Below are positions 1-64,000 of a stretch of 64,000 nt of DNA, piece by piece. The translations under genes were made by a program, and so were the position numbers. Origin of the DNA: an uncultured Brachyspira sp. GTDB taxonomy: Bacteria > Spirochaetota > Brachyspiria > Brachyspirales > Brachyspiraceae. Where the stretch lies: NCBI RefSeq assembly GCF_944388875.1, contig NZ_CALXKQ010000013.1, positions 1 through 64,000 of the forward strand, in the 5' to 3' direction. How positions within the stretch are numbered: the first letter of the stretch is position 1; each line of letters begins with the position of its first letter. The notes beneath the pieces are model-generated. The model had not been told where the DNA came from and did no database searches. It was given only the letters and a program-made list of their open reading frames with translations.

Positions 1-164
1 TCTTGTCTTGTTAACATTTTTATATCCATATAATATTTTACATTACTATAACATATATTTGAATTAATACAAGCTATATCCTGTTAATTAATTTGTACCA
101 AAAAATTACTAATATTCAAATACAATATATGCCAGTTCGATAAATAATGAGGCAAAGAATTAAC

Positions 165-193
165 TTGACAATACTATTATATTAAATTATAAT
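165..193 (+). promoter_or_regulatory. sigma70-type promoter of the frr-uppS-cdsA operon
   Basis: TTGACA at 165-170 and TATAAT at 188-193 are both perfect hexamers separated by 17 bp. Transcription would start near 200, about 35 nt before the frr start codon. The upstream 160 bp are AT-rich and show no gene. Confidence 0.8.
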
Positions 194-235
194 CTACCAA
201 AGAAAATACTATTTAGAATTAAAGAGGTTTTATCT

Positions 236-784
236 ATGTCAAAAGAATCGTATAAAGATAGAATGGAAAAAGCTATTTCAAGTTTGCAAAATGATTTAAA
301 AGGTATAAGAACAGGCAGAGCTAATGCTTCAATATTGGACGGTGTTAAAGTAGAAGCCTATGGAAGCAATATGCCGTTAAAACAGGTAGGAAACGTTTCT
401 ACTCCAGATTCAAAAACTATTATGATACAGCCGTTTGATAAAGGCTTAGTTAGCGACATAGAAAAAGCCATATTAAAAGCAGATTTAGGGTTTAATCCTT
501 TTAATGACGGAGGGAATATTAGAATTGTTGTTCCTGAACTTACTAAAGAAAGAAGAGAAGAGTTAAAAAAAGGAGTAAGACATAGAGGTGAAGAAGCTAA
601 AATTGCTATACGTAATATAAGAAGGGATGAAAACGATAAAATAAAAAAAGATTTAAAAGATAAAACTATCACTGAAGATGAATCTAAATCCCAAGAGAAA
701 AAAATACAAAATGATACTGATTCTTATATTAAAAAAATTGATGAATTAATTACTTCAAAAGAAAAAGAATTAGATACTATATGA
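236..784 (+). CDS. frr: ribosome recycling factor
   Basis: This protein of 182 aa matches the usual length (about 185 aa) of ribosome recycling factor, which splits post-termination ribosomes together with EF-G in the cytoplasm. The N-terminal part has the family pattern KGIRTGRAN near residues 22-30, and the conserved PELTKERREEL stretch lies near residues 100-110 in the three-helix-bundle domain. An AAAGAGG ribosome binding site precedes the ATG. The TGA stop overlaps the uppS start (ATGA), so the two genes are probably translationally coupled. Confidence 0.96.
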   Translation: MSKESYKDRMEKAISSLQNDLKGIRTGRANASILDGVKVEAYGSNMPLKQVGNVSTPDSKTIMIQPFDKGLVSDIEKAILKADLGFNPFNDGGNIRIVVPELTKERREELKKGVRHRGEEAKIAIRNIRRDENDKIKKDLKDKTITEDESKSQEKKIQNDTDSYIKKIDELITSKEKELDTI

Positions 785-1503
785 TTACTGATGATGCTAG
801 AATTCCTAAACATGTAGCTATAATCATGGATGGCAATGGAAGATGGGCTAAAGCTCATAATAAAAGCAGAAGTTATGGTCATAGGGCTGGAAGTGAAAAT
901 GTTATTAATATAGTAGAAGCATGCTGCGAAATTAATATAAAGTATTTAACTCTATATGCATTCTCTACAGAAAATTGGAAAAGACCTGAAGAAGAAAAGA
1001 AAGCTCTGTTTAAATTATTAAAAGAATTCTACAAAAAAGAAATTAAAAGACTTATTTCAAATAATATATTAGTAAAGCATATAGGCGATATCTCAGCGTT
1101 TCCAAAAGATACTATAAAAACAATAGAAGAAACAGAAAAAGAAACATTGGAAAAATGCAAAAATCCGATATTAACTGTAGTATTAGCTTTAAATTATGGC
1201 TTTAGGTATGAACTAAAAAATGCTGTAAAAAATATATGCTATGATGCCATAAATAATAAAATAAAAATAGAAAATATTGATGAAAATTTCATTAAAGATT
1301 ATCTATACACAAAAGATATTCCAGACCCTGATCTTATTATTAGAACATCTGGGGAAAGCAGATTAAGCAATTTTCTTATGTATCAGGCATCGTATAGCGA
1401 ATTATATTTTACAAACATATTATGGCCTGATTTCTCTAAAGATAATTTTAAAAAAGCTATAGATGAATATTCCAATAGAAACAGAAGATACGGGGGTCTA
1501 TAA
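781..1503 (+). CDS. uppS: isoprenyl transferase (undecaprenyl diphosphate synthase)
   Basis: This cis-prenyltransferase of 240 aa condenses isopentenyl diphosphate onto farnesyl diphosphate to make the C55 carrier for cell wall synthesis. The substrate-binding motif MDGNGRWAK lies near residues 16-24, and the C-terminal signature DLIIRTSGESRLSNF lies near residues 185-199. The start overlaps the frr stop by 4 nt. The next gene, cdsA, follows 7 nt downstream, giving the common frr-uppS-cdsA order seen in many bacteria. Confidence 0.95.
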   Translation: MITDDARIPKHVAIIMDGNGRWAKAHNKSRSYGHRAGSENVINIVEACCEINIKYLTLYAFSTENWKRPEEEKKALFKLLKEFYKKEIKRLISNNILVKHIGDISAFPKDTIKTIEETEKETLEKCKNPILTVVLALNYGFRYELKNAVKNICYDAINNKIKIENIDENFIKDYLYTKDIPDPDLIIRTSGESRLSNFLMYQASYSELYFTNILWPDFSKDNFKKAIDEYSNRNRRYGGL

Positions 1504-1510
1504 TTTTATT

Positions 1511-2416
1511 ATGAAAAAAAGACTAATATCTGTAGCAATTACATTGCCTTTATTTACTGTAATAATGTTTTATGATAAAGTTATATATTTATTCCATCTT
1601 CTTATATTATCTATATCCATTCTTAGTGCTTTGGAAATATTCTACATGGCAAAAGTTCACAGACAAAAAAACTTCAGAACAGTTGTTGCAACTATGATAG
1701 CAATGATTTTAGGATATGTTATCACTATATGCGGTCTTAATATATTCAAAGGTGATTTATCCGCATTATATAAGATAATAGAAACAAAGCATCCTTCAAT
1801 GGATTTATCTTTAGTAATGGTTTTTGCTTTAATAGCAGTATTATTTATAATAAATATATTTAAAGTTAATGTTTCTACTTTTGAAGAAAAAGGACGTGCT
1901 ATATTAACTGCTGTATTTTGTTTTATATATGTTGGTTTGGGAGTATGGCATATATCCCTTATGCGTTTCATGCCTAGCGGAAAATATTATATAGTATTTA
2001 TTTTATTATGTGCTTGGCTAAGTGATACAGGAGGATATGTTGTAGGAAGAAAAATAGGAAAACATAAACTCTCCAACAGTGCTTCTCCAAATAAAAGCTA
2101 TGAGGGATTAGTTGGAATGTTTATATTTACAATACCAATAGGACTTCTATATTATTATCTATATTCTAACGGATATTTAACATTATTTCTTGGGAAAAAT
2201 ATACCCAATTTCACTCTGCCTCAAATAATATTATTAACTTCGATATTCACAGTAACTGGATTTCTTGGCGATATGGGAGAAAGTCTTATAAAGAGAATGT
2301 ATGACACTAAAGATTCCAGCAAGCTATTTCCAGGTCATGGAGGAGTATTTGATATATTTGACAGTGTAATATTAACCGCCCCTATTTCATATTATATATT
2401 TTTAATACTTCAATAG
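1511..2416 (+). CDS. cdsA: phosphatidate cytidylyltransferase
   Basis: This is a 301-aa polytopic membrane protein that makes CDP-diacylglycerol from phosphatidate and CTP. An in-frame ATG at 1463 lies inside uppS, so I chose the ATG at 1511, which follows the uppS stop by 7 nt. The C-terminal signature SLIKRMYDTKDSSKLFPGHGG is nearly canonical, but the usual D-R-x-D that follows reads D-I-F-D, so the arginine is missing. Roughly eight hydrophobic segments are visible. It is the last gene of the operon. Confidence 0.92.
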   Translation: MKKRLISVAITLPLFTVIMFYDKVIYLFHLLILSISILSALEIFYMAKVHRQKNFRTVVATMIAMILGYVITICGLNIFKGDLSALYKIIETKHPSMDLSLVMVFALIAVLFIINIFKVNVSTFEEKGRAILTAVFCFIYVGLGVWHISLMRFMPSGKYYIVFILLCAWLSDTGGYVVGRKIGKHKLSNSASPNKSYEGLVGMFIFTIPIGLLYYYLYSNGYLTLFLGKNIPNFTLPQIILLTSIFTVTGFLGDMGESLIKRMYDTKDSSKLFPGHGGVFDIFDSVILTAPISYYIFLILQ

Positions 2417-2417
2417 A

Positions 2418-2429
2418 CTTGTTTCAAAA
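2418..2429 (+). repeat. solo copy of an IS/MITE-type terminal sequence
   Basis: CTTGTTTCAAAA directly after the cdsA stop matches the inverted ends seen at 17935-17947 and 18075-18086 in the accessory island. No partner end is visible nearby, so this may be a remnant or chance. Confidence 0.3.
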
Positions 2430-2434
2430 TTAAT

Positions 2435-2464
2435 ATTTATTTACATACCCCACCCTTTATTCTT
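2435..2464 (+). repeat. 30-bp intergenic repeat, copy 1
   Basis: These 30 bases recur in inverted orientation at 31624-31653 with one difference (CCCCACCC here, CCCCGCCC there). The run of C is unusual in this AT-rich spacer. Both copies lie between genes, 29 kb apart. The function is unknown. Confidence 0.6.
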
Positions 2465-2555
2465 CATTGTGAGATTTAAAATTTTAATTTACATTATTTT
2501 TATAGCCTAATTAGAAACAGCAAACCCGCCCAAGTGTTTATTAGAATGAAAATTT

Positions 2556-3407
2556 TTATTTAAGTATGCTGTATATATCATTTATATTTACTATATTTTC
2601 TTTATTTTCTATTTCATAAATATCAGTTTCTATCAGCATAGTTCTAAGATACGGTATTTTTATAATATCGCTGTCCCTATCGCCTATCATAAAGGAATTA
2701 AATAAATCTATATTATATTTTTTTGATGCAAGCAAATGCATAGCAGCTTCTGGTTTTCTTAATACCGATAATATATTGTAAGGTTTTACATTTCCTTTTA
2801 TATGATACGGACAATAATAAAAATCATTTATAATGGCACCGTGTTTTTTATACTCTTCGTATATATAGTGATGAACTTTATTAACATCTTCATTGCTGTA
2901 ATAATTATAGGATACACCAGCCTGATTGGTTGTAACTATTGTAATATATCCTCTATCATTTGCATATTTAACTATATCTATAAACTCTCTTTTTATTTTT
3001 ATTCTATCTATTGTTCCAATATAGCCTACATCTTCCATTAGTACACCATCTCTGTCAAGAAATAATGCCTTATTAATTTTTTTGTTTTCATCAGCAAAAT
3101 ATGAAGGTATCCCATACAATATATTTTTTTTGAATGCATTTTCTATTAAGTTATTAATATATTCTATATTTTTATTTATTTCATTATCTATATATATATT
3201 ATTATTATGTATTAGAAAATTATTGCTGAACAAATATCCTGATAAAGAATTGTTTATATCATTTTTTATTATTCTATAGTTATTGTCTATTGTATATAAT
3301 TTATTTTTTATTTCTGCATCTGCATCAAAATCAAGTGCTATTAGAACAGCATCATTTTCAATTTGTTTTGAGAAATTTAAAAAGCAGTTTTCTATATCTT
3401 TGTTCAT
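2556..3407 (-). CDS. HAD-IIIA family phosphatase, GmhB/HisB-like, with extra N-terminal region
   Basis: This protein of 283 aa carries a HAD phosphatase domain in its C-terminal two thirds. Motif I is FLDRDGV near residues 116-122, motif II is TTNQAG near 158-163, and the end motif is GDRDSD near 243-248. The order CPYH then RKPEA resembles D,D-heptose 1,7-bisphosphate phosphatase, but most of that family's zinc-binding cysteines are absent. The first 105 residues are not recognised. AGGAAG precedes the ATG. The substrate is unknown; a sugar bisphosphate is an inference. Confidence 0.75.
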   Translation of the reverse strand: MNKDIENCFLNFSKQIENDAVLIALDFDADAEIKNKLYTIDNNYRIIKNDINNSLSGYLFSNNFLIHNNNIYIDNEINKNIEYINNLIENAFKKNILYGIPSYFADENKKINKALFLDRDGVLMEDVGYIGTIDRIKIKREFIDIVKYANDRGYITIVTTNQAGVSYNYYSNEDVNKVHHYIYEEYKKHGAIINDFYYCPYHIKGNVKPYNILSVLRKPEAAMHLLASKKYNIDLFNSFMIGDRDSDIIKIPYLRTMLIETDIYEIENKENIVNINDIYSILK

Positions 3408-3544
3408 AATATTGACTTCCTAAAGTGATTATTTAAGTTTAATACAAAATAAAATTTTTATCAATTAATTATTATGCATTTATTAGGAATTGATTTTTTT
3501 AGTTTCTGATATATATTATTAGCTAAATTATTTAGAGAGTTCCA

Positions 3545-4714
3545 ATGAATAAAACAGATAAAATGAATAAATATATAAAACTATTAAAATATTTATTGAT
3601 TAATGTTATATCAACTATTCCTATATGTATTTATATAATTACATTAAATAATATAGACACAAGCTATATATTTCCAATATTTTTAAATATTAATATATTT
3701 ATTAGTTTTTATTTATTTTGTTTTTCAGTGATGTTTCATATAAATAATTTTGATAAGAGAGTTGTGCTTATGACTTTTTTATCATTTCTGCTTATAAGTC
3801 TTATAGCTGTTTTTTCAAATATTTCTTTTAATTATGTATATATGCCTCCTTCTAATACTCCTGATTTTCAGGTATTATTAAACCGTTTTATATTTTTTAA
3901 TATTATATTTTTTGTAATTTTAATGCTTTCATATAATTCTTTTAATGCTGCAAATACTGATAAGATTGCAGATTTCTTTACAGTATTTGGAGATACTTTT
4001 TTATGGTTTTTAATAATTAATATGGCAAGCAGTACAGTATTGAGTATATTATTTTACTCTTTATTTATTGTAGGTTTTTCTGTAATGGCATTATTTTCAG
4101 CTGAAACAGAAATTGGATTTTTGATAGCAAAATTTGTTATATGTATGTTTATATTCATATACGGCTTTATTCCATTTGTATCATATATTATATATACTAA
4201 AACCAAATCAATTATATCAATATATGTTTCAAGGGCTTTATTAGTATTTAATCTATTTGCCATGTTTATAATGCTGTTTTTCATATTTATTTATGAGTCA
4301 AGTCCGTATAACAATAGAGCCGTCTATATAATATATAATATGGTTCTAGCTTTTACTGTTACAAGTTTAATGTTTACTAGAATGGATAAAAAGTCAAATA
4401 TTTTTATAAAAGCAATGTATTTGATAACTCCTCTTTTTGCTGCCATATTTGCTTTATTAACAATAACAGTTTCAATATATAGAATAGCGAATTTCGGCAT
4501 AACTCCGAATAAATTGGTATTGATTATTTTAAATATAATTTTTCTTATTCATTTAATTTTTATTTCTATTAATACCGTTATTTCTTTTAGAAATAGGTTG
4601 GATAATAGTACGTTAAATATTGTTATCAGCAATAAGCCTTTATTATTTATTTATGTTTATTTATTATTTTCTTTGTTTGTATGTTTTGTTATTCCTATTA
4701 TCTATATTAATTAA
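3545..4714 (+). CDS. polytopic membrane protein of unknown function
   Basis: This 389-aa protein is almost entirely hydrophobic, with about ten predicted membrane segments separated by short charged loops. The block near residues 250-285 (a YNNRAVYIIYN stretch followed by LAFTVTSLMFT) faintly recalls DUF4153-type proteins, but I cannot confirm this. It stands alone between a divergent HAD gene and deoB. The AT bias is normal for the region. The existence of the gene is likely; its function is unknown. Confidence 0.75.
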   Translation: MNKTDKMNKYIKLLKYLLINVISTIPICIYIITLNNIDTSYIFPIFLNINIFISFYLFCFSVMFHINNFDKRVVLMTFLSFLLISLIAVFSNISFNYVYMPPSNTPDFQVLLNRFIFFNIIFFVILMLSYNSFNAANTDKIADFFTVFGDTFLWFLIINMASSTVLSILFYSLFIVGFSVMALFSAETEIGFLIAKFVICMFIFIYGFIPFVSYIIYTKTKSIISIYVSRALLVFNLFAMFIMLFFIFIYESSPYNNRAVYIIYNMVLAFTVTSLMFTRMDKKSNIFIKAMYLITPLFAAIFALLTITVSIYRIANFGITPNKLVLIILNIIFLIHLIFISINTVISFRNRLDNSTLNIVISNKPLLFIYVYLLFSLFVCFVIPIIYIN

Positions 4715-4785
4715 TAGATTTAATTTTTCTATTCTAAATTAGAATTGTTATTATAACTATAGTAAAAAATATTAGGATATATAAG

Positions 4786-5949
4786 ATGAACAATAAAAAG
4801 AAAGCAGTTTTAATAGTTGCTGACAGCTGCGGAGTAGGTGCTTTGCCTGATGCGGCATTATTTGGGGATGAGGGTGTTAATACTTTAGGACATTTGGCAG
4901 AATTTAATAAAGGAATATCTCTTCCTAATATGGAGAAAATAGGATTAGGAAATATAATAGATATAGAAGGTGTTTCTAAAAATAATAATGCTATAGGTTA
5001 TTATGGTAAGGCCATGGAAACATCAAAAGCTAAAGATACAACTACTGGACATTGGGAGATAGCAGGGCTTGTATCTAAAAAGCCTTTTAATACGTATCCA
5101 AATGGCTTTCCAGAAACTACGATAAAAGCTATTGAAAAAATGTCTGGAAGAAAAGTTGTATGCAATAAGCCTTATTCAGGTACAGAGGTTATAGATGATT
5201 ATGCGGATGAACAATTTAAAAACGGTTCTCTTATAGTGTATACTTCTGCTGATTCTGTACTTCAAATAGCAGCACATGAGGAAATTATACCAATAGATGA
5301 GCTTTATGAAATATGCAGAAAATCCCTTGAAATATGCAATGAATTCTCTCCAGTAGCCAGAGTTATAGCACGTCCTTATATAGGTACTAAAGGGAATTAT
5401 AAGAGAACAGAAAGAAGACATGATTATTCTGTTCCTCCAAGCGGTGAAACAATGCTTGATAGAATAAAAAATAAAAATCTTCCTGTTATAGGGATAGGAA
5501 AAACTAGCGATATATTTGCTGGTGTTGGTATTACAGAGAATAGACAAACTAATATAAACAATCTTGATGGTATAGAGAAAACTATAAAAGCTATTAAAGA
5601 AGTTGATGAAGGTTTAATATTTACCAACCTTGTTGATTTCGATATGCTTTACGGACATAGAAGAGATCCTATAGGATATAAAAACGCTTTGGAAGAGTTT
5701 GATAAGTATATACCAGAGATTATTGATAATTTGAATGATAATGACTTGCTTATTATAACAGCAGATCATGGATGCGATCCTACATATAAAGGGAGCGATC
5801 ATACAAGGGAGTACATACCTATACTTGCATACGGGAAAAAATTAAAAAGTAATGTGGATATAGGTATAAAAGATTCATTTGTATCTATTGCCGCTTCTAT
5901 AGAAAAGCATTTATTAGGCGAAACGAAATTGGATGGGTATTTTTTATAA
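4786..5949 (+). CDS. deoB: phosphopentomutase
   Basis: This enzyme of 387 aa interconverts ribose 1-phosphate and ribose 5-phosphate, and the deoxy forms, in nucleoside salvage. The N-terminal metal-binding motif VADSCGVGALPDA is at residues 11-23, the catalytic threonine region DTTTGHWE is near 83-90, and the C-terminal metal site TADHGCDPTYKGSDHTREY lies near residues 325-343. Length and motifs are complete for the alkaline-phosphatase-like family. It is monocistronic, ending at a hairpin terminator shared with the opposing lipoprotein gene. Confidence 0.96.
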   Translation: MNNKKKAVLIVADSCGVGALPDAALFGDEGVNTLGHLAEFNKGISLPNMEKIGLGNIIDIEGVSKNNNAIGYYGKAMETSKAKDTTTGHWEIAGLVSKKPFNTYPNGFPETTIKAIEKMSGRKVVCNKPYSGTEVIDDYADEQFKNGSLIVYTSADSVLQIAAHEEIIPIDELYEICRKSLEICNEFSPVARVIARPYIGTKGNYKRTERRHDYSVPPSGETMLDRIKNKNLPVIGIGKTSDIFAGVGITENRQTNINNLDGIEKTIKAIKEVDEGLIFTNLVDFDMLYGHRRDPIGYKNALEEFDKYIPEIIDNLNDNDLLIITADHGCDPTYKGSDHTREYIPILAYGKKLKSNVDIGIKDSFVSIAASIEKHLLGETKLDGYFL

Positions 5950-5958
5950 ATATATAGA

Positions 5959-5988
5959 ATGCCGTATAATAATAAATTGTACGGCATT
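5959..5988. terminator. bidirectional hairpin terminator between deoB and a lipoprotein gene
   Basis: AATGCCGTA (5959-5967) pairs with TACGGCATT (5980-5988) over 9 bp around a 12-nt loop. It lies exactly between two convergent genes. Confidence 0.75.
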
Positions 5989-6530
5989 TACATGTTATCA
6001 TTTCCTATAGAACTTAAAATTTCATTATAAAGTCTTATTAATTCATTTGCATACTTTTCTTTTACAGTAAAATTTTTAAATCCTTCTGCAGTTTCTACTC
6101 TTATGTCAGTTAAGAGAGGAAGTTTCTTTATTTCATTTTCTGCCTGTATGCTGTAGCTTCTGTCCACATAAGAAGTATCCATAAAATATATAGATGTTCC
6201 GTATATCACTTCAACATCAGTTTTTGGCATTAAAGATGTATAATATAAATTCACAAATGTGCTGTCATCAAACTTCAATACTATCTTACTGTTTTCTGCT
6301 ATATTAAATGCCTCATCGCTTATATATTGGGCTTCTAAAATAATTTTATTAGTGCTGCTTATATTTTTTAATCTAAATTTCAAAGTCGCTGACCAATAAT
6401 TAATTGATATATAATCAGTCTGATAAAATTTTTCTCCGTAAAAAGAATCTTCTATTAAATGAACTTTTGCAGCACATGATGACAATGATATAATTAATAT
6501 AAATAGCAGTAATACTTTTTTCAATATCAT
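5988..6530 (-). CDS. lipoprotein of unknown function
   Basis: This protein of 180 aa begins with a basic residue pair and a hydrophobic run ending in LSSC, a good lipobox with cysteine 19. It is probably lipid-anchored in the periplasm or outer membrane. The rest is rich in beta-prone sequence and resembles no family I know. It is the last core gene before the accessory island. Confidence 0.75.
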   Translation of the reverse strand: MILKKVLLLFILIISLSSCAAKVHLIEDSFYGEKFYQTDYISINYWSATLKFRLKNISSTNKIILEAQYISDEAFNIAENSKIVLKFDDSTFVNLYYTSLMPKTDVEVIYGTSIYFMDTSYVDRSYSIQAENEIKKLPLLTDIRVETAEGFKNFTVKEKYANELIRLYNEILSSIGNDNM

Positions 6531-7004
6531 ATCCGTAATATATGTATTTTTTATATATTATATAACCTATTTAGTTTTTGTAAATAGAATATTAGCCTTA
6601 TTTTAAAATGAAATTAATAAATATTTTAATGAATTTCAAAAGAATATGGAAAGCGGTACAAGTTTCACAATCTTTAATAATCGACATAATAAAAAATCTA
6701 GCACATGTTCTCCCAATACTAGATTTTAACAAACAGCAATTTTCAAAATTATTTAAAATAATTACAACTAAAAAGTTATGCTTGACTTTTTTTATATAAA
6801 GAACAGAGTTTATTTCATCAATTAGCATTCCTGCTAAAAAATATCAAAAATAGATGCAGTATAAATTTATTTAAATCATTCTGGCAGTTATTTTCCATAA
6901 TAATTTTTATCACTGCAGAAGGAGGAATAAAAAATATAATCACGGAGGCGTTTTAATGTTAGTACGAAAATTGATTTATAAAAAATATTAGATGGTATAT
7001 AATA
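6531..7004. other. gene-poor left edge of the accessory island
   Basis: No convincing gene is present. Two overlapping short reading frames on opposite strands (6608-6799 and 6598-6828) have no ribosome binding site or recognisable motif. A hairpin, AAAATCTAG/CTAGATTTT, spans 6693-6727. The 14-mer GAAAGCGGTACAAG at 6649-6662 recurs inverted at 16547-16560. A GGAGG before a 12-codon frame at about 6957 leads nowhere. Confidence 0.5.
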
Positions 7005-7210
7005 ATGGCAGAGTTAGAAAAGTTTTTAGCACTTTACGTAAAAATAGATTATCCTACATATCTGTTGGCAATACCTTTTGAAATTATGGAATTTAAACAA
7101 TCTTAAGAAAAGATCAAAAAATAAATTTAATCACAGAAGCTCTTAATAAGAATAATGAAAACAATATTATGATAAATTGGAATATTCAGTATGGTATGTA
7201 TTTTTATTAG
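7005..7210 (+). pseudogene. decayed small gene fragment
   Basis: A 33-codon frame starting at ATG 7005 (MAELEKFLALYVKIDYP...) stops at 7106. The next frame continues smoothly as ILRKDQKINLITEALNK... to a stop at 7210, suggesting one single-base frameshift in a gene of about 68 codons. The family is not recognised. Neighbouring decayed integrase sequence supports loss of function. Confidence 0.3.
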
Positions 7211-7313
7211 CATAACATCTAGAAATGATATTGCTAAGGCGTTCTATTTACTTTGTTTCTTCTTATCAAATATTGCTGCTTTACTTTGTGATATAGTAAT
7301 AAAATTAAATTAG
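7191..7313 (+). CDS. putative 40-aa hydrophobic micropeptide
   Basis: ATG 7191 opens 40 codons with one strongly hydrophobic segment (AKAFYLLCFFLSNIAALLCDIV) near the C-terminus and ends in TAG at 7313. The ribosome binding site is weak (TTGGAA). It lies 27 nt upstream of a stable RNA structure at 7341-7427. It may be real, or a by-product of the overlapping decayed gene. Confidence 0.3.
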   Translation: MVCIFISITSRNDIAKAFYLLCFFLSNIAALLCDIVIKLN

Positions 7314-7340
7314 GAGTTATAAAAGTTTATATTCTTTTTA

Positions 7341-7427
7341 TATAGTATAGACTCGAGCATCATCAATACTTTAGTATTGATGAGCTTATATGTGAGGCTG
7401 AAAGCGTAATAATAAGTCTTTACTATA
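7341..7427 (+). ncRNA. candidate structured RNA element
   Basis: TATAGTATAGACT (7341-7353) pairs with AGTCTTTACTATA (7415-7427) with 12 of 13 positions matched, closing an 87-nt domain. Inside it, CATCAATAC (7361-7369) pairs perfectly with GTATTGATG (7374-7382) around a TTTA loop, followed by an AG-rich single-stranded stretch. It lies in a non-coding gap between two small reading frames. No known riboswitch or ribozyme core fits it convincingly, and the strand is uncertain. Confidence 0.4.
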
Positions 7428-7442
7428 TTTTAAGGTATAAAC

Positions 7443-7550
7443 ATGGTTTCTAAAAAAAATAATAAATTAATATCACAAAGCAATAATAATATAATAACTC
7501 ACCAAAGGTGTGCCTACGGCAAAGAACAGGCTGCTATTTTAGTAAAATAA
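7443..7550 (+). CDS. putative 35-aa peptide
   Basis: ATG 7443 follows an AAGG and opens 35 codons (MVSKKNNKLISQSNNN...). The sequence is polar and low in complexity, with no recognisable motif. It sits between the structured element and the integrase pseudogene. Confidence that it is translated is low. Confidence 0.2.
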   Translation: MVSKKNNKLISQSNNNIITHQRCAYGKEQAAILVK

Positions 7551-7577
7551 GCTAATTACTTAAATATACTTGACTAT

Positions 7578-8443
7578 ATGAAGGAAGAGCAGGTTATTAA
7601 ACAGATAGATTATGAAACAGAGAAAGAAAACTTTTTTAAGCAATGTTCAAAAACAAAAAGCAATCACACAAAAAGACAATATAAAAACGGACTTAATAAA
7701 TTAGAGGAATACTGCCCCTGCTGTGAAATGAATAATAAAAATATTTTATTTATTAAAGCGAGAGAAGCTGATGATTTTATAACAGAAGTCAATTCATAAT
7801 TTAAGCATACGTGCATTAGTTTTTTCCTGTTCCTCTTTCTTTTCATTTTTAGAGAGAAGATACCCATTTATGAAAAATCCTTTTCGAGGGACAAAAACTC
7901 GTCTGCCTGTTAAAAATAAGAAACGTTTAGAAGTACAAACTAAAAAAGAAATTGAATTAATAATTAAAGATATATCAGATCCTCCTATAAAATTAGCCAT
8001 AATATTTATAATGGAATGTGGTGTGCGTGTTGGTGCTTTACCTAATTTAGAAATTAGAAACAACCGCACTCCACAGGCGTACAGGGGAACGTTCGTTCAA
8101 ATATTATTCTTATTCTAAAGGCAAGGAAATAAGCTGGAAAGTTACTGATAAAGTTATTAAGTTATTGGCTAAAGCCCGCAGAGCGAAACAAAATAATCTT
8201 TCTTTCAATTGTACTTTTAAAAATAAAAGTTCTGAAGTGATAAGAGATATTTTTTATAGGAGTTCAAAGCGTTTATATGAACAAGGCAAAATAAAAGCTG
8301 CTTACTCTATACATGATATAAGGCATTATTTTGCTGTTACTTTATACAAACAAACTAAAGACATAGAACTTGTTAGGCAGGCATTAAATCATAGCAGTAT
8401 AGCTATAACAGGAATATACTTAAAAAGTTTGGAGGTAGAATAA
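7578..8443 (+). pseudogene. tyrosine recombinase/integrase, broken by two frameshifts
   Basis: Three successive reading frames together make one phage-type integrase. The N-terminal part runs 7578-7799. The middle part continues from about 7801, through FLERRYPFMKNPFRG, to CGVRVGALPNLEI, which holds the first catalytic arginine. The C-terminal part, from about 8080, has SIHDIRHYFA (H-x-x-R), NHSS and the tyrosine in GIYLKS. The shifts lie near 7796 and 8085, and each is explained by a single-base indel. All catalytic residues remain, so the decay looks recent. The stop codon overlaps the next small RHH gene (TAATG). Confidence 0.8.
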
Positions 8444-8556
8444 TGAAAAAAAGATTAATAGTTTGCAGATTCACATATAAAGAATATAAGCTATTAAAAA
8501 GATTAGCTAAAGAAAATAATATGAGTGTACGTAAGTATATAAAAAACTTATTTTAG
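8443..8556 (+). CDS. short ribbon-helix-helix-like protein (37 aa)
   Basis: ATG 8443 overlaps the integrase stop (TAATG) and opens 37 codons. The pattern of a short beta strand (LIVCRFT), a helix (KEYKLLKRLAKENN) and then SVRKYIKNLF matches the RHH fold and resembles residues 35-65 of the RHH protein at 12424-12645. It is probably DNA-binding and coupled to the integrase, perhaps as a regulator or directionality factor (inference). A GTTGCGATAA palindrome starts 21 nt after its stop. Confidence 0.55.
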   Translation: MKKRLIVCRFTYKEYKLLKRLAKENNMSVRKYIKNLF

Positions 8557-8577
8557 ATTATATCAATTAGATACAGT

Positions 8578-8602
8578 GTTGCGATAATTACTGTTATCGC
8601 AA
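8578..8602. repeat. GTTGCGATAA...TTATCGCAA palindrome, copy 1
   Basis: GTTGCGATAA at 8578-8587 is inverted as TTATCGCAA at 8594-8602 with a 6-nt spacer. The same element follows the other two RHH genes (12382-12407 and 13047-13072). It marks the left end of the KAP-DUF5131-tcmP cassette. It is not followed by a clear T-tract, so a simple terminator is unlikely. Confidence 0.7.
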
Positions 8603-8608
8603 TATTTA

Positions 8609-10425
8609 TTATGAATATATCCTGCAAAGTATTTCTTTCAAATAATCTATACTTTTGTTGGTATTATAATCATAATCTTCTAATGTTATTTGATTAATAA
8701 AATCATTGATAAGATCATATTTAGATTTTTCTAATTTTATATTTTTATTATTCAATATAGAGGCAATAAAATAAATATTAAATGGAGAAATTTCTAATTT
8801 ATTTAAAAAATTATCATCAATAATTTCACTTATATTTATATTTTTATAATACATATCGTATTGCATATTAAATAATAAAGATTTATTTTTATTTTTTAAT
8901 TCTATAAGTATTTCATCTAAAATTTTATTTTTTGTATTTATATATGCTTTTTTTAATGCTTCTTCATAAAATTTATTATTAAATTTTTCATTATAGATAC
9001 TATAATATGTATTATTTTTTAGATCTAAATACATATTATATTTGCTTATTATTTCATCTGATTCTAAATTTGAAAAATCATATTTCTCTAATTCCATTAA
9101 TTCATCAAGTAAGCTTTTAATTTTTTCTTTTTCATCTTTATATAAATTATCATCATATTTCTCAATATAGTTTTCATAAGTCATTTTTATATTTTTTATT
9201 ATGTTATCATTACATATAGAACTATTATTTCCATTGATTTTATAATCGTTAATAATGTCAGATATTTTTTCCAAACATTCTTTTATTTCTTCATTATTGT
9301 ATAATTGTTCATTTTCTAATTTACTTAAAAATATATAAGATTCATTAAATTTTAAATTTTCTTTAGTAGTTTCAGTATAAAAATTATCTAATTTTTTTAT
9401 ATTATATTCTTCTAAATAAAATGATATTATATAATTTCTTATATCATTAATTATATTTGTTATACTTATAGTATCACTATACATTAAACTATGAAATATG
9501 TTATCAATATAGTTGTTGAAGTAATCATAATCTTTATTATTTTCTATATCTAAATTAAATGTTTTTATTTCATATTTTTTTATACATTTTATTAAATTAT
9601 TTTTTTTACCACTATTAATTTCAATTAAAATGAATAGCAATAATACACACATTTGTTTTTCTACTAATTCATTAATAATAATATCACTTAATTTATTTGA
9701 TAGTTCTAAATATTGCAAAAATGTTCTTATATTTAGATGTTTACTATTAATAAACAAATTAATTAGTTCATTTATATGAGCTTTATCTTCAATAAATTTA
9801 TATTTTTTTCAGTAATAATATTATTTATTATAGTAGTAAAGTTTGTGGTTATATCTATAGTTTTTTCTTTTATAATATTATAATTATTGACATTATTATT
9901 ATTGTTGTTATTAATTATTTCTTCATTTGAAATGAATATAACTTTTACACCTTTAGAAATAAATTGGGTATGTATTCTATGTAATAAATCTTCTATACTA
10001 GTGGAATTTGATAATCTTTCTAAATCATCTATTACAAGTAAAGTATTTTTTAAATTATTATTTTTATTTAATATATTATTTTGTATTTTTATAAATTTCT
10101 TTTTTAATATATTCTTAGATTTATTTATATATGGTAATAAATCAATAATATCTGAAATAGAATCTGATTCTGTGTTAAGTATAAATTTTTTTATTTTATT
10201 TTTATTATTAATTAATAAAAATAATTCTATGTTTATTTTTTTTATAAACTCTTCTATACTATTGATACCTGAAACTGATTTATATAAATATTGTTCATTA
10301 TTCATTAAATAATTTTTTATAAAGAAAGTTTTTCCAACACCCCATTGACCTCTAACCATAATTGCATAATCTGTATTTTCTTCTTTCAAATAGTTATCTA
10401 TAATTTCTTTTTCTCTTTCGTACAT
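8609..10425 (-). pseudogene. KAP-type P-loop NTPase split by a frameshift at an A7 tract
   Basis: Two frames (10425-9772 and 9757-8609) join into one NTPase of about 605 aa. The first carries Walker A GQWGVGKT near residue 26 and Walker B TLLVIDDLER near residue 129. The second begins with NIRTFLQYLE, a stretch typical of the region after the NTPase core in KAP/P-loop proteins. At about 9810 the minus strand reads GAAAAAAATAT. One more A, or a -1 slip, restores ITEKKYKFIEDKAHINELI and continues into the second frame. It may be a decayed gene, a phase-variable tract or a slippage site. KAP NTPases often occur in mobile and defence loci. Confidence 0.65.
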
Positions 10426-10508
10426 AAAAAATCCTTAAAAATATAATATATTGCCATAATTTAAATTAATTCAATATATAATATTTAAAATAAAATTGAA
10501 TTAATATT

Positions 10509-11219
10509 TCATAAAGCGTAATGTGGTATAGCATTCCAAGTTCTGCCTTGTAATATTCTACCATTTTTCTTTTTATTAACTCCACCCCATTGTTTAAAAA
10601 AGAATGCTGTTTTAGATTTTTTACATGCTTCTTTTATATTTAGTATCCAATTTTCTTCAATTGGTCTAGCATTAGGACCTGATTCTCCTCCAACTATTGC
10701 CCAATCTATTCCTGTTAAATCTATATTATTTATATTTTCTAATAATGGTTCAAAAGATATGAATTTAACATGAGATTTTACTTTTAATAAATCATTCATT
10801 CTATATAATACTCTATTATTTTCTATTGTAACACCTAACCATATATTCTTTGTTAAAGTTACTTGTTCTATAATTTTTAGCATATTTTCTGAACGTTTAG
10901 TTAAAACTTGAAAAGTATGCTGAGGACATCTATTCATAGTATTAAATATTCTTTTTATAAAATCTATTGGTATATCTTCATGAAATAGATCACTCATAGA
11001 ATTAACAAATATCATTTTTGGTTTTTTAATTTTTTGAGGTTCATTTATCATGTGTTCATGTATAGTAACCTCAAATTTATTTTTATAATTTTCTACCCCC
11101 ATATTATAAAGTCTATTAGCCATTTTTTCAGCATAGCAATTTAAACAGCCTTCACTTATTTTTGTGCATCCTGTAACAGGATTCCATGTATCTTCTGTCC
11201 ATTCTATTTTTGTACTCAT
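10509..11219 (-). CDS. DUF5131 (Gp37/Gp68-like) three-cysteine-motif protein
   Basis: This protein is 236 aa long and looks complete. The N-terminal cysteine motif C-x6-C-x2-C (GCTKISEGCLNCYAEKMANR) lies near residues 17-36. It is followed by the family landmarks FVNSMSDLFHE, LTKRSENM, WLGVTIEN, IVGGESGPNARP and FFKQWGG. The family is known from phages and mobile elements, and its cysteine spacing resembles an Fe-S site. Its usual partner TcmP lies immediately upstream, separated by 3 nt, so the two form one transcription unit with the KAP NTPase gene downstream. The biochemical role is not established. Confidence 0.85.
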   Translation of the reverse strand: MSTKIEWTEDTWNPVTGCTKISEGCLNCYAEKMANRLYNMGVENYKNKFEVTIHEHMINEPQKIKKPKMIFVNSMSDLFHEDIPIDFIKRIFNTMNRCPQHTFQVLTKRSENMLKIIEQVTLTKNIWLGVTIENNRVLYRMNDLLKVKSHVKFISFEPLLENINNIDLTGIDWAIVGGESGPNARPIEENWILNIKEACKKSKTAFFFKQWGGVNKKKNGRILQGRTWNAIPHYAL

Positions 11220-11222
11220 TTA

Positions 11223-12381
11223 TTATAAAACCTCTATTTTATATTCATTAACTTTATGTATATTTGTATGTGATCGATCTATTTTAGAACTATTAATTGG
11301 AATAAGTTTTATTTTTTTATCTTTTTCCATATTTTTTATAACCTCGCTAAATAAATATGGTTTGCATCAATTTTGGATAGTATATTTAAAACCTTCCTTA
11401 TTAGTTTTGATCTCTCCATTTAATACTAATTTCCAAATATTTTGGGCTATTTTATTTTCTTTATTCTTTGATCTTATTCCAAAAAAAGTAGAATCTTTAT
11501 TTATATTATGATTTGATTCACCAGAAAACTTATCATATTTCCAGCAAACGTCTAAAAATTTTTCCATTCCTAAACTATGTGAAGATCCAAAAATTAATCC
11601 ATAATAATTAGCTCCTCTTTTTATAGAAAATCCATGAATATAATATTCCATATCTTTAGGTATTAAATTTTTGTAGTATTCTAGTACAATTAAATGGCTT
11701 TTATCATAATCATCTTCTACAATTTTTATGTTATTAATATCTATATATTGTTTTATTTCAGGAATATCACTAAATCTGGTAACTATAGAAGATGATATAA
11801 AAAATATAAAATCTGTTTTTGGACTATTAATTAATGTTTTAAATACTTTCTCATTTATATGTTTAATACCATATTGATCTAAAAATAAAAATTTTGCTTT
11901 TTTATTATCATTAAGTATGTTATCCATTCTATTAGTAAAAAATATTTTTTCAAAATCATTATTAATTTTTTTTTATATTAAAAAAACATCCTTTATCAAA
12001 ATATTCTTTATTGCAATGATGGTTTCTACAATTAGTAATAAAATCGTCTATATTACCTTCCAATTCATCAAATTTATTTTTTGATTTTTCATTAAAAATA
12101 AAAGATATAGATTTATTATTAGCTTTTCTATATATCTTTTCACAAAATTTTTTAGCTTCATTTAGTAATATTAGAGGTGATCCATATTCTCCATCCGAAT
12201 CTGTACCACTTCCAGCAAAAAAATCAAAAATATATAAATTATCTACACTTTGTGTCATTAAAAAAACAGGAAACCAATCATCAAAGAAATCAGATAATAT
12301 ATCTAATTTTAATTTTGTACTTTCAGCAAAAGGATGTTTATTTATATCTTTAGCTATTATATATCCCTTTTTATTATGTAT
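11223..12381 (-). pseudogene. tcmP: three-Cys-motif partner protein TcmP, degraded
   Basis: The remnant reads HPFAESTKLKLDIL, then DFFAGSGTDSDGEYGSPL near the N-terminus, KFLFLDQYGIKHI in the middle, and a C-terminal winged-helix-like part beginning IWKLVLNGEIKTNKEGF. Three lesions are visible. There is no ATG, GTG or TTG before residue HPFAEST because the open frame runs into the palindrome at 12382. An A9 tract near 11970 shifts the frame by one base. A TGA at 11367-11369 interrupts the frame, which then continues uninterrupted to TAA at 11223. TcmP is known to co-occur with DUF5131 proteins. Confidence 0.7.
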
Positions 12382-12407
12382 GTTACGATAACCTTTATTA
12401 TCGCAAC
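12382..12407. repeat. GTTGCGATAA...TTATCGYAAC palindrome, copy 2
   Basis: On the minus strand GTTGCGATAA is followed by a 6-nt spacer and TTATCGTAAC, with one mismatch in the dyad. It lies 16 nt after the stop of the RHH gene and coincides with the point where the tcmP 5' end is lost. Confidence 0.7.
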
Positions 12408-12423
12408 ACCTATAATTAATAAA

Positions 12424-12645
12424 TTATATATTTAATTCTTTTAATACAGCCTCTCTAATGTACTGAGATACACTAACATTATTCTGCTCTGCTTTTTCTT
12501 TTATTAGGAGCTGTTCTTTTTCACTAACACGCATATATAATTTAATGTCAAGCCTATCTTCTGTTATTCTTTTTCTGCCTGAACCTTCACGAGCTCCGCC
12601 TGTATTTGCTCTAGCACCACCCCAGCTATTTTTTTTATTATCCAT
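12424..12645 (-). CDS. ribbon-helix-helix protein with GGAR-GSGRK N-terminus
   Basis: This protein is 73 aa long. The N-terminal repeat GGARANTGGAREGSGRKR is a glycine/arginine motif common in small phage and plasmid DNA-binding proteins. Residues 33-73 form a typical RHH unit: strand IKLYMRVS, helix EKEQLLIKEKAEQNN, then VSVSQYIREAVLKEL. The gene overlaps the preceding micropeptide gene by 8 nt (12638-12645), so translation is probably coupled. It is likely an autoregulator of the module (inference). Confidence 0.8.
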   Translation of the reverse strand: MDNKKNSWGGARANTGGAREGSGRKRITEDRLDIKLYMRVSEKEQLLIKEKAEQNNVSVSQYIREAVLKELNI

Positions 12646-12736
12646 TATTATGACCTCTTTTTAATAAAAGAACTAATACTACTATATTAAGTGATAATGA
12701 TACTACAGATAATATTGCATTTACAGTTGTTAACAT
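12638..12736 (-). CDS. hydrophobic micropeptide B1 (32 aa)
   Basis: ATG 12736 is preceded by a strong GAAGGAG site at 8-nt spacing and opens 32 codons (MLTTVNAILSVVSLSLNIVV...) with one transmembrane segment and a short basic tail (LLLKRGHNNG). Its end overlaps the RHH gene start. A homologue of similar length (13282-13377) sits in the same position in the second module. The size and profile resemble small membrane toxins, but this is unproven. Confidence 0.6.
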   Translation of the reverse strand: MLTTVNAILSVVSLSLNIVVLVLLLKRGHNNG

Positions 12737-12737
12737 C

Positions 12738-12765
12738 TTGACAACTCCTTCATAATGTATATAAT
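12738..12765 (+). promoter_or_regulatory. sigma70 promoter for a small RNA, module 1
   Basis: TTGACA (12738-12743) and TATAAT (12760-12765) are perfect hexamers with 16-bp spacing on the plus strand. They are divergent from micropeptide B1, whose ribosome binding site they overlap. No plus-strand gene follows, which argues for a non-coding product. Confidence 0.7.
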
Positions 12766-12771
12766 ATTAAC

Positions 12772-12850
12772 TATGGAAGTCAGGAGCCAAGTCGGGCAAC
12801 TTAGCTCCATTTCGTAACTAATAAAAATTATTTTTTAATTTTTATTAGCT
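12772..12850 (+). ncRNA. candidate antisense RNA of module 1
   Basis: Transcription from the promoter at 12738 would give about 80 nt. GGAGC-C-AAGT (12783-12792) pairs with ACTT-A-GCTCC (12799-12808) around a CGGGCA loop, followed by an AT-only hairpin AATAAAAATTA/TAATTTTTATT (12820-12846). The 3' end overlaps the last codons and stop of micropeptide A1 on the opposite strand, so the two transcripts converge and can pair. Start and end points are estimates. Confidence 0.5.
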
Positions 12851-12914
12851 TAACCACAATTACGATAAGTGTGAGGATATTAATAATTGTAGCTATGAAA
12901 GTTAAGACTTCCAT
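12828..12914 (-). CDS. hydrophobic micropeptide A1 (28 aa), candidate type I toxin
   Basis: ATG 12914 with a GAAGGAAG site opens 28 codons (MEVLTFIATIINILTLIVIV...) made of one transmembrane segment and the basic tail KLIKIKK. A consensus promoter lies just upstream (12943-12970). It has a paralogue remnant at 13459-13550. The profile of a short membrane helix ending in lysines resembles Fst/TxpA/holin-like toxins of type I systems. That function is inferred from architecture only. Confidence 0.6.
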   Translation of the reverse strand: MEVLTFIATIINILTLIVIVVKLIKIKK

Positions 12915-12942
12915 AATTACTTCCTTCATTTCTTTAGGATTA

Positions 12943-12970
12943 ATTATATTATACTTGATGATTTTGTCAA
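12943..12970 (-). promoter_or_regulatory. sigma70 promoter of micropeptide A1
   Basis: On the minus strand TTGACA (12970-12965) and TATAAT (12948-12943) are perfect hexamers with 16-bp spacing. The leader to the A1 start codon would be about 20 nt. Confidence 0.75.
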
Positions 12971-13046
12971 TACTTTTTATACAAAAAATAAGTAATATTT
13001 AATTAAAGATTTAATATAGATTAATTTATTTTTTAAAATAGAAATA

Positions 13047-13072
13047 GTTGCGATAACACAAATTATCGCAAC
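13047..13072. repeat. GTTGCGATAA...TTATCGCAAC palindrome, copy 3
   Basis: GTTGCGATAA (13047-13056) and TTATCGCAAC (13063-13072) are a perfect 10-bp dyad with a 6-nt spacer. It lies 36 nt downstream of the second RHH gene stop. On the minus strand it is followed by a weakly T-rich stretch. Confidence 0.75.
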
Positions 13073-13108
13073 ACTAATTCTACTGCCGCAAAGGCTCACG
13101 CAGTGGCT

Positions 13109-13297
13109 TTACTTATTCATATATTCTTTATGTATCATAGCTATATACTGACTAGCTGATAAATTAAGTTCGGCAGCCTTTTCTACTATACTTTCCCATA
13201 TATCATCATGCATAGTTATATTATGTCTATTCATTTTACCTTTTTCTTTATCTCGAAAAGGTCTGCCAATATTATCTTTTTTTATTTCTTTTTCCAT
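13109..13297 (-). CDS. ribbon-helix-helix protein (62 aa)
   Basis: The N-terminus is basic (KKDNIGRPFRDKEKGKMNRH). It is followed by an RHH unit: strand HNITMHDDI, helix WESIVEKAAELN, then LSASQYIAMIHKEY. It is the counterpart of the RHH gene at 12424-12645 in the second module, and its start overlaps the micropeptide B2 gene by 16 nt. It is probably a DNA-binding regulator of the module. Confidence 0.75.
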   Translation of the reverse strand: MEKEIKKDNIGRPFRDKEKGKMNRHNITMHDDIWESIVEKAAELNLSASQYIAMIHKEYMNK

Positions 13298-13377
13298 AGT
13301 ATTAAAACCCTTATTAAATTAAATATGCTTATGCATAAAGCAGTTATGGGTATTATCCAAGTAATAGTACCTAACAT
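13282..13377 (-). CDS. hydrophobic micropeptide B2 (31 aa)
   Basis: ATG 13377 is preceded by AAAGGAG at 6-nt spacing and opens 31 codons (MLGTITWIIPITALCISIFN...) with one transmembrane helix and the tail LWKKK. It shares length, the ML-x-T start and a C-terminal N-[IL]-[VI]-x-V-L pattern with B1. It overlaps the RHH gene by 16 nt. Confidence 0.6.
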   Translation of the reverse strand: MLGTITWIIPITALCISIFNLIRVLILWKKK

Positions 13378-13379
13378 AC

Positions 13380-13408
13380 TTGACTCCTTTATATATATAT
13401 TTTATAAT
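13380..13408 (+). promoter_or_regulatory. sigma70 promoter for a small RNA, module 2
   Basis: TTGACT (13380-13385) and TATAAT (13403-13408) are 17 bp apart on the plus strand. The position relative to micropeptide B2 is the same as in module 1, including overlap with the B ribosome binding site. Confidence 0.65.
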
Positions 13409-13414
13409 ATCCAA

Positions 13415-13481
13415 AGGAAGCGGGTCGTGAACCCACTCACCTTTGGTTGTATTAAGAATTATTTACCAGCATTCTTAATAC
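13415..13481 (+). ncRNA. candidate antisense RNA of module 2
   Basis: A structured segment lies just after the promoter at 13380. CCAAAGG (13411-13417) pairs with CCTTTGG (13440-13446), with GGGT/ACCC nested inside (13422-13434). The hairpin GTATTAAGAAT/ATTCTTAATAC follows at 13449-13481. The distal part is complementary to the end of micropeptide A2. The RNA ends are estimated. Confidence 0.45.
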
Positions 13482-13550
13482 TGATAACGGCTAGTATAAC
13501 AGCTGTCAACAAGTTTATAATAGCCGTTGTTAGATTAACTATGTCATCAT
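13459..13550 (-). pseudogene. micropeptide A2 remnant with frameshifted start
   Basis: The frame reads DDIVNLTTAIINLLTAVILA... to TAA at 13459 and aligns with A1 (T-x-I-x-x-IIN-[IL]-LT pattern). The start region is ATGATGACATAG, which stops after three codons. One extra base after the first ATG would restore a 30-aa peptide. There is no good ribosome binding site. The putative toxin of this module therefore seems inactivated. Confidence 0.5.
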
Positions 13551-13600
13551 GATAAATTTAACAAGTTTAATAATATTGTTAGGAATTAATAACTCTAATT

Positions 13601-14137
13601 TTGGGATTGCCAATTCTTGATAATAAACTAAAAGACTGCAGTAATTTATCTCTAGTAAAAAATACAGATCATTCTTACAGCTTAAAAGGAAATATAGAAA
13701 TATATGAAGATGCAAATACAAGTTCTAAAATGTTTATAAAAACAGCAAAAGAGATAGAATCAGATATTAAAAATATTGTATCTGTTATAATGACAGCTAA
13801 TTTTATCATTATGATTTTAGTATTTGAAAATTATTTATATCTTAATATGCGAAAAAGTTCTGAAACTACTGTAACTAATGAACATTTTGATAATATTAAA
13901 TTGATAGACAGCAAAATAGTATTAATAATCAATAAGATGTCCCCACTAAAGTAAGCGAAGATTTTGGAATAATATATGAAGATGAAAAATATAAAATAAA
14001 AGGGCAATTAATTTTTGCAAGCGAAGAAAGTAATTTTAGTTTTTATACAAAATAATGGTTTCATGTGCGGTTTAGAGTTTAGAGGAACTGATGGAACTAC
14101 ATATAACATAGATTGGATATTGCCTAAACAAATATAA
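13601..14137 (+). pseudogene. unrecognised gene, broken by two frameshifts
   Basis: A frame from TTG 13601 encodes 117 aa and contains one hydrophobic segment (IVSVIMTANFIIMILVF). After its stop the next frame continues as VSEDFGIIYEDEKYKIKG. A second shift near 14055 leads to NGFMCGLEFRGTDGTTYNIDW, ending at 14137. The joined product would be near 178 aa. I do not recognise the family, and the start is uncertain. Confidence 0.4.
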
Positions 14138-14701
14138 ATTAAGTAGTAAATAGGCGTTATGGTGTTTTTTACTTTTATTGGAATAGTAAAATACTATAAC
14201 AAGTTTATGAATGAGGCTACCGCTCGCCTTCTGCGAAGGAAAGGTTAAAAGCTCTTATTAAAGAGAAAACATCAATATATTATTTTATTAAATTAGCTTA
14301 CAGCTGTGTGATGTTTTTTATAGCCATTATATCCTAATTTATATTTTTTCTTAATAACACCAAAAGGCTGGAACTAAAAAAGTTTCAGCCTATCCTTTTT
14401 TTATATATTGCATTTTTTATTCCTAATAAATATATAAAAGGTGTAACTAATAGTTACACCATATAGATAGAATATTTAAATATAGATGCAAGTTACAGTT
14501 TATTAGTTTATAATAAAAAATATTATTTTTCAATAAAAATTAATATTATAATTTTTTATATAAAAATATTTAATCTTAATTTATTTAAGACGATAATAAT
14601 ATATATCCAAAACAGCTCTGTTTTTATTATAAAGAAACGTAACCAAACTTTTTCGCCAAAGGCGGGCAAATGCCTAATAAAAAAAAATGGAGCTGTTTCT
14701 T
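14138..14701. other. gene-poor spacer upstream of the intact recombinase
   Basis: A 29-codon frame at 14159-14248 (MVFFTFIGIVKYYNKF...) has only a weak ribosome binding site and may not be a gene. A terminator lies at 14365-14391, and a perfect hairpin GGTGTAACT/AGTTACACC lies at 14440-14460. A short CGCC-AAAG-GCG hairpin at 14653-14664 precedes the recombinase. Otherwise I see nothing. Confidence 0.5.
14365..14402 (+). terminator. rho-independent terminator
   Basis: AGGCTGGAAC (14365-14374) pairs with GTTTCAGCCT (14382-14391) and is followed by a T-tract (TCCTTTTTTT). Confidence 0.7.
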
Positions 14702-15826
14702 ATGAAAACAATAGAATATCTAAAATTATATGACAACAATAATTCTAATTTAATTATTCAATATCTTGAATATATAAAACTCTATAAATCAAAAGCGACT
14801 ATACAGACTTATGCTCATTCCTTAAAAAACTTCTATGATTTTTTATATTTTTATTACAATAATGGACAGTCTGATAATATACAATTATACAATACTACTG
14901 CTATGTATAATAAAGCAGATAGAAAGTTCATTGAAGATTATATAGTTTATCAAGATGATAAAAAATTAAGTGCTGATGTTATTCACTGCAGAATTATGGC
15001 TGTTAAAAATTATTTTAAGTATTTGCTTAAATTAAAGAAGATAAGCACGGAAACTTTTTTTGACATTTTTGATGAGCTTAAAACTCCAAAGATAATTGTA
15101 AAAAATCAGCTGTTAATTAAAGCAGATAAAACTTTATCTATTACAAAAGCTATAGCTGAAAATAAAAATAGAAGTTTTACAGATGATAGAAATATATTTA
15201 TACTTTTGCTGATGTCTAATACAGGCATACGCAGAAAAGAGCTTGCCTGCATAGACATACAAAATATAAACCTTTCTAATAATACCATAACTATTTATAA
15301 AACAAAAGGGGATAAACCTAGAATTATTTCATTTTCTGATCATATTAAAAATAAATTAATTGAATATTTAAAATTAAGAAAAGAAATACTGCAACAGAAA
15401 AATAAACAGCATAGCATGCTATTTATAAAATCAAATGGAGATATTTTTAAAACAAAAACTCTAACTGATATAATGGCAAGCATTTCAAAAAAGACAAATA
15501 TAAAAGTTACTTGTCATTCATTAAGAAGAGGTTTTGCAACTGACATGGCAGAAAATGGAACTGATGTTTATGTTATATCAAAAATGCTTGGCCATCAAAA
15601 TATTAATACAACCGTATCAAGATATATTTATGTTTTGGCTGGAATGATAAAAGAAGCTATGGAAAATCACCCTTTTGCTAAGTTTGAATATAGTACGAAA
15701 AAAGACTTTTATAATTCTAAAAACGATGAAGTCATTGCAATAAAAAATATGTTTGAAGATTTAACTAACAAGATGAATGACATTATAAATAATCTGCCGA
15801 GAGAAATGGATATTAAAAAGGCTTAA
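14702..15826 (+). CDS. tyrosine recombinase (XerC/XerD-like integrase)
   Basis: This site-specific recombinase of 374 aa appears intact. The N-terminal SAM-like DNA-binding domain covers about residues 15-110 (KATIQTYAHSLKNFYDFL). The catalytic domain holds arginine I in SNTGIRRKELACIDI, lysine in the KTKGDKPR hairpin, H-x-x-R in CHSLRRGFATDMA, a histidine in LGHQNINTT and the nucleophilic tyrosine in SRYIYV. A GGAG motif 9 nt before ATG 14702 favours this start over ATG 14687. A 23-bp tandem repeat array starts 37 nt downstream. It may mobilise the island. Confidence 0.9.
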   Translation: MKTIEYLKLYDNNNSNLIIQYLEYIKLYKSKATIQTYAHSLKNFYDFLYFYYNNGQSDNIQLYNTTAMYNKADRKFIEDYIVYQDDKKLSADVIHCRIMAVKNYFKYLLKLKKISTETFFDIFDELKTPKIIVKNQLLIKADKTLSITKAIAENKNRSFTDDRNIFILLLMSNTGIRRKELACIDIQNINLSNNTITIYKTKGDKPRIISFSDHIKNKLIEYLKLRKEILQQKNKQHSMLFIKSNGDIFKTKTLTDIMASISKKTNIKVTCHSLRRGFATDMAENGTDVYVISKMLGHQNINTTVSRYIYVLAGMIKEAMENHPFAKFEYSTKKDFYNSKNDEVIAIKNMFEDLTNKMNDIINNLPREMDIKKA

Positions 15827-15863
15827 AAAAAACTGCATATATATAGGTTAAACCATCAAAATG

Positions 15864-15951
15864 AAGTATGATGACACCCTTACTTTAAGTATGATGACAC
15901 CCTTACTTTAAGTATAGCGACACCCTTACTTTAAGTATAGCGACACCCTTA
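15864..15951 (+). repeat. tandem direct repeats, 23-bp unit, nearly four copies
   Basis: The unit AAGTATGATGACACCCTTAC plus TTT occurs at 15864-15886 and 15887-15909. A variant (AGCGA replacing GATGA) occurs at 15910-15932 and, truncated, at 15933-15951. There are no spacers, so it is not a CRISPR. Such arrays can be recombinase or replication-protein binding sites, or the internal terminal repeats of an IS21-like end. Confidence 0.8.
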
Positions 15952-16373
15952 GATGTTGTATGAGTTTAAAGATATATTAAAGACATGTTAAAGATTAACC
16001 TAATGATTATTTAAAGACTTTAAACTAACTAACTGACTTATGCAGATTTTATTTTTTGAATAATGGCTGAAATAAAAAAAATATTTTAATGCTGTTGCGA
16101 TAATATAATGTAAATCACAGCTTGAAGTATTTATTACAATGCCTTTATTTGAAGCGTAGAGCCTCATTTTTAGGGACTTTTTTATCTAGGTATACATTTA
16201 TATATACTTTACTAAAAATCACTCTTTAAAGCAGTATTTTAAATTTTTAAAAAAAATGTTTTTTTGTTGACTTTAAAATTATTTTGTGTATATTAGTTAA
16301 TGCAAACCAAATTATAAAATGCATCAAAAAACAAAAGCCTGAGAAACTTTTGTAAGCATTAAAGGAAAAAAAT
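15952..16373. other. gene-free spacer with a palindrome half-site and a promoter
   Basis: No gene is supported. GTTGCGATAA at 16094-16103 matches the left arm of the island palindromes, but its right arm has decayed. TTGACT (16267-16272) and TATATT (16289-16294), 16 bp apart, form a plausible promoter for the small frame at 16374. TGCAAACCAAA (16301-16311) is inverted at 16523-16533. Confidence 0.5.
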
Positions 16374-16565
16374 ATGAAAGCTGATAGAGGTATAATACTA
16401 TCTTCTAAGGAGCTTTATGCTCTAAAGAAAAATAACAGTAATTGTTCTTTAATTTTAATAAGTTTGAAATGCGGTACAAGTGTGAACAACTATCACTCAA
16501 ATAGTTTTTTTCCTGCTTGTATTTTGGTTTGCAATAAAAATAAAGCCTTGTACCGCTTTCTATAA
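16374..16565 (+). CDS. putative 63-aa peptide within nested inverted repeats
   Basis: ATG 16374 follows an AAAGGAAAA site and a promoter at 16267-16294, and it opens 63 codons (MKADRGIILSSKELYALKKN...). The composition is less AT-biased than its surroundings. GCGGTACAAG (16471-16480) and CTTGTACCGC (16547-16556) form an inverted repeat inside it, and TGCAAACCAAA/TTTGGTTTGCA spans its leader and body. The family is not recognised. It could be a peptide gene or a structured RNA. Confidence 0.35.
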   Translation: MKADRGIILSSKELYALKKNNSNCSLILISLKCGTSVNNYHSNSFFPACILVCNKNKALYRFL

Positions 16566-16731
16566 ATCTAAAAAAATCATTAAAAATTTATTAAATTAGT
16601 TTTGAAGAATATTATAATTTGATATATAGTTGTTTATACATAAAAATGTACAAAAACTCACAATCATAAATACAATTCAAATAACTAAATATTGATAACA
16701 TAGTATAAATCTTTTATTTTTAAAGATAAAA

Positions 16732-16926
16732 ATGAATAATGAGGAATTAACTAAATGGTTTGAAAATGATAAAAATAATAATGAATTATTAAAACTATAC
16801 AAATTAAAATGGAACATTGTAGAAAAATATTTAATATTGCTAATTAAAATTCTCTTGTTCTATTGTTCCCTTCCATACCTTCAAATTATTATAAAACGAA
16901 AAAGAGAAGGCCTAAATTATCTGTAA
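16732..16926 (+). CDS. small protein of unknown function
   Basis: A 64-aa frame starts MNNEELTKWFENDKNNNELL, has one hydrophobic segment (YLILLIKILLFYCSLPYL) and a basic C-terminus (IIIKRKREGLNYL). No clear ribosome binding site or family is seen. It could be a truncated gene. Confidence 0.3.
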   Translation: MNNEELTKWFENDKNNNELLKLYKLKWNIVEKYLILLIKILLFYCSLPYLQIIIKRKREGLNYL

Positions 16927-17059
16927 TTAAATAGATTGAAAATTAACTATAAACAAAAATAAAGATTTATACTTTTATAGTTCTAAAAATTCATTTATAA
17001 TTATGTATGCTACAGAAATACAAAAATAAATAAAAAAGTATTATTCAGGTAAATAGAAA

Positions 17060-17454
17060 TGCCATACTATTAAATTTCGAGTTACGATTGATGCATTAAA
17101 TAAAAAATACTTAATTTTTGCTTTGCAAAATTAAGTGATCATGATTTTTCTATCTAGAATTAATAAATAAAAATAGTATTTTAATAGTTGATAAAGTTTA
17201 TACTGTAATACAAAAATATCATCATAAAGTTTTAATTCAAAAACTAAACAGCAAGAAAAAAGCATTAATGATAGATGAATTTATTAATGAAGCAGTTTAT
17301 TAATAAAATCAGAGTTAAAATAGAACATGTATTTTCTGTACTTAAAAGATTTAAGATATTATTTACAAAATATAATAATCATTTAAAAAGACTATATTTT
17401 AAGATTTTAAATATTGACTTTTGTTTACAACTACATAGAGGTAAAGAACTATAA
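17060..17454 (+). pseudogene. IS5-family transposase fragment, copy 1
   Basis: Joined frames read CHTIKFRVTIDALNKKYLI, then SDHDFSI, then KVYTVIQKYHHKVLIQK. After a frameshift they give NKIRVKIEHVFSVLKRFKIL, the C-terminal DDE region with the conserved R-x-x-x-E-H motif. Stops and shifts are frequent, so it is inactive. Confidence 0.65.
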
Positions 17455-17464
17455 AAAATTATTA

Positions 17465-17933
17465 TTAATGTTACGGAAATAAGTATAGAAATACCTAAAT
17501 ATGTATAAAATATATATTATTCATGTAAAAATAAGTTTCATGCTATCAAAATTCAAACAGCAATTAATACTGACAGCAAAAAATTATCAATTTTGTTTTA
17601 GATAAAGGTAGTGAACATGATTTTAGTATATATAAAAATACAGCAGAATGTTTTGATGTAAAAAGTAAAATATTTGTTGATAAATGTTATTATGTTATAC
17701 ATAAATTTCATAATAAAGTTTTAATACCAAAGAAAAACAAAAAGAAAATACAATTAAATAGTGGTAAAGTAAAACAAAATCGAGAAATTAATAAAGCTAG
17801 AATTAGAATAGAACATGCTTTTGGTATTTTAAAGATATATAAAATGCTTTCTACTCGCTACCAAAACCATTTCAAAAATTTAATACTAGATTTTTAATAT
17901 TAGTTTCAATATATAATTATTAGCTAAAAAATT
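17465..17933 (+). pseudogene. IS5-family transposase fragment, copy 2
   Basis: The frames give VTEISIEIPKY, then CKNKFHAIKIQTAINTDSKK, GSEHDFSIYKN, FVDKCYYVIHKFHNKVLIPK and NREINKARIRIEHAFGILK. The order matches an IS1031/ISL2-like IS5 transposase, including TE-x-x-I-x-x-P and the R-I-x-x-E-H end. The first catalytic aspartate is replaced (N before VTE) and stops interrupt it. It is different enough from copy 1 to be a separate insertion. Confidence 0.7.
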
Positions 17934-17934
17934 A

Positions 17935-18086
17935 CTTTTGAAACAAGCCTATGAATTTAATGAGATACCAAAATAACATTTTCATTTATTCATTGAAAAA
18001 TAATCATATATAATTAAAAAGGAATATATCAGAAAATTTTTTTTATCATTTATATAATTAAAAAATATAATATACTTGTTTCAAAG
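17935..18086. mobile_element. short element between inverted ends (MITE-like or IS end)
   Basis: CTTTTGAAACAAG (17935-17947) and CTTGTTTCAAAG (18075-18086) are inverted copies about 150 bp apart with no gene between them. The left end abuts the IS5 copy 2 remnant, so it may also be that element's terminus. Confidence 0.45.
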
Positions 18087-18299
18087 GTGCTTGATAAACA
18101 ATTTTTATGAGTTTGTTATTTTATGATATTAATTATTATACAAATTATAAAAATGCATTTTTTTGGTTCTTTTATAGAAGCCCAAAATTATATATTCAGT
18201 AAAATAAATCAGGCTGCCAATATAAAATTAGGACTCCCCAGTATCATAAATAAAATTATTTTGGCAACAAGTCTACTGAAAAACTTTATAAAATAAAAA

Positions 18300-18328
18300 G
18301 GCTTTACCAACAAATAATTGATAAAGCC
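18300..18328 (-). terminator. terminator of the lipoprotein gene at 18353
   Basis: GGCTTTACCAA (18300-18310) pairs with TTGATAAAGCC (18318-18328) with one mismatch. On the minus strand it is followed by CTTTTTATTTT. Confidence 0.75.
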
Positions 18329-18352
18329 CCACAATCTCAAAATAAATAAAAA

Positions 18353-19348
18353 TTAATTAGACTGCTTTTTAAACACTCCGCTAAGTCCATAACTTCCATT
18401 GTTTTCAACTAAAACTAAAGCATCAGAACTTATAGGAGTTATATCTATCATATATGTACCATCAGAACCGTAAACCTCTCCATACTGCATAGAATTGTCA
18501 AATATTTCGCAATAAGGTTCAGCATACTGATTTTCTGATAATACCATTTTACTAACATCTGTACTTTGAATATTAGTTACAGTTTGTCCGTTTTCATCTG
18601 TTGTTATGTTAACAGCATAGAAATAGAATGTTCCATCATCATTTTTCTTTAATTCAATAGAAGCATTATAACCATTTGTATATATATTATCAAAATTATA
18701 ATTATTAATATCCCCTACTTCTTCAAGTTTATAGTCTGAAGCTGATATTAATATACCTCTTGATATTCTATTGTACTCATCAAAAGTTACATCAGCTTTA
18801 TTCTCATAAGGGAAATTATCAAAATTAGGATTTTCTTTTACTTCTCTGTAATAGTAATTAGAATAATAATTTTCTTTTTCCCATTTACTCATTATAGTTT
18901 CATTAGGGTCGCCTTCATAACCTACATAATTATCTTCATAAAGAATTCCATTTATTACTGAAAATCCTTGATAATTTGTAGCTATATTGCTTGGTCCTTC
19001 TTTGTATCTATCTTGTATATTATAAGTTTCATAATAATAAGCATTAGTTCCGTCTTTTGAAGATTCAAAGATATAATTTTTATCTTCCCTATAATCTCCG
19101 TGCTCAAATACATATTCTATATCTCCGTTATCTTTGAAAGTATATTGAGCATTTCCGCCTATTAATATTTTATTTTTTACTTTTTCTAAAAATGCTGTAT
19201 CTGCTTGTGATAATATTTTTTCTGCTGGTATAGTTTCATTTGACTCTGCTGTTTCATTTGTATTAACATTTGCTTGAGTATCTGTTTTATTACCGCATTG
19301 AATTATAATTAAAGACATAATTGTAATTAATAAAAATATTTTTTTCAT
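18353..19348 (-). CDS. lipoprotein of unknown function
   Basis: This protein of 331 aa starts at ATG 19348, chosen because GGAG lies 6 nt upstream; an ATG at 19360 has no such site. A signal peptide ends in LIIIQC with cysteine near residue 18, followed by a Thr/Asn/Glu-rich linker. The body contains many tyrosine-rich beta-type segments with repeated YY and NY pairs. No family is recognised. A pentanucleotide repeat lies 18 bp upstream of the start codon and might affect expression. Confidence 0.75.
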   Translation of the reverse strand: MKKIFLLITIMSLIIIQCGNKTDTQANVNTNETAESNETIPAEKILSQADTAFLEKVKNKILIGGNAQYTFKDNGDIEYVFEHGDYREDKNYIFESSKDGTNAYYYETYNIQDRYKEGPSNIATNYQGFSVINGILYEDNYVGYEGDPNETIMSKWEKENYYSNYYYREVKENPNFDNFPYENKADVTFDEYNRISRGILISASDYKLEEVGDINNYNFDNIYTNGYNASIELKKNDDGTFYFYAVNITTDENGQTVTNIQSTDVSKMVLSENQYAEPYCEIFDNSMQYGEVYGSDGTYMIDITPISSDALVLVENNGSYGLSGVFKKQSN

Positions 19349-19365
19349 ATCAGTCTCCATAACAA

Positions 19366-19392
19366 ATATAATATAATATAATATAATATAAT
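19366..19392. repeat. ATATA pentanucleotide repeat (5.4 copies)
   Basis: Five perfect copies of ATATA plus two bases lie just upstream of the lipoprotein start codon at 19348, where the promoter or 5' leader should be. Slippage could change promoter spacing. Confidence 0.7.
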
Positions 19393-19413
19393 CACAAATA
19401 TATCAATAGAATA

Positions 19414-21186
19414 TTATAATAATCTAGCCACTAAAAGAGTAACATCATCGAACTGAGGCATTTTACCTCTGAAAGATACAGTTTCTTCTACTATATCATT
19501 TACAAGCTCTTTTGAGTTATCATAATCATTTTTCAAAATAGCTTTTAATCTGTCCTCTCCGTATTCTTCTTCATCTTTATTAAATGTTTCTGTTATACCA
19601 TCAGTAAATAATACTATAGTGTCAGAAGAAGAATAAGAAAGCTGTTTATTTTGATATGATGCATCCTCAATAAAACCTAAAGGCTTGCCATGAGTATGCA
19701 TTTCATGTATAGAATCTAAAGAACTAATATCATATTTCTTAATTAAATATTGAGGCAAATGTCCTGCATTTGAATAAGTAATAGTTTTATTTTCTGTATC
19801 AATCACAATCAAGAAACATGTAACAAACATGCCATTATTTGAATCTTTATATATATGCTTATTTGCAGCTTCTAATATTTTTGAAGGATCGTCCATTTCA
19901 GAAAAATACACTCTGAGTATTGAACGAGTCATAGTCATAAAGAAACCTGCCCCTAACCCTTTACCAGATACATCAGCAATCACAAGTCCGTACTTTGTAT
20001 CACTAATCTTGACATAATCATAGAAATCTCCGCCGACATTTTTACTTGGTATACTTACTGCCGCAATATCAAATAAACCATCATTAGGAAACTCTTTAGG
20101 AAGTACGCTCTTTTGAAGCTGTTCTGTGAAGTTAATTTCCTCTGTCAAAGATTCTTTTATTTTGGACTCCTCAGATAATAGAATATGCATATAATTTTCA
20201 CCTATCTGCTGAGCCAACATCTCTAAAAGTGATAAATTACTTAAATTAAATGCCTTATTAATATTTCTCTCCGTAGCAGAAAGAAAACCTATTATCTCAT
20301 CTTTTGCTATTATAGGAGCTACCATAAAACTATTTCTAGTATATCTTAAATTTTTATTAGGTCTGAATCTAATATCTTTATCTACATTAAAGGAATAAAC
20401 AGGTTTTCCAGTACGCAGAACTTCAGAAAGTACATTATCATCAACAGTTACAACTCCGTATTTAAGAACATCCTCATCAATACCAATACCAGCCTTAAAC
20501 TTGAATACTCCGTTTTCTTTTAAAATTACAGATACTCTATGTGCCTCAAATGCCTCGCAGACTATACTAATATTATCATTAAGTATCTCTTCTATAGTTT
20601 CGCATTTATTTATAGATATAGACATCTGATATAAAGCACCAACCTCATAAGCTCTAGATTGGGCTCTGTCATATACCATTTTATTAACTAAAGCTAAAGA
20701 TACAATATTTGCAAATAATGACATTACAACCGTATCCTGCTCTATAAACTTTCCATTTTTTTTATTTATCAAAAATAATGAACCTATATTTCTTTTTCTT
20801 ACTTTTAGAGGTACAAATAATATATTTTTTAATTCATCTCCTAAAATCTCTTTCATAGGTATGAAAGCCGAATCTTCCTGAGGATCATTGGAATATAATG
20901 AACAGGATGTTGTATAAGCTCTTACTGCTAATGGTTTTTCATTATCTATAATATGTCCGAAAAATTTACTGCCTAAAGGTCCTATAGACATTTCATAAGT
21001 TAAATTAAATAATTCCTGATCAACTAAGTAAAGCAAAATAGAATCTGTATACATTATTCTTTTTATTTCAGATACAATGGCTACCAAAGTTTCATCATGA
21101 TCATTACTGGCATTCATTCTCTTTATAATGGAAGAAAAAACTTCAAGCTGCTTTTCTGGATTATCAACTATATCATAAATATCCAC
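19414..21186 (-). CDS. GAF-domain SpoIIE/RsbU-type serine phosphatase
   Basis: This cytoplasmic protein of 590 aa has two GAF-like sensory domains (about residues 10-165 and 180-335). A short helical linker leads to a PP2C-type SpoIIE domain (about 365-590) with metal-binding motifs NVGGDFYD and IADVSGKGLGAG and a late D-D-V-T motif. Such proteins dephosphorylate anti-anti-sigma factors in partner-switching stress control. No partner gene is nearby. The start is GTG 21186 with AGAGG 6 nt upstream. Confidence 0.9.
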   Translation of the reverse strand: MDIYDIVDNPEKQLEVFSSIIKRMNASNDHDETLVAIVSEIKRIMYTDSILLYLVDQELFNLTYEMSIGPLGSKFFGHIIDNEKPLAVRAYTTSCSLYSNDPQEDSAFIPMKEILGDELKNILFVPLKVRKRNIGSLFLINKKNGKFIEQDTVVMSLFANIVSLALVNKMVYDRAQSRAYEVGALYQMSISINKCETIEEILNDNISIVCEAFEAHRVSVILKENGVFKFKAGIGIDEDVLKYGVVTVDDNVLSEVLRTGKPVYSFNVDKDIRFRPNKNLRYTRNSFMVAPIIAKDEIIGFLSATERNINKAFNLSNLSLLEMLAQQIGENYMHILLSEESKIKESLTEEINFTEQLQKSVLPKEFPNDGLFDIAAVSIPSKNVGGDFYDYVKISDTKYGLVIADVSGKGLGAGFFMTMTRSILRVYFSEMDDPSKILEAANKHIYKDSNNGMFVTCFLIVIDTENKTITYSNAGHLPQYLIKKYDISSLDSIHEMHTHGKPLGFIEDASYQNKQLSYSSSDTIVLFTDGITETFNKDEEEYGEDRLKAILKNDYDNSKELVNDIVEETVSFRGKMPQFDDVTLLVARLL

Positions 21187-21484
21187 TTAATACCTCTAAT
21201 GTTTTAATAAGCATCCTATTTAATTATATCATAGTGCATTTTTATAGTCAACATATATTTTTTACATATAATATATATTAGCTCTTTTTTACAGTTATAA
21301 AAATATATAAATACAGTAATAAAAATGTTTTAGAATTAATCTTTTATTTTATATAAACTCTTATTTTATTGGTATAAATAATACATACAAATAGAAAAAC
21401 ATTACTTACATATATAAATACAAGACTATACTTTATAATATCAAATAGTATATATTACAAACATAATATAAATATGCTTAAAAA

Positions 21485-22414
21485 TCAAATGCCGTAAAAC
21501 AATTTTATATCATCTGCAGTAATATCAATATCATTAACGGTAATTTTTCTATGCTCTTCTCGCCTGAACCACGTAAGCTGCCTTTTAGCAAAATTTCTAG
21601 TGCGTTTTTTTATAAGCTCAATGGTTTCATCTAAACTCATTGAATTATTAATAATATAGTCATAGCATTCTTTATAACCTATAGCCTGCATTGATGTATT
21701 AGAATTATTAACCCCCATATTAATAATTCTTTTAACCTCATCAAGCAAGCCTTTATCAAACATTAAATCAACTCTTTTATTAATATTCTCATAAAGAACT
21801 TCTCTGTCTATATCAATAATATAGCTTAAATATTCTAAATCGATAACTGGTTTTCTAGTTTTCCTAAGTTCAGAAAATTTTTTGCCTGTATTGTAGTACA
21901 CTTCTAAAGCCCTTACAACACGCCTGCTGTTAAATCTGTCTATACTTTCTGCAGCATCCTTATCTATATTTAAAAGTTCTAAATACAAACTCTCAAGTCC
22001 GTATTTATCTATTCTCTCATAAAGCTCTTTTCTAATATTTTGAGAACTTTCCTGATTATCATTCATCTCTTCAAATATACCATATTTAATAGCATCAATA
22101 TAAAATCCAGTACCGCCTACTCCGAATATTACTTTATTATCGTTTATATTGGATATTACATCTTTGAATATATCTAAATAATCTTTTATATTAAAATTTA
22201 CAGTAGGCTCAAGTATATTAACCATTCTATAATTATATTTGTTAATTTCATCTATAGAAGGCTTAGCAGAACCTATATCCATATATTTATAAACTTGTAT
22301 TGAGTCTATAGAAATTATATAAGCATTATTATTGAAATATTTATCTATTAAATTATGTACAAAACCGCTTTTACCAGAAGCAGTAGCTCCAGATATAAAT
22401 ACAATTTTTTTCAC
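21485..22414 (-). CDS. miaA: tRNA dimethylallyltransferase
   Basis: This enzyme of 309 aa transfers the dimethylallyl group to A37 of tRNAs reading UNN codons. The P-loop GATASGKS is at residues 9-16, the DSIQVYKYMDIGSAKP substrate motif near 38-53, and the C-terminal RQLTWFRRE motif near residues 283-291. It is the third gene of the gmk-rpoZ-miaA operon, starting 5 nt after the rpoZ stop. Confidence 0.95.
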   Translation of the reverse strand: MKKIVFISGATASGKSGFVHNLIDKYFNNNAYIISIDSIQVYKYMDIGSAKPSIDEINKYNYRMVNILEPTVNFNIKDYLDIFKDVISNINDNKVIFGVGGTGFYIDAIKYGIFEEMNDNQESSQNIRKELYERIDKYGLESLYLELLNIDKDAAESIDRFNSRRVVRALEVYYNTGKKFSELRKTRKPVIDLEYLSYIIDIDREVLYENINKRVDLMFDKGLLDEVKRIINMGVNNSNTSMQAIGYKECYDYIINNSMSLDETIELIKKRTRNFAKRQLTWFRREEHRKITVNDIDITADDIKLFYGI

Positions 22415-22419
22415 TTTAT

Positions 22420-22836
22420 TTATTCATCTTTCTTTTTTGAAGCTCTTTTCTTTTTTTTAGGCTTATCTTCATCTTCATCATAATCATCATACATATCATC
22501 AGAATCATCTATATCAGCAGCAGCATATTCAACTTCATTATCTTCTGATAAAGTTTCTTCTTCTGCAGCAGAATATTCAGATTCATTATATTCACTGTCA
22601 GAATGTTTAAAAGGTGCTTCCTCATCAACTATCATATCAACACCTTCTTCATACTCATATTTAATTTTACCGTCAAGTATATTTTTCATAACAGTAGGTA
22701 TATACTTTCCGCCTCTGTATTTCGTTTCTCCTTTTAATAAAGTTCCTCCGTTTTTTGCCAACTCTATCATAGCTCTGCTAAGTTCATAACGGTTGCCTTT
22801 ATATTCTATAAGTTTTTCCAACGGTATTATACCCAT
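22420..22836 (-). CDS. rpoZ: RNA polymerase omega subunit-like protein with acidic/basic tail
   Basis: This protein of 138 aa has an N-terminal 60 residues that fit omega (IPLEKLIEYKGNRYELSRAMIE, then a short conserved helix). Position directly after gmk is the usual place for rpoZ. The last 75 residues are an acidic Glu/Asp/Ser stretch ending in a lysine-rich tail (KPKKKKRASKKK), which is longer than in most omegas. It should bind the RNA polymerase beta' subunit. Confidence 0.8.
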   Translation of the reverse strand: MGIIPLEKLIEYKGNRYELSRAMIELAKNGGTLLKGETKYRGGKYIPTVMKNILDGKIKYEYEEGVDMIVDEEAPFKHSDSEYNESEYSAAEEETLSEDNEVEYAAADIDDSDDMYDDYDEDEDKPKKKKRASKKKDE

Positions 22837-22859
22837 ATATTAAACTCCATTATATGATT

Positions 22860-23411
22860 TTATAATTTTGAATTTATAGCTTCTTCAAGCTCTTTATAAG
22901 CTTTCTCTACATCAGTATTTTCTATTATGATATCAAATTTATCTTTATATGCTATTTCTCTTTTAGCATTCCATATTCTAGTTTTTATAGTTTCCTCTGT
23001 TTCTGTGCCTCTATCTTCCAATCTTTTTTTAAGCTCATCTATAGAAGGAGGCATTATAAATACATAATTCGCATCTATATCTTTACTTTTAAGATATAAA
23101 GCACCTTGAATATCTATATCAAGTATCAAAATATTATTTTCATCATCAGCTTTCTCTAATTCTTTGAATGATGTTCCGTAATAATTATCATGAACATTAG
23201 CCCATTCTATAAAATCGCCGTCTGTTATCATTTGCTCAAACTTTTCTTTATCTATAAAGTAATAGTCTTTACCATCAACCTCTCCTGATCTAGGCTCTCT
23301 AGTTGTATAGGAAACACTAAATGAAGCGTTAGGATGATTAGCCATATATTTTTTAATTAGAGTAGTTTTACCTGCGGCTGACGGGGCTGTAATAACAACA
23401 ATATTGCTCAT
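22860..23411 (-). CDS. gmk: guanylate kinase
   Basis: This enzyme of 183 aa phosphorylates GMP to GDP. The P-loop is APSAAGKTTL at residues 8-17, with alanine in place of the first glycine. The GMP-binding segment SYTTREPRSGEVDGKDYYF lies near 34-52, and GDFIEWANVHDNYYG follows. The length is slightly shorter than the common 200 aa. It is the first gene of the gmk-rpoZ-miaA operon and is divergent from gltX. Confidence 0.95.
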   Translation of the reverse strand: MSNIVVITAPSAAGKTTLIKKYMANHPNASFSVSYTTREPRSGEVDGKDYYFIDKEKFEQMITDGDFIEWANVHDNYYGTSFKELEKADDENNILILDIDIQGALYLKSKDIDANYVFIMPPSIDELKKRLEDRGTETEETIKTRIWNAKREIAYKDKFDIIIENTDVEKAYKELEEAINSKL

Positions 23412-23520
23412 AATACACCAAATATAAAATTACTATTAATTATAACATAACATAAAAAACATTTCAAGTTATATTATAAAAAACAAAAAAAATTTATTTA
23501 AGCATAAAACTATTATTTAA

Positions 23521-23548
23521 TTGATATTTATTTGTTTTGATGTATAAT
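23521..23548 (+). promoter_or_regulatory. promoter of gltX
   Basis: TTGATA (23521-23526) and TATAAT (23543-23548) are separated by 16 bp, about 35 nt before the gltX start, which has an AAGGAG site. Confidence 0.7.
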
Positions 23549-23582
23549 AGTTCAAGTTTAAACTAACAAGGAGTAAATTTTT

Positions 23583-25028
23583 ATGTCGGATACTAGAGTT
23601 CGTTTCGCTCCGTCTCCAACTGGTTTTTTACATATAGGAAATGCTAGAACTGCATTATTTAACTGGCTGTATGCCAAAGCTATAAATGGAAAATTAATAT
23701 TAAGAATTGAAGATACTGACCAAGAAAGAAGCACTAAAGAGGCCGTTGATATGGCTATAAAATCATTAAAATGGCTTGGTATAGATTGGGATGAAGGTCC
23801 TGAAGTTGGCGGTGATTATGGTCCTTATTTCCAATCCGAAAGACTTGATATATATAAAAAATACACTGAAAAACTTATGGAAGAAGGAAAAGCATATTAC
23901 TGCTTCTGTACTTCCGAAGAGTTAGAAAAAAAATCAAATATGCAGAAAACTCTTAATCAGCCTATTATATATGACGGTAAATGTAAAGATATACCATTGG
24001 AAGAAGCTAAAAAGAGAGTTGCCAATGGAGAGCCTGCTAAAATTAGATTCAGAGTACCTAAAAATCAAGTAATAACATTTGATGACTATGTAAGAGGCGT
24101 TGTAAAAACAAACAGCGATGAAATTGGAGATATAATAATCGTTAGAGAAAATGGTTTCCCTACTTACAATTATGCTGTTGTTATAGATGATATGCTTATG
24201 AAAATATCTCATGTTATAAGAGGAGAAGATCATATATCAAATACTCCTAAGCAAATACTCATATATGAAGCATTAGGTGCTGAACCTCCAAGATTTGCTC
24301 ATACTTCTTCAATACTAGGCAATGACAGAAAGAAATTATCAAAAAGACATGGTGCTGCTACTTTAATGGAATACAAAGATGAAGGTTTTCTTCCTCAGGC
24401 TATGAGAAACTTCCTTGCTTTGCTTGGATGGACTCATCCTCAGGCTATGGAAACTATGGTTGATGATGATATGATTAAGGCATTCAAATTAGACAGATTT
24501 TCAAAAAGTCCTGCAATATTTGATACTGCTAAATTAAGACACTTAAATGCTTGGCATATAAAAAATACAAATTTAGATGAAATTACGGAACTTTTTATAC
24601 CATATCTTGTTAATGGCGGATTCTTAAAAGAAAATTACACCGAAGAAGAACATGCTTGGGCTAAAAAATTAGTTTCTGTTATAAGGCATAACTGTGTTGT
24701 TTTATCGGATATAGTAAAATATGTTCCTGTATTTTTTGAAAATGATTTTGAGCTTACTGATGAAATGAAAGAACTTGTAAATAAAGAAGAAAGTAAGAAT
24801 TTGCTTAAATTTATAAAGAATGATATAGAAAACGTTGATGAAATTACAGATGAATATATGAAAGCCTTAATTAAAAAGGCACAAAAAGAAACTGGATTAA
24901 AAGGTCCTAACCTATATCATCCTATACGTTATGTATTAACAGGAAGTGCTGCTGGAAGCGAACTATCTCATATATGCGAACTTTTAGGTAAAAAAAGTGT
25001 TCTTTATAGATTATCTAAATACATTTAA
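23583..25028 (+). CDS. gltX: glutamyl-tRNA synthetase
   Basis: This class I synthetase of 481 aa charges tRNA with glutamate. The HIGH motif appears as FLHIGNART near residue 16 and the KMSKS equivalent as KKLSKRHG near residue 257. The C-terminal anticodon-binding domain is present. A response regulator gene starts 22 nt downstream, so both are probably co-transcribed. Confidence 0.96.
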   Translation: MSDTRVRFAPSPTGFLHIGNARTALFNWLYAKAINGKLILRIEDTDQERSTKEAVDMAIKSLKWLGIDWDEGPEVGGDYGPYFQSERLDIYKKYTEKLMEEGKAYYCFCTSEELEKKSNMQKTLNQPIIYDGKCKDIPLEEAKKRVANGEPAKIRFRVPKNQVITFDDYVRGVVKTNSDEIGDIIIVRENGFPTYNYAVVIDDMLMKISHVIRGEDHISNTPKQILIYEALGAEPPRFAHTSSILGNDRKKLSKRHGAATLMEYKDEGFLPQAMRNFLALLGWTHPQAMETMVDDDMIKAFKLDRFSKSPAIFDTAKLRHLNAWHIKNTNLDEITELFIPYLVNGGFLKENYTEEEHAWAKKLVSVIRHNCVVLSDIVKYVPVFFENDFELTDEMKELVNKEESKNLLKFIKNDIENVDEITDEYMKALIKKAQKETGLKGPNLYHPIRYVLTGSAAGSELSHICELLGKKSVLYRLSKYI

Positions 25029-25050
25029 AATAATTATACGGGGATAAAAA

Positions 25051-25446
25051 ATGGTAAATGGCAAACCTTTGATACTAGCTGTAGATGATGAAGAGCCTAT
25101 AAGGAATCTTATAACTTATACTTTTGAACCTCATAATCTTGAAGTAATCACAGCAGAAAATGGTAAATCAGCGATAACTATATTAGAACATAATCCTGTT
25201 GATGTTATTATCACAGATTTATTAATGCCGTCTATGACAGGACTTGCATTAATAAGAGAAATGAAAAAGAGAAAAAGCTCTATTCCAATAATAATTATAA
25301 CAGCTTATGGTAATACAGAAATGGTTAAAGAGATTATTGCAGAAGGAGTATTCAGACTTATAGAAAAACCTTTGGATTTTGATGTGTTAGTTCCAATAGT
25401 TCAGGAGGCTATAGAATACAAAAATAATAAAGAAAAAAATAGTTAA
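25051..25446 (+). CDS. single-domain response regulator (CheY-like)
   Basis: This protein of 131 aa consists only of a receiver domain. The acidic pocket is VDDEE (residues 11-15), the phosphoacceptor is D56 in IITDLLMPSMTG, and the threonine in IIITAYG and lysine in IEKP complete the active site. There is no output domain, so it must act by protein contact. It follows gltX and ends at a hairpin terminator. No histidine kinase is nearby. Confidence 0.9.
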   Translation: MVNGKPLILAVDDEEPIRNLITYTFEPHNLEVITAENGKSAITILEHNPVDVIITDLLMPSMTGLALIREMKKRKSSIPIIIITAYGNTEMVKEIIAEGVFRLIEKPLDFDVLVPIVQEAIEYKNNKEKNS

Positions 25447-25459
25447 TTTAAATAATAAA

Positions 25460-25495
25460 AGGCTTGAGTTTAATAAAAAAACTTAAGTCTTTTTT
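25460..25495 (+). terminator. terminator of the gltX operon
   Basis: AGGCTTGAGTTT (25460-25471) pairs with AAACTTAAGTCT (25479-25490), with two G-U pairs, followed by TTTTT. Confidence 0.8.
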
Positions 25496-25538
25496 ATTTA
25501 CAAAATGATTACATTGTAAAATTATAAACATAATTATA

Positions 25539-25979
25539 CTATTCAGCCAATGAACAGTAAATAATAGCCCAGTATGTATTTTTAGAATTTTTATATATTC
25601 CTATGCCTATATGTGTATAATCTATATCTAAAATCGAAGAAGAATCTTCAGGGTCTTTTATCATAGCATTGAACATAGCACTTGCAGTTTCATAACCAGT
25701 TCTTATAGATTCTCCGTAATACGCCACCTTTATACCGTTTTCTGCATAAACAGTATAAATTTCGCTTCCGTCTGGTCTTACAGAATCAAAAACTTTTGAA
25801 ATTTCTTCAGCCCTTACTGCCGCAGCTTTATCCATATTCTCATCTGTTTTATATTCATATAAGCCAGATTTTTGCCTTTCCATATTTATTAATTCATAAA
25901 GTTTTTTTGCCTCCTCTGGATCTTGAGCATAAACTGACACCATACACAATAACAAAAATAGTAAAAATAGCTTTTTCAT
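25539..25979 (-). CDS. secreted CAP/SCP-domain protein
   Basis: This protein of 146 aa has a cleavable signal peptide (hydrophobic run ending VSVYAQ near residue 19). The body fits a CAP (SCP/PR1) fold: an initial helix with NMERQKSGL, the RPDGSEIYTV segment, YYGESI and the C-terminal DYTHIGIGIYK with its conserved histidine. Such proteins are extracytoplasmic, and their function in bacteria is poorly known. Confidence 0.8.
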   Translation of the reverse strand: MKKLFLLFLLLCMVSVYAQDPEEAKKLYELINMERQKSGLYEYKTDENMDKAAAVRAEEISKVFDSVRPDGSEIYTVYAENGIKVAYYGESIRTGYETASAMFNAMIKDPEDSSSILDIDYTHIGIGIYKNSKNTYWAIIYCSLAE

Positions 25980-26095
25980 AATAATATTCCTTTATAAATT
26001 TTAACCCTATATAATATAAAATCGTTTTTCATAATATAAGTAAAATAATTTTTTATAATTATTGATAATAAATTAATATAATATAAAATAAAATA

Positions 26096-26551
26096 ATGGA
26101 TAATAGATACAAATTTATAAAATACAAATTTATACTATATTTTACAGGCTTAATGTTTTTATCAATGTCAATATTGATAACATATTCAAATATAAAAACA
26201 ATAAATAATTACAAAAAAGGAATAATTCAAAAAGTTAATGCCAATATTGATGATATAGAATATTATCAGTACGGAATAAAAAAAAGAGATATAAGCTATG
26301 TTATTTACAGTTTCCAAATAGATAATAACAAATACAGCACAACGAATATATATAATGGAATAATTAATATAACAAATAAAAACACTAAAAAAGAACTATT
26401 TTATGATAAAACAAGTAATGAAATAATAGAATTAAACATAAAATCAAAAATATTTTTCTCTATTTTCTTTTTTATATTTGCAGTAATAATATTGATATGG
26501 GCAGTAAAATTAAAGCAGAATAATATACATACTTGGAGCAAATTAAAATAA
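26096..26551 (+). CDS. small membrane protein, DUF3592-like
   Basis: This protein of 151 aa has one membrane segment near residues 12-32 and another near 118-138. Between them is an extracytoplasmic beta-rich domain with SYVIYSFQIDNNKYS and an ELFYDKTSNE turn, the layout of DUF3592 proteins. No function is known. It appears monocistronic. Confidence 0.6.
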   Translation: MDNRYKFIKYKFILYFTGLMFLSMSILITYSNIKTINNYKKGIIQKVNANIDDIEYYQYGIKKRDISYVIYSFQIDNNKYSTTNIYNGIINITNKNTKKELFYDKTSNEIIELNIKSKIFFSIFFFIFAVIILIWAVKLKQNNIHTWSKLK

Positions 26552-26718
26552 CTAATAATTTATAATTATTTCAAAATAAAATTAATAAATAATTACCCTA
26601 TTTCAATCTTTAGTTTTTATATTTTTGTAATTGCATCTTTGTCAAATGAAGTACAGTTTATGTAATGTCAAATTGCACATTTATAAATAAAACAATATAA
26701 AATAAATTTTGAAACAGG

Positions 26719-26738
26719 TATAATGTTGCCATAGCAAT
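26719..26738 (+). promoter_or_regulatory. -10 box with adjoining palindromic operator, ferredoxin gene
   Basis: TATAAT (26719-26724) is directly followed by GTTGC-CATA-GCAAT (26725-26738), a near-perfect dyad. The cupin gene has the same arrangement at 27639-27658. A dyad at the transcription start suggests repression, perhaps by a Crp/Fnr- or MarR-like factor (inference). Confidence 0.65.
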
Positions 26739-26812
26739 AGACTTTTATTATTGAATATCCTATTATTTTAATAAAATAATGATGATATAAAAATGAGAAT
26801 TAAGGAGAATTA

Positions 26813-27628
26813 ATGAAAAGAAGAATAATTAAGATAGATGAAGATAAATGTACTGGATGCGGAATATGCATACCAGATTGTCCGGAAGGAGCACTTCAGA
26901 TAATAGACGGCAAGGCAAGACTCATAAGCGATTTATTTTGCGACGGACTTGGAGCATGTATAAAGGCTTGTCCTGAAAATGCTATGGAAATAGAAGAGAG
27001 AGAAGCTGAAGAGTATAATGAAAGCAAAGTTATGGTCAATATTGTAAAAGGAGGAGCTAATGTAATAAAAGCACATTTAAAGCATTTAAAAGATCATGGA
27101 GAAGATAAGCTCTTTAATGAAGCTGTAAAATATTTAAAAGATAATAATTTGGAGGTTCCTAATATGGAAGAAAATAAAATATGCGGATGTCAGGGAAGTA
27201 TGCCGAGAGATTTAAGAAATCAATTCAAAGGAACAAGCAGCAATAGTAATATACAAATGCATTCAGAACTTAGGAATTGGCCTATACAATTAAAATTAAT
27301 GAATCCTAATGCCAGTTATTTAGATAATGCTGATTTGCTTGTAGCTGCAGACTGTGTTCCTTTTTCATATCCTAACTTTCATTCAAGATTTTTAAAAGAT
27401 AAAATACTTATAATGTTCTGTCCGAAACTCGATATTGATATAGATGGTTATATAGAAAAATTAGCCAACATATTTGCAAACAAAAATATCAATTCTATAT
27501 CCATAGTAAGGATGGAAGTTCCATGCTGCGGAGGGGTTGAAATGATTGTTAGAAAGGCACTTGAGATGACAAATAAAAACATAATTATAAAAGAATATAC
27601 TATTTCTATAGATGGAAATATAATTTAA
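26813..27628 (+). CDS. 2x[4Fe-4S] ferredoxin-domain protein
   Basis: This protein is 271 aa long. Residues 12-25 (CTGCGICIPDCPEG) and 45-60 (CDGLGACIKACPEN) provide two 4Fe-4S sites. A long helical linker leads to a C-terminal region with cysteines in CGCQGSMPRDL and PCCGGVEMIVRKAL. This layout is common in anaerobes, where it is annotated as a ferredoxin, and the redox partner is unknown. The gene has its own operator (26725-26738) shared with the following cupin gene, which suggests joint redox or metabolite control. Confidence 0.85.
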   Translation: MKRRIIKIDEDKCTGCGICIPDCPEGALQIIDGKARLISDLFCDGLGACIKACPENAMEIEEREAEEYNESKVMVNIVKGGANVIKAHLKHLKDHGEDKLFNEAVKYLKDNNLEVPNMEENKICGCQGSMPRDLRNQFKGTSSNSNIQMHSELRNWPIQLKLMNPNASYLDNADLLVAADCVPFSYPNFHSRFLKDKILIMFCPKLDIDIDGYIEKLANIFANKNINSISIVRMEVPCCGGVEMIVRKALEMTNKNIIIKEYTISIDGNII

Positions 27629-27638
27629 TAAAAAATTA

Positions 27639-27658
27639 TATATTGTTGCTATGGCAAC
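27639..27658 (+). promoter_or_regulatory. -10 box with perfect palindromic operator, cupin gene
   Basis: TATATT (27639-27644) is immediately followed by the perfect dyad GTTGC-TATG-GCAAC (27645-27658). It is identical in layout to the ferredoxin promoter. Confidence 0.7.
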
Positions 27659-27725
27659 TGATTTTTATTTAATTATAATAGATAATATAAATAAATGATA
27701 ATAAAAGTTTAAGGATATTTATTTA

Positions 27726-28064
27726 ATGGAAAATTTTGTTAATAACATTGATTATAAAAAAGTTGTGTCATTGAAAAATTTGGCAGAAATTAAAAATAAT
27801 TCTATATCAGCATTGTCATTAGTTGATAGAAAAAGTTTGGCAATGAAAATAATATCTGCAGACAAAGGAGTTGAAATACCAACACATACAAGCACTGGAG
27901 ATGTTTTAGTTACAGTTATAGAAGGAAAATCAGAAATAACTGTTGATAGCAATAAATTTGAAGTTTCAAAAGAAGAATCTATATTGATACCAGCAAATGC
28001 TCCTCATTCTTTAAAAGCTATAGAAGCATTTAAAGTTTTGGTAATACAAGTGAAATCCGAATAA
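27726..28064 (+). CDS. small cupin-domain protein
   Basis: This protein of 112 aa forms one cupin barrel. The first motif is degenerate (PTHTSTGDVLVTVIEG, one histidine then acidic and glycine positions). The second has IPANAPHSLKAIEAFKVLV with a conserved P-x-x-x-P-H. Metal binding is likely and the substrate unknown. An AAGG site precedes the ATG. Confidence 0.8.
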   Translation: MENFVNNIDYKKVVSLKNLAEIKNNSISALSLVDRKSLAMKIISADKGVEIPTHTSTGDVLVTVIEGKSEITVDSNKFEVSKEESILIPANAPHSLKAIEAFKVLVIQVKSE

Positions 28065-28086
28065 CCCTAAATAAATTCATAATTCA

Positions 28087-28118
28087 GCATGGGATACTCT
28101 CAGTCCCATGCCCTCTTT
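28087..28118. terminator. terminator between the cupin and exchanger genes
   Basis: GCATGGGA (28087-28094) pairs with TCCCATGC (28104-28111), followed by CCTCTTTTTT. It sits between convergent genes. Confidence 0.85.
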
Positions 28119-28122
28119 TTTA

Positions 28123-29127
28123 TCAAACAGAAGTAGTTTTCAATAGATATATGACATAAACCACATAAATTATTAAAAATATACTCCCCTTTAATTTTCC
28201 TAAACTTCTGCCTTTAAAAGTAAACAATAAAAGCAATATTCCAGCAAATACCATCATAAGAAAATCTATCAAATAATTTTGTTCTGGATTTAATACTATA
28301 CCGCCAAATTTTAATGAAGCTATTGATGATACCCCAAGAACTCCACCAACATTAAATATATTGCTTCCAACTATATTACCTATAGATATGTCAGATTCTT
28401 TTTTAATGGCTGCTATTACACTTGTAACAAGTTCAGGTATGCTGGTTCCAACAGCGACAACTATAAAACCAATTATATGCTCGCTTAAGAAATTTCTGAA
28501 TATGCCAGTAACACCCTTTATAAAAATATCGGAACCGAAAGCTAATGCCAATATTGCAACTATTATTTTAAATATAGCTCTTGATAATGAATGAGTTTTT
28601 GTTGATGATGAAACTTCCTTCTCAAAAGAAGCCATTTCATCTTTGTCTTTTGATATTACATTATATAAATAATAAATATATATGCATAATAATACTAATA
28701 GTACAGCACCCTCTATTATAGAAATTTTATCTCCGCTTAATGTTTTAGTATTCATATTAAAAAGCATAATGCATAAAGCAATATACATTATAAACATCGA
28801 AATCATTGATACATAATACGATTTTTTTCCAGCACACATATCCATAAATAAAGCAGATATTCCAAGTACAAATACAACATTAAAAATATTGCTTCCTATA
28901 ACATTACCTACAGCAATAGCACTCTCTCCTCTAAGTGCCCCAAACAAACTTACAAAAAGCTCAGGCATGGAAGTACCCATAGCAACTACGGTTAATCCTA
29001 TAACTATAGGAGGTATTTTTAACCTATTTGCCACCATTACGCTTCCGTCTACTATATAAGTACCGCCAAGATATAACAATAATATTCCAGCCGCTGTAAA
29101 AACTATATTCAACAATATATTATCCAT
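28123..29127 (-). CDS. CaCA-family sodium/calcium exchanger
   Basis: This membrane protein of 334 aa has about ten segments and two alpha repeats. Repeat one carries GTSMPELFVSLFGA and GNVIGSNIFNV; repeat two carries GTSIPELVTSVIAA and GNIVGSNIFNVGG. This duplicated acidic signature defines K+-independent Na+/Ca2+ exchangers of the YrbG type. It exports calcium in exchange for a monovalent cation. It may be co-transcribed with the upstream membrane protein gene. Confidence 0.92.
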   Translation of the reverse strand: MDNILLNIVFTAAGILLLYLGGTYIVDGSVMVANRLKIPPIVIGLTVVAMGTSMPELFVSLFGALRGESAIAVGNVIGSNIFNVVFVLGISALFMDMCAGKKSYYVSMISMFIMYIALCIMLFNMNTKTLSGDKISIIEGAVLLVLLCIYIYYLYNVISKDKDEMASFEKEVSSSTKTHSLSRAIFKIIVAILALAFGSDIFIKGVTGIFRNFLSEHIIGFIVVAVGTSIPELVTSVIAAIKKESDISIGNIVGSNIFNVGGVLGVSSIASLKFGGIVLNPEQNYLIDFLMMVFAGILLLLFTFKGRSLGKLKGSIFLIIYVVYVIYLLKTTSV

Positions 29128-29159
29128 TTTATCCCTCTTTCACTAATCTATTTTTTATA

Positions 29160-29777
29160 TCATTGTTTATCATTATCATCTTTATTTTCTTTTGTTACTG
29201 CTGCTGACTCAGAATTATTAGGATTGCTGCTTTCTATATTATTAATATTTTCTGAATTATTTGTATTATCTTCATTAGTATCAGAGTTTGTATTATTTTC
29301 TTTGTTTTTCTTTGATACTGCTGACACAATAGAAACTATTACGCATATAATAAGTATAGATATAGTTAATGCAGTTGAAAGCCATAATGGCGATAATACC
29401 CAAACCCAGCTCCATGTTACAGCTTTAAATAATTTCAATATTATAAATATAATACCTAAAAATGCGAAGAAAACTACCGCTATATTTAATATGGGTAATT
29501 TTTTTGGCTGTTCTATAACGCTAGAATTAGCATTTTCATCATTAACAGTACCATCTTTTTTGAAAAATAAAGAATAAAATACTATAGTAACTATTATAAG
29601 TATTACTTCTAATACTAATACCGCAATAATTAATCTCCAATCCAATTCAAAAACTTTAGTCAATTTTAATAAAGTTATTGCTATTATAAAAACAGGCAAT
29701 ACCCTAGAAGAAAAATCCAATAACACTTTAATAAGATGTAAAGTTGCCATTGTAAAAATGCTTTTAACTTTTCCCAT
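29160..29777 (-). CDS. membrane protein of unknown function with polar tail
   Basis: This protein of 205 aa has four hydrophobic segments (about residues 20-38, 45-68, 97-117 and 130-153). They are followed by a 50-residue tail rich in Asn, Ser, Glu and Asp. No family is recognised. It ends 32 nt before the exchanger gene on the same strand, so the two may form an operon. Confidence 0.65.
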   Translation of the reverse strand: MGKVKSIFTMATLHLIKVLLDFSSRVLPVFIIAITLLKLTKVFELDWRLIIAVLVLEVILIIVTIVFYSLFFKKDGTVNDENANSSVIEQPKKLPILNIAVVFFAFLGIIFIILKLFKAVTWSWVWVLSPLWLSTALTISILIICVIVSIVSAVSKKNKENNTNSDTNEDNTNNSENINNIESSNPNNSESAAVTKENKDDNDKQ

Positions 29778-29941
29778 AATTAATATCCTATAATTATATT
29801 TGTTAACAATATTATATTATTTTCATCAAATTTAAATAGCATAGCAGTATTTTTTCTTAAATAAAAAAGAATTAAAGATATATATTAATTTCCGAAAAAC
29901 TAATTAACATAATATTCTAAATCATAAAGAGGAAATTGCAA

Positions 29942-30268
29942 ATGAGTTCTGATATCAAGTTGTTTACAGTTAATTATTTACCAAGTAATTATAATTATGA
30001 ATTATTAGGTTTGGTAAAGGGAAATATAGCTCAGTCTAAGCATATAGGAAAAGATTTGCTTGCAGGATTAAAAAATATAGTAGGAGGAGAAGTAGAAAGC
30101 TACACAGAAATGATTAATGAAGCTAGAGAGATAGCTACTAAAAGAATGATTGAAGAGGCTAAAAAACTAGGTGCTAATGCAATAATAGGAATAAATTACT
30201 CATCATCTTCTGTAATGGAAGGAACTACAGAAGTTATTGCTTATGGTACTGCTGTAATAATAAAATAA
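29942..30268 (+). CDS. YbjQ/UPF0145 family protein
   Basis: This protein of 108 aa matches the YbjQ family, also called heavy-metal-binding domain. It has the GLVKGNIAQSKHIGKDLLAGLKN segment and the conserved AKKLGANAIIGINY plus YGTAVII end. The family forms pentamers and its function is not settled. The TTG at 29936 is too close to the AGAGG site, so I prefer ATG 29942. Confidence 0.85.
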   Translation: MSSDIKLFTVNYLPSNYNYELLGLVKGNIAQSKHIGKDLLAGLKNIVGGEVESYTEMINEAREIATKRMIEEAKKLGANAIIGINYSSSSVMEGTTEVIAYGTAVIIK

Positions 30269-30295
30269 TAATATAAATAAAAAGGATAATAGTTA

Positions 30296-30955
30296 ATGAG
30301 AAGAGAAACTTATGAATTACAGAATGCAGATATGCCTAATGAATCTTGGCGTATATTTAGAATAATGGGAGAGTTTGTAGAAGGATTTGAAACTATGTCT
30401 TACTATAAAAATGCCGTAACTATGTTCGGCAGTGCAAGAACTTCTCCTGATCATCCGCATTATAAATTAGCTTATGAAACTGCAAAATTATTAGCTGAAA
30501 ATAAATATGATATAATAACAGGAGGCGGACCTGGAATTATGGAAGCTGGAAATAAAGGTGCTTTTGATGCTAATGCTGGTTCTATTGGTTTATGTATAGA
30601 ATTGCCTTTTGAACAAAAAACTAATCCTTATGTTAAAGAAGAGATTAAATTCAGATACTTCTTTGCAAGAAAAGTTATGTTCCTAAAATATGCCAAAGCT
30701 GTTATAATATTTCCTGGAGGTTTCGGCACAATGGATGAAATGTTTGAAACTTTAACTTTAATACAAACTAAAGTTTTAAAGAGTATACCAATGATTGTAA
30801 TGAATTATGATTATTATAATGATCTTATAAGCTGGATAAAAAAAGATATGGTTGGAGAACATTATATAGATGCTAAGGATTTAGATTTAATACAATATGC
30901 AAAAACTTCTCAGGAAGCATTGGATATAATAAACAATTTTTATAAAAATAAATAA
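30296..30955 (+). CDS. LOG-family protein (nucleoside monophosphate phosphoribohydrolase-like)
   Basis: This protein of 219 aa has the two signature motifs GGGPGIMEAGNKGA (near residues 81-94) and PGGFGTMDEMFE (near 140-151). The family hydrolyses the N-glycosidic bond of nucleotide 5'-monophosphates. It is followed by a secreted protein gene that overlaps its stop (TAATG). Confidence 0.9.
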   Translation: MRRETYELQNADMPNESWRIFRIMGEFVEGFETMSYYKNAVTMFGSARTSPDHPHYKLAYETAKLLAENKYDIITGGGPGIMEAGNKGAFDANAGSIGLCIELPFEQKTNPYVKEEIKFRYFFARKVMFLKYAKAVIIFPGGFGTMDEMFETLTLIQTKVLKSIPMIVMNYDYYNDLISWIKKDMVGEHYIDAKDLDLIQYAKTSQEALDIINNFYKNK

Positions 30956-31548
30956 TGAAGTACATAATAATAATTTTATTAATAAGTTTTAATACAATAT
31001 TTGCTCAGCTTCCAGAGCTTTTTGATGTAGACGGATACAAAAATTTAAAGTTCGGTATGAGTATTGAAGAGGCTGATAATAAAATTACAAATTATAATTT
31101 AGATTTGTATGCTGATTTTTCTGCATCATTCCAAATTAAAAATAATACTATACTTAATATATATAAAAATGATACTGAAAAATTGGCATATTACCTATAT
31201 TTCTACAATGATGAGCTTTACAGAATAGAAATTTGTAATCATATAGGTGATATTTATAATAATCCATCTTTCTATGAACCAGCCACCCTTGCTGTAATAG
31301 ATGATATAAAGCAGAAATTGACATTCAAATATGGAAATATAAGCAAAACAGATATTAAATATTTTACTTACTATAAAAAGACATTTGAAGAATATACCAT
31401 TTGGTGGGCATCAGATTTGGTAAGCGTTTCATTGTATGTAAAGCCTGATTTGGATAGTTTAGATAAAGTTATTAAACTTTACTCCTATAGAATTTCTTTA
31501 TATGATGAAATAAGGCTTAAAAAAATATATTCTTCTAATTCTAAATAA
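30955..31548 (+). CDS. secreted protein of unknown function
   Basis: This protein of 197 aa begins with a signal peptide (hydrophobic run to NTIFAQ near residue 18). The segment YKNLKFGMSIEEADNKI resembles the start of small exported proteins with a GMS-x-x-E helix. The start codon overlaps the LOG gene stop. No function can be assigned. Confidence 0.7.
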   Translation: MKYIIIILLISFNTIFAQLPELFDVDGYKNLKFGMSIEEADNKITNYNLDLYADFSASFQIKNNTILNIYKNDTEKLAYYLYFYNDELYRIEICNHIGDIYNNPSFYEPATLAVIDDIKQKLTFKYGNISKTDIKYFTYYKKTFEEYTIWWASDLVSVSLYVKPDLDSLDKVIKLYSYRISLYDEIRLKKIYSSNSK

Positions 31549-31623
31549 AATTCAAAACATAATCAAAACTTGGATAGTATAATATTAAAATATAATTAAG
31601 TTTTTATTTGTAACAAAATAGTA

Positions 31624-31653
31624 AAGAATAAAGGGCGGGGTATGTAAATAAAT
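31624..31653 (-). repeat. 30-bp intergenic repeat, copy 2
   Basis: This is the inverted counterpart of 2435-2464 with one mismatch. It lies in the spacer before the NSS transporter gene. Confidence 0.6.
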
Positions 31654-31740
31654 TCTTTATTTTTATGATTACAAGTTTTAATAATTTATAATATATAGTA
31701 TAATTCAAAAATTGTTTATAATGATTCGGAGTTTATCTTA

Positions 31741-33126
31741 ATGAAAGAAAGGGAAAAACTAGGAAGCAGATTTGGATTTATATTAGTATCGGCAGGATGT
31801 GCTGTTGGGATGGGTAATGTTTGGAGATTTCCATATATAACAGGACAATACGGCGGAGGTGCCTTTGTTGTATTATACATCATATCAATAATTATTTTAG
31901 GTGTTGCACCTATGGTAATGGAATTTGCTGTAGGAAGGGCTGGAAGACATGATATAGCAACATCTTTCAAAATATTAGAAAAAAAAGGTCATAATTGGCA
32001 TAAGATAGGATATATTCAAATACTTGGAAATGTTATACTTATGCTTTTTTATACAACTATATGCGGATGGTGTTTATCATATTTTTATTTTATGATATCT
32101 GGTAAATTTTCAGGACTTAATGCCAATGAAGTTGGAGAGTTTTTTAATGGAGTTTTAGGAAGTGCATCTACATTAACATTATGGATGGGAATAAGCCTTC
32201 TTTTGGGAATACTTATATGTTCTGCGGGATTAGAAAAGGGAGTGGAGAGAGCAAGTAAATTTATGATGCTTTCATTATTTGGTCTTTTAATTCTTCTGAT
32301 TATAAGAGCTTTAACATTAAAAGGTGCTGCTGAAGGTCTTAAATTCTACTTAGTACCAGATTTAAATAAATTATTTGGAAATGGAATAACAGGATTTATA
32401 GCAATATTTTATGCAGCAATAGGTCAGGCTTTTTTCTCTCTAAGTGTCGGACAAGGTGGAATGGCTATATTCGGAAGCTACATTGATAAAAAACAATCGC
32501 TTACAGGAGAAGCATTAATAATTATAGCATTAGATACATTAGTTGCACTATTTGCAGGACTTGTAGTATTTCCTGCTTGTTTTGCATTTAATGTAAATCC
32601 TGGAGAAGGTGCTGGGCTTGCCTTTGTAACTTTGCCTAATGTATTTAATTCAATGCCTTTGGGAAGATTATGGGGAGCATTATTCTTTTTATTCTTAGCA
32701 ATGGCGGCTCTTACTACTATAATAGGAGTTCTAGAAAATATATATTCATTTATAATGGACAAGTTTAAAATCACTAGGAAAAAAACTTCAGTTATATTAT
32801 TCATACTGCTATTCATATTAAGTTTGCCTACAACATTTGGGTTTAATATACTGTCATTCATAAAACCTCTTGGAGATGGCACAGTTATAATGGATCTTCT
32901 TGATTTTATAGTCAGCAATAATATACTTCCCTTAGGTGCTTTGGTAACATTATTTTTCTGTACTAGAGATTTTGGATGGGGATTTGACAATTTTATTAAA
33001 GAAGCCAATACTGGCGACAGCATAAAGTTTCCTGTGAAATTAAGATTCTATGTAAGCTATATACTGCCTTTGATAGTTTTGGCTATATTTTTTTATGAGT
33101 ATATAGCTAGATTTTTCTTAAAATAA
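31741..33126 (+). CDS. neurotransmitter:sodium symporter (SNF/NSS) family transporter
   Basis: This protein of 461 aa has about 12 membrane segments. The N-terminal signature GSRFGFILVSAGCAVGMGNVWRFPY is complete, including the sodium-binding G-N-x-W-R-F-P segment. The likely substrates are amino acids, by analogy to LeuT/TnaT-type members. A MalY-like lyase gene follows 45 nt downstream, so the pair may import and cleave a sulfur amino acid (inference). Confidence 0.92.
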   Translation: MKEREKLGSRFGFILVSAGCAVGMGNVWRFPYITGQYGGGAFVVLYIISIIILGVAPMVMEFAVGRAGRHDIATSFKILEKKGHNWHKIGYIQILGNVILMLFYTTICGWCLSYFYFMISGKFSGLNANEVGEFFNGVLGSASTLTLWMGISLLLGILICSAGLEKGVERASKFMMLSLFGLLILLIIRALTLKGAAEGLKFYLVPDLNKLFGNGITGFIAIFYAAIGQAFFSLSVGQGGMAIFGSYIDKKQSLTGEALIIIALDTLVALFAGLVVFPACFAFNVNPGEGAGLAFVTLPNVFNSMPLGRLWGALFFLFLAMAALTTIIGVLENIYSFIMDKFKITRKKTSVILFILLFILSLPTTFGFNILSFIKPLGDGTVIMDLLDFIVSNNILPLGALVTLFFCTRDFGWGFDNFIKEANTGDSIKFPVKLRFYVSYILPLIVLAIFFYEYIARFFLK

Positions 33127-33171
33127 GATATATGATATATGCATCATTACGAATAAAAAAAGGACATAAAA

Positions 33172-34371
33172 ATGGAAGTAAAAGATTTTATCAGCAAATA
33201 TGCTGTATCAAGAGAAAATACTAATTCTGTAAAATGGGATATTAAGTCAGATCCTAGATTTGGAGAGGATAATTTAACACCTATGTGGGTGGCAGATATG
33301 GAGTTTAAAGTTCCAGAAGAAGTTACAGAAGCTTTGCATAAAAGAGTTGATCATGCTATATTCGGATATACTCATATGTGGGACAGCTATTTTGATGCTT
33401 TTTCTGCTTGGCAAAAAAAGAGATACAATATAGATTTAAAAAGAGAATGGATGTCTTTTTCTGCTGGTGTTGTAACTGGATTCTATTGGGCTGTTCAAGT
33501 TTTTACAGAGGTAAATGACAGCGTATTAACATTAAATCCTGTATATTATCCTTTTCACAGTTCTGTAAAAGATACTAACAGAAAACTTGTTACATGCGAA
33601 CTCAAAAATGATAATGGTATTTTTACTATAGATTTTGATAAATTGGAAAATACTATAAAAGAAAATAATGTTAAACTAATAATATTCTGCAATCCTCATA
33701 ACCCTGTAGGAAGAGTATGGACTAATGATGAAATTGAAAATGTATTTGAAATTTGTAAAAAATATAATGTTTATATAATATCAGATGAAATACATCAGGA
33801 CATCAATTTAGGTATAAAGCCTTTTATATCAGCACTTTCTATAAAAAATAAAGATAAATATCTTGACAGATTAATAGTTTTTACAGCTCCCTCTAAAACT
33901 TTTAATATGGCTTCGCTTTTGAACTCTCATGTTCTTATACCAAATGAAGAGCTTAGAAAAAAATATAAAAAATTTGCTTCAGCTGTTCATAGAGCAGATT
34001 TTAATTTATTAGGAGTTATTGCCGCAGAAGCAGCATACAGACATGGAGAATATTGGCTTGAAGGATTATTAAACGTTATAAAATATAACTTTGAATATAT
34101 AAAAACTCAATTAAATAAAAATGTTCCTGATATAATAATCTCTCCTTTAGAAGGAACTTATCTGCCGTTTTTTGATTTAAGAAAAGTTGTTGATCCTAAC
34201 AGAGTTAAAGAGTTCATACAAACTGACTGCCGCATAGCCGTTGACTTCGGAGAATGGTTTGATGAGAACTATAAAGGATTTATACGTCTTAATATAGCAA
34301 CCGATACAAAATATGTTGAATTTTTTGTAAATCAAGTTATCAATAATCTAAAAAATAAAAAATATAAATAA
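33172..34371 (+). CDS. PLP-dependent cystathionine beta-lyase/aminotransferase, MalY/PatB type
   Basis: This protein of 399 aa is a fold-type I PLP enzyme. It opens with the MalY/PatB pattern (SVKWD, then PMWVADMEFKVPEEV). FCNPHNPVGRVW, ISDEIHQDI and the lysine in TAPSKTFNMA form the cofactor site. The end has RLNIATD. Members split C-S bonds of cystathionine or cysteine. It lies downstream of the NSS transporter and ends at a strong terminator. Confidence 0.92.
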   Translation: MEVKDFISKYAVSRENTNSVKWDIKSDPRFGEDNLTPMWVADMEFKVPEEVTEALHKRVDHAIFGYTHMWDSYFDAFSAWQKKRYNIDLKREWMSFSAGVVTGFYWAVQVFTEVNDSVLTLNPVYYPFHSSVKDTNRKLVTCELKNDNGIFTIDFDKLENTIKENNVKLIIFCNPHNPVGRVWTNDEIENVFEICKKYNVYIISDEIHQDINLGIKPFISALSIKNKDKYLDRLIVFTAPSKTFNMASLLNSHVLIPNEELRKKYKKFASAVHRADFNLLGVIAAEAAYRHGEYWLEGLLNVIKYNFEYIKTQLNKNVPDIIISPLEGTYLPFFDLRKVVDPNRVKEFIQTDCRIAVDFGEWFDENYKGFIRLNIATDTKYVEFFVNQVINNLKNKKYK

Positions 34372-34386
34372 TTATCTTAAATTATT

Positions 34387-34420
34387 AAGGTTCTTTATTA
34401 ACTTTATTATAAAGAACCTT
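34387..34420. terminator. bidirectional terminator
   Basis: AAGGTTCTTTAT (34387-34398) pairs perfectly with ATAAAGAACCTT (34409-34420) between convergent genes. Confidence 0.85.
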
Positions 34421-34425
34421 AAAAC

Positions 34426-35358
34426 TCATACTAATAAAGTTATATTAATTTTAGGATTTATATCATAATGCTGTTCTATTTTTTTTCTAGTATCCTCTAT
34501 AAGATTTATTACATCGCTTGCTTTGCATAATTGAGTATTTTCTTCTTCATGCATGCAATTATTTATAATGTAATTAGGAAATCTCTTATGCCATATCATT
34601 GAACCGTACTTCATATCAAGTCCCCCTACACGCTCCACCATCTCATAAGCCTTCACATCTTCAAAATCTTCAAATACAGGACCTATATTTGCCTCCATAG
34701 GAGCTACTGAACCTCTTATATATCTGTACCAATCTATTCTATTGTCTATACTCTCAGGATTATCATGCTCCAATTTAAATACGGCAGATAAAATTACTAT
34801 ATAATTTTTATCCTCTTCACTTATTGACATATACTCATCTCTGCTTATCTCTTTAACTGCTGCGGTTCTTTTATCTATAATAGTAACATTTTTTACTATA
34901 TTCATTAATGACATTCCAAATGATTCCAATTTTTCATAAACAGCAGACCCTACCCTGCTATTAACCAAAGCTACAAATTCTAATCCTGATAAATTTCTTA
35001 TTCTAGCCTCATGTGATAATCTTTCCAAAATGGCAGAAGCATTAGCATTTAAAATTCCGTCATCAAGAAATTCAAAATTTTCAAACTCACCTTCCAAAGA
35101 TATCATAATACCGCGATACCCCTCGTCTGATACTAAAACCCTATTAGTATCCCTTATAACAAAATAATCTATATTTTTATTATATAAAAATGAAACCAAT
35201 TCTAAAAACGATTTTATCTCTTTAACTATTATAAATAAATCAATATTTCCTCCAACACTAAAACTGCTGAATTTATTAAAAGGGTGGTTTGTATAATATT
35301 CTATGTTATTATCATTGAGAAATTTCTCAACTGCCTGATAATTTTCTTGCATACTCAT
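34426..35358 (-). CDS. murB: MurB-like protein with degenerate active-site motifs
   Basis: This protein of 310 aa follows the MurB layout and lies where murB is expected, overlapping murC by 32 nt. FNKFSSFSVGG and NLSGLEFVA are recognisable. However, the FAD-binding G-x-G-S-N is RDTNR, the P-G-T-x-G-G region is NSRVGSAV, and the catalytic serine block near GSxFKNP reads NIGPVFEDF. It may be inactive as UDP-GlcNAc-enolpyruvate reductase and keep a structural role, or be very divergent. Another murB elsewhere would be needed if it is inactive. Confidence 0.7.
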   Translation of the reverse strand: MSMQENYQAVEKFLNDNNIEYYTNHPFNKFSSFSVGGNIDLFIIVKEIKSFLELVSFLYNKNIDYFVIRDTNRVLVSDEGYRGIMISLEGEFENFEFLDDGILNANASAILERLSHEARIRNLSGLEFVALVNSRVGSAVYEKLESFGMSLMNIVKNVTIIDKRTAAVKEISRDEYMSISEEDKNYIVILSAVFKLEHDNPESIDNRIDWYRYIRGSVAPMEANIGPVFEDFEDVKAYEMVERVGGLDMKYGSMIWHKRFPNYIINNCMHEEENTQLCKASDVINLIEDTRKKIEQHYDINPKINITLLV

Positions 35359-36715
35359 TACTAATCCTTACTATATTGCCAGCCCCCAAAGTTAATATTA
35401 TATCCCCATCTTCTTTTATATCATCTAATACTGACAATACATCTTCTATATTTTTTATATATTTTACACTATTATTTTGTTTTCTTACTATATCACATAT
35501 AGTTTCCCCAGTTATTCCCTGTATAGGCGTTTCCCCAGCAGCATATATATCAGTAATTATCACATTATCAGCGTCATTAAAAGCATATTCAAAATCATTA
35601 AGTAATAACTCTGTTCTAGTATATCTATGCGGCTGAAATACTGCTATAATACGCCTATTAGGATATGCACTCCTCACAGATGATAATGTAGCCTTAATTT
35701 CCGTTGGATGATGAGCATAATCATCAAACAACGTAATCTCCTTATCATAAAGTTTATTTAATCTCCTTCCAACACCTTCAAATGTTTTCAAGCCTTCTTT
35801 TATAGTATCAATATCTATACCCAAATGAAAGGCAACTCCAATAGATGCCAATGAATTTAATATATTATGTATGCCTATTAATGGTATACTGAACTCTCCT
35901 AGAAAATCCCCATTATGATATACATTAAAGTATGTTATAGGAACTTCTATTCTAATAGAGTTCTTATCAACATAAAAATCATAATCAGATGAAAAGCCGT
36001 AAGAATAATATTTTTTATTTGTACTTTTTGATAAATCCCTTACAACATCATTCTCAAAACATAAAAAAGAGCATCCATAAAAAGGAACTTTATTTATAAA
36101 CTCCAAAAAAGCAACCCTTAAAGCCTCAACATTTCCGTAATAATCTAAATGATCATTGTCAATATTGGTAACAACATTAATAACAGGAGAAAGTCTTAAA
36201 AAACTCCCATCGCTTTCATCAGCCTCGCATACCATATATTCGCTTTTTAAATCATTGCATGAAGCATTGCTTTTTAAATTAAAATGATTTCCTCCAATAA
36301 TGCAAACTGGATTAAGTCCTGCATACATCATTATCTGACTAATTAATGATGTAGTTGTAGTTTTTCCATGAGAGCCTGATATTGCTATGCCGTATCTTAA
36401 ACGCATAAGTTCTGCCAGCATTTCGCCTCTTGATATTACAGTTATCTTTTTAGCTTTAGCTGTAAGTATTTCTTCATTAGTAGGACTTATAGCTGATGAT
36501 GTTACAACGGCAGTTACATCATCCTCTATATTGCTGGCTTTATGACCATAATATACTTTTATGCCTGAATCCTCTAAAGATTCCGTTTTTGAAGTTTTAG
36601 CTAAATCACTTCCTGTTATTGTAAAGCCTATAGCATTTAATACGCTTGCTATGGCACTCATTCCAATTCCGCCGATTCCTATGAAATGTATCTTTTCTTT
36701 TCTTCTTGTAAACAT
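35327..36715 (-). CDS. murC: UDP-N-acetylmuramate--L-alanine ligase
   Basis: This ligase of 462 aa adds L-alanine to UDP-MurNAc in murein precursor synthesis. HFIGIGGIGMSAIA lies near residue 10, the ATP loop SGSHGKTTTTSLI near 113-125, and EADESDGSFL near 170. The ATP-dependent Mur ligase C-terminal domain follows, with DDYAHHPTEIKA near 310. It is part of the ftsW-murG-murC-murB cluster. Confidence 0.96.
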   Translation of the reverse strand: MFTRRKEKIHFIGIGGIGMSAIASVLNAIGFTITGSDLAKTSKTESLEDSGIKVYYGHKASNIEDDVTAVVTSSAISPTNEEILTAKAKKITVISRGEMLAELMRLRYGIAISGSHGKTTTTSLISQIMMYAGLNPVCIIGGNHFNLKSNASCNDLKSEYMVCEADESDGSFLRLSPVINVVTNIDNDHLDYYGNVEALRVAFLEFINKVPFYGCSFLCFENDVVRDLSKSTNKKYYSYGFSSDYDFYVDKNSIRIEVPITYFNVYHNGDFLGEFSIPLIGIHNILNSLASIGVAFHLGIDIDTIKEGLKTFEGVGRRLNKLYDKEITLFDDYAHHPTEIKATLSSVRSAYPNRRIIAVFQPHRYTRTELLLNDFEYAFNDADNVIITDIYAAGETPIQGITGETICDIVRKQNNSVKYIKNIEDVLSVLDDIKEDGDIILTLGAGNIVRISNEYARKLSGS

Positions 36716-36788
36716 TCAATTTCCTAATTTTTTATTATAAATATCAACCAAATTTATAAAATGCATGACAGCCAATATTATCAGATTA

Positions 36789-37862
36789 TCATTTATTATT
36801 TAAAGTATTCATTATATCATCAACTATCATAGAAACAGCCCTAGAAGACCAATTATTTTTTATTTTCTCTCTCATAGCTTTTAATCTGTCATTATTATTC
36901 AAATTATTAATTATAACATTTTCTAATTTTTCAGCAGTCAAATCAGATTCTTCTATCAAATAAGCCATATCTTTATTTAATAAATCCAAAGCATTAAAAT
37001 ACTGATGATTATCTGTTGCATAAGGAAATGGTATTAAAAGAGATGGTACATTAACCGCTAATATTTCACTAATAGAACTGCTGCCTGCTCTTGATATAAC
37101 AAAATCAGCAGCATGAAGCAATGTAGGCATATCCTTAAAATAACTGTGAACTATTACATTATCAAATTTGGCATTATTAACTTTTTCTATAATTGCATTT
37201 CCCCATTTAGGACCTGCCAGCCATACTATATGCAAATTTGCAACCTGAGCTTTTATATTCTTAATGCATTCAAAGAATAATTCATTTAATTTCAAAGCAC
37301 CCTGAGAACCGCCCATAACAACTAAAAGCTTATCATTATTTCCAAGCTTCATAACAGTTCTTGCCCCTTCTCTATTAACTACAAAAAAATCTTCTCTTAC
37401 AGGGTTTCCAAAAACTTTTCCTTTAGGCATAAACTCTAATGTTTTAGAAAAAGTTAAATAACTTTGCTTAGCATATTTATAAAACATTTTATTAACTTTT
37501 CCCGGTATAGAGTTCTGTTCGCATAAAAATATTGGTATATTTTTCCATTTAGCCATTTGAAGCATAGGAAGAGATACAAATCCCCCCATTCCTATTACAA
37601 AATCTGGTTTATGCCTATCAAGGATTTTACCAGCCTTCATTAAAGATGGTATAAACTTGAGCAAAAATAGTATATTCTTAAATATATTTCCCGGAGGATT
37701 AATATTTACTGTATTAAAGTCATAATTATGAGGAATAAGATTATAATCTTTAGCAGCAACTACTAATCTAGGGTTATGACCTTGTTTTTTAACATAATCG
37801 TATATGGAAATAGCAGGAGTAATATGACCTGCTGTTCCGCCTCCGCATAAAATTATATTCAT
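36789..37862 (-). CDS. murG: lipid II synthase, N-acetylglucosaminyl transferase
   Basis: This protein of 357 aa transfers GlcNAc onto lipid I at the cytoplasmic membrane. The N-terminal glycine loop GGTAGHITPAI and GMGGFVSLPML are present, followed by GGSQGALKLNE and the UDP-GlcNAc motif SRAGSSSISEI. Its start overlaps the ftsW stop by 4 nt. Confidence 0.96.
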   Translation of the reverse strand: MNIILCGGGTAGHITPAISIYDYVKKQGHNPRLVVAAKDYNLIPHNYDFNTVNINPPGNIFKNILFLLKFIPSLMKAGKILDRHKPDFVIGMGGFVSLPMLQMAKWKNIPIFLCEQNSIPGKVNKMFYKYAKQSYLTFSKTLEFMPKGKVFGNPVREDFFVVNREGARTVMKLGNNDKLLVVMGGSQGALKLNELFFECIKNIKAQVANLHIVWLAGPKWGNAIIEKVNNAKFDNVIVHSYFKDMPTLLHAADFVISRAGSSSISEILAVNVPSLLIPFPYATDNHQYFNALDLLNKDMAYLIEESDLTAEKLENVIINNLNNNDRLKAMREKIKNNWSSRAVSMIVDDIMNTLNNK

Positions 37863-38953
37863 TGTTCTCTCCTTTGAGTTATTTTTAATAATATAGCAAT
37901 CATAATCATATTAATAACCAAAGCATTTCTTCCATAGCTTATTATAGGAAGAGGCATGCCTGTAGTTGGAATCATAAGTGTAGCAACCATTATATTCAAA
38001 TACGCCTGCACACTAATAAACATTGTTATTGCAAATGAAAGATTCTTCAAAAACAGATCATTAGTCCGCGATGATATTATAAATCCCCTAATAGTAAAAG
38101 ATAAAAATAATAGTAATATTATCAAATTACCTATTAAGCCATATCTCTGAGATACAGAAGCATATATAAAATCTGTTAATGCTGCAGGCAAATGAGTACT
38201 TACATCTCTTATCTCTTCATCTGGTATGCCAGTAATTCCTCCATAATTAAATGCCAGCTTAGCCCTTCTAATTTGATAAATATCTTCTTCTGACTGACTA
38301 TTAGGATCAAGATAAGAATTAACTCTGCTTCTCATATAAGGAACATTAAATATAAATATAGCAAAAACTACCATTAAGAATAATGCGGAAAGAAGTAATG
38401 ATCTAAAAGGTATGCCTCCGTAAAAAAATACAGAAAAACCAACCATAGCGAATAAAAGTGCCGTTCCTGAATCAGGCTCTATCAATATTAAACCAGAAAT
38501 TGCACATAAAACGGCAAAGGGAGGTGCTAATCCCTTTTTTATATCAAATAATTTCTCGCCTTTTTTACTTAATACGCTTGCTAAATATATTGAAAATGTT
38601 ATCTTTGCTATCTCAGAAGGCTGTATAGTAATGCCAGGTGCTATTAGAAGCCATCTTTTTGCAAGACTTCCAGCAACAGTAATACCAAAAAAATAAACCC
38701 ATACAAGTAAAATAAGTGTTAATAATAATAATATAGGAACCATCTTATCTATAATCTCAAAAAAATCAGGAACTGCAAGTACAATAATAGTTCCTATCAA
38801 CATAATAGATAATAATTTCAAATGATTATTAAAATAACTTCCATTAGGTTCATGTATAGTTTGTGCTCCATATATAGCAACTAGCCCTGCTATTAATAAA
38901 GCTATATATATAATCAATAAATATCTATCTGGAATTAATTTTCTTCTTACCAT
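37859..38953 (-). CDS. ftsW: SEDS-family lipid II polymerase/flippase FtsW
   Basis: This protein of 364 aa has ten or so membrane segments. KRWLLIAPGITIQPSEIAK is the typical SEDS motif near residues 97-115. The usual SYGGSS end motif reads PIISYGRNAL, lacking one glycine. Adjacency to murG and murC favours FtsW over RodA. Confidence 0.88.
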   Translation of the reverse strand: MVRRKLIPDRYLLIIYIALLIAGLVAIYGAQTIHEPNGSYFNNHLKLLSIMLIGTIIVLAVPDFFEIIDKMVPILLLLTLILLVWVYFFGITVAGSLAKRWLLIAPGITIQPSEIAKITFSIYLASVLSKKGEKLFDIKKGLAPPFAVLCAISGLILIEPDSGTALLFAMVGFSVFFYGGIPFRSLLLSALFLMVVFAIFIFNVPYMRSRVNSYLDPNSQSEEDIYQIRRAKLAFNYGGITGIPDEEIRDVSTHLPAALTDFIYASVSQRYGLIGNLIILLLFLSFTIRGFIISSRTNDLFLKNLSFAITMFISVQAYLNIMVATLMIPTTGMPLPIISYGRNALVINMIMIAILLKITQRREQ

Positions 38954-38982
38954 ATATAAAAACTCTTTTATTTACTTCTATA

Positions 38983-39873
38983 TCATATTATTTTATAGGC
39001 TAAAGATACTTTAAGCTCTATAAAAGTTGTATTATTATAATTAGGAAGCCCTACATGCAGTCCTGCAGAAACTCCTATATTAAGCAGTAATCTATCTTTT
39101 AAAAAATTAAAATTAATAATACCAGCTATACCAAATTTATGCGAAAGATGTTTTGAATTAATAAGATATGTTAAACCGTAATATCCGCCTATATAAAACG
39201 GATTTATATTTCCTAATAAATAAAAATCATTAATTAATTCAAATTCACTTTTTTTATGCAATACAGCAGTTCTAGGATCATAATAATATTTTTTATCTCC
39301 AACATTAATATAAGTCATTGTAAAATTATCTATTAATACAAAATGATTAAACTTAAAAATAAAATAAGGAGCAACATTAATTAAAAATCCAAATGCACTG
39401 CCCTTCTGCATTGCAAACAAGGTATTAAAAGAGTAATCAACATTATTATTATCAAAACCAGCATACCCAAAATTCATAGCATTAAACATGAAATCCACAT
39501 AACCGCTTAATCTAATACCTAAAAATGATAAAGGTTTAATATCTGCAAATACTCCTACCATATCTGAAGATAAAGAAAAATTATTTTCTATACCAAAATC
39601 TGCTTTTGTATTTTTAAATAAAAAACTACTCATATCTTTATACATATAAAGTCTATAGTATAATTTGGTTTCTAAATTAAATTTTATATAATTGAATCCT
39701 CCTAAAACAGTTTGTTCTATAAAAAGCTCATTACTATAAACACCTGTATTAGTATTAACTGGTATATTTCTATCATATATATCCATATAAAAAAGTGTAT
39801 TTATGTCCGCAAAAATAATACTGCGGCACAAAAAAAACGATAAAACTATGATAAAAATATTTATTTTTTTCAT
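38983..39873 (-). CDS. exported beta-barrel-like outer membrane protein
   Basis: This protein of 296 aa begins with a signal peptide (hydrophobic segment to CRSIIFA, about 22 residues). The rest alternates polar and hydrophobic residues in strands with aromatic girdles (for example NTLFAMQKGSAFGFLINVAP), and ends LKVSLAYKII, as in a beta-barrel. It sits upstream of ftsW on the same strand, 29 nt away. No family is recognised. Confidence 0.65.
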   Translation of the reverse strand: MKKINIFIIVLSFFLCRSIIFADINTLFYMDIYDRNIPVNTNTGVYSNELFIEQTVLGGFNYIKFNLETKLYYRLYMYKDMSSFLFKNTKADFGIENNFSLSSDMVGVFADIKPLSFLGIRLSGYVDFMFNAMNFGYAGFDNNNVDYSFNTLFAMQKGSAFGFLINVAPYFIFKFNHFVLIDNFTMTYINVGDKKYYYDPRTAVLHKKSEFELINDFYLLGNINPFYIGGYYGLTYLINSKHLSHKFGIAGIINFNFLKDRLLLNIGVSAGLHVGLPNYNNTTFIELKVSLAYKII

Positions 39874-40107
39874 TAAAATCTCAAAAATATCAAACTATAT
39901 AATAATGACTATATTATGATACTTTATAAAATAAAAAAATCAAGATTATTAAACTACTATTTTGACAATTTTAATTTACAGTATATTAATTAATAGCATG
40001 AATAAAATGTATTGATACTATTAGTAATAATTAAAATATTATTGAAAAAAAAAATATATATGTTAAACTTAATACTATAATGGTATAATGTGATTAGGGT
40101 TTGGTCA

Positions 40108-41130
40108 ATGTATAGAAGCATTATTAAATCAATAATGGAAAATCGTATAAATATAGTTAAAAAAAGCTCTACTATATTAGAGTTAATCCCTCTTATATCT
40201 AAAAAATCCAATAAAATATTAGCAGTTACAAATGATTCTGATAAAATAGTAGGCGTTGTTAATTATGATGAATTATTGGTTAATATTCTAAATAAAATTT
40301 CAGGCAAAAAGAAGCAGGATATATTAAATAAAGAAATTTCAAACTTTATGAATAAAAATCTTATTCTTGTTCATCCTGAAGATGATATAGTTCCAACTTT
40401 TGAACTTATGAAAGAAAATAAAATAGACTATATTGTTGTAATTAATTCAGACAACTATCCTGTTGGCATTTTAAATATTTATGATTTATTTGAAAATGTT
40501 ATTAAAATAAAAATAAGAAATATGGATTATTCTGTAAATGAGATAGAAAAAAAATCTTCTCTTGAAAAAGATAAAGTAATAAAAAAATTAATGAAGGAAA
40601 TAGATACATTACATGCCCAATCAACTATAGATCCATTAACAGGGCTATTTAATGTTAGATATTTTAATAAAATAATAGAGGAAGAAGTAGAGAGAGCTAG
40701 AAGATACAAATACAGCATATCCATAATATTTATGGATTTGGATCATTTTAAAGATATTAATGACATATATGGGCATGACTGCGGAAATTTGGTATTGCAT
40801 GAAATAGGAAAATTATTAAGTAATAATTCAAATAATGTTAATATGCTTAGAAAAAGTGATATTGCTATACGTTATGGAGGAGAAGAATTTATTGTTATAT
40901 GCCCTAATACAAAAAAAGAACAGGCATTAATTCTTGGTGAAAGAATAAGAAAAACAATTGAAAAGAAAAGATTTAATTATGAATCCACAATCATTAATAT
41001 TACAGTAAGTGTAGGCATAGCTGAACATAAGGGTTCATCAAAACAGCCTATAGCTATAACAATAAAAAATGCAGATGCTGCAATGTATGAAGCAAAACAT
41101 CTAGGAAGAAATAAAGTTATAGTTCATTAA
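40108..41130 (+). CDS. CBS-domain diguanylate cyclase
   Basis: This protein of about 340 aa has two CBS repeats (about residues 10-55 and 88-140), then a short coiled linker. A GGDEF domain (about 170-340) carries RYGGEEFIVICP and the DxLTGLFN-type start PLTGLFNVRYF. It should make cyclic di-GMP under adenylate or other nucleotide control by the CBS pair (inference). The start at ATG 40108 follows AGGG; TATAAT at 40084-40089 lies upstream, so GTG 40090 would be outside the transcript. Confidence 0.88.
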   Translation: MYRSIIKSIMENRINIVKKSSTILELIPLISKKSNKILAVTNDSDKIVGVVNYDELLVNILNKISGKKKQDILNKEISNFMNKNLILVHPEDDIVPTFELMKENKIDYIVVINSDNYPVGILNIYDLFENVIKIKIRNMDYSVNEIEKKSSLEKDKVIKKLMKEIDTLHAQSTIDPLTGLFNVRYFNKIIEEEVERARRYKYSISIIFMDLDHFKDINDIYGHDCGNLVLHEIGKLLSNNSNNVNMLRKSDIAIRYGGEEFIVICPNTKKEQALILGERIRKTIEKKRFNYESTIINITVSVGIAEHKGSSKQPIAITIKNADAAMYEAKHLGRNKVIVH

Positions 41131-41134
41131 AAAA

Positions 41135-42001
41135 TTATGATACGCAAATTTTCTCTTCATAAACTTCTTTAGCTTTAGCGTATAATTCTGCTGCTTTTTC
41201 ATAGTTTTCATTAATAAATTCTATATTGCCAAGATGGAAATAATCACTTGAATCAGGATTTTCTTTTATTTTTTTAGTATATTTAGCTTTACTTTCTTCT
41301 AAATTTGGATAATTATCTCTTAAACTTTTACTTCTAAGATTTTTAAGAGCCAAAATTTCAGGAGTATCTGCAGGGTACATAGCTAAAGCCTGCAAGTACA
41401 TATTCTCAGCCCTCTTATAATCCTTAATTTCATGCAGACAAACACCATAATAATGATAATCATTATGATCAGCTAAATTATTATCAACTAAAATCTTATA
41501 GAAATTCATAGCCTCTTTATAAAGCCCATTTCTAAAGAAATAATTAGCCATATAAACTAAAGCAACTCTGTCTTTATTATTAATTTTAAGAACATTCTTA
41601 GCTGCCTCCAAACCTTTATCCTCTTCTTTAATAAGAGTACATAATGATAAAAATTCATAATAAGGATTTAAATTAGATGATGTATATAAAGTAAGCCCTT
41701 TTCTATAAAGTTCAAAAGCCTCTTCCAATCTGTATTCTTTTTTAGCAATAGCACCCAAAATAAAATATGCCTCTGCCGCCATCCAATACTCTAAAAAAGT
41801 ATTTAAAAATATTTTAGCATGTTCATAATTACCGCTCTCAAATAAAGAAACAGCAACCTGCAAGTATGATTTCATATCATCGCCTGAACTGAGTCTCATA
41901 CTTCTTTTTAAAGCTTCAATAGCTTCTTCGTTTACTCCTTTTCTTAATAATTCTTCAGCAAGACTGCTTAATTTCATTGCTTTAGTATTAGTAGTAGACA
42001 C
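41135..42001 (-). CDS. TPR-repeat protein
   Basis: This protein of 288 aa consists of helical tetratricopeptide units. Clear copies start near residues 14, 53, 84, 155, 189 and 245 (for example AIEALKRSMRLSSGD and YHYYGVCLHEIKDYKRAENM). No signal peptide is visible, so it may be a cytoplasmic scaffold. It ends 4 nt from the convergent GGDEF gene. Confidence 0.85.
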   Translation of the reverse strand: MSTTNTKAMKLSSLAEELLRKGVNEEAIEALKRSMRLSSGDDMKSYLQVAVSLFESGNYEHAKIFLNTFLEYWMAAEAYFILGAIAKKEYRLEEAFELYRKGLTLYTSSNLNPYYEFLSLCTLIKEEDKGLEAAKNVLKINNKDRVALVYMANYFFRNGLYKEAMNFYKILVDNNLADHNDYHYYGVCLHEIKDYKRAENMYLQALAMYPADTPEILALKNLRSKSLRDNYPNLEESKAKYTKKIKENPDSSDYFHLGNIEFINENYEKAAELYAKAKEVYEEKICVS

Positions 42002-42022
42002 GTTAAATACTCCTTTTTTATT

Positions 42023-43447
42023 TTATTGAACTGGTCTAGCATAAACTTCTTCAGAAAAACCACTCTCTATATTTCCGCCTTCTCCGCCTATAGCAGTAAC
42101 TCTAAAATAGTAAACCTCTTGAGAATTCAAGCCTTCCAACAAATATTCAGTCTGATTTCCAACCACTATAGGAGTATGCTCAGCATTATTATAAACTCCT
42201 GATTTAGTTCCGTAATATATTTTATACCCTGAAACATTTTCATGCGATCCTCTCCATCTTAACATAATAGAGTTATTATTTAAAGGCTCAGCAGTCAAAT
42301 TATCAGGCACAAGAGGCAATCTTCCGCTATGATAAACTATATCAATATTATTTAACACTGGTGTAATATTTCTGTCAATATTGCTTTTCAATACCGCTCT
42401 TATTTGAATATATCTAGCTCTATTAACATTAGCAAAAACATTATTATCATCTAATAACTGCCAATTTATATTATTATCATCAGGAGCAAAATAATAGTCG
42501 GAAGTTCTATAGTAAATATCTATATATGAACCATTAGTGAAACTGCCCATATAATTTACAGAATCAATAAATGTATTAGTACTTCCAAAATCTATAACCT
42601 TGCTTATTATCTCTCCATTTTCTAAATATTTATATAAATTAAAACTCTGTTTATAACTAGGAGTAAAATAAAATGAATCTACACCGCCTATAAATCCCTG
42701 ACCTAAATAAAGAGGGTCTAATGCCATGTGGCTAAAATCTACATAATAAGGAGAACCTGTTTTATCTCCAGTACTTGTCAAATATACAACCTCTTCTTCA
42801 AGTCCGTCTATATATTTAACTAATTTTCCAGTAGAAGCATCAAAACTTATACTATGATGTCTCCATACATTTTCTTTCAAATACTCACCGCGTGATAGAG
42901 TAATATTTGTATATTCTCCATTATATGTAAATAAATTATTAAATTGCCAAACCAATCTTCCATTTATAATATTTGCTCTTATACCTGAGTATTTTGTAAC
43001 TCCATTATCATTATATATAGCCATTTTAGATAAAACCTGAGAGTTCATTCTTATTTTATAAGGATTTAAATAGAACTCTATAGTAAAACTATTCATAACA
43101 TCATTTAATTTATCTTCATAATGCTCTATCTTTATAAAAGATTCTATATTTGGAAAAAGTATTGCTGCTCCTCCGTTTGCACCGTCTATATATTTTATAT
43201 CACTGCTTCTAGTAACACCATGAGAATATGCTGTATCTAAAATAGATTTTTCAAATAATGAAGCTACATCAGGTGATGAATCTTCCGCAACTGATGAATG
43301 ATTAAGTATAAAACTATTAGTAACAATATTTAAAGTTCTATAATAAATATTATTCGTATTTGAAAATACATTATAAACATCAGCACTCAAGCTTGCCGTA
43401 AAGTATAAAATAAACGCTATAAAAAAAACTATATAACGCACAATCAA
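42023..43447 (-). CDS. exported protein with LamG-like and fibronectin type III domains
   Basis: This protein of 474 aa has a signal peptide (to YFTASLSA). The middle region fits a concanavalin A/LamG-like jelly-roll fold (FTIEFYLNP, WRHHSISFDASTG). The end is a fibronectin type III domain (PDNLTAEPLNNNSIMLRW, then YKIYYGTKSGVY, YFRVTAIGGEGG). Such proteins are periplasmic or surface-exposed and may bind carbohydrate. It is in the same direction as the TPR gene, 21 nt upstream of it. Confidence 0.8.
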   Translation of the reverse strand: MIVRYIVFFIAFILYFTASLSADVYNVFSNTNNIYYRTLNIVTNSFILNHSSVAEDSSPDVASLFEKSILDTAYSHGVTRSSDIKYIDGANGGAAILFPNIESFIKIEHYEDKLNDVMNSFTIEFYLNPYKIRMNSQVLSKMAIYNDNGVTKYSGIRANIINGRLVWQFNNLFTYNGEYTNITLSRGEYLKENVWRHHSISFDASTGKLVKYIDGLEEEVVYLTSTGDKTGSPYYVDFSHMALDPLYLGQGFIGGVDSFYFTPSYKQSFNLYKYLENGEIISKVIDFGSTNTFIDSVNYMGSFTNGSYIDIYYRTSDYYFAPDDNNINWQLLDDNNVFANVNRARYIQIRAVLKSNIDRNITPVLNNIDIVYHSGRLPLVPDNLTAEPLNNNSIMLRWRGSHENVSGYKIYYGTKSGVYNNAEHTPIVVGNQTEYLLEGLNSQEVYYFRVTAIGGEGGNIESGFSEEVYARPVQ

Positions 43448-43643
43448 TTCCTAATAAACATTATATTCTTTAGATAATTATTCGGATGTTTTTTTAATTC
43501 CATTATTAAAAATATATTAAAAACATTAATTTAAAACTGTATATTAATACATTGAGTAAAATATAAATTTATATGCATAATATTAAAAAAAATAAAAATA
43601 TGTTATTATTTTACTATACAGTCATATAAATTAAGGATTAATT

Positions 43644-44312
43644 ATGAAACTGTCATTTATAATCTTAGTTTTAATAATATCTAATACATTATTATCTGCC
43701 GACTTTAAGGGAGGCTTCTTTTCTGCTGTGCATAGCGGAAATATTAATTTAGTAGAAGAATATATAAAAATGGGTATAAATGTAAATATACAAGACGATA
43801 TGAAGAGAACAGCTTTGATGATAGCAATGTATAAAAATGATATGAAAATTGCTAAACTTTTAATAGATAACGATGCAAATGTAAATATACAGGATAATAA
43901 ATTTAATTCTCCGTTTCTATATGCATGTGAAAAAGGATATATAAATATATTAAAGATAATGTATAAAAATGCTGATACAAAAAATTCGGTTAATATATAC
44001 GGTGCCAATGCATTGATACTGGCATGTGAAAACGGACATTTAGAAACCACAAAATTACTGCTTGAAAACACCGATATAAATGTTAATCATATAGATAATT
44101 TATCAAGAACTGCATTATTAGAGATAACTATATTTGGAAAAGATACAATTAACTATGTAGAAATAGTAAAACTTCTATTGCAATATGGTGCTGACAAAAA
44201 TATAAAAGATAATAAAGGACATGATGCTTTATATTATGCCAAAGAAAGAAACCTAAAAAATATAGAAAAATTACTTCTTAATCAAGATATTAATAACATA
44301 AATGAATTATAA
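43644..44312 (+). CDS. exported ankyrin-repeat protein
   Basis: This protein of 222 aa has an N-terminal signal (to TLLSA) and about five ankyrin repeats. Examples are GGFFSAVHSGNINLVEEYIK, KRTALMIAMYKNDMKIAKLL, SPFLYACEKGYINILKIM, and ANALILACENGHLETTKLL. It probably mediates protein contacts in the periplasm. It ends at a terminator shared with the hydrogenase gene. Confidence 0.88.
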   Translation: MKLSFIILVLIISNTLLSADFKGGFFSAVHSGNINLVEEYIKMGINVNIQDDMKRTALMIAMYKNDMKIAKLLIDNDANVNIQDNKFNSPFLYACEKGYINILKIMYKNADTKNSVNIYGANALILACENGHLETTKLLLENTDINVNHIDNLSRTALLEITIFGKDTINYVEIVKLLLQYGADKNIKDNKGHDALYYAKERNLKNIEKLLLNQDINNINEL

Positions 44313-44322
44313 TTAAAATAAA

Positions 44323-44356
44323 AAGGCAAAAGCTAAAAAATATTAACTTTTGCCTT
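44323..44356. terminator. bidirectional terminator
   Basis: AAGGCAAAAG (44323-44332) pairs with CTTTTGCCTT (44347-44356) between the convergent ankyrin and hydrogenase genes. Confidence 0.8.
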
Positions 44357-44373
44357 AATTTATTCACAAACTA

Positions 44374-45846
44374 TTAATCTTTTTTTACTTCTGTACCAGT
44401 AGAAGCATATCTCTGCAATTGAACAGTAGCAGCTTTAGGATTTTTAACTACGCAAGGACCTCCTACACATCCTCCATTGCAAGCCATAACCTCTACAAGA
44501 TTAGGAGTATCAGCAGTAACTTCTGCCTCTCCAGACTGCACTTTACCATACCCTTTAAGCTGTTTCATACCCTCTTTATCAAGCCCATTAATAACAGCAG
44601 CTTTTAACTTTTCAGGATGTTTTAATCTTACTTTTACAGCCTCAGCAACTCCTCCAGTCATAGCATATTTTCTTCCAGAAGCAGTAGGCACAGCTTCCAA
44701 ATCTAAATCAGGTTCTTTAGCAACATCGGTACCAGTTGCAATAAATAATGCATCAAGCTCTTCCATAGATAAACAATAATCCACCAAATCATCATCTATA
44801 CTCTCTCTTCTTTTAGCAAGACAAGGTCCTATAAATACATTAACAGCATCAGGGTCTTCAGCATGCATCATTTCAGCCGTATAATGCATAGGAGTTTTTG
44901 TTTCAGAAACGCAAGGTATTAACTCAGGCACATGCTTTCTTACAGCTTTTACATAAGCAGGACAGCATGATGTAGTCATTAATTTATCTCCTCTCTCCAT
45001 TCTCTCTTCAAACTCTGCCGCCTCTTTATCAGAAGTAACATCGGCTCCCAAAGCAACCTCCCACACCTTATTAAATCCTATTTTTAATAAAGCACTTTTA
45101 AGCTGACCTGGTTTGGCATTAAATTGAGAAGCTATTGCAGGTGCATACATCACATTAACTTTTTTATCATTTTTTAAATGCTTAAGAACATCTATAAGCT
45201 GTCCCTTATCCATCATAGCACTAAAAGGACATTCTCTCATACAGTTTCCGCAGAATATACATTTATGATAATCTATTACCTCTTTGCCCTGCTCATTCTT
45301 ATTAATAGCACCTACAGGGCATGATTCTTCACATGGCACTGGTATATAAATAATTGCATGATAAGGACAATTTTTTAAACATAATCCGCAGTTAATACAT
45401 TTACTGCTATCTATATATGCTCTTCTCTCATCCAAAATAGTTATTGCATTTTTAGGACAATTCATCATACATGGTCTTGCTAAACAAGCCTGACAAGCAT
45501 TAGTAACCATGAAATTAGCCTTTACGCATGCATTACAAGCTTCATCAAGTACCGTAAGCATAGGCCAAGTTGGTTTTTCTCTCTCTAAAGCTAATTTAGC
45601 ATACTGAGATAAAGGGATACCGCTGTCTTCTTTCCCTTCAACGCTTATACCGAGTCTTGCCATAATCCTATTCTTCATTATTTCTCTATCATGATAAATA
45701 CAGCATCTTATTGACTTGCTATCTCTTGGTATAATTTCTATAGGCAATCTGTCTATGTCCTCTATTAACCTATCCTCAATAAACATTAAAGTAATTTGAA
45801 TTAAAATTTCTTTTTTTAATTGGGAGGCGTTATTATTAATATTCAC
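44374..45846 (-). CDS. [FeFe] hydrogenase, group B-like
   Basis: This protein is 490 aa long. The ferredoxin-type region holds several 4Fe-4S motifs (CQACLARPCMMNCP, CINCGLCLKNCP and CIFCGNCMRECP). The H-cluster motifs are TTSCCPAYVKA, FIGPCLAKRRE and EVMACNGGCVGGPC, which replace the classic forms and fit monomeric group B [FeFe] hydrogenases. It should evolve or sense hydrogen using reduced ferredoxin in the cytoplasm. Maturases are not in this window. Confidence 0.9.
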   Translation of the reverse strand: MNINNNASQLKKEILIQITLMFIEDRLIEDIDRLPIEIIPRDSKSIRCCIYHDREIMKNRIMARLGISVEGKEDSGIPLSQYAKLALEREKPTWPMLTVLDEACNACVKANFMVTNACQACLARPCMMNCPKNAITILDERRAYIDSSKCINCGLCLKNCPYHAIIYIPVPCEESCPVGAINKNEQGKEVIDYHKCIFCGNCMRECPFSAMMDKGQLIDVLKHLKNDKKVNVMYAPAIASQFNAKPGQLKSALLKIGFNKVWEVALGADVTSDKEAAEFEERMERGDKLMTTSCCPAYVKAVRKHVPELIPCVSETKTPMHYTAEMMHAEDPDAVNVFIGPCLAKRRESIDDDLVDYCLSMEELDALFIATGTDVAKEPDLDLEAVPTASGRKYAMTGGVAEAVKVRLKHPEKLKAAVINGLDKEGMKQLKGYGKVQSGEAEVTADTPNLVEVMACNGGCVGGPCVVKNPKAATVQLQRYASTGTEVKKD

Positions 45847-46065
45847 TTTTGTACTCCTGAAAATTAAGTGATTTAATTTAAATAATAAATACTAAAAAAG
45901 TATTTATATTAGAAAATATTATAAAATAAAAAATATTTTTTTCAAGTATAATATTCGTATATTATACAAAAATTTATTGTATATAGTATTCATATTAAAT
46001 GTATGATTAACGAATAAAAAAAATATTAAAATAAAAAAAATAGAAATAAAAATAATTATTATTTC

Positions 46066-46094
46066 TTGACAAACGTAAATAAAATAACTATATT
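46066..46094 (+). promoter_or_regulatory. promoter of ald
   Basis: TTGACA (46066-46071) and TATATT (46089-46094) are 17 bp apart. The 320-bp divergent spacer between the hydrogenase and ald genes shows no other feature apart from a T/A-rich leader before the AAGGAG site. Confidence 0.75.
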
Positions 46095-46166
46095 GAATGC
46101 ATATCTAGGTTTATGTTCCATATAATATACACCTATATATAGTAATTTTATTTTAAGGAGTTTTTT

Positions 46167-47279
46167 ATGCTTATAGGATGCCCAAAAGAAATCAAAAACC
46201 AAGAATACCGTGTCGGATTAACACCAGCAAATGCTGCTGATTATATTGCTAAAGGTCATAAAGTAATTATGGAAAAAGGTGCTGGAGAAGGTTCTGGTTT
46301 TACTGATGAAGAATACAAACAAGTTGGTGCTGAAATTGCCGATAAAAAAAGAGTATTTGAAGCAGATATGATTATTAAAGTAAAAGAGCCTATAGAAGAA
46401 GAATATGAATGTTTCAGAGAAGGTCAAATCTTATATACTTATTTGCATTTAGCTGCTGATAAACCTTTAACAGAAATGCTATTAAAGAAAAAAATAAGAT
46501 CTATTGCTTATGAAACTATGAAAGATGAAATGAATCAGCTTCCATGTCTTGCTCCTATGAGCGGTATAGCAGGAAGATTGTCCATTCAAGAAGCTGCTAA
46601 ATATATGGAAAAAAAATTCGGCGGTCAAGGTATATTACTAGGCGGCGTACCTGGTGTTCAAAAAGCTAATGTTGTTATACTTGGTGCTGGTGTTGTAGGA
46701 TTTAATGCTGCACAAATGGCTATGGGTATTGGTGCAAATGTATCAATAACTGATGTTAACCTAAAAAGATTAGAATATATTGATCATGTATTCAATATGA
46801 GAATAAACACATACTTCAGTGCTCCTGCTAAATTAGAGGAATTATACAGGACAGCAGATGTTGTTATCGGAAGTGTTTTAATACCTGGTGCTAAAGCTCC
46901 TAAGCTTTTAAGAAAAGAACATTTAAAGATAATGAAAAAAGGTGCTGTTATCGTCGATGTTGCTATTGACCAAGGCGGATGTTTTGAAACTTCTCATGCT
47001 ACTACACATGATGATCCTATTTTCATTGAAGACGGAGTAGTACATTACTGTGTTGCTAATATGCCTGGTGCTGTTGCAAGAACTTCTACTATCGCTCTTA
47101 CTAATGCTACTACTCATTATGGTGTAATGTTAGCAGATAAAGGTTTAGAAGAAATTTGTAAAACTAATAATACCATGCTTACTGGTCTTAACACTTATAA
47201 TGGTAAATGTACATTTAAAGGTGTTGCTGAAGCATTTGGTATTGAATATACTGATCCAAAAGCTGCTTTAGGATGCTAA
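46167..47279 (+). CDS. ald: alanine dehydrogenase
   Basis: This protein of 370 aa oxidatively deaminates L-alanine to pyruvate and ammonia with NAD. The start motif GCPKEIKNQEYRVGLTP is typical, YLHLAAD carries the catalytic histidine, and VILGAGVVGFNAAQMAMG is the Rossmann motif near 170. An alanine/sodium symporter gene follows, which supports alanine use. A strong terminator lies between them. Confidence 0.95.
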   Translation: MLIGCPKEIKNQEYRVGLTPANAADYIAKGHKVIMEKGAGEGSGFTDEEYKQVGAEIADKKRVFEADMIIKVKEPIEEEYECFREGQILYTYLHLAADKPLTEMLLKKKIRSIAYETMKDEMNQLPCLAPMSGIAGRLSIQEAAKYMEKKFGGQGILLGGVPGVQKANVVILGAGVVGFNAAQMAMGIGANVSITDVNLKRLEYIDHVFNMRINTYFSAPAKLEELYRTADVVIGSVLIPGAKAPKLLRKEHLKIMKKGAVIVDVAIDQGGCFETSHATTHDDPIFIEDGVVHYCVANMPGAVARTSTIALTNATTHYGVMLADKGLEEICKTNNTMLTGLNTYNGKCTFKGVAEAFGIEYTDPKAALGC

Positions 47280-47324
47280 TAAATACTAACTTAGCATAAA
47301 AGCTAAATAATTCTACAATTGTAG

Positions 47325-47356
47325 TACCGCTATAAAATATATATTTTATAGCGGTA
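47325..47356. terminator. strong hairpin terminator after ald
   Basis: TACCGCTATAAAATAT (47325-47340) and ATATTTTATAGCGGTA (47341-47356) are perfectly complementary over 16 bp. Confidence 0.85.
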
Positions 47357-47449
47357 TTTCGTTAAATGGGAAAATCCTATTTTAACATTTTCAACATATA
47401 GAATAATTCTTATATATTCATTAATATAATAAAATCATAGGGGATAATT

Positions 47450-48814
47450 ATGCTCGAAATAGAAAGGATAAATAATATAATAAATAGTTTTGTATGGGGA
47501 CCATATATGCTAGTACTGCTTGTTGGTACAGGCGTATACATGACTATAAGAACTAGGCTATTCCAAATAACAAAAATTAATCTTTGGATGAAATCAACAT
47601 ACGGAAGCCTGCATGCTAAAGATAAAAATATAGATCATAATGTAACACCTTTTCAGGCGGTAAGTACTGCTTTGGCAAGCACAATAGGGATAGGAAGTAT
47701 AGCAGGTATAGCAACAGCTATTGTGGCAGGAGGACCTGGTGCTTTATTTTGGATGTTGGTCTCGGCATTTTTTGGTATGATAACAAAATTTTCAGAAGTT
47801 GTTTTAGCCGTATATTTTAGAGAAAAAGATCATAAAGGAGTACATTACGGCGGACCTATGTATTATATAGAAAAAGGGATTAAACAAAAATGGCTTGCTA
47901 TGATATTTGCCGTTTTTGCTTCAATAGCAACTTTCGGTGCCGGAAATATGACTCAGTCAAACTCGATAGCGAGTCTATTAAATGAAACTTTCAAAATACC
48001 AAATATAGCTTCAGGTATTGCTGTTGCTATTATAGTTGCAATAGTTATTATAGGAGGTATAAAAAGGGTATCAAGCATATCAGAAAAAATAGTTCCTTTT
48101 ATGGCTTTATTTTATTTTATTACATCAGTAATAGTATTAATAATAAATTCTAAAAATATTCCCAATGCTGTAAACTTAATAATATCAAATGCATTCTCAT
48201 TAAAATCTGTCGGTGCTGGAATATCAGGATACGTTATAGTTCTTGCAATGAGATACGGTATAGCAAGAGGAGTATTTTCAAATGAAGCTGGTATTGGAAC
48301 TGCTCCTATAGTGCATGCTGCAAGCAATACAAATAATCCTATAGAACAGGGAATGTGGGGAATATTTGAAGTATTTAATACTTTAATAATATGCATATTA
48401 ACTGGACTTATAATATTATCTTCTAATATATACGGACATACAGATGCTGATGGAGCTGTACTTACATCTTTGGCTTTTAAAAGTGCATTAGGATACAAAG
48501 GAGAAGTTATATTAACTTTGGCAAGCGTACTATTTGCATTTTCTACTATAATAGGATGGTCATATTATGGTGAAAGCTGTTTAGGATATCTGACAAAAAG
48601 AAGTAAATTTGTTATAATGGCATACAAATTAATATTTATAGCGGCAATTGTAGTAGGAGCAGCAATAGATTTAAAAATTGTATGGTCTATAGCTGATACA
48701 TTTAACGGGCTTATGGCAATACCTAATCTAATAGCAATATTATTACTATCGCCTATAGTTATAACTTTGACTAAAAAATATATAAAAGATCCAAGCTCTG
48801 TTGAAATAGATTAA
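47450..48814 (+). CDS. alanine/glycine:cation symporter (AGCS family)
   Basis: This protein of 454 aa has about ten membrane segments. The family segment TPFQAVSTALASTIGIGSIAG lies near residues 66-86. Sequences such as ARGVFSNEAGIGTAPIVHA match sodium-coupled alanine carriers. Its position after ald suggests alanine import for catabolism. Confidence 0.93.
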   Translation: MLEIERINNIINSFVWGPYMLVLLVGTGVYMTIRTRLFQITKINLWMKSTYGSLHAKDKNIDHNVTPFQAVSTALASTIGIGSIAGIATAIVAGGPGALFWMLVSAFFGMITKFSEVVLAVYFREKDHKGVHYGGPMYYIEKGIKQKWLAMIFAVFASIATFGAGNMTQSNSIASLLNETFKIPNIASGIAVAIIVAIVIIGGIKRVSSISEKIVPFMALFYFITSVIVLIINSKNIPNAVNLIISNAFSLKSVGAGISGYVIVLAMRYGIARGVFSNEAGIGTAPIVHAASNTNNPIEQGMWGIFEVFNTLIICILTGLIILSSNIYGHTDADGAVLTSLAFKSALGYKGEVILTLASVLFAFSTIIGWSYYGESCLGYLTKRSKFVIMAYKLIFIAAIVVGAAIDLKIVWSIADTFNGLMAIPNLIAILLLSPIVITLTKKYIKDPSSVEID

Positions 48815-48830
48815 TATTAAATTGATAATT

Positions 48831-48870
48831 ATGCCCATTTCATAATTTATATATGAAATGGGTATTATTT
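48831..48870. terminator. hairpin terminator between the AGCS gene and the SNF2 gene
   Basis: ATGCCCATTTCATA (48831-48844) pairs with TATGAAATGGGTAT (48852-48865), 14 bp with one G-U pair, followed by TATTTT. Confidence 0.85.
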
Positions 48871-48961
48871 TATTTAAATATTGTTTATATCATGAATACC
48901 GCCTGCAATTAGAAACAGTAATAACCAAAAGAGTAAAGTAGGAAAAAGCTGAATAAAAAAA

Positions 48962-48990
48962 TTGACAAACTTAAAAATTCTTAGTATATA
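48962..48990 (+). promoter_or_regulatory. promoter pointing into the SNF2 gene (antisense)
   Basis: TTGACA (48962-48967) and TATATA (48985-48990) are 17 bp apart on the plus strand, just before the 3' end of the minus-strand SNF2 gene. No plus-strand gene follows. Confidence 0.45.
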
Positions 48991-48998
48991 TTACTAAA

Positions 48999-51900
48999 TT
49001 AATTAATAAGATTTTTTACTTCATCCCAGCTTAATTTATTTATATCAGCCATAGAGTCGCCTACAACAGTATCAATAAGTACACGCTTTTTATTTTGTAG
49101 CTCTAATATCTTCTCTTCTATGGTGCCTCTTGTTATGAGTTTATAATTTGTAACAACGCGTTTTTGTCCTATTCTGTACGCTCTGTCTGTTGCTTGATCT
49201 TCTACTGCTGGATTCCACCATAAATCATAATGCATCACCGTATCCGCCTGAGTTAAAGTAAGTCCAGTACCTGCAGCTTTTAAACTTAATAAAAATACAG
49301 GAGCTTCTCCAGCATTAAATCTATGAACTAAATCCATTCTGTCTTTTGTAGCACCATCCAAATAAAAATAATCTATTCCCAATTTCTTGAAAGCACTACG
49401 CATAAGATTAAGCATTCTAGTAAATGAACTGAATACTAATACGCTATGCCCTCCTGAAATAGCCTCTCTTATCATCTCTATAAACATGTTAAACTTACCG
49501 CTTGTATGACTCTCTCCTCTCAAATCATCATGCATAAGTCTAGGGTGGCAGCAAACCTGTCTTAATCTTGTTAATGCCGAAAATATTTCTATATGCGACT
49601 GAGCAAAACCTTTACGTTTAACAGTTTCAAATATTTCTATTCTAGCAGCTTCAAGTATAGACATATAAAGTTCTTTTTGGTCTTTTGTCAAATCGCAGTA
49701 ACTTACAACAGTATGTTTAGGAGGCAAATCTGTAAGTACATCGGTTTTTAATCTTCTTAATATAAAAGGAGCTATTCTAGTCTTTAAATTATCCAAAGCC
49801 TCGCTAGAACTCTCTAACCCTGCAAGTATAGGAGCTTCATAATCTTCAACAAAGTCTTTATGCTTACCCAAAAATCCGGGCATAAGAAAATCAAACATTG
49901 ACCACATCTCGCTTATGCTGTTTTCTATAGGCGTACCGCTTAAAGCAAGTCTTTTTAATGATTTTAAACTTTTAACCATTTTTGCATTTTGAGTATTAGC
50001 ATTTTTTATATGCTGTGCCTCATCAAGTATAAGATAGTTAAACTCATTCTCACTTAATGCTTTTACATCCCGTCTTAATGTAGAATATGATATTACAGCA
50101 ACATCATAATTACTAACTGCCCTTATTTTTTTCATTCTTGTTTTTAAATTACCTGATAAAACTATTACATCAAGTGAAGGAGCAAATTTTTTAATCTCGC
50201 ATTCCCAGTTGGCAACGCATGAAGTAGGAGCAACAACTAAAGAAGTAAGTTTATTACCATTTTCTTTTTCTTTTAATATTGTAGCTATAGTCTGAAAACT
50301 TTTTCCAAGCCCCATATCATCGGCAAGTATACCGTTTAATGACATATCAGCCAATTTTCTAAGCCATTTGTATCCTACTAATTGATAGCTTCTGAAATCT
50401 CCTACTATGGTCTTCGGAGGTGTTTCATCATAGTCTACTCTTTTTATATTTGCTATTGTATCTATTGCATTATCATCTAAATCTAATTCTATACCGCTAT
50501 GTTTTTCAAGCATATCAGCAAAATAAGGGGCACTGAACATAGGAAGCAAGTATCTGTTATCATCTTTCTGTTCTATAGGATTATCTTTAAACATCTTTGC
50601 AATATAATCAATTACTTCCAAATCTATAGGCACAAATGAACCGTTTTGAAGTCTTATATATTCCTTATTTTCTACTTTTACAGCTCTTACAATATCAGAT
50701 AAATCATGTATTTCTTTAACACCTTCAAAAGAAAAATTAATCTCAAAAAAGTTAATATCTTTAGTTAAAGAAACCCTCATTTTTAAAGGCTTAACATTTA
50801 ATTTTAAAGATTTAAAAGATTCACTGTAATAGCAAGTCCAGCCTCTATCCTGAAGGGCAGGAAGTATCTTATAGCATAAATAAAATATCTTCTCATCATC
50901 TGAAGTTGCAAAAGTATAATCACCAACTTTTTCCAAATATTTGGATAATGTTCTGCAGAAATATTCTTCTTTTTCAGTATCTCTGTAAATCTCAGTAACT
51001 TCATTATCAAACATATTGCTGCTTGTAAACTTGCCTGAATAAGGATCAACAGTAAAAGAACCGTATTTGAATTTAATAGTAGAAAATACATTAGTACCAT
51101 CATAATCCAAAAATACCAATGCCTGAGCTGGAAAAGCTAATATATCATTCTCTTTTATATCTTCTGGAAGCTCTATATTATCAAAGTCCTTTTTTAAATT
51201 CGGCAGAACTCTTGAACAGAAATCTTTTATATAATCTTTTTTTACTATTATACTGTCTTTAAAAATATTCTTTTTTATTTTAGGGTATGAAGGATTAGTT
51301 TCATAAAAAATATCTTTATAAAGTATAAAATCGCAGTTCTCTCCGAATGTATATACTCTATTTAAGTCAATATCTTTAATAGACAAATTAAGCACTAAAT
51401 CTTTTTCTTCATTATAATAGCTTTCCAACTGTAAATTTAAAATTTCATCACTGAATGTTATAACTCTGCTTTCAAGTCTTATATTGGCTATATCTTTTAA
51501 TAACAGCAGGCATTGATAAGCATCATAATCTTTAAACCATAATTTACCGTTTTCCTGCACTTGCTTAGCTTCCGCATATAAATTATTTAAAAATCTTATT
51601 AATTTGGCTTCTGACTTGCTGAAATCCTCTAACTCTATTTTTTTCTCAGAATCTTCTATATTCTGAGTTTGTCCTATAACACATGAAAATAAAAAACTCT
51701 CAAGCTCGCCTACTCTTAATTCCTTTTTATTTTCTAAATCTATTAATTTTAAAGAAAGCCCTAATGTTCTCTCATTATTATTATCACCTCTTAAAGATAA
51801 AAGTACAGACAAACTATAATATTCTCTATATAAGTTATCTCTATAATTATCCATCAAAGGCGATCTTGTATAATAAAGCCAATCCTTACGGGCGGGGTCT

Positions 51901-52100
51901 ATTATTTCTGAAGATTCTTCTTTTTTATTTCTATCTATTCTTTTATTATCACTTTCTGTAATCACAACGCTGTTTGCTATTGTTTTAATAGATGCCTTTG
52001 CTAATTCATCATCCTCTTTAGTATAGGCATTAAGATTTAAAAAAGGATTATCATTTTCCTTAATTTTCTTTTTAGACTTACCCCTAGTATTCATTCCCAT
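48999..52100 (-). CDS. SNF2-family DNA helicase/ATPase
   Basis: This protein of 1033 aa carries a C-terminal SNF2 engine. Motif I is ADDMGLGKSFQT, motif II is DEAQHIKN, motif III is LSGTPIENS, and the helicase C-terminal lobe includes LSLKAAGTGLTL and QATDRAYRIGQKR. The long N-terminal 540 residues form a bacterial SNF2-associated region with no known motif. It remodels or translocates on DNA; the specific role in bacteria is unclear. The start is preceded by GTTATGGG only, so the start could be the second methionine. Confidence 0.93.
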   Translation of the reverse strand: MGMNTRGKSKKKIKENDNPFLNLNAYTKEDDELAKASIKTIANSVVITESDNKRIDRNKKEESSEIIDPARKDWLYYTRSPLMDNYRDNLYREYYSLSVLLSLRGDNNNERTLGLSLKLIDLENKKELRVGELESFLFSCVIGQTQNIEDSEKKIELEDFSKSEAKLIRFLNNLYAEAKQVQENGKLWFKDYDAYQCLLLLKDIANIRLESRVITFSDEILNLQLESYYNEEKDLVLNLSIKDIDLNRVYTFGENCDFILYKDIFYETNPSYPKIKKNIFKDSIIVKKDYIKDFCSRVLPNLKKDFDNIELPEDIKENDILAFPAQALVFLDYDGTNVFSTIKFKYGSFTVDPYSGKFTSSNMFDNEVTEIYRDTEKEEYFCRTLSKYLEKVGDYTFATSDDEKIFYLCYKILPALQDRGWTCYYSESFKSLKLNVKPLKMRVSLTKDINFFEINFSFEGVKEIHDLSDIVRAVKVENKEYIRLQNGSFVPIDLEVIDYIAKMFKDNPIEQKDDNRYLLPMFSAPYFADMLEKHSGIELDLDDNAIDTIANIKRVDYDETPPKTIVGDFRSYQLVGYKWLRKLADMSLNGILADDMGLGKSFQTIATILKEKENGNKLTSLVVAPTSCVANWECEIKKFAPSLDVIVLSGNLKTRMKKIRAVSNYDVAVISYSTLRRDVKALSENEFNYLILDEAQHIKNANTQNAKMVKSLKSLKRLALSGTPIENSISEMWSMFDFLMPGFLGKHKDFVEDYEAPILAGLESSSEALDNLKTRIAPFILRRLKTDVLTDLPPKHTVVSYCDLTKDQKELYMSILEAARIEIFETVKRKGFAQSHIEIFSALTRLRQVCCHPRLMHDDLRGESHTSGKFNMFIEMIREAISGGHSVLVFSSFTRMLNLMRSAFKKLGIDYFYLDGATKDRMDLVHRFNAGEAPVFLLSLKAAGTGLTLTQADTVMHYDLWWNPAVEDQATDRAYRIGQKRVVTNYKLITRGTIEEKILELQNKKRVLIDTVVGDSMADINKLSWDEVKNLIN

Positions 52101-52285
52101 AACCTTACTATATTTTTACACATTATTTTTTAATGGCTTTTATAATAATAGAATTATTAATAAAAGTCAATATTATGTAATGTATAAAAAAACATGATTT
52201 TTGTAAATATGTAAAAAGGAATAGTTTTCAATATATTATGATAACTGAATTATGTTAATACAGTATATATTTATAGTGTTGTATG

Positions 52286-53053
52286 TCAGAATATATTTAA
52301 GTTTTGAAAAATATTTTTGGCATCATTATATCCCTGCTCTATTCTTTTTACTGCTCCTTCAGGAGAAAAGTCTAAAACACCTTTAAAAAAATTGCCCAAA
52401 TCTTTAGAAGGATAAAGTTCATATATATTAACATCATTATTTCTTACAACAGGCTTTTTATAATCTAAATGAACAACTATTATATCAGTACAATTTTCAT
52501 AACGATAAAGAGGCTCTATAGGACAATCATCTGTATAACAGCCGTCAAGATAATAATTATCATCAATTTTTTCTGTAGGAAATACTGCTAATAATGCAGA
52601 AGTAGCAAGGAGTATTTTCTTTATCCTATCATTACTATTTCCGTTTAGCTTAAAATACTTTGGTTTTACAAAGAAAGGAGGATTATACTCTGAACAAGAT
52701 GCGTATATATTAAAATGATAATTTGAAATAAGATTAAGATCAATATATTTATCTATAATTTCTATAAGCCCTTCTCTTGAAAATATTCCGAATACAGATG
52801 ATTTATTAATTTTGAAATATTCTTTTATTTTTTTATGCGACAATATTTTATGTTTTATCTCTTCTTTCCACACTTTCTCAGCTGTATAATAATTATTCAT
52901 AGCAAAAAGGCATGAGTTCAAAGCACCTACAGAATTACCTGAAATAGCAGACACTTTATCATATATACCAGATTCTATTAAATATTTCCAAACGCCTATA
53001 TGATAAGCTCCTCTTCCTCCGCCTCCTCCAAGTACAAGACCTAATTTTTTCAT
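52286..53053 (-). CDS. patatin-like phospholipase
   Basis: This protein of 255 aa has the oxyanion loop GGGGGRGAYHIGV at residues 8-20, the nucleophile motif GNSVG near 39-43 and the catalytic aspartate in LDGCYTDDCP near 168. These define the patatin Ser-Asp dyad. There is no signal peptide, so it is cytoplasmic or membrane-associated. The substrate is unknown. Confidence 0.92.
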   Translation of the reverse strand: MKKLGLVLGGGGGRGAYHIGVWKYLIESGIYDKVSAISGNSVGALNSCLFAMNNYYTAEKVWKEEIKHKILSHKKIKEYFKINKSSVFGIFSREGLIEIIDKYIDLNLISNYHFNIYASCSEYNPPFFVKPKYFKLNGNSNDRIKKILLATSALLAVFPTEKIDDNYYLDGCYTDDCPIEPLYRYENCTDIIVVHLDYKKPVVRNNDVNIYELYPSKDLGNFFKGVLDFSPEGAVKRIEQGYNDAKNIFQNLNIF

Positions 53054-53152
53054 ATTATCTCCATAATTTTACAATAGTAATAATATATAAAAAAAATAAA
53101 ATTTCAATAAAAAAAATTATAATAATTAATTAACATAATATTATAATTTTTA

Positions 53153-53179
53153 TAAAGCAATTTTTGTAATTACCGAAAA
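53153..53179 (+). promoter_or_regulatory. sigma28-like flagellar promoter of flgG
   Basis: TAAA (53153-53156), a 15-bp spacer and ACCGAAAA (53172-53179) fit the FliA consensus TAAA-N15-GCCGATAA at six of eight -10 positions. An overlapping TATAAT-like run at about 53181 leaves an alternative. Confidence 0.45.
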
Positions 53180-53218
53180 TATAATATAATAAATTTATAA
53201 GATAATGGAGTGTATTAT

Positions 53219-54013
53219 ATGGTACGTTCTTTATGGACAGCAGCAAGCGGTATGAACGGTATGCAATTTAAAACTGACACTATCGCAAATAACCTTGCCA
53301 ATGTTAACACTATAGGATATAAAAAAGTAAGAGCTGATTTTGAAGATTTAATATATCAAAATTTAAAAATACAAGGAACACCTGCTACAGAAGATACAGT
53401 AAGACCAGTAGGACTTCAAACAGGACTTGGTGTAAAAAGTGCTTCTACACAAAAAATGTTTGATCAAGGTTCTTTACAGGCAACAGGAAATAAACTAGAT
53501 TTGGCATTAGAAGGAGAAGGTTTCTTTCAAGTATTAATGCCAGACGGCAGCGTTTCATATACTAGAGATGGATCTTTCAAAATTGATGCTAACGGACAAA
53601 TGGTTACTTCAAACGGATACAGATTAGTTCCAGAAATTGTTTTTCCTGAAAATTTTTTGGTAGAACAAATATCTATATCAAGAGAAGGTGTTGTATCTGT
53701 AAAAATAGGAGATGAAAATGACCCTGTTGAAATAGGTCAGATTACACTTCATAGATTTATAAATCAGCCAGGTCTTCTTTCTATAGGCGATAACCTATAT
53801 AAAGAAACTATAGCAAGCGGACCTGCTTTTGAGGGTGAACCTGGTGCTAATGGTTTCCCTAGAATACATCAAGGCTTTGTAGAAATGTCTAATGTAAAAG
53901 TGGTTGATGAAATGGTTGATATGATTGTAGCACAAAGAGCTTATGAAATGAACTCTAAAGCTGTACAAACAAGCGATAATCTTCTTGCTACTGTTGTGAA
54001 CTTAAAAAGATAA
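53219..54013 (+). CDS. flgG: flagellar basal-body distal rod protein
   Basis: This protein of 264 aa has the N-terminal rod motif SLWTAASGMNGMQFKTDTIANNLANVNTIGYK and the C-terminal SNVKVVDEMVDMIVAQRAYEMNSKA. Start ATG 53219 is chosen because GGAG ends 8 nt before it; the GTG at 53210 lies inside that site. The family length (260-264 aa) agrees. It forms the distal rod of the periplasmic flagellum. Confidence 0.95.
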   Translation: MVRSLWTAASGMNGMQFKTDTIANNLANVNTIGYKKVRADFEDLIYQNLKIQGTPATEDTVRPVGLQTGLGVKSASTQKMFDQGSLQATGNKLDLALEGEGFFQVLMPDGSVSYTRDGSFKIDANGQMVTSNGYRLVPEIVFPENFLVEQISISREGVVSVKIGDENDPVEIGQITLHRFINQPGLLSIGDNLYKETIASGPAFEGEPGANGFPRIHQGFVEMSNVKVVDEMVDMIVAQRAYEMNSKAVQTSDNLLATVVNLKR

Positions 54014-54059
54014 TAAATAATTTTTAATTAAGCGAAAATATAACTAGTAAAAATATATA

Positions 54060-54088
54060 AAGGGGCTTTTTATAAGCCCCTTTTTTAT
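54060..54088 (+). terminator. terminator after flgG
   Basis: AAGGGGCTT (54060-54068) pairs with AAGCCCCTT (54074-54082), followed by TTTT. Confidence 0.9.
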
Positions 54089-54112
54089 ATAAAGCCGAAA
54101 TTTTATATTTTA

Positions 54113-54670
54113 TTAAAAGACCTCTTTTCTATATATAGAACCATAGGCATCTTCTGATTTCACATAAAGCTTAACCATAGTATCATATTCATATTGTATA
54201 CTCTCAGCATAAGATTCACCATACTCATCATAATTATTTCCTGCATTATAATATCTAAGCGATTTTATAATATTGCCTTCAAACCTATTTAAAAGTTTAT
54301 TAATGAATCTAACACCCAATACAATATTATCCCTTGTATTATATCTATTTAAAGTAGGATCAACATCTTCATTAGCAATAGGTGTTATTTGACAGTATCC
54401 ATAAGCATTTTTTCTTGATAATGCTGTAGGTATAAAACTGCTTTCCACCTTAATTAAAGCAACCATTAGAAGAGGATCAACATCATAATTACCGCAAATA
54501 TCAAAAACATCTTTAATAAACCAAAAATCTTGTTTATAATGATTAGAAACATCCTTAATCAAAGTAACCCAATCATTTGATGGAAAGGAATAATTATTAA
54601 TATTGAAATTATGAGTTTCAAGAGTCATACTTCCAACGAATAAGCATATTAATATAATAATCCTTTTCAT
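54113..54670 (-). CDS. lytic transglycosylase (SLT domain)
   Basis: This protein of 185 aa has a short signal peptide and an SLT domain. The catalytic glutamate is in KVESSFIPTALS, followed by NAYGYCQITP and the late RYYNAGNNYDEYGESYAESI. It cleaves murein glycan strands in the periplasm. Proximity to flgG suggests a role in flagellar rod passage through the wall (inference). Confidence 0.9.
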   Translation of the reverse strand: MKRIIILICLFVGSMTLETHNFNINNYSFPSNDWVTLIKDVSNHYKQDFWFIKDVFDICGNYDVDPLLMVALIKVESSFIPTALSRKNAYGYCQITPIANEDVDPTLNRYNTRDNIVLGVRFINKLLNRFEGNIIKSLRYYNAGNNYDEYGESYAESIQYEYDTMVKLYVKSEDAYGSIYRKEVF

Positions 54671-54776
54671 AAAACCTCACTTTAAATATTATCTTAATAA
54701 ATTAGATGCTCTAAATAAAATACACTAATATATATATTTTAAAGATAACAATTTATTTAAAAAAGTCATATAAAAT

Positions 54777-55616
54777 TTAGAATTTAATTGTACCCGAAAA
54801 AGAATATCTGGCTTCTCCTTTCATAAAAATTTTATTATTTTCATATCTTAAAATTAAATCTCCTCCTAAAAGATGATTTAATATTATATTATCAGTACGT
54901 CCGCTTATAAAACCAGCAGCACATACAGCAGAAGCACCTGTACCGCAGGCTAATGTTTCACCGCTTCCCCTCTCCCAAGTCCTTTGCCTAACTTCTGATC
55001 TGCTTATTATTTTCACAAACTCTACATTAGTTCTATTAGGGAATATACAGCTGTTCTCTATATATCCTCCAATATAATTAATATCAATGTTATCAATTTC
55101 ATCCAAAAATACCACAGCATGCGGATTACCCATAGAAACAGCAGTAAAATTGTATGTTATGCCGTTAATATTTATAGGCTCATCTATTATTGGATTTTTA
55201 TCTATAGTTGTTGGAATTTTAAGCCCGTCAAATATAGGACTGTCCATATTAATTTCAACGGTATCAACTTCATCATCCTTTATAAATAATTTTGCTTCTA
55301 AAATTCCCCTTAAAGTTTCTATTTTTATAGGATTATTTTTAGATATGCCTTTATCATAAGTATATTTAGCAACACATCTTATGCCATTTCCGCACATTTC
55401 ACTTTCACTGCCATCATAATTAAACATTCTCATTTTAACATCAGCTATATCACTAGGCATTATCAAAATAATACCGTCTGCTCCTACTGAATAATGTCTA
55501 TGACTAAATATAGGAGCATATTTTTTAGCATCATCAGCTGTAAATTTTTCTTTAAAACAATCTATATAAATGTAATCATTACCTATTCCATGCATTTTTG
55601 TGAAATTTATAATCAT
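54777..55616 (-). CDS. dapF: diaminopimelate epimerase
   Basis: This protein of 279 aa converts LL- to meso-diaminopimelate for lysine and murein. MHGIGNDYIYID lies at residues 8-19, the first catalytic cysteine in SEMCGNGIRCVAKY near 75, and the second in ACGTGASAV near 224. The gene is monocistronic; fliD lies upstream on the same strand with its own terminator in between. Confidence 0.96.
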   Translation of the reverse strand: MIINFTKMHGIGNDYIYIDCFKEKFTADDAKKYAPIFSHRHYSVGADGIILIMPSDIADVKMRMFNYDGSESEMCGNGIRCVAKYTYDKGISKNNPIKIETLRGILEAKLFIKDDEVDTVEINMDSPIFDGLKIPTTIDKNPIIDEPININGITYNFTAVSMGNPHAVVFLDEIDNIDINYIGGYIENSCIFPNRTNVEFVKIISRSEVRQRTWERGSGETLACGTGASAVCAAGFISGRTDNIILNHLLGGDLILRYENNKIFMKGEARYSFSGTIKF

Positions 55617-55674
55617 AATATAAAACCTTAATATAATTTGATAATAAAATAATAATTATGTAAACATAAAAAAA

Positions 55675-55697
55675 GCGATATGTATTAAACATACCGC
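55675..55697 (-). terminator. terminator of fliD
   Basis: On the minus strand GCGGTATGT and ACATATCGC form a 9-bp stem with one G-U pair, followed by TTTTTTTATG. Confidence 0.75.
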
Positions 55698-55714
55698 CTT
55701 AAAATTATAAAATA

Positions 55715-57913
55715 TTAATTTCCGCCCTGATTTTGGAAAGAAGATTCCAGTCTTTTTCTTTCTCTCTCAGCCTGCTGAAGCTCTGACTGCATTTTATAAT
55801 ATGAAGCAAGTCTTTGCTGTCTGTATTCTTCTATTCTATCTTTCTCAGCATCCATACGTTTTTTATTATCTTCTAAACGGCTTCTAGTCATTGTAATACT
55901 GTTTTCTACTATACCTCTAGTTTGAGAATAAGGTGTTACAAAATCACTCATAGTATAGGCAACTCCAGTATCAGGTATATCATCCCCTGTAGTATCATTA
56001 GAGAATAATTCCTCTATTCCATCCATTTGAGTTTCTATTTTATTCATAAATTTCTCTTCATCGACTTGCAAGAAACCTTTTTTCACCTTAGACCATTCTT
56101 CGCCAGCATTTCCTCTATTAATACCTATTTGATCAAGCAAAGCCAACTCTTCACCGTAATCAGTTTCATAAGAATCAGCCACTATCATTTTTATTCGCTG
56201 AGATATTGTACTTACAAGGGCATTTCCGCTGAACACACCTACATAATACAATTTCTTTTTCAATCCAGAATCAGATATTTCAGGATCAAACTCTACATTC
56301 AATGTGGTAGCTAAATCTATTAAATCTGTTCTGTTCATATTTTCTATACCATCTCTTATATCCCTGCTCAAAGGTCTTTGAGTGGTATCATTAAGCAAAT
56401 CTATAACCTCATTATAAGCCCTTATAAAATCAACTATTGCATTAACTACTCCCTCTTTATCTACTTCAATAGTAGTAGCATAAGCCTCAGGGGTAACTTT
56501 TTTAGCCGTTATATTAAGACCATTAACAACATCATTAAATTCATTACTTTCACTCAATACATCAACACCGTCTATAGAAGCCCTTGCATCTGTTGCTTCA
56601 GACACTAAATAATTAGGGGCATCCTCTTCTCTTCCCATATCCTCAACAAGCAAATCCTTATAAAATATATTATAGCCTTCATTATGGTTTATAAGCACAA
56701 CCTCAGTTATAACATCTCCCTCTTCAAATTGATTTCCTATAGGTATATTAAGTCTTTGCCAAGATGAACTTATAGTAGGCAAAGCAAAGAATTTTTCAAC
56801 CTCATCTCCAGCCTTATTTATATATTTAACCCCTATAATCTCAGAATTAAATCCGTCAGCATTTATTGCCTCAGGAGCCTCAGCTTCTAAACCTTCTTTT
56901 GCCTTTCTTTCTGCCTCTAAAGCCTCTTTATATTTCTTTATATCCTCAAATGTTCTTGAACTATCCGCAGGAGATAATCCCTCACCATATAATTCAACAT
57001 CTTTAAATATAACACTATCTATTTTATTGAATGTAACTCCAGTATCAGGTATTGATAAATCAACTGTAGGAGGAATCATAGGTGCATCTTCATCATCCAA
57101 ACTATCAGAAGCTCTTGCTGTAATTGATATAGTTATATTTTCATTAGCCTCGGCTTCCCTATGAAGAGGCATTGATACTTTATTTACGCCTTTTAATACC
57201 ATAAAGTCTTTTTTAACAAAATAATTAGTAGATAAATTTTCAGATTCATCTTCCCATTTATTTATAAGCTGTTCATTGAATATATGTCCAAGATATCTAT
57301 ATGGTCTTCTTGTAAACATGTTCAATTCTTTTAATATCCCAGCATCATCGCTTACAACTTCTACAATATTTTTAGAACCAGTTTTAACTAAATCTATAGT
57401 AAGAACCTGTAAATTCTTAGACTTCTGAGTTACTGTAGTTTTTATATCCTTACCAAATGCTTTATCAATAGCTTTCTGTAAATTAACCAAACTTCCGCCT
57501 GCAAATTCTATAGTTTTTTCTTCTTCGCCTACCTTTAATACTATTGTACCTGCAGGGAGCTGATCAGACATATTATATGCCTTAGAAGAAAATTTCTGAC
57601 TAGCTGCTATGTCCTTTATAGCTATATCATAAGTGGTGGTATTAGCAAGCCTATTTGCTGTAACTGTAAAATAATCAGGTATTCCATCGCCTGTTCCGAT
57701 ATAGTTTTTAAAAGGAGAACGAAATCCGTATAATTCTTTTGAAGCATCAGATAATGTATTAAGTCTGGCTTTTAAATCCTCATAAGCAGAAATTTCTCTT
57801 TGATACTCCTTAGCATTATCAGCCAAATTAGATAATGTAGTACTTCTTTTGTTTACCTCTGCTTCTACAGCATTTTGATAAACTTCATCAAGAAAAGCTC
57901 CTGTTGTTGCCAT
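55715..57913 (-). CDS. fliD: flagellar filament cap protein
   Basis: This long FliD of 732 aa caps the filament and guides flagellin assembly. The N-terminal helix and conserved YQREISAYEDLKARLNTLSD lie near residues 33-52, and the FliD_N-type beta region follows. The C-terminal coiled end has DFIRAYNEVIDLLND near 490 and a long helix (MTRSRLEDNKKRMDAEK) near 680-700. The length exceeds E. coli FliD (468 aa), owing to an insert near residues 225-430. Confidence 0.85.
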   Translation of the reverse strand: MATTGAFLDEVYQNAVEAEVNKRSTTLSNLADNAKEYQREISAYEDLKARLNTLSDASKELYGFRSPFKNYIGTGDGIPDYFTVTANRLANTTTYDIAIKDIAASQKFSSKAYNMSDQLPAGTIVLKVGEEEKTIEFAGGSLVNLQKAIDKAFGKDIKTTVTQKSKNLQVLTIDLVKTGSKNIVEVVSDDAGILKELNMFTRRPYRYLGHIFNEQLINKWEDESENLSTNYFVKKDFMVLKGVNKVSMPLHREAEANENITISITARASDSLDDEDAPMIPPTVDLSIPDTGVTFNKIDSVIFKDVELYGEGLSPADSSRTFEDIKKYKEALEAERKAKEGLEAEAPEAINADGFNSEIIGVKYINKAGDEVEKFFALPTISSSWQRLNIPIGNQFEEGDVITEVVLINHNEGYNIFYKDLLVEDMGREEDAPNYLVSEATDARASIDGVDVLSESNEFNDVVNGLNITAKKVTPEAYATTIEVDKEGVVNAIVDFIRAYNEVIDLLNDTTQRPLSRDIRDGIENMNRTDLIDLATTLNVEFDPEISDSGLKKKLYYVGVFSGNALVSTISQRIKMIVADSYETDYGEELALLDQIGINRGNAGEEWSKVKKGFLQVDEEKFMNKIETQMDGIEELFSNDTTGDDIPDTGVAYTMSDFVTPYSQTRGIVENSITMTRSRLEDNKKRMDAEKDRIEEYRQQRLASYYKMQSELQQAERERKRLESSFQNQGGN

Positions 57914-58036
57914 AATAGACCTCTCCTAAATTTTAACTATATTAATAAAACTTAAATTTATATATTTATGTAAAAAATATTATAAACCTATTCTTTTATT
58001 CTCGGAATACTTGAAAATCTATTAAGACATAATATT

Positions 58037-58453
58037 TTATTTATCTATTATATCTTCCAAATCATTTATAATAGTATCTATATTTGAAAGCTGCAAAACA
58101 GAGTAATTTTTAAGTTTATTTGCTATACAAAGCAGTTTTTTAGTCTTTTCTACATGATCATAACTGAAAAGCAAAGCTATAGGTACTCCTAAACTCACTG
58201 CTATTTTATTTAAATTAGTTATTGATATGTTTCTTTTACCAACCTCAACGCTTTGAAGATACTTTGATGATATTCCTGATATTTCAGATATAGTTTTCAT
58301 CTGAGATTTTCTTATAGCACGTATATTTTTACCTACTGAAGATATTAGCTCATCATCATCTCTTCTGATAGGAGAATCATCTTTATTATTTTCTTCTTTA
58401 CTATCGCTTAAAATATTATTATAATAAGGCTTCTTCAAATTAGTAGTTAGCAT
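58037..58453 (-). CDS. XRE-family transcriptional regulator
   Basis: This protein of 138 aa has a helix-turn-helix domain from about residues 38-95 (VGKNIRAIRKSQMKTISEISGISSKYLQSVE, then ITNLNKIAVSLGVPIALLF). The C-terminal 40 residues are helical. Its start overlaps the radC stop by 14 nt, so they form one operon. The target is unknown. Confidence 0.85.
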   Translation of the reverse strand: MLTTNLKKPYYNNILSDSKEENNKDDSPIRRDDDELISSVGKNIRAIRKSQMKTISEISGISSKYLQSVEVGKRNISITNLNKIAVSLGVPIALLFSYDHVEKTKKLLCIANKLKNYSVLQLSNIDTIINDLEDIIDK

Positions 58454-59120
58454 AATTCATAGCCTCCATATTGTCAAACATACCATCTTCTCTAAAGCTG
58501 TAAACATTATTTCCCGCAACAATAATATGATCTATCATTTTTACTTCGACCATTAAAAATGCTTTATATAAAACTTTAGTTATTTTTATATCTTCTTTAG
58601 AAGGCTTAGCCAAGCCTGAAGGATGATTATGCGATATAATTACATAGCTTGCACCAAGCGATAAAGATTTTTCAACCAAATCTCTAGGATATATTGTAGC
58701 AGAATCTATAGTACCTCTGAATATATTTTCCATAGATATAAATCTTTTATTTACATCCAAACAAACCATAGAAAATGCCTCAAATTTTAATTTACCCATT
58801 TTTACAATAAGATAATTTATTAAATCCTTCTTCTTGAAATGACTGCCTGACACTTTCAAGCTGCTTAATAGATAGCACTCCAAAAGCGATGGTATGCTCT
58901 TTAATAACTCTATCTTTTTGATATTTAATCCTTTAACTTTTAATAATTCTTCATTGGAGGCATTGACTATATTATGCAGATTATAAAACTTATAATAAAG
59001 CTTTTCTACTATATAGTTTGCTTTCTCAGAGGATATGCCGTTTGAAAGAATAGAGGCTAATATTTTCTTTTCATTGATAAAACTAGCGTCTAAGTTATCA
59101 TTATTAAAATCATTAAACAT
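58440..59120 (-). CDS. radC: RadC-like JAB/MPN metalloprotease-fold protein
   Basis: This protein is 226 aa long. The UPF0758 motif SHNHPSGLAKPSKEDIKIT near residues 164-182 supplies H-x-H and aspartate of the JAMM metal site, and a helix-hairpin-helix region precedes it. The start ATG 59120 has AAAAGGAG before it; an ATG at 59162 gives an implausible N-terminus. The family role in DNA repair is doubtful. Confidence 0.92.
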   Translation of the reverse strand: MFNDFNNDNLDASFINEKKILASILSNGISSEKANYIVEKLYYKFYNLHNIVNASNEELLKVKGLNIKKIELLKSIPSLLECYLLSSLKVSGSHFKKKDLINYLIVKMGKLKFEAFSMVCLDVNKRFISMENIFRGTIDSATIYPRDLVEKSLSLGASYVIISHNHPSGLAKPSKEDIKITKVLYKAFLMVEVKMIDHIIVAGNNVYSFREDGMFDNMEAMNYANY

Positions 59121-59300
59121 ATAATCTCCTTTTAATAAATAATACAGACTATAGTTAAACAAATATTTTTAAAAAATAAGCTATTTATTAAAGAAAATAA
59201 ACAATTTATATTTTACTTTTTTAAAAAAAATTTAAAAAACTATAAAAAAATCGGACTTTTTTATTCAAAAACAACAAATATTCTTTATTATATTAAAATA

Positions 59301-59669
59301 TTAATTTTGTATAGATAATTTCTCATTAAAAATAACAGCTGTATTATTTTCTCTAAGTGTAAAAACAATACTGCTTAAAGAATTGCCGAAATTAAGTCTG
59401 TAGCTGTACTGAGAATATGTTTCTGAATCAATAGTCAAATATCTTCCAGAACTGCTGTCCCTAACACTCAAAGTATCATTTATAGATTTAGAGGTAATTT
59501 TTATAATCAAATTATCTTGTTTTTTATCAAGAATTGTAACTGTAATATCCTTATCTTCACTAACATAAATTCCAACTCTGTTAGTAAATGGTATATTCCC
59601 AGTAACATATTGAGAACTGCATGAAAATAAGAATAAAGATATTATAAATAAAAAATAATATTTAAGCAT
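59301..59669 (-). CDS. small lipoprotein
   Basis: This protein of 122 aa has a signal ending LFLFSC with cysteine 17, then an SSQYVTG linker. The rest is beta-rich (NLIIKITSKS, RYLTIDSETYSQYSYRL). The function is unknown. Confidence 0.7.
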   Translation of the reverse strand: MLKYYFLFIISLFLFSCSSQYVTGNIPFTNRVGIYVSEDKDITVTILDKKQDNLIIKITSKSINDTLSVRDSSSGRYLTIDSETYSQYSYRLNFGNSLSSIVFTLRENNTAVIFNEKLSIQN

Positions 59670-59875
59670 TTATTATCCTATAATAAATTATTTTAATTAT
59701 TATATATTAAAAAAAAAATAGTAAAGTAATATTTACAAAATTCTACTATTCTATTTTTATCAATATGTCTATTGTAAAATTAACTCATAATAATATATAT
59801 ATATACATAATGTATAAAAAGATATTTCTATTGTTTATTATATTTAATTAAATATGATTTTATATTAAAAACTAT

Positions 59876-59902
59876 ATAGGCAGGAAATTATTTCCTGCCT
59901 AT
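59876..59902. terminator. hairpin terminator
   Basis: ATAGGCAGGAAA (59876-59887) pairs with TTTCCTGCCTAT (59891-59902) around a TTA loop, downstream of the lipoprotein gene on the minus strand. Confidence 0.8.
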
Positions 59903-59925
59903 TTATTTCATCATTATTCTATTAT

Positions 59926-61647
59926 TTATTCTACTCTATCAGCATATAAATCAAGTCCCATATTAATAGTAGGTGTTTCAGCAAAATCTATAGAATGAAG
60001 AGTCATACTGCTTCTTATTGCAGTACCTACCTCATTAGGTCCAGGATTATCTGTTCCGCTTCCATTTCTAAGTACAACTCTAGTGTAGCTTCCTAATGTT
60101 GCATCCATATCCAAACATTCATACTTAGCTGTCCATGTATTAGCGGCAGATGAATCAAAACGTGCAAGTTTAAATCTATAATCTCTATATTCCTCTTTAG
60201 TACCAACCCCTTTACCTTTGTAATAAAAAGACATAGTATATTCTGTACCATTATCATTAAACTTATATGTTAAATCTCTAATATCGGCTCCAAAGAAATG
60301 CTCTACAAAACTACTAGTATAAGTCAAATAGAAACTACCAGAATATTTAAACTCTGTATTTTTTACCCTATCAACAAATATTGGTCCGTAATCTTGGAAA
60401 TTCTCATCTAGTATATTTCCGACTACAGAAATTGTCTTTTTGCTGTTACTTTCTGTTATTTTTATATATAGAGAAGAACCATCTGAATTTGTATATATAG
60501 CTTGATCTGATGCTGTAATTTTACTCAAATAATAATCTTTACTGCTGCTTACACTGCTTTTTTGGAATTCCTGCTGTGAAACTGTTATTTTTTCGCCATT
60601 ATCTCCTATGCTATAAGTATATAATATAAGACTCTTACCAAGATATCCTGAATTAATCCATTCTTCTAAATTAATTTGATCTTTTTCTCCTGTAGGTGAT
60701 TTTTGATATCCGCTGTAATCACGCCATTTATATGTTTTTCCATTCAAAGTATTGATATCATCTCTATATTTTTGCTGATCATCTTCTCCTGCTTCTGCAT
60801 CAGACATTACATAATAAGGAGAATGACCTTGTCCTGTAGGAGTATGTGTTGCCATAGAAGGATATCCATGAACTTGAGGATTATAATCTGTAGGAGCTTT
60901 TACAAATTCTGTTTGATAATGAGGATATAAAACAACAGAACCATCCGATTCTACATAACCTATAGGATCATATTCATAAAAATGTCTGTCTCCATTATAC
61001 TCTACAGCCTCAAATGCTATAGGAACCTTATCTCCTCCTATAACTGTTTCAGTTTTTGTAATTTTTCCAAATGCAAATATAAATTTAGAATAAGTATCAA
61101 CAGCTATTAAGTACTGTTTTAATGTTACAACAACTGCTTCTCCTTGAATAGAATAAAAACGGAATCTTTCCATTCTTCCGGGTAAATACCCGTTATTATC
61201 ATAAAGAGGGTTGGCAGCATCATATTTATAAACACTCATACCTGTTATACCATAACCAGATGCCTCATTTTCTTTATCTCTTGGATTATAATAGTTTGCA
61301 GATATACCATTCCAATCCTTTCCTCCTGGCATCCAAACTCTAGTATCTTCTGTTAAGAAATTGTATATAGGAAGTTTATCCTCCCTAAAACTAGATTGAA
61401 ATAGCCACTTATCAAATACATTTGCATTAAATCCTCCGTAATCAGGACTATTATATTCCTCATTCTTTTTAAAAGGATCTTGATCTTCTGGAATAGCTTC
61501 AGGAGCTTCTACTTCTGGTTTATTTAATTCCTGAGTAAAAGAACCTTTGCTGCCTCTATTATAAAATAGAGGGTTTAAAGCATTTCCGCATGATATAGTA
61601 AATACCATAACAAAAATAAAAATAATTAGTAAATATAATTTTTTCAT
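59926..61647 (-). CDS. large lipoprotein, paralogue 1
   Basis: This protein of 573 aa has its start at ATG 61647, which follows GGGAG; an upstream ATG at 61701 would add a poor leader. A lipobox ends FTISC near residue 21. Its core shares long similarity with the adjacent protein at 61716-63284: both contain LIAVDTYSKF[IV]FA[FY]GKITKT and EYDPIG, with a Tyr/Asp-rich repeat-like body. The pair looks like a tandem duplication. The function is unknown; surface exposure is likely. Confidence 0.8.
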   Translation of the reverse strand: MKKLYLLIIFIFVMVFTISCGNALNPLFYNRGSKGSFTQELNKPEVEAPEAIPEDQDPFKKNEEYNSPDYGGFNANVFDKWLFQSSFREDKLPIYNFLTEDTRVWMPGGKDWNGISANYYNPRDKENEASGYGITGMSVYKYDAANPLYDNNGYLPGRMERFRFYSIQGEAVVVTLKQYLIAVDTYSKFIFAFGKITKTETVIGGDKVPIAFEAVEYNGDRHFYEYDPIGYVESDGSVVLYPHYQTEFVKAPTDYNPQVHGYPSMATHTPTGQGHSPYYVMSDAEAGEDDQQKYRDDINTLNGKTYKWRDYSGYQKSPTGEKDQINLEEWINSGYLGKSLILYTYSIGDNGEKITVSQQEFQKSSVSSSKDYYLSKITASDQAIYTNSDGSSLYIKITESNSKKTISVVGNILDENFQDYGPIFVDRVKNTEFKYSGSFYLTYTSSFVEHFFGADIRDLTYKFNDNGTEYTMSFYYKGKGVGTKEEYRDYRFKLARFDSSAANTWTAKYECLDMDATLGSYTRVVLRNGSGTDNPGPNEVGTAIRSSMTLHSIDFAETPTINMGLDLYADRVE

Positions 61648-61715
61648 AAATATATCTCCCAAATTTATTATACAAAATAGGTACAAAATTATATATTTCA
61701 TACCTATTTTTATTT

Positions 61716-63284
61716 TTACTCTATATCTTCGACCTTAATTTTACATCTAAACTGTACTTGATCATTATATCCTGTAGGACCTTCTCCGCATGATCCAACA
61801 CCATACCAAGCACCCCAGAAATTTTCTTTGTCTGCTATTTTAACATGTTCACCGTCCTGACCATCCATCACAATAGTAACTTCTATCTCTCCTTGACTAT
61901 TATACTTAACCTCTTTGGATATTATCCTATCACTATTAGGATATTCTGATAACTCTGCATTTTTTGTTTCCTTATTAAATTTAATAGTCAAATATATATT
62001 ATTATTCTCAGAATATTTATAAGGCCAGTATAAATCATTATAATCACCATAGCCTTCATCATATTTTGTAAGATTAAACGCCACACTAATATTAATATCT
62101 TTAGACTCAGTTTGTACAGTCTGTTCTTTCTCACCATTAAGCTCTAATGAAACTTCAGAATTAACATTAACTTGGTATCTTCTTAAATAAGCTCCTATTC
62201 CAGTACCAGAGTCTTTATTAGCAGCAGATTTATATTCTGATACAAATATATCATCTGAAGAAACTTTCATTGTAACATCATAACCAAAAAATCCATAATC
62301 CATTACCTCTCTGGCATCGCCTTTATTCCATATACCTCCTGTAAATTCAGAAAAATTACCAAGAGTATATCTATTTACAGTTTTGCTGTCAATATTTTTG
62401 AAATAAAGTTCTGTCATAGAAATTTTAACTTCTGGTTTAGTTGAAGGGACTCTGTTTTTATCAAAATACGGAGATACACCAGGATCACTTGCAGTAGCAA
62501 CTGGTCTGTCAGGATTATGAACTTTAGGGAAAAATTTATTAGCATCCTGTGCCATCTCATCCTTGTATTCCTGATACAAATTTAACTTTAATTCTCCGTT
62601 TTCATAAACCATAACTCCTATAGGATCATACTCCCAGAAATATCTTCCTTCACCATATAATTCAACTGCCTGAAATTCTATAGGATATTCATTTCCTAAT
62701 TTAGTGCCTGTTTTTGTTATTTTTCCATAAGCAAAAACAAATTTAGAATATGTATCAACAGCTATCAAATAGTTATTAAGCGGTACAATTACAGCTGTTC
62801 CCTCAAGTCTGTAAAATAAAAATCTTTTCATTATTTCAAATTGATTATAGCTGGAAGTACTATTTACTAAAGGATTCATTCCGTTATACCTATAAAAATA
62901 TGCAGGACTTATGCCAAAACCTCTAGCTTTATTTTCATCAGATGTTCCGTCATAAAAATATTGCATAGATGCAGTATCTTTTAATGACCAAGCACCATTT
63001 CCTTTAAAGAATTTATATATAGGCACATTATTATCATCAAAACTTGCCCCAAATAAATAATCTTTTATTAAAGAACCATCAAATTGATAATTCTCTTCAT
63101 TAAAAGCTCCTTCAGGAATTTGAAATTCTCCGCCCGTACTTATATCTACATCAGTTGAAGACGAACCTCCTGAAATTTTATTACCTCCCTTATTATAATA
63201 AAACATAGGATTAAATCCGCTTCCGCAAGACATCATAAAAATAGATATCATACTAATTATAATTAGCAATTTAATTTTATTCAT
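61716..63284 (-). CDS. large lipoprotein, paralogue 2
   Basis: This protein of 522 aa has a signal ending IFMMSC with cysteine 20. It then follows the same opening as its neighbour (G-x-NP-x-F-Y), the shared LIAVDTYSKFVFAYGKITKT near residues 172-191 and the WEYDPIG motif near 218. The two proteins differ strongly in the C-terminal halves, which suggests divergence after duplication. A putative outer-membrane protein gene lies upstream. Confidence 0.8.
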   Translation of the reverse strand: MNKIKLLIIISMISIFMMSCGSGFNPMFYYNKGGNKISGGSSSTDVDISTGGEFQIPEGAFNEENYQFDGSLIKDYLFGASFDDNNVPIYKFFKGNGAWSLKDTASMQYFYDGTSDENKARGFGISPAYFYRYNGMNPLVNSTSSYNQFEIMKRFLFYRLEGTAVIVPLNNYLIAVDTYSKFVFAYGKITKTGTKLGNEYPIEFQAVELYGEGRYFWEYDPIGVMVYENGELKLNLYQEYKDEMAQDANKFFPKVHNPDRPVATASDPGVSPYFDKNRVPSTKPEVKISMTELYFKNIDSKTVNRYTLGNFSEFTGGIWNKGDAREVMDYGFFGYDVTMKVSSDDIFVSEYKSAANKDSGTGIGAYLRRYQVNVNSEVSLELNGEKEQTVQTESKDINISVAFNLTKYDEGYGDYNDLYWPYKYSENNNIYLTIKFNKETKNAELSEYPNSDRIISKEVKYNSQGEIEVTIVMDGQDGEHVKIADKENFWGAWYGVGSCGEGPTGYNDQVQFRCKIKVEDIE

Positions 63285-63310
63285 AATAAAAATTTATCCC
63301 TTTTTTAAAA

Positions 63311-64000
63311 TTATCCCTTAAATGCCAAACCTAATGTAAGTCCAAAGTCAAGTGAATTAATATAATAAGAAGGTAAAGGAGTTTCTGTAGAAAATGCAGG
63401 TCTTCCATCTTTCTCCAATGCCTGATTCATTATATCTAATAAACTGCTTGGCATAGTTACATATTTTGGAGTATAAATATTAAATCTTGTATATGCACCA
63501 AGTATAACTTCTACTCTGTCATTTACAGGCTGATTATATTCTAATAATAGCTTCATACTGAACATTACAGGATTCATATTGCTTATCATAAAGTCAGTTA
63601 CTATTATTTCTCCTACTTCTGGTTCAGGGTCTAATATTCCACTGTCAGAATAAGCCATATACTGAGGAGATAAATCAGCTATTATCTTACCTCCTATATG
63701 AAATCCTAATGCTAATCTGCTATTTAAAAAATATGCTTTAGTACCAACACCAAAACTTATTACTGGAGAATAGTAAACATTAATAAACATGGTAGCAGAA
63801 ACACCTTCAAATGTTCCTCCTGATATCTGACCTGCAAATCCGTTGCCAACACCTATAGAACCATAAAAACTCATACCGCTGAATTTACTTGTATCATCTA
63901 ATCCGAACCATTTCTTAGAGCCAAATAAATAACCAAGCTCTGCCTCTCCATCCATAGTATACCCAACACCGCCTTTCATAAAGGTAGCACCTATTTTATA
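63311..64000 (-). CDS. outer membrane protein, 5' end outside the window
   Basis: The visible 222 codons from ATG 63979 continue without a stop into the window edge (YKIGATF precedes the methionine), so the true start lies beyond 64000. The sequence is a glycine- and aromatic-rich beta-strand pattern (for example SFYGSIGVGNGFAGQISGG and FGVGTKAYFLNSRLALGFHIGG), ending GLTLGLAFKG, typical of a beta-barrel. No family is recognised. Confidence 0.65.
   Translation of the reverse strand, partial: YKIGATFMKGGVGYTMDGEAELGYLFGSKKWFGLDDTSKFSGMSFYGSIGVGNGFAGQISGGTFEGVSATMFINVYYSPVISFGVGTKAYFLNSRLALGFHIGGKIIADLSPQYMAYSDSGILDPEPEVGEIIVTDFMISNMNPVMFSMKLLLEYNQPVNDRVEVILGAYTRFNIYTPKYVTMPSSLLDIMNQALEKDGRPAFSTETPLPSYYINSLDFGLTLGLAFKG

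Follow-up and report, generated by a model that had tools for sequence, protein, structure and literature searches.

MurB is an essential enzyme and a drug target that is annotated by homology, and in dcw-type clusters its gene follows murC. The window analyzed here, a stretch of 64,000 nucleotides from the genome of an uncultured Brachyspira sp. (G000), carries a murB-like gene in this same position whose product has lost the usual catalytic motifs. This raises the question of whether the protein is still a reductase and, if it is not, why its gene has been kept behind murC. We named this altered in-cluster copy MurB' (gene murB'). The locus contains the following features:

37859..38953, minus strand: ftsW/rodA-type gene, the first of an ftsW-murG-murC-murB' block
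36789..37862, minus strand: murG, with glycosyltransferase 28 N and C domains
35327..36715, minus strand: murC, with three Mur ligase domains over their cut-offs
35327..35358, minus strand: overlap of murC and murB', 32 nt (26 nt when counted from the second ATG)
34426..35358, minus strand: murB', very probably encoding a MurB-derived pseudoenzyme; intact ORF of 310 aa with an ATG start
35350-35352, minus strand: second ATG of murB' (residue 3), probably the conserved start
34378..34428, minus strand: stable hairpin starting with the murB' stop codon, a possible terminator (-16.9 kcal/mol, z -5.1)

The second ATG was found in all 25 copies from Brachyspira (23) and the sister genus g2 (2), and it is the sole ATG near the murB' start in five genomes (G011, G013, G017, G026, and G027). 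The nearest named match found for the window protein, from B. alvinipulli, shares 90% protein identity with it. An assembly or frameshift artefact was ruled out, as the frame has no internal stop in any of the 28 murB' copies identified; its occurrence without internal stops in 28 of 31 genomes of the class likewise excludes chance or a sequencing error.

The window protein is a homolog of MurB over its whole length, with scores (NF010480, 123 bits; TIGR00179, 79.2 bits) that lie far under the curated cut-offs of 259 and 144.5 bits, respectively. Pfam matched MurB_C alone, at 23.3 bits and below the cut-off of 27, and did not recognize the FAD-binding domain in this protein. A profile built from 14 MurB' sequences covers solved MurBs almost end to end (4PYT, 8.9e-39; 1HSK, 1.4e-36). 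MurB' therefore resembles type II MurB, the UDP-N-acetylenolpyruvoylglucosamine reductase represented by S. aureus 1HSK and by 4PYT, in its full-length sequence homology, but it differs in that the FAD loop, the P-G-T-x-G-G motif, and the Ser, Glu, His, and Asn of the active site are replaced and the NCBIfam and Pfam cut-offs are not reached. An AlphaFold2 model of MurB', calculated from an alignment of three near-identical rows, gave no reliable fold (mean pLDDT of 46, pTM of 0.43). Two scans of viral_contigs for further relatives found none.

Residue positions were assigned with E. coli K-12 MurB as the ruler. Arg159, Glu325, Asn233, residue 288 (printed as Glu), Tyr190, and Lys217 are given as substrate contacts of MurB (PMC12844806); the same source names Ser229 as the general acid in the title of a reference, and a figure legend elsewhere calls the G-x-G motif important for FAD binding (PMC3689657). 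Arg159, Asn233, residue 288, and Glu325 were among the positions mapped here. In the window protein, the corresponding sites read as follows:

35140..35154, minus strand: residues 69-73, RDTNR, replacing the FAD-binding G-x-G-S-N loop
34945..34962, minus strand: residues 133-138, NSRVGS, replacing P-G-T-x-G-G
34699..34722, minus strand: residues 213-220, Y-I-R-G-S-V-A-P
34678..34680, minus strand: residue 227, Pro where E. coli has the general-acid Ser229 (the Ser of A-G-S-x-F)
34666..34668, minus strand: residue 231, Asp, at the E. coli Asn233 position (two residues past the Phe of A-G-S-x-F)
34567..34593, minus strand: residues 256-264, WHKRFPNYI, clade-specific and conserved, replacing the canonical V-S-x-x-H-a-N-F-I
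34444..34446, minus strand: residue 305, Asn where E. coli has the catalytic Glu325 (the C-terminal Glu)

In addition, Phe occupies the position of E. coli residue 288, that is, the His of S-x-x-H-a-N-F; E. coli K-12 has Gln here, and each of the 47 other spirochaete MurBs in the tally has His. The first-pass annotation had described an intact gene overlapping murC by 32 nt, with the FAD loop, P-G-T-x-G-G, and the serine block all replaced, and each of these points was confirmed for the window protein (RDTNR, NSRVGS, and Pro227).

The active-site losses are common to every copy of MurB'. The general-acid Ser is absent from all 28 (25 Pro, 3 Leu), as is the catalytic Glu (25 Asn, 1 Lys, 1 Arg, 1 Ile), and both the His/Gln position (27 Phe, 1 Tyr) and the Asn233 position (27 Asp, 1 Gln) are changed throughout. 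All 28 retain the counterpart of E. coli Arg214; near the Arg159 position, the alignment of MurB' is uncertain owing to a local deletion. Tyr213, Arg215, Gly216, and Pro220 are invariant across the 14 MurB' rows of the alignment, Arg215 being common to MurB. The FAD-binding motifs show a graded pattern. Neither the G-x-G loop nor P-G-T-x-G-G is intact in any of the 23 Brachyspira proteins, all of which have lost the second Gly of the former and the first Pro-Gly of the latter; three copies from sister genera (G026-G028) are intermediate in this loss; and the two copies from family f2 (G029 and G030), which also lack Ser and Glu as well as the second Gly of the FAD loop, nevertheless retain PGTVGG and the FAD-loop Asn and score higher (127.9 bits for G030). 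Judged from these residues, MurB' is very probably a conserved pseudoenzyme that is inactive as a MurB, and we infer that it has no reductase activity.

Chemistry in this genome could be provided by another protein. A second TIGR00179 match in G000, at C10:51477-52310 (locus L001:1450-2361), scores 241.7 bits, over the cut-off, and is encoded apart from the murC cluster. Its product contains GGGSN, PGSIGG, YPSAGSTF, HANFIVN, and AEVR, so that a canonical counterpart of MurB', of the active type by its motifs, is present in the genome. Across the 28 canonical copies found in the order, Glu, His, and Asn are conserved in all and Ser in 26; the other two (G026 and G027) have Cys at the Ser229 position, as does the MurB of G054. 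Lys stands at the position of E. coli Arg159 in 28/28 canonical copies and in 8 of 19 aligned MurBs of other spirochaetes. The canonical MurB of G000 belongs to the same family and genome as MurB' but to a different lineage, and it keeps its motifs except for this Lys. A genome with no second murB was one of the outcomes that the first-pass annotation had set against its own reading, and it did not occur. Of the two alternatives offered there, a changed enzyme or a pseudoenzyme kept while a second MurB does the chemistry, the latter is largely supported by the presence of this canonical murB, by the loss of Ser and Glu in 28/28 copies, and by purifying selection (see below), and a changed active enzyme appears less likely.

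MurB' was detected in 23 of the 26 Brachyspira genomes examined and, over the class, in 28 of 31, the additional five being the three genomes of two sister genera and the two of family f2; in 26 of the 31, it occurs together with a canonical MurB. In each of the 28 genomes with MurB', its gene immediately follows and overlaps murC, by 26 nt (or 32) in 25 copies and by 20 nt in G028, the starts of the f2 copies being uncertain. Two Brachyspira genomes that are 99% complete (G001 and G019) have kept ftsW-murG-murC with no MurB' behind murC. No remnant was found in their murC regions (tblastn, best E 0.10), and in profile searches of both whole genomes, only the canonical copy was significant, with one further match of 13.4 bits in G001. 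As murC is present in both, MurB' is dispensable at least there. The two absences may go back to one loss or to two: in the MurC tree, G001 and G019 as a single clade were not rejected (p 0.387); the canonical MurB tree separates them. G003 (88% complete) also showed no MurB', which may be due to the break of murC at a contig end. Some of the genomes compared are draft assemblies. In G021 and G023 (85-86% complete), MurB' alone was found, and the missing canonical murB may reflect incompleteness.

Where MurB' came from was addressed with two trees, the first using 13 of the 28 MurB' and 10 of the 28 canonical copies and the second using 8 of the 16 genomes of genus g120 (see below), with 8 of its 44 rows dropped. 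In the first tree, the MurB' rows form one clade (100/100) and the canonical rows another (95/90); set against each other, both are supported at 100/100. A recent duplication of the order's canonical murB was rejected, as was the single clade that it implies (p-AU 1.7e-6). In both trees, MurB' lies outside the canonical clade, together with G032 and further MurBs from spirochaetes (81/88 in the first and 98/95 in the second). G032, which belongs to another family, carries an ftsW-murG-murC-murB block (L140) with the same gene order as in the window but with the examined catalytic motifs of its MurB intact; its second MurB (L141) lies elsewhere and groups with E. coli MurB. A clade of MurB' and the in-cluster MurB of G032 was not rejected (p-AU 0.453), and neither tree places the two as sisters. 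From this placement, MurB' most likely represents the former MurB of the cluster, whose chemistry was taken over by a second MurB encoded elsewhere. Since the f2 copies keep P-G-T-x-G-G without Ser and Glu, the FAD site apparently eroded only after catalysis had been lost; most simply, the loss of catalysis took place on the stem of the order and was followed by that of FAD binding.

These observations can be combined into one explanation, to which we give a probability of about 0.5, in which MurB' is a pseudoenzyme derived from the old cluster MurB that serves as a non-catalytic partner in the MurC step. Its ancestor would have been an in-cluster MurB of the ftsW-murG-murC-murB type. The general-acid Ser, the Glu, and the His and Asn substrate contacts would already have been missing in the last ancestor shared by the order, and the FAD-binding motifs would have been lost afterwards in the Brachyspira family, with UDP-MurNAc being made by the canonical MurB, which is unlinked and belongs to another lineage. 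MurB' would be produced by translation coupled to that of MurC, and it may bind MurC (or Mur enzymes of the cytoplasm), a UDP-sugar within a remodeled C-terminal pocket, or both, acting as a scaffold or regulator of the step from UDP-MurNAc to UDP-MurNAc-L-Ala.

The functional part of this explanation, a role for MurB' with MurC or in a Mur complex, stands at about even odds. It is supported by the adjacency of the two genes, their conserved overlap, and published associations of MurB with MurC: MurB-MurC fusions, and the co-localization of MurB, MurC, and others, are on record (PMC6420597), and in Verrucomicrobium spinosum MurB and MurC sequences are physically coupled in one fusion enzyme (PMC4803751), whereas MurB' is a separate protein that is inactive by sequence. 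Counting against a MurC complex as the sole reason for its retention are its absence from G001 and G019, which have murC, and the occurrence of an unrelated degenerate MurB in genus g120, where no convincing MurC was found in the genomes searched.

The spirochaete genus g120 (family f49) encodes one weak MurB match in each of its 16 genomes (E 1.9e-16 to 9.4e-35) and no other. We read the sequences of eight of these genomes (G345 L187, G301 L188, G339 L189, G248 L190, G366 L192, G225 L193, G234 L197, and G269 L198). In them, Ser229 is replaced by Gln, Glu, or Leu, Glu325 by Ser or Thr, Asn51 by His, and the residue at the Arg159 position by Gln or Glu; the His of the active site is missing as well. 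Five f49 relatives of g120 retain Ser or Cys together with Glu. MurA was over its cut-off in none of the 16 genomes, the best match having 72.4 versus 392.7 bits (we take this match to be perhaps a member of the related AroA family), as against 434-490 bits in five relatives. Among the eight g120 genomes searched for MurC, six gave no match and two gave 25.7 and 31.2 bits; the best matches of five relatives (153-306 bits) are themselves under the cut-off of 335, which indicates that the MurC of family f49 is divergent.

The g120 protein is like MurB' in losing Ser229, Glu325, the His, and the residue at the Arg159 position, but its origin is independent. The second tree places the g120 proteins as a clade next to the canonical MurB of G249 (99/97), and a common origin of the two degenerate forms as one clade was rejected (p 1.2e-5); the loss thus happened at least twice. 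A MurB-derived protein can apparently outlive murein synthesis in g120, and, because it persists where MurA and MurC were not found, a pseudo-MurB need not serve MurC. It is conceivable, if at somewhat less than even odds, that spirochaetes have on at least two occasions turned the MurB fold into a conserved protein without catalysis, once beside murC in the Brachyspira order and once in g120, and that MurB has, or readily gains, a second function independent of UDP-MurNAc synthesis.

It could accordingly be asked whether MurB' is a murein-independent binder of a ligand (a nucleotide, a sugar nucleotide, or another small molecule), its adjacency to murC being inherited from the ancestral cluster. 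The independent loss of Ser and Glu in g120, whose degenerate MurB is kept though MurA and MurC were not found, speaks for such a protein, as does the fact that its absence is tolerated in G001 and G019. Conserved residues peculiar to MurB' are also found in the former substrate pocket. When 13 MurB' sequences were compared with 29 type II MurBs at 90% conservation, 46 columns were conserved solely in MurB' and 20 solely in MurB; a further 9 had the same conserved residue in the two groups, and 2 had different ones. The MurB'-only residues include Trp256, Lys258, Pro261, and Tyr263, which align around the position of the missing His, and Tyr213, Gly216, and Pro220, which align close to that of the missing Ser. 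It should be noted that, in eight matched genomes, MurB' has 38 invariant columns (29 of its own and 9 shared with other MurBs) and the canonical MurB has 66 (45 of its own and 21 shared). As the canonical protein has more invariant columns of its own, these counts show constraint rather than a new function. Retention beside murC, with an overlap, in 28/28 genomes suggests a link to murein, and the degeneration differs between the two proteins: the FAD-binding domain was recognized in both of the g120 proteins that were scanned (51.0 and 60.6 bits), the reverse of the situation in the window protein. We consider a murein-independent binder doubtful.

Improbable, in our view, is that MurB' is a changed but active oxidoreductase that binds FAD differently and has built a new active site from the substituted residues. 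Candidates for such a site exist among the conserved pocket residues (the Asp at the Asn position, the Trp, Lys, and Phe in the His motif, and Tyr-x-Arg-Gly), the Arg214 equivalent is kept in every copy, and both f2 proteins have preserved P-G-T-x-G-G together with the FAD-loop Asn. These points have to be set against the failure of Pfam to find an FAD-binding domain in the window protein, the loss of the second Gly of G-x-G and of the first Pro-Gly of P-G-T-x-G-G from all Brachyspira members, and a general-acid position occupied by Pro or Leu in 28/28.

A partnership with the canonical MurB instead of MurC, with MurB' as an activating or stabilizing pseudo-subunit, has precedents in the trypanosome AdoMetDC prozyme (PMC5201418) and DHS (PMC3663545), in which a dead paralog activates its active partner. 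As with MurB', a dead copy occurs there beside an active one; a functional effect has been reported for those proteins, which belong to other enzyme families. A hint in this direction came from identities to G000, taken from the best local alignment only. In G001 and G019, the canonical MurB has diverged further from its G000 counterpart than MurC, with identities of 75.0 vs 80.3% and 68.9 vs 72.7%; this is the opposite of the G011 group (80.7-83.1 vs 79.3-80.8%). However, the same excess is seen in G026-G029, and slightly in G007, G022, and G025, which makes the hint very weak, as these genomes do have MurB'; moreover, the canonical MurB is encoded elsewhere in the genome. We regard this partnership as very improbable.

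Selection on the genes was estimated from 23 Brachyspira MurB', 21 canonical MurB, and 23 murC frames, which were trimmed and from which the murC/murB' overlap was omitted; the medians leave out pairs with dS outside 0.05-1. For close pairs (dS 0.05-0.5), the median dN/dS of MurB' was 0.056 (38 pairs), between those of murC (0.045, 53 pairs) and the canonical MurB (0.068, 41 pairs). With dS up to 1, the medians were 0.133 for MurB' (162/253 pairs), 0.091 for the canonical MurB (137/210), and 0.094 for murC (241/253). Untrimmed frames, which ran from the preceding stop (up to ~30 extra codons in some canonical copies) and did not include G023, gave 0.141, 0.119, and 0.106, respectively. By these ratios, MurB' is under purifying selection; it evolves faster than the canonical MurB and murC over longer distances, yet clearly under constraint. 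That MurB' is a decaying relic heading for loss, as its absence from G001 and G019 and its faster divergence over longer distances might suggest, is already disfavored and the least credible reading, given a frame that is open in 28/28 copies, the low close-pair dN/dS, and retention across two families.

In published work, LucY is a MurB homolog that was studied for its FAD fluorescence and in which the contacts to FAD are described as conserved (PMC4408115), and Corynebacterium has a second murB gene on record, murB2, which is called essential (PMC9671496). In the genome paper on B. hyodysenteriae, murB is mentioned once, as one of the genes identified, with no second copy in that passage (PMC2650404). 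Among the literature matches listed, from which subscription journals were mostly absent, none described a MurB pseudoenzyme or two murB genes in Brachyspira. This genus includes the agent of swine dysentery, and a conserved, probably dead MurB copy in its murein cluster could be mistaken for a drug target. Brachyspira with and without MurB' would offer a natural experiment on Mur complexes with non-catalytic partners, and a MurB-derived protein kept where MurA and MurC were not found would point to an undescribed function of the fold.

Several other observations were made in the course of these searches. Weak TIGR00179 scores elsewhere in the phylum were considered as signs of more pseudo-MurBs; this failed in the seven other genomes checked and held for g120 only. 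In four of the seven (G035, G047, G062, and G327), the low score came from one MurB match split in two, and the other three (G086, G109, and G180) encode divergent MurBs with the usual motifs. A MurC-MurB fusion in G114 (an 849-aa frame) was ruled out, as MurB matches alone. In g120, cysS lies near the MurB gene of G234. Three other members of family f49 (G239, G317, and G391), with genomes of 1.2-1.4 Mb that are 95-97% complete, show neither a MurB match at E 1e-5 nor a MurA above its cut-off, and the MurC search gave no match in G239 and G317; by their gene content, these are candidate wall-less spirochaetes. Finally, G125 encodes two sister MurB copies (L142 and L143), both with the usual motifs.
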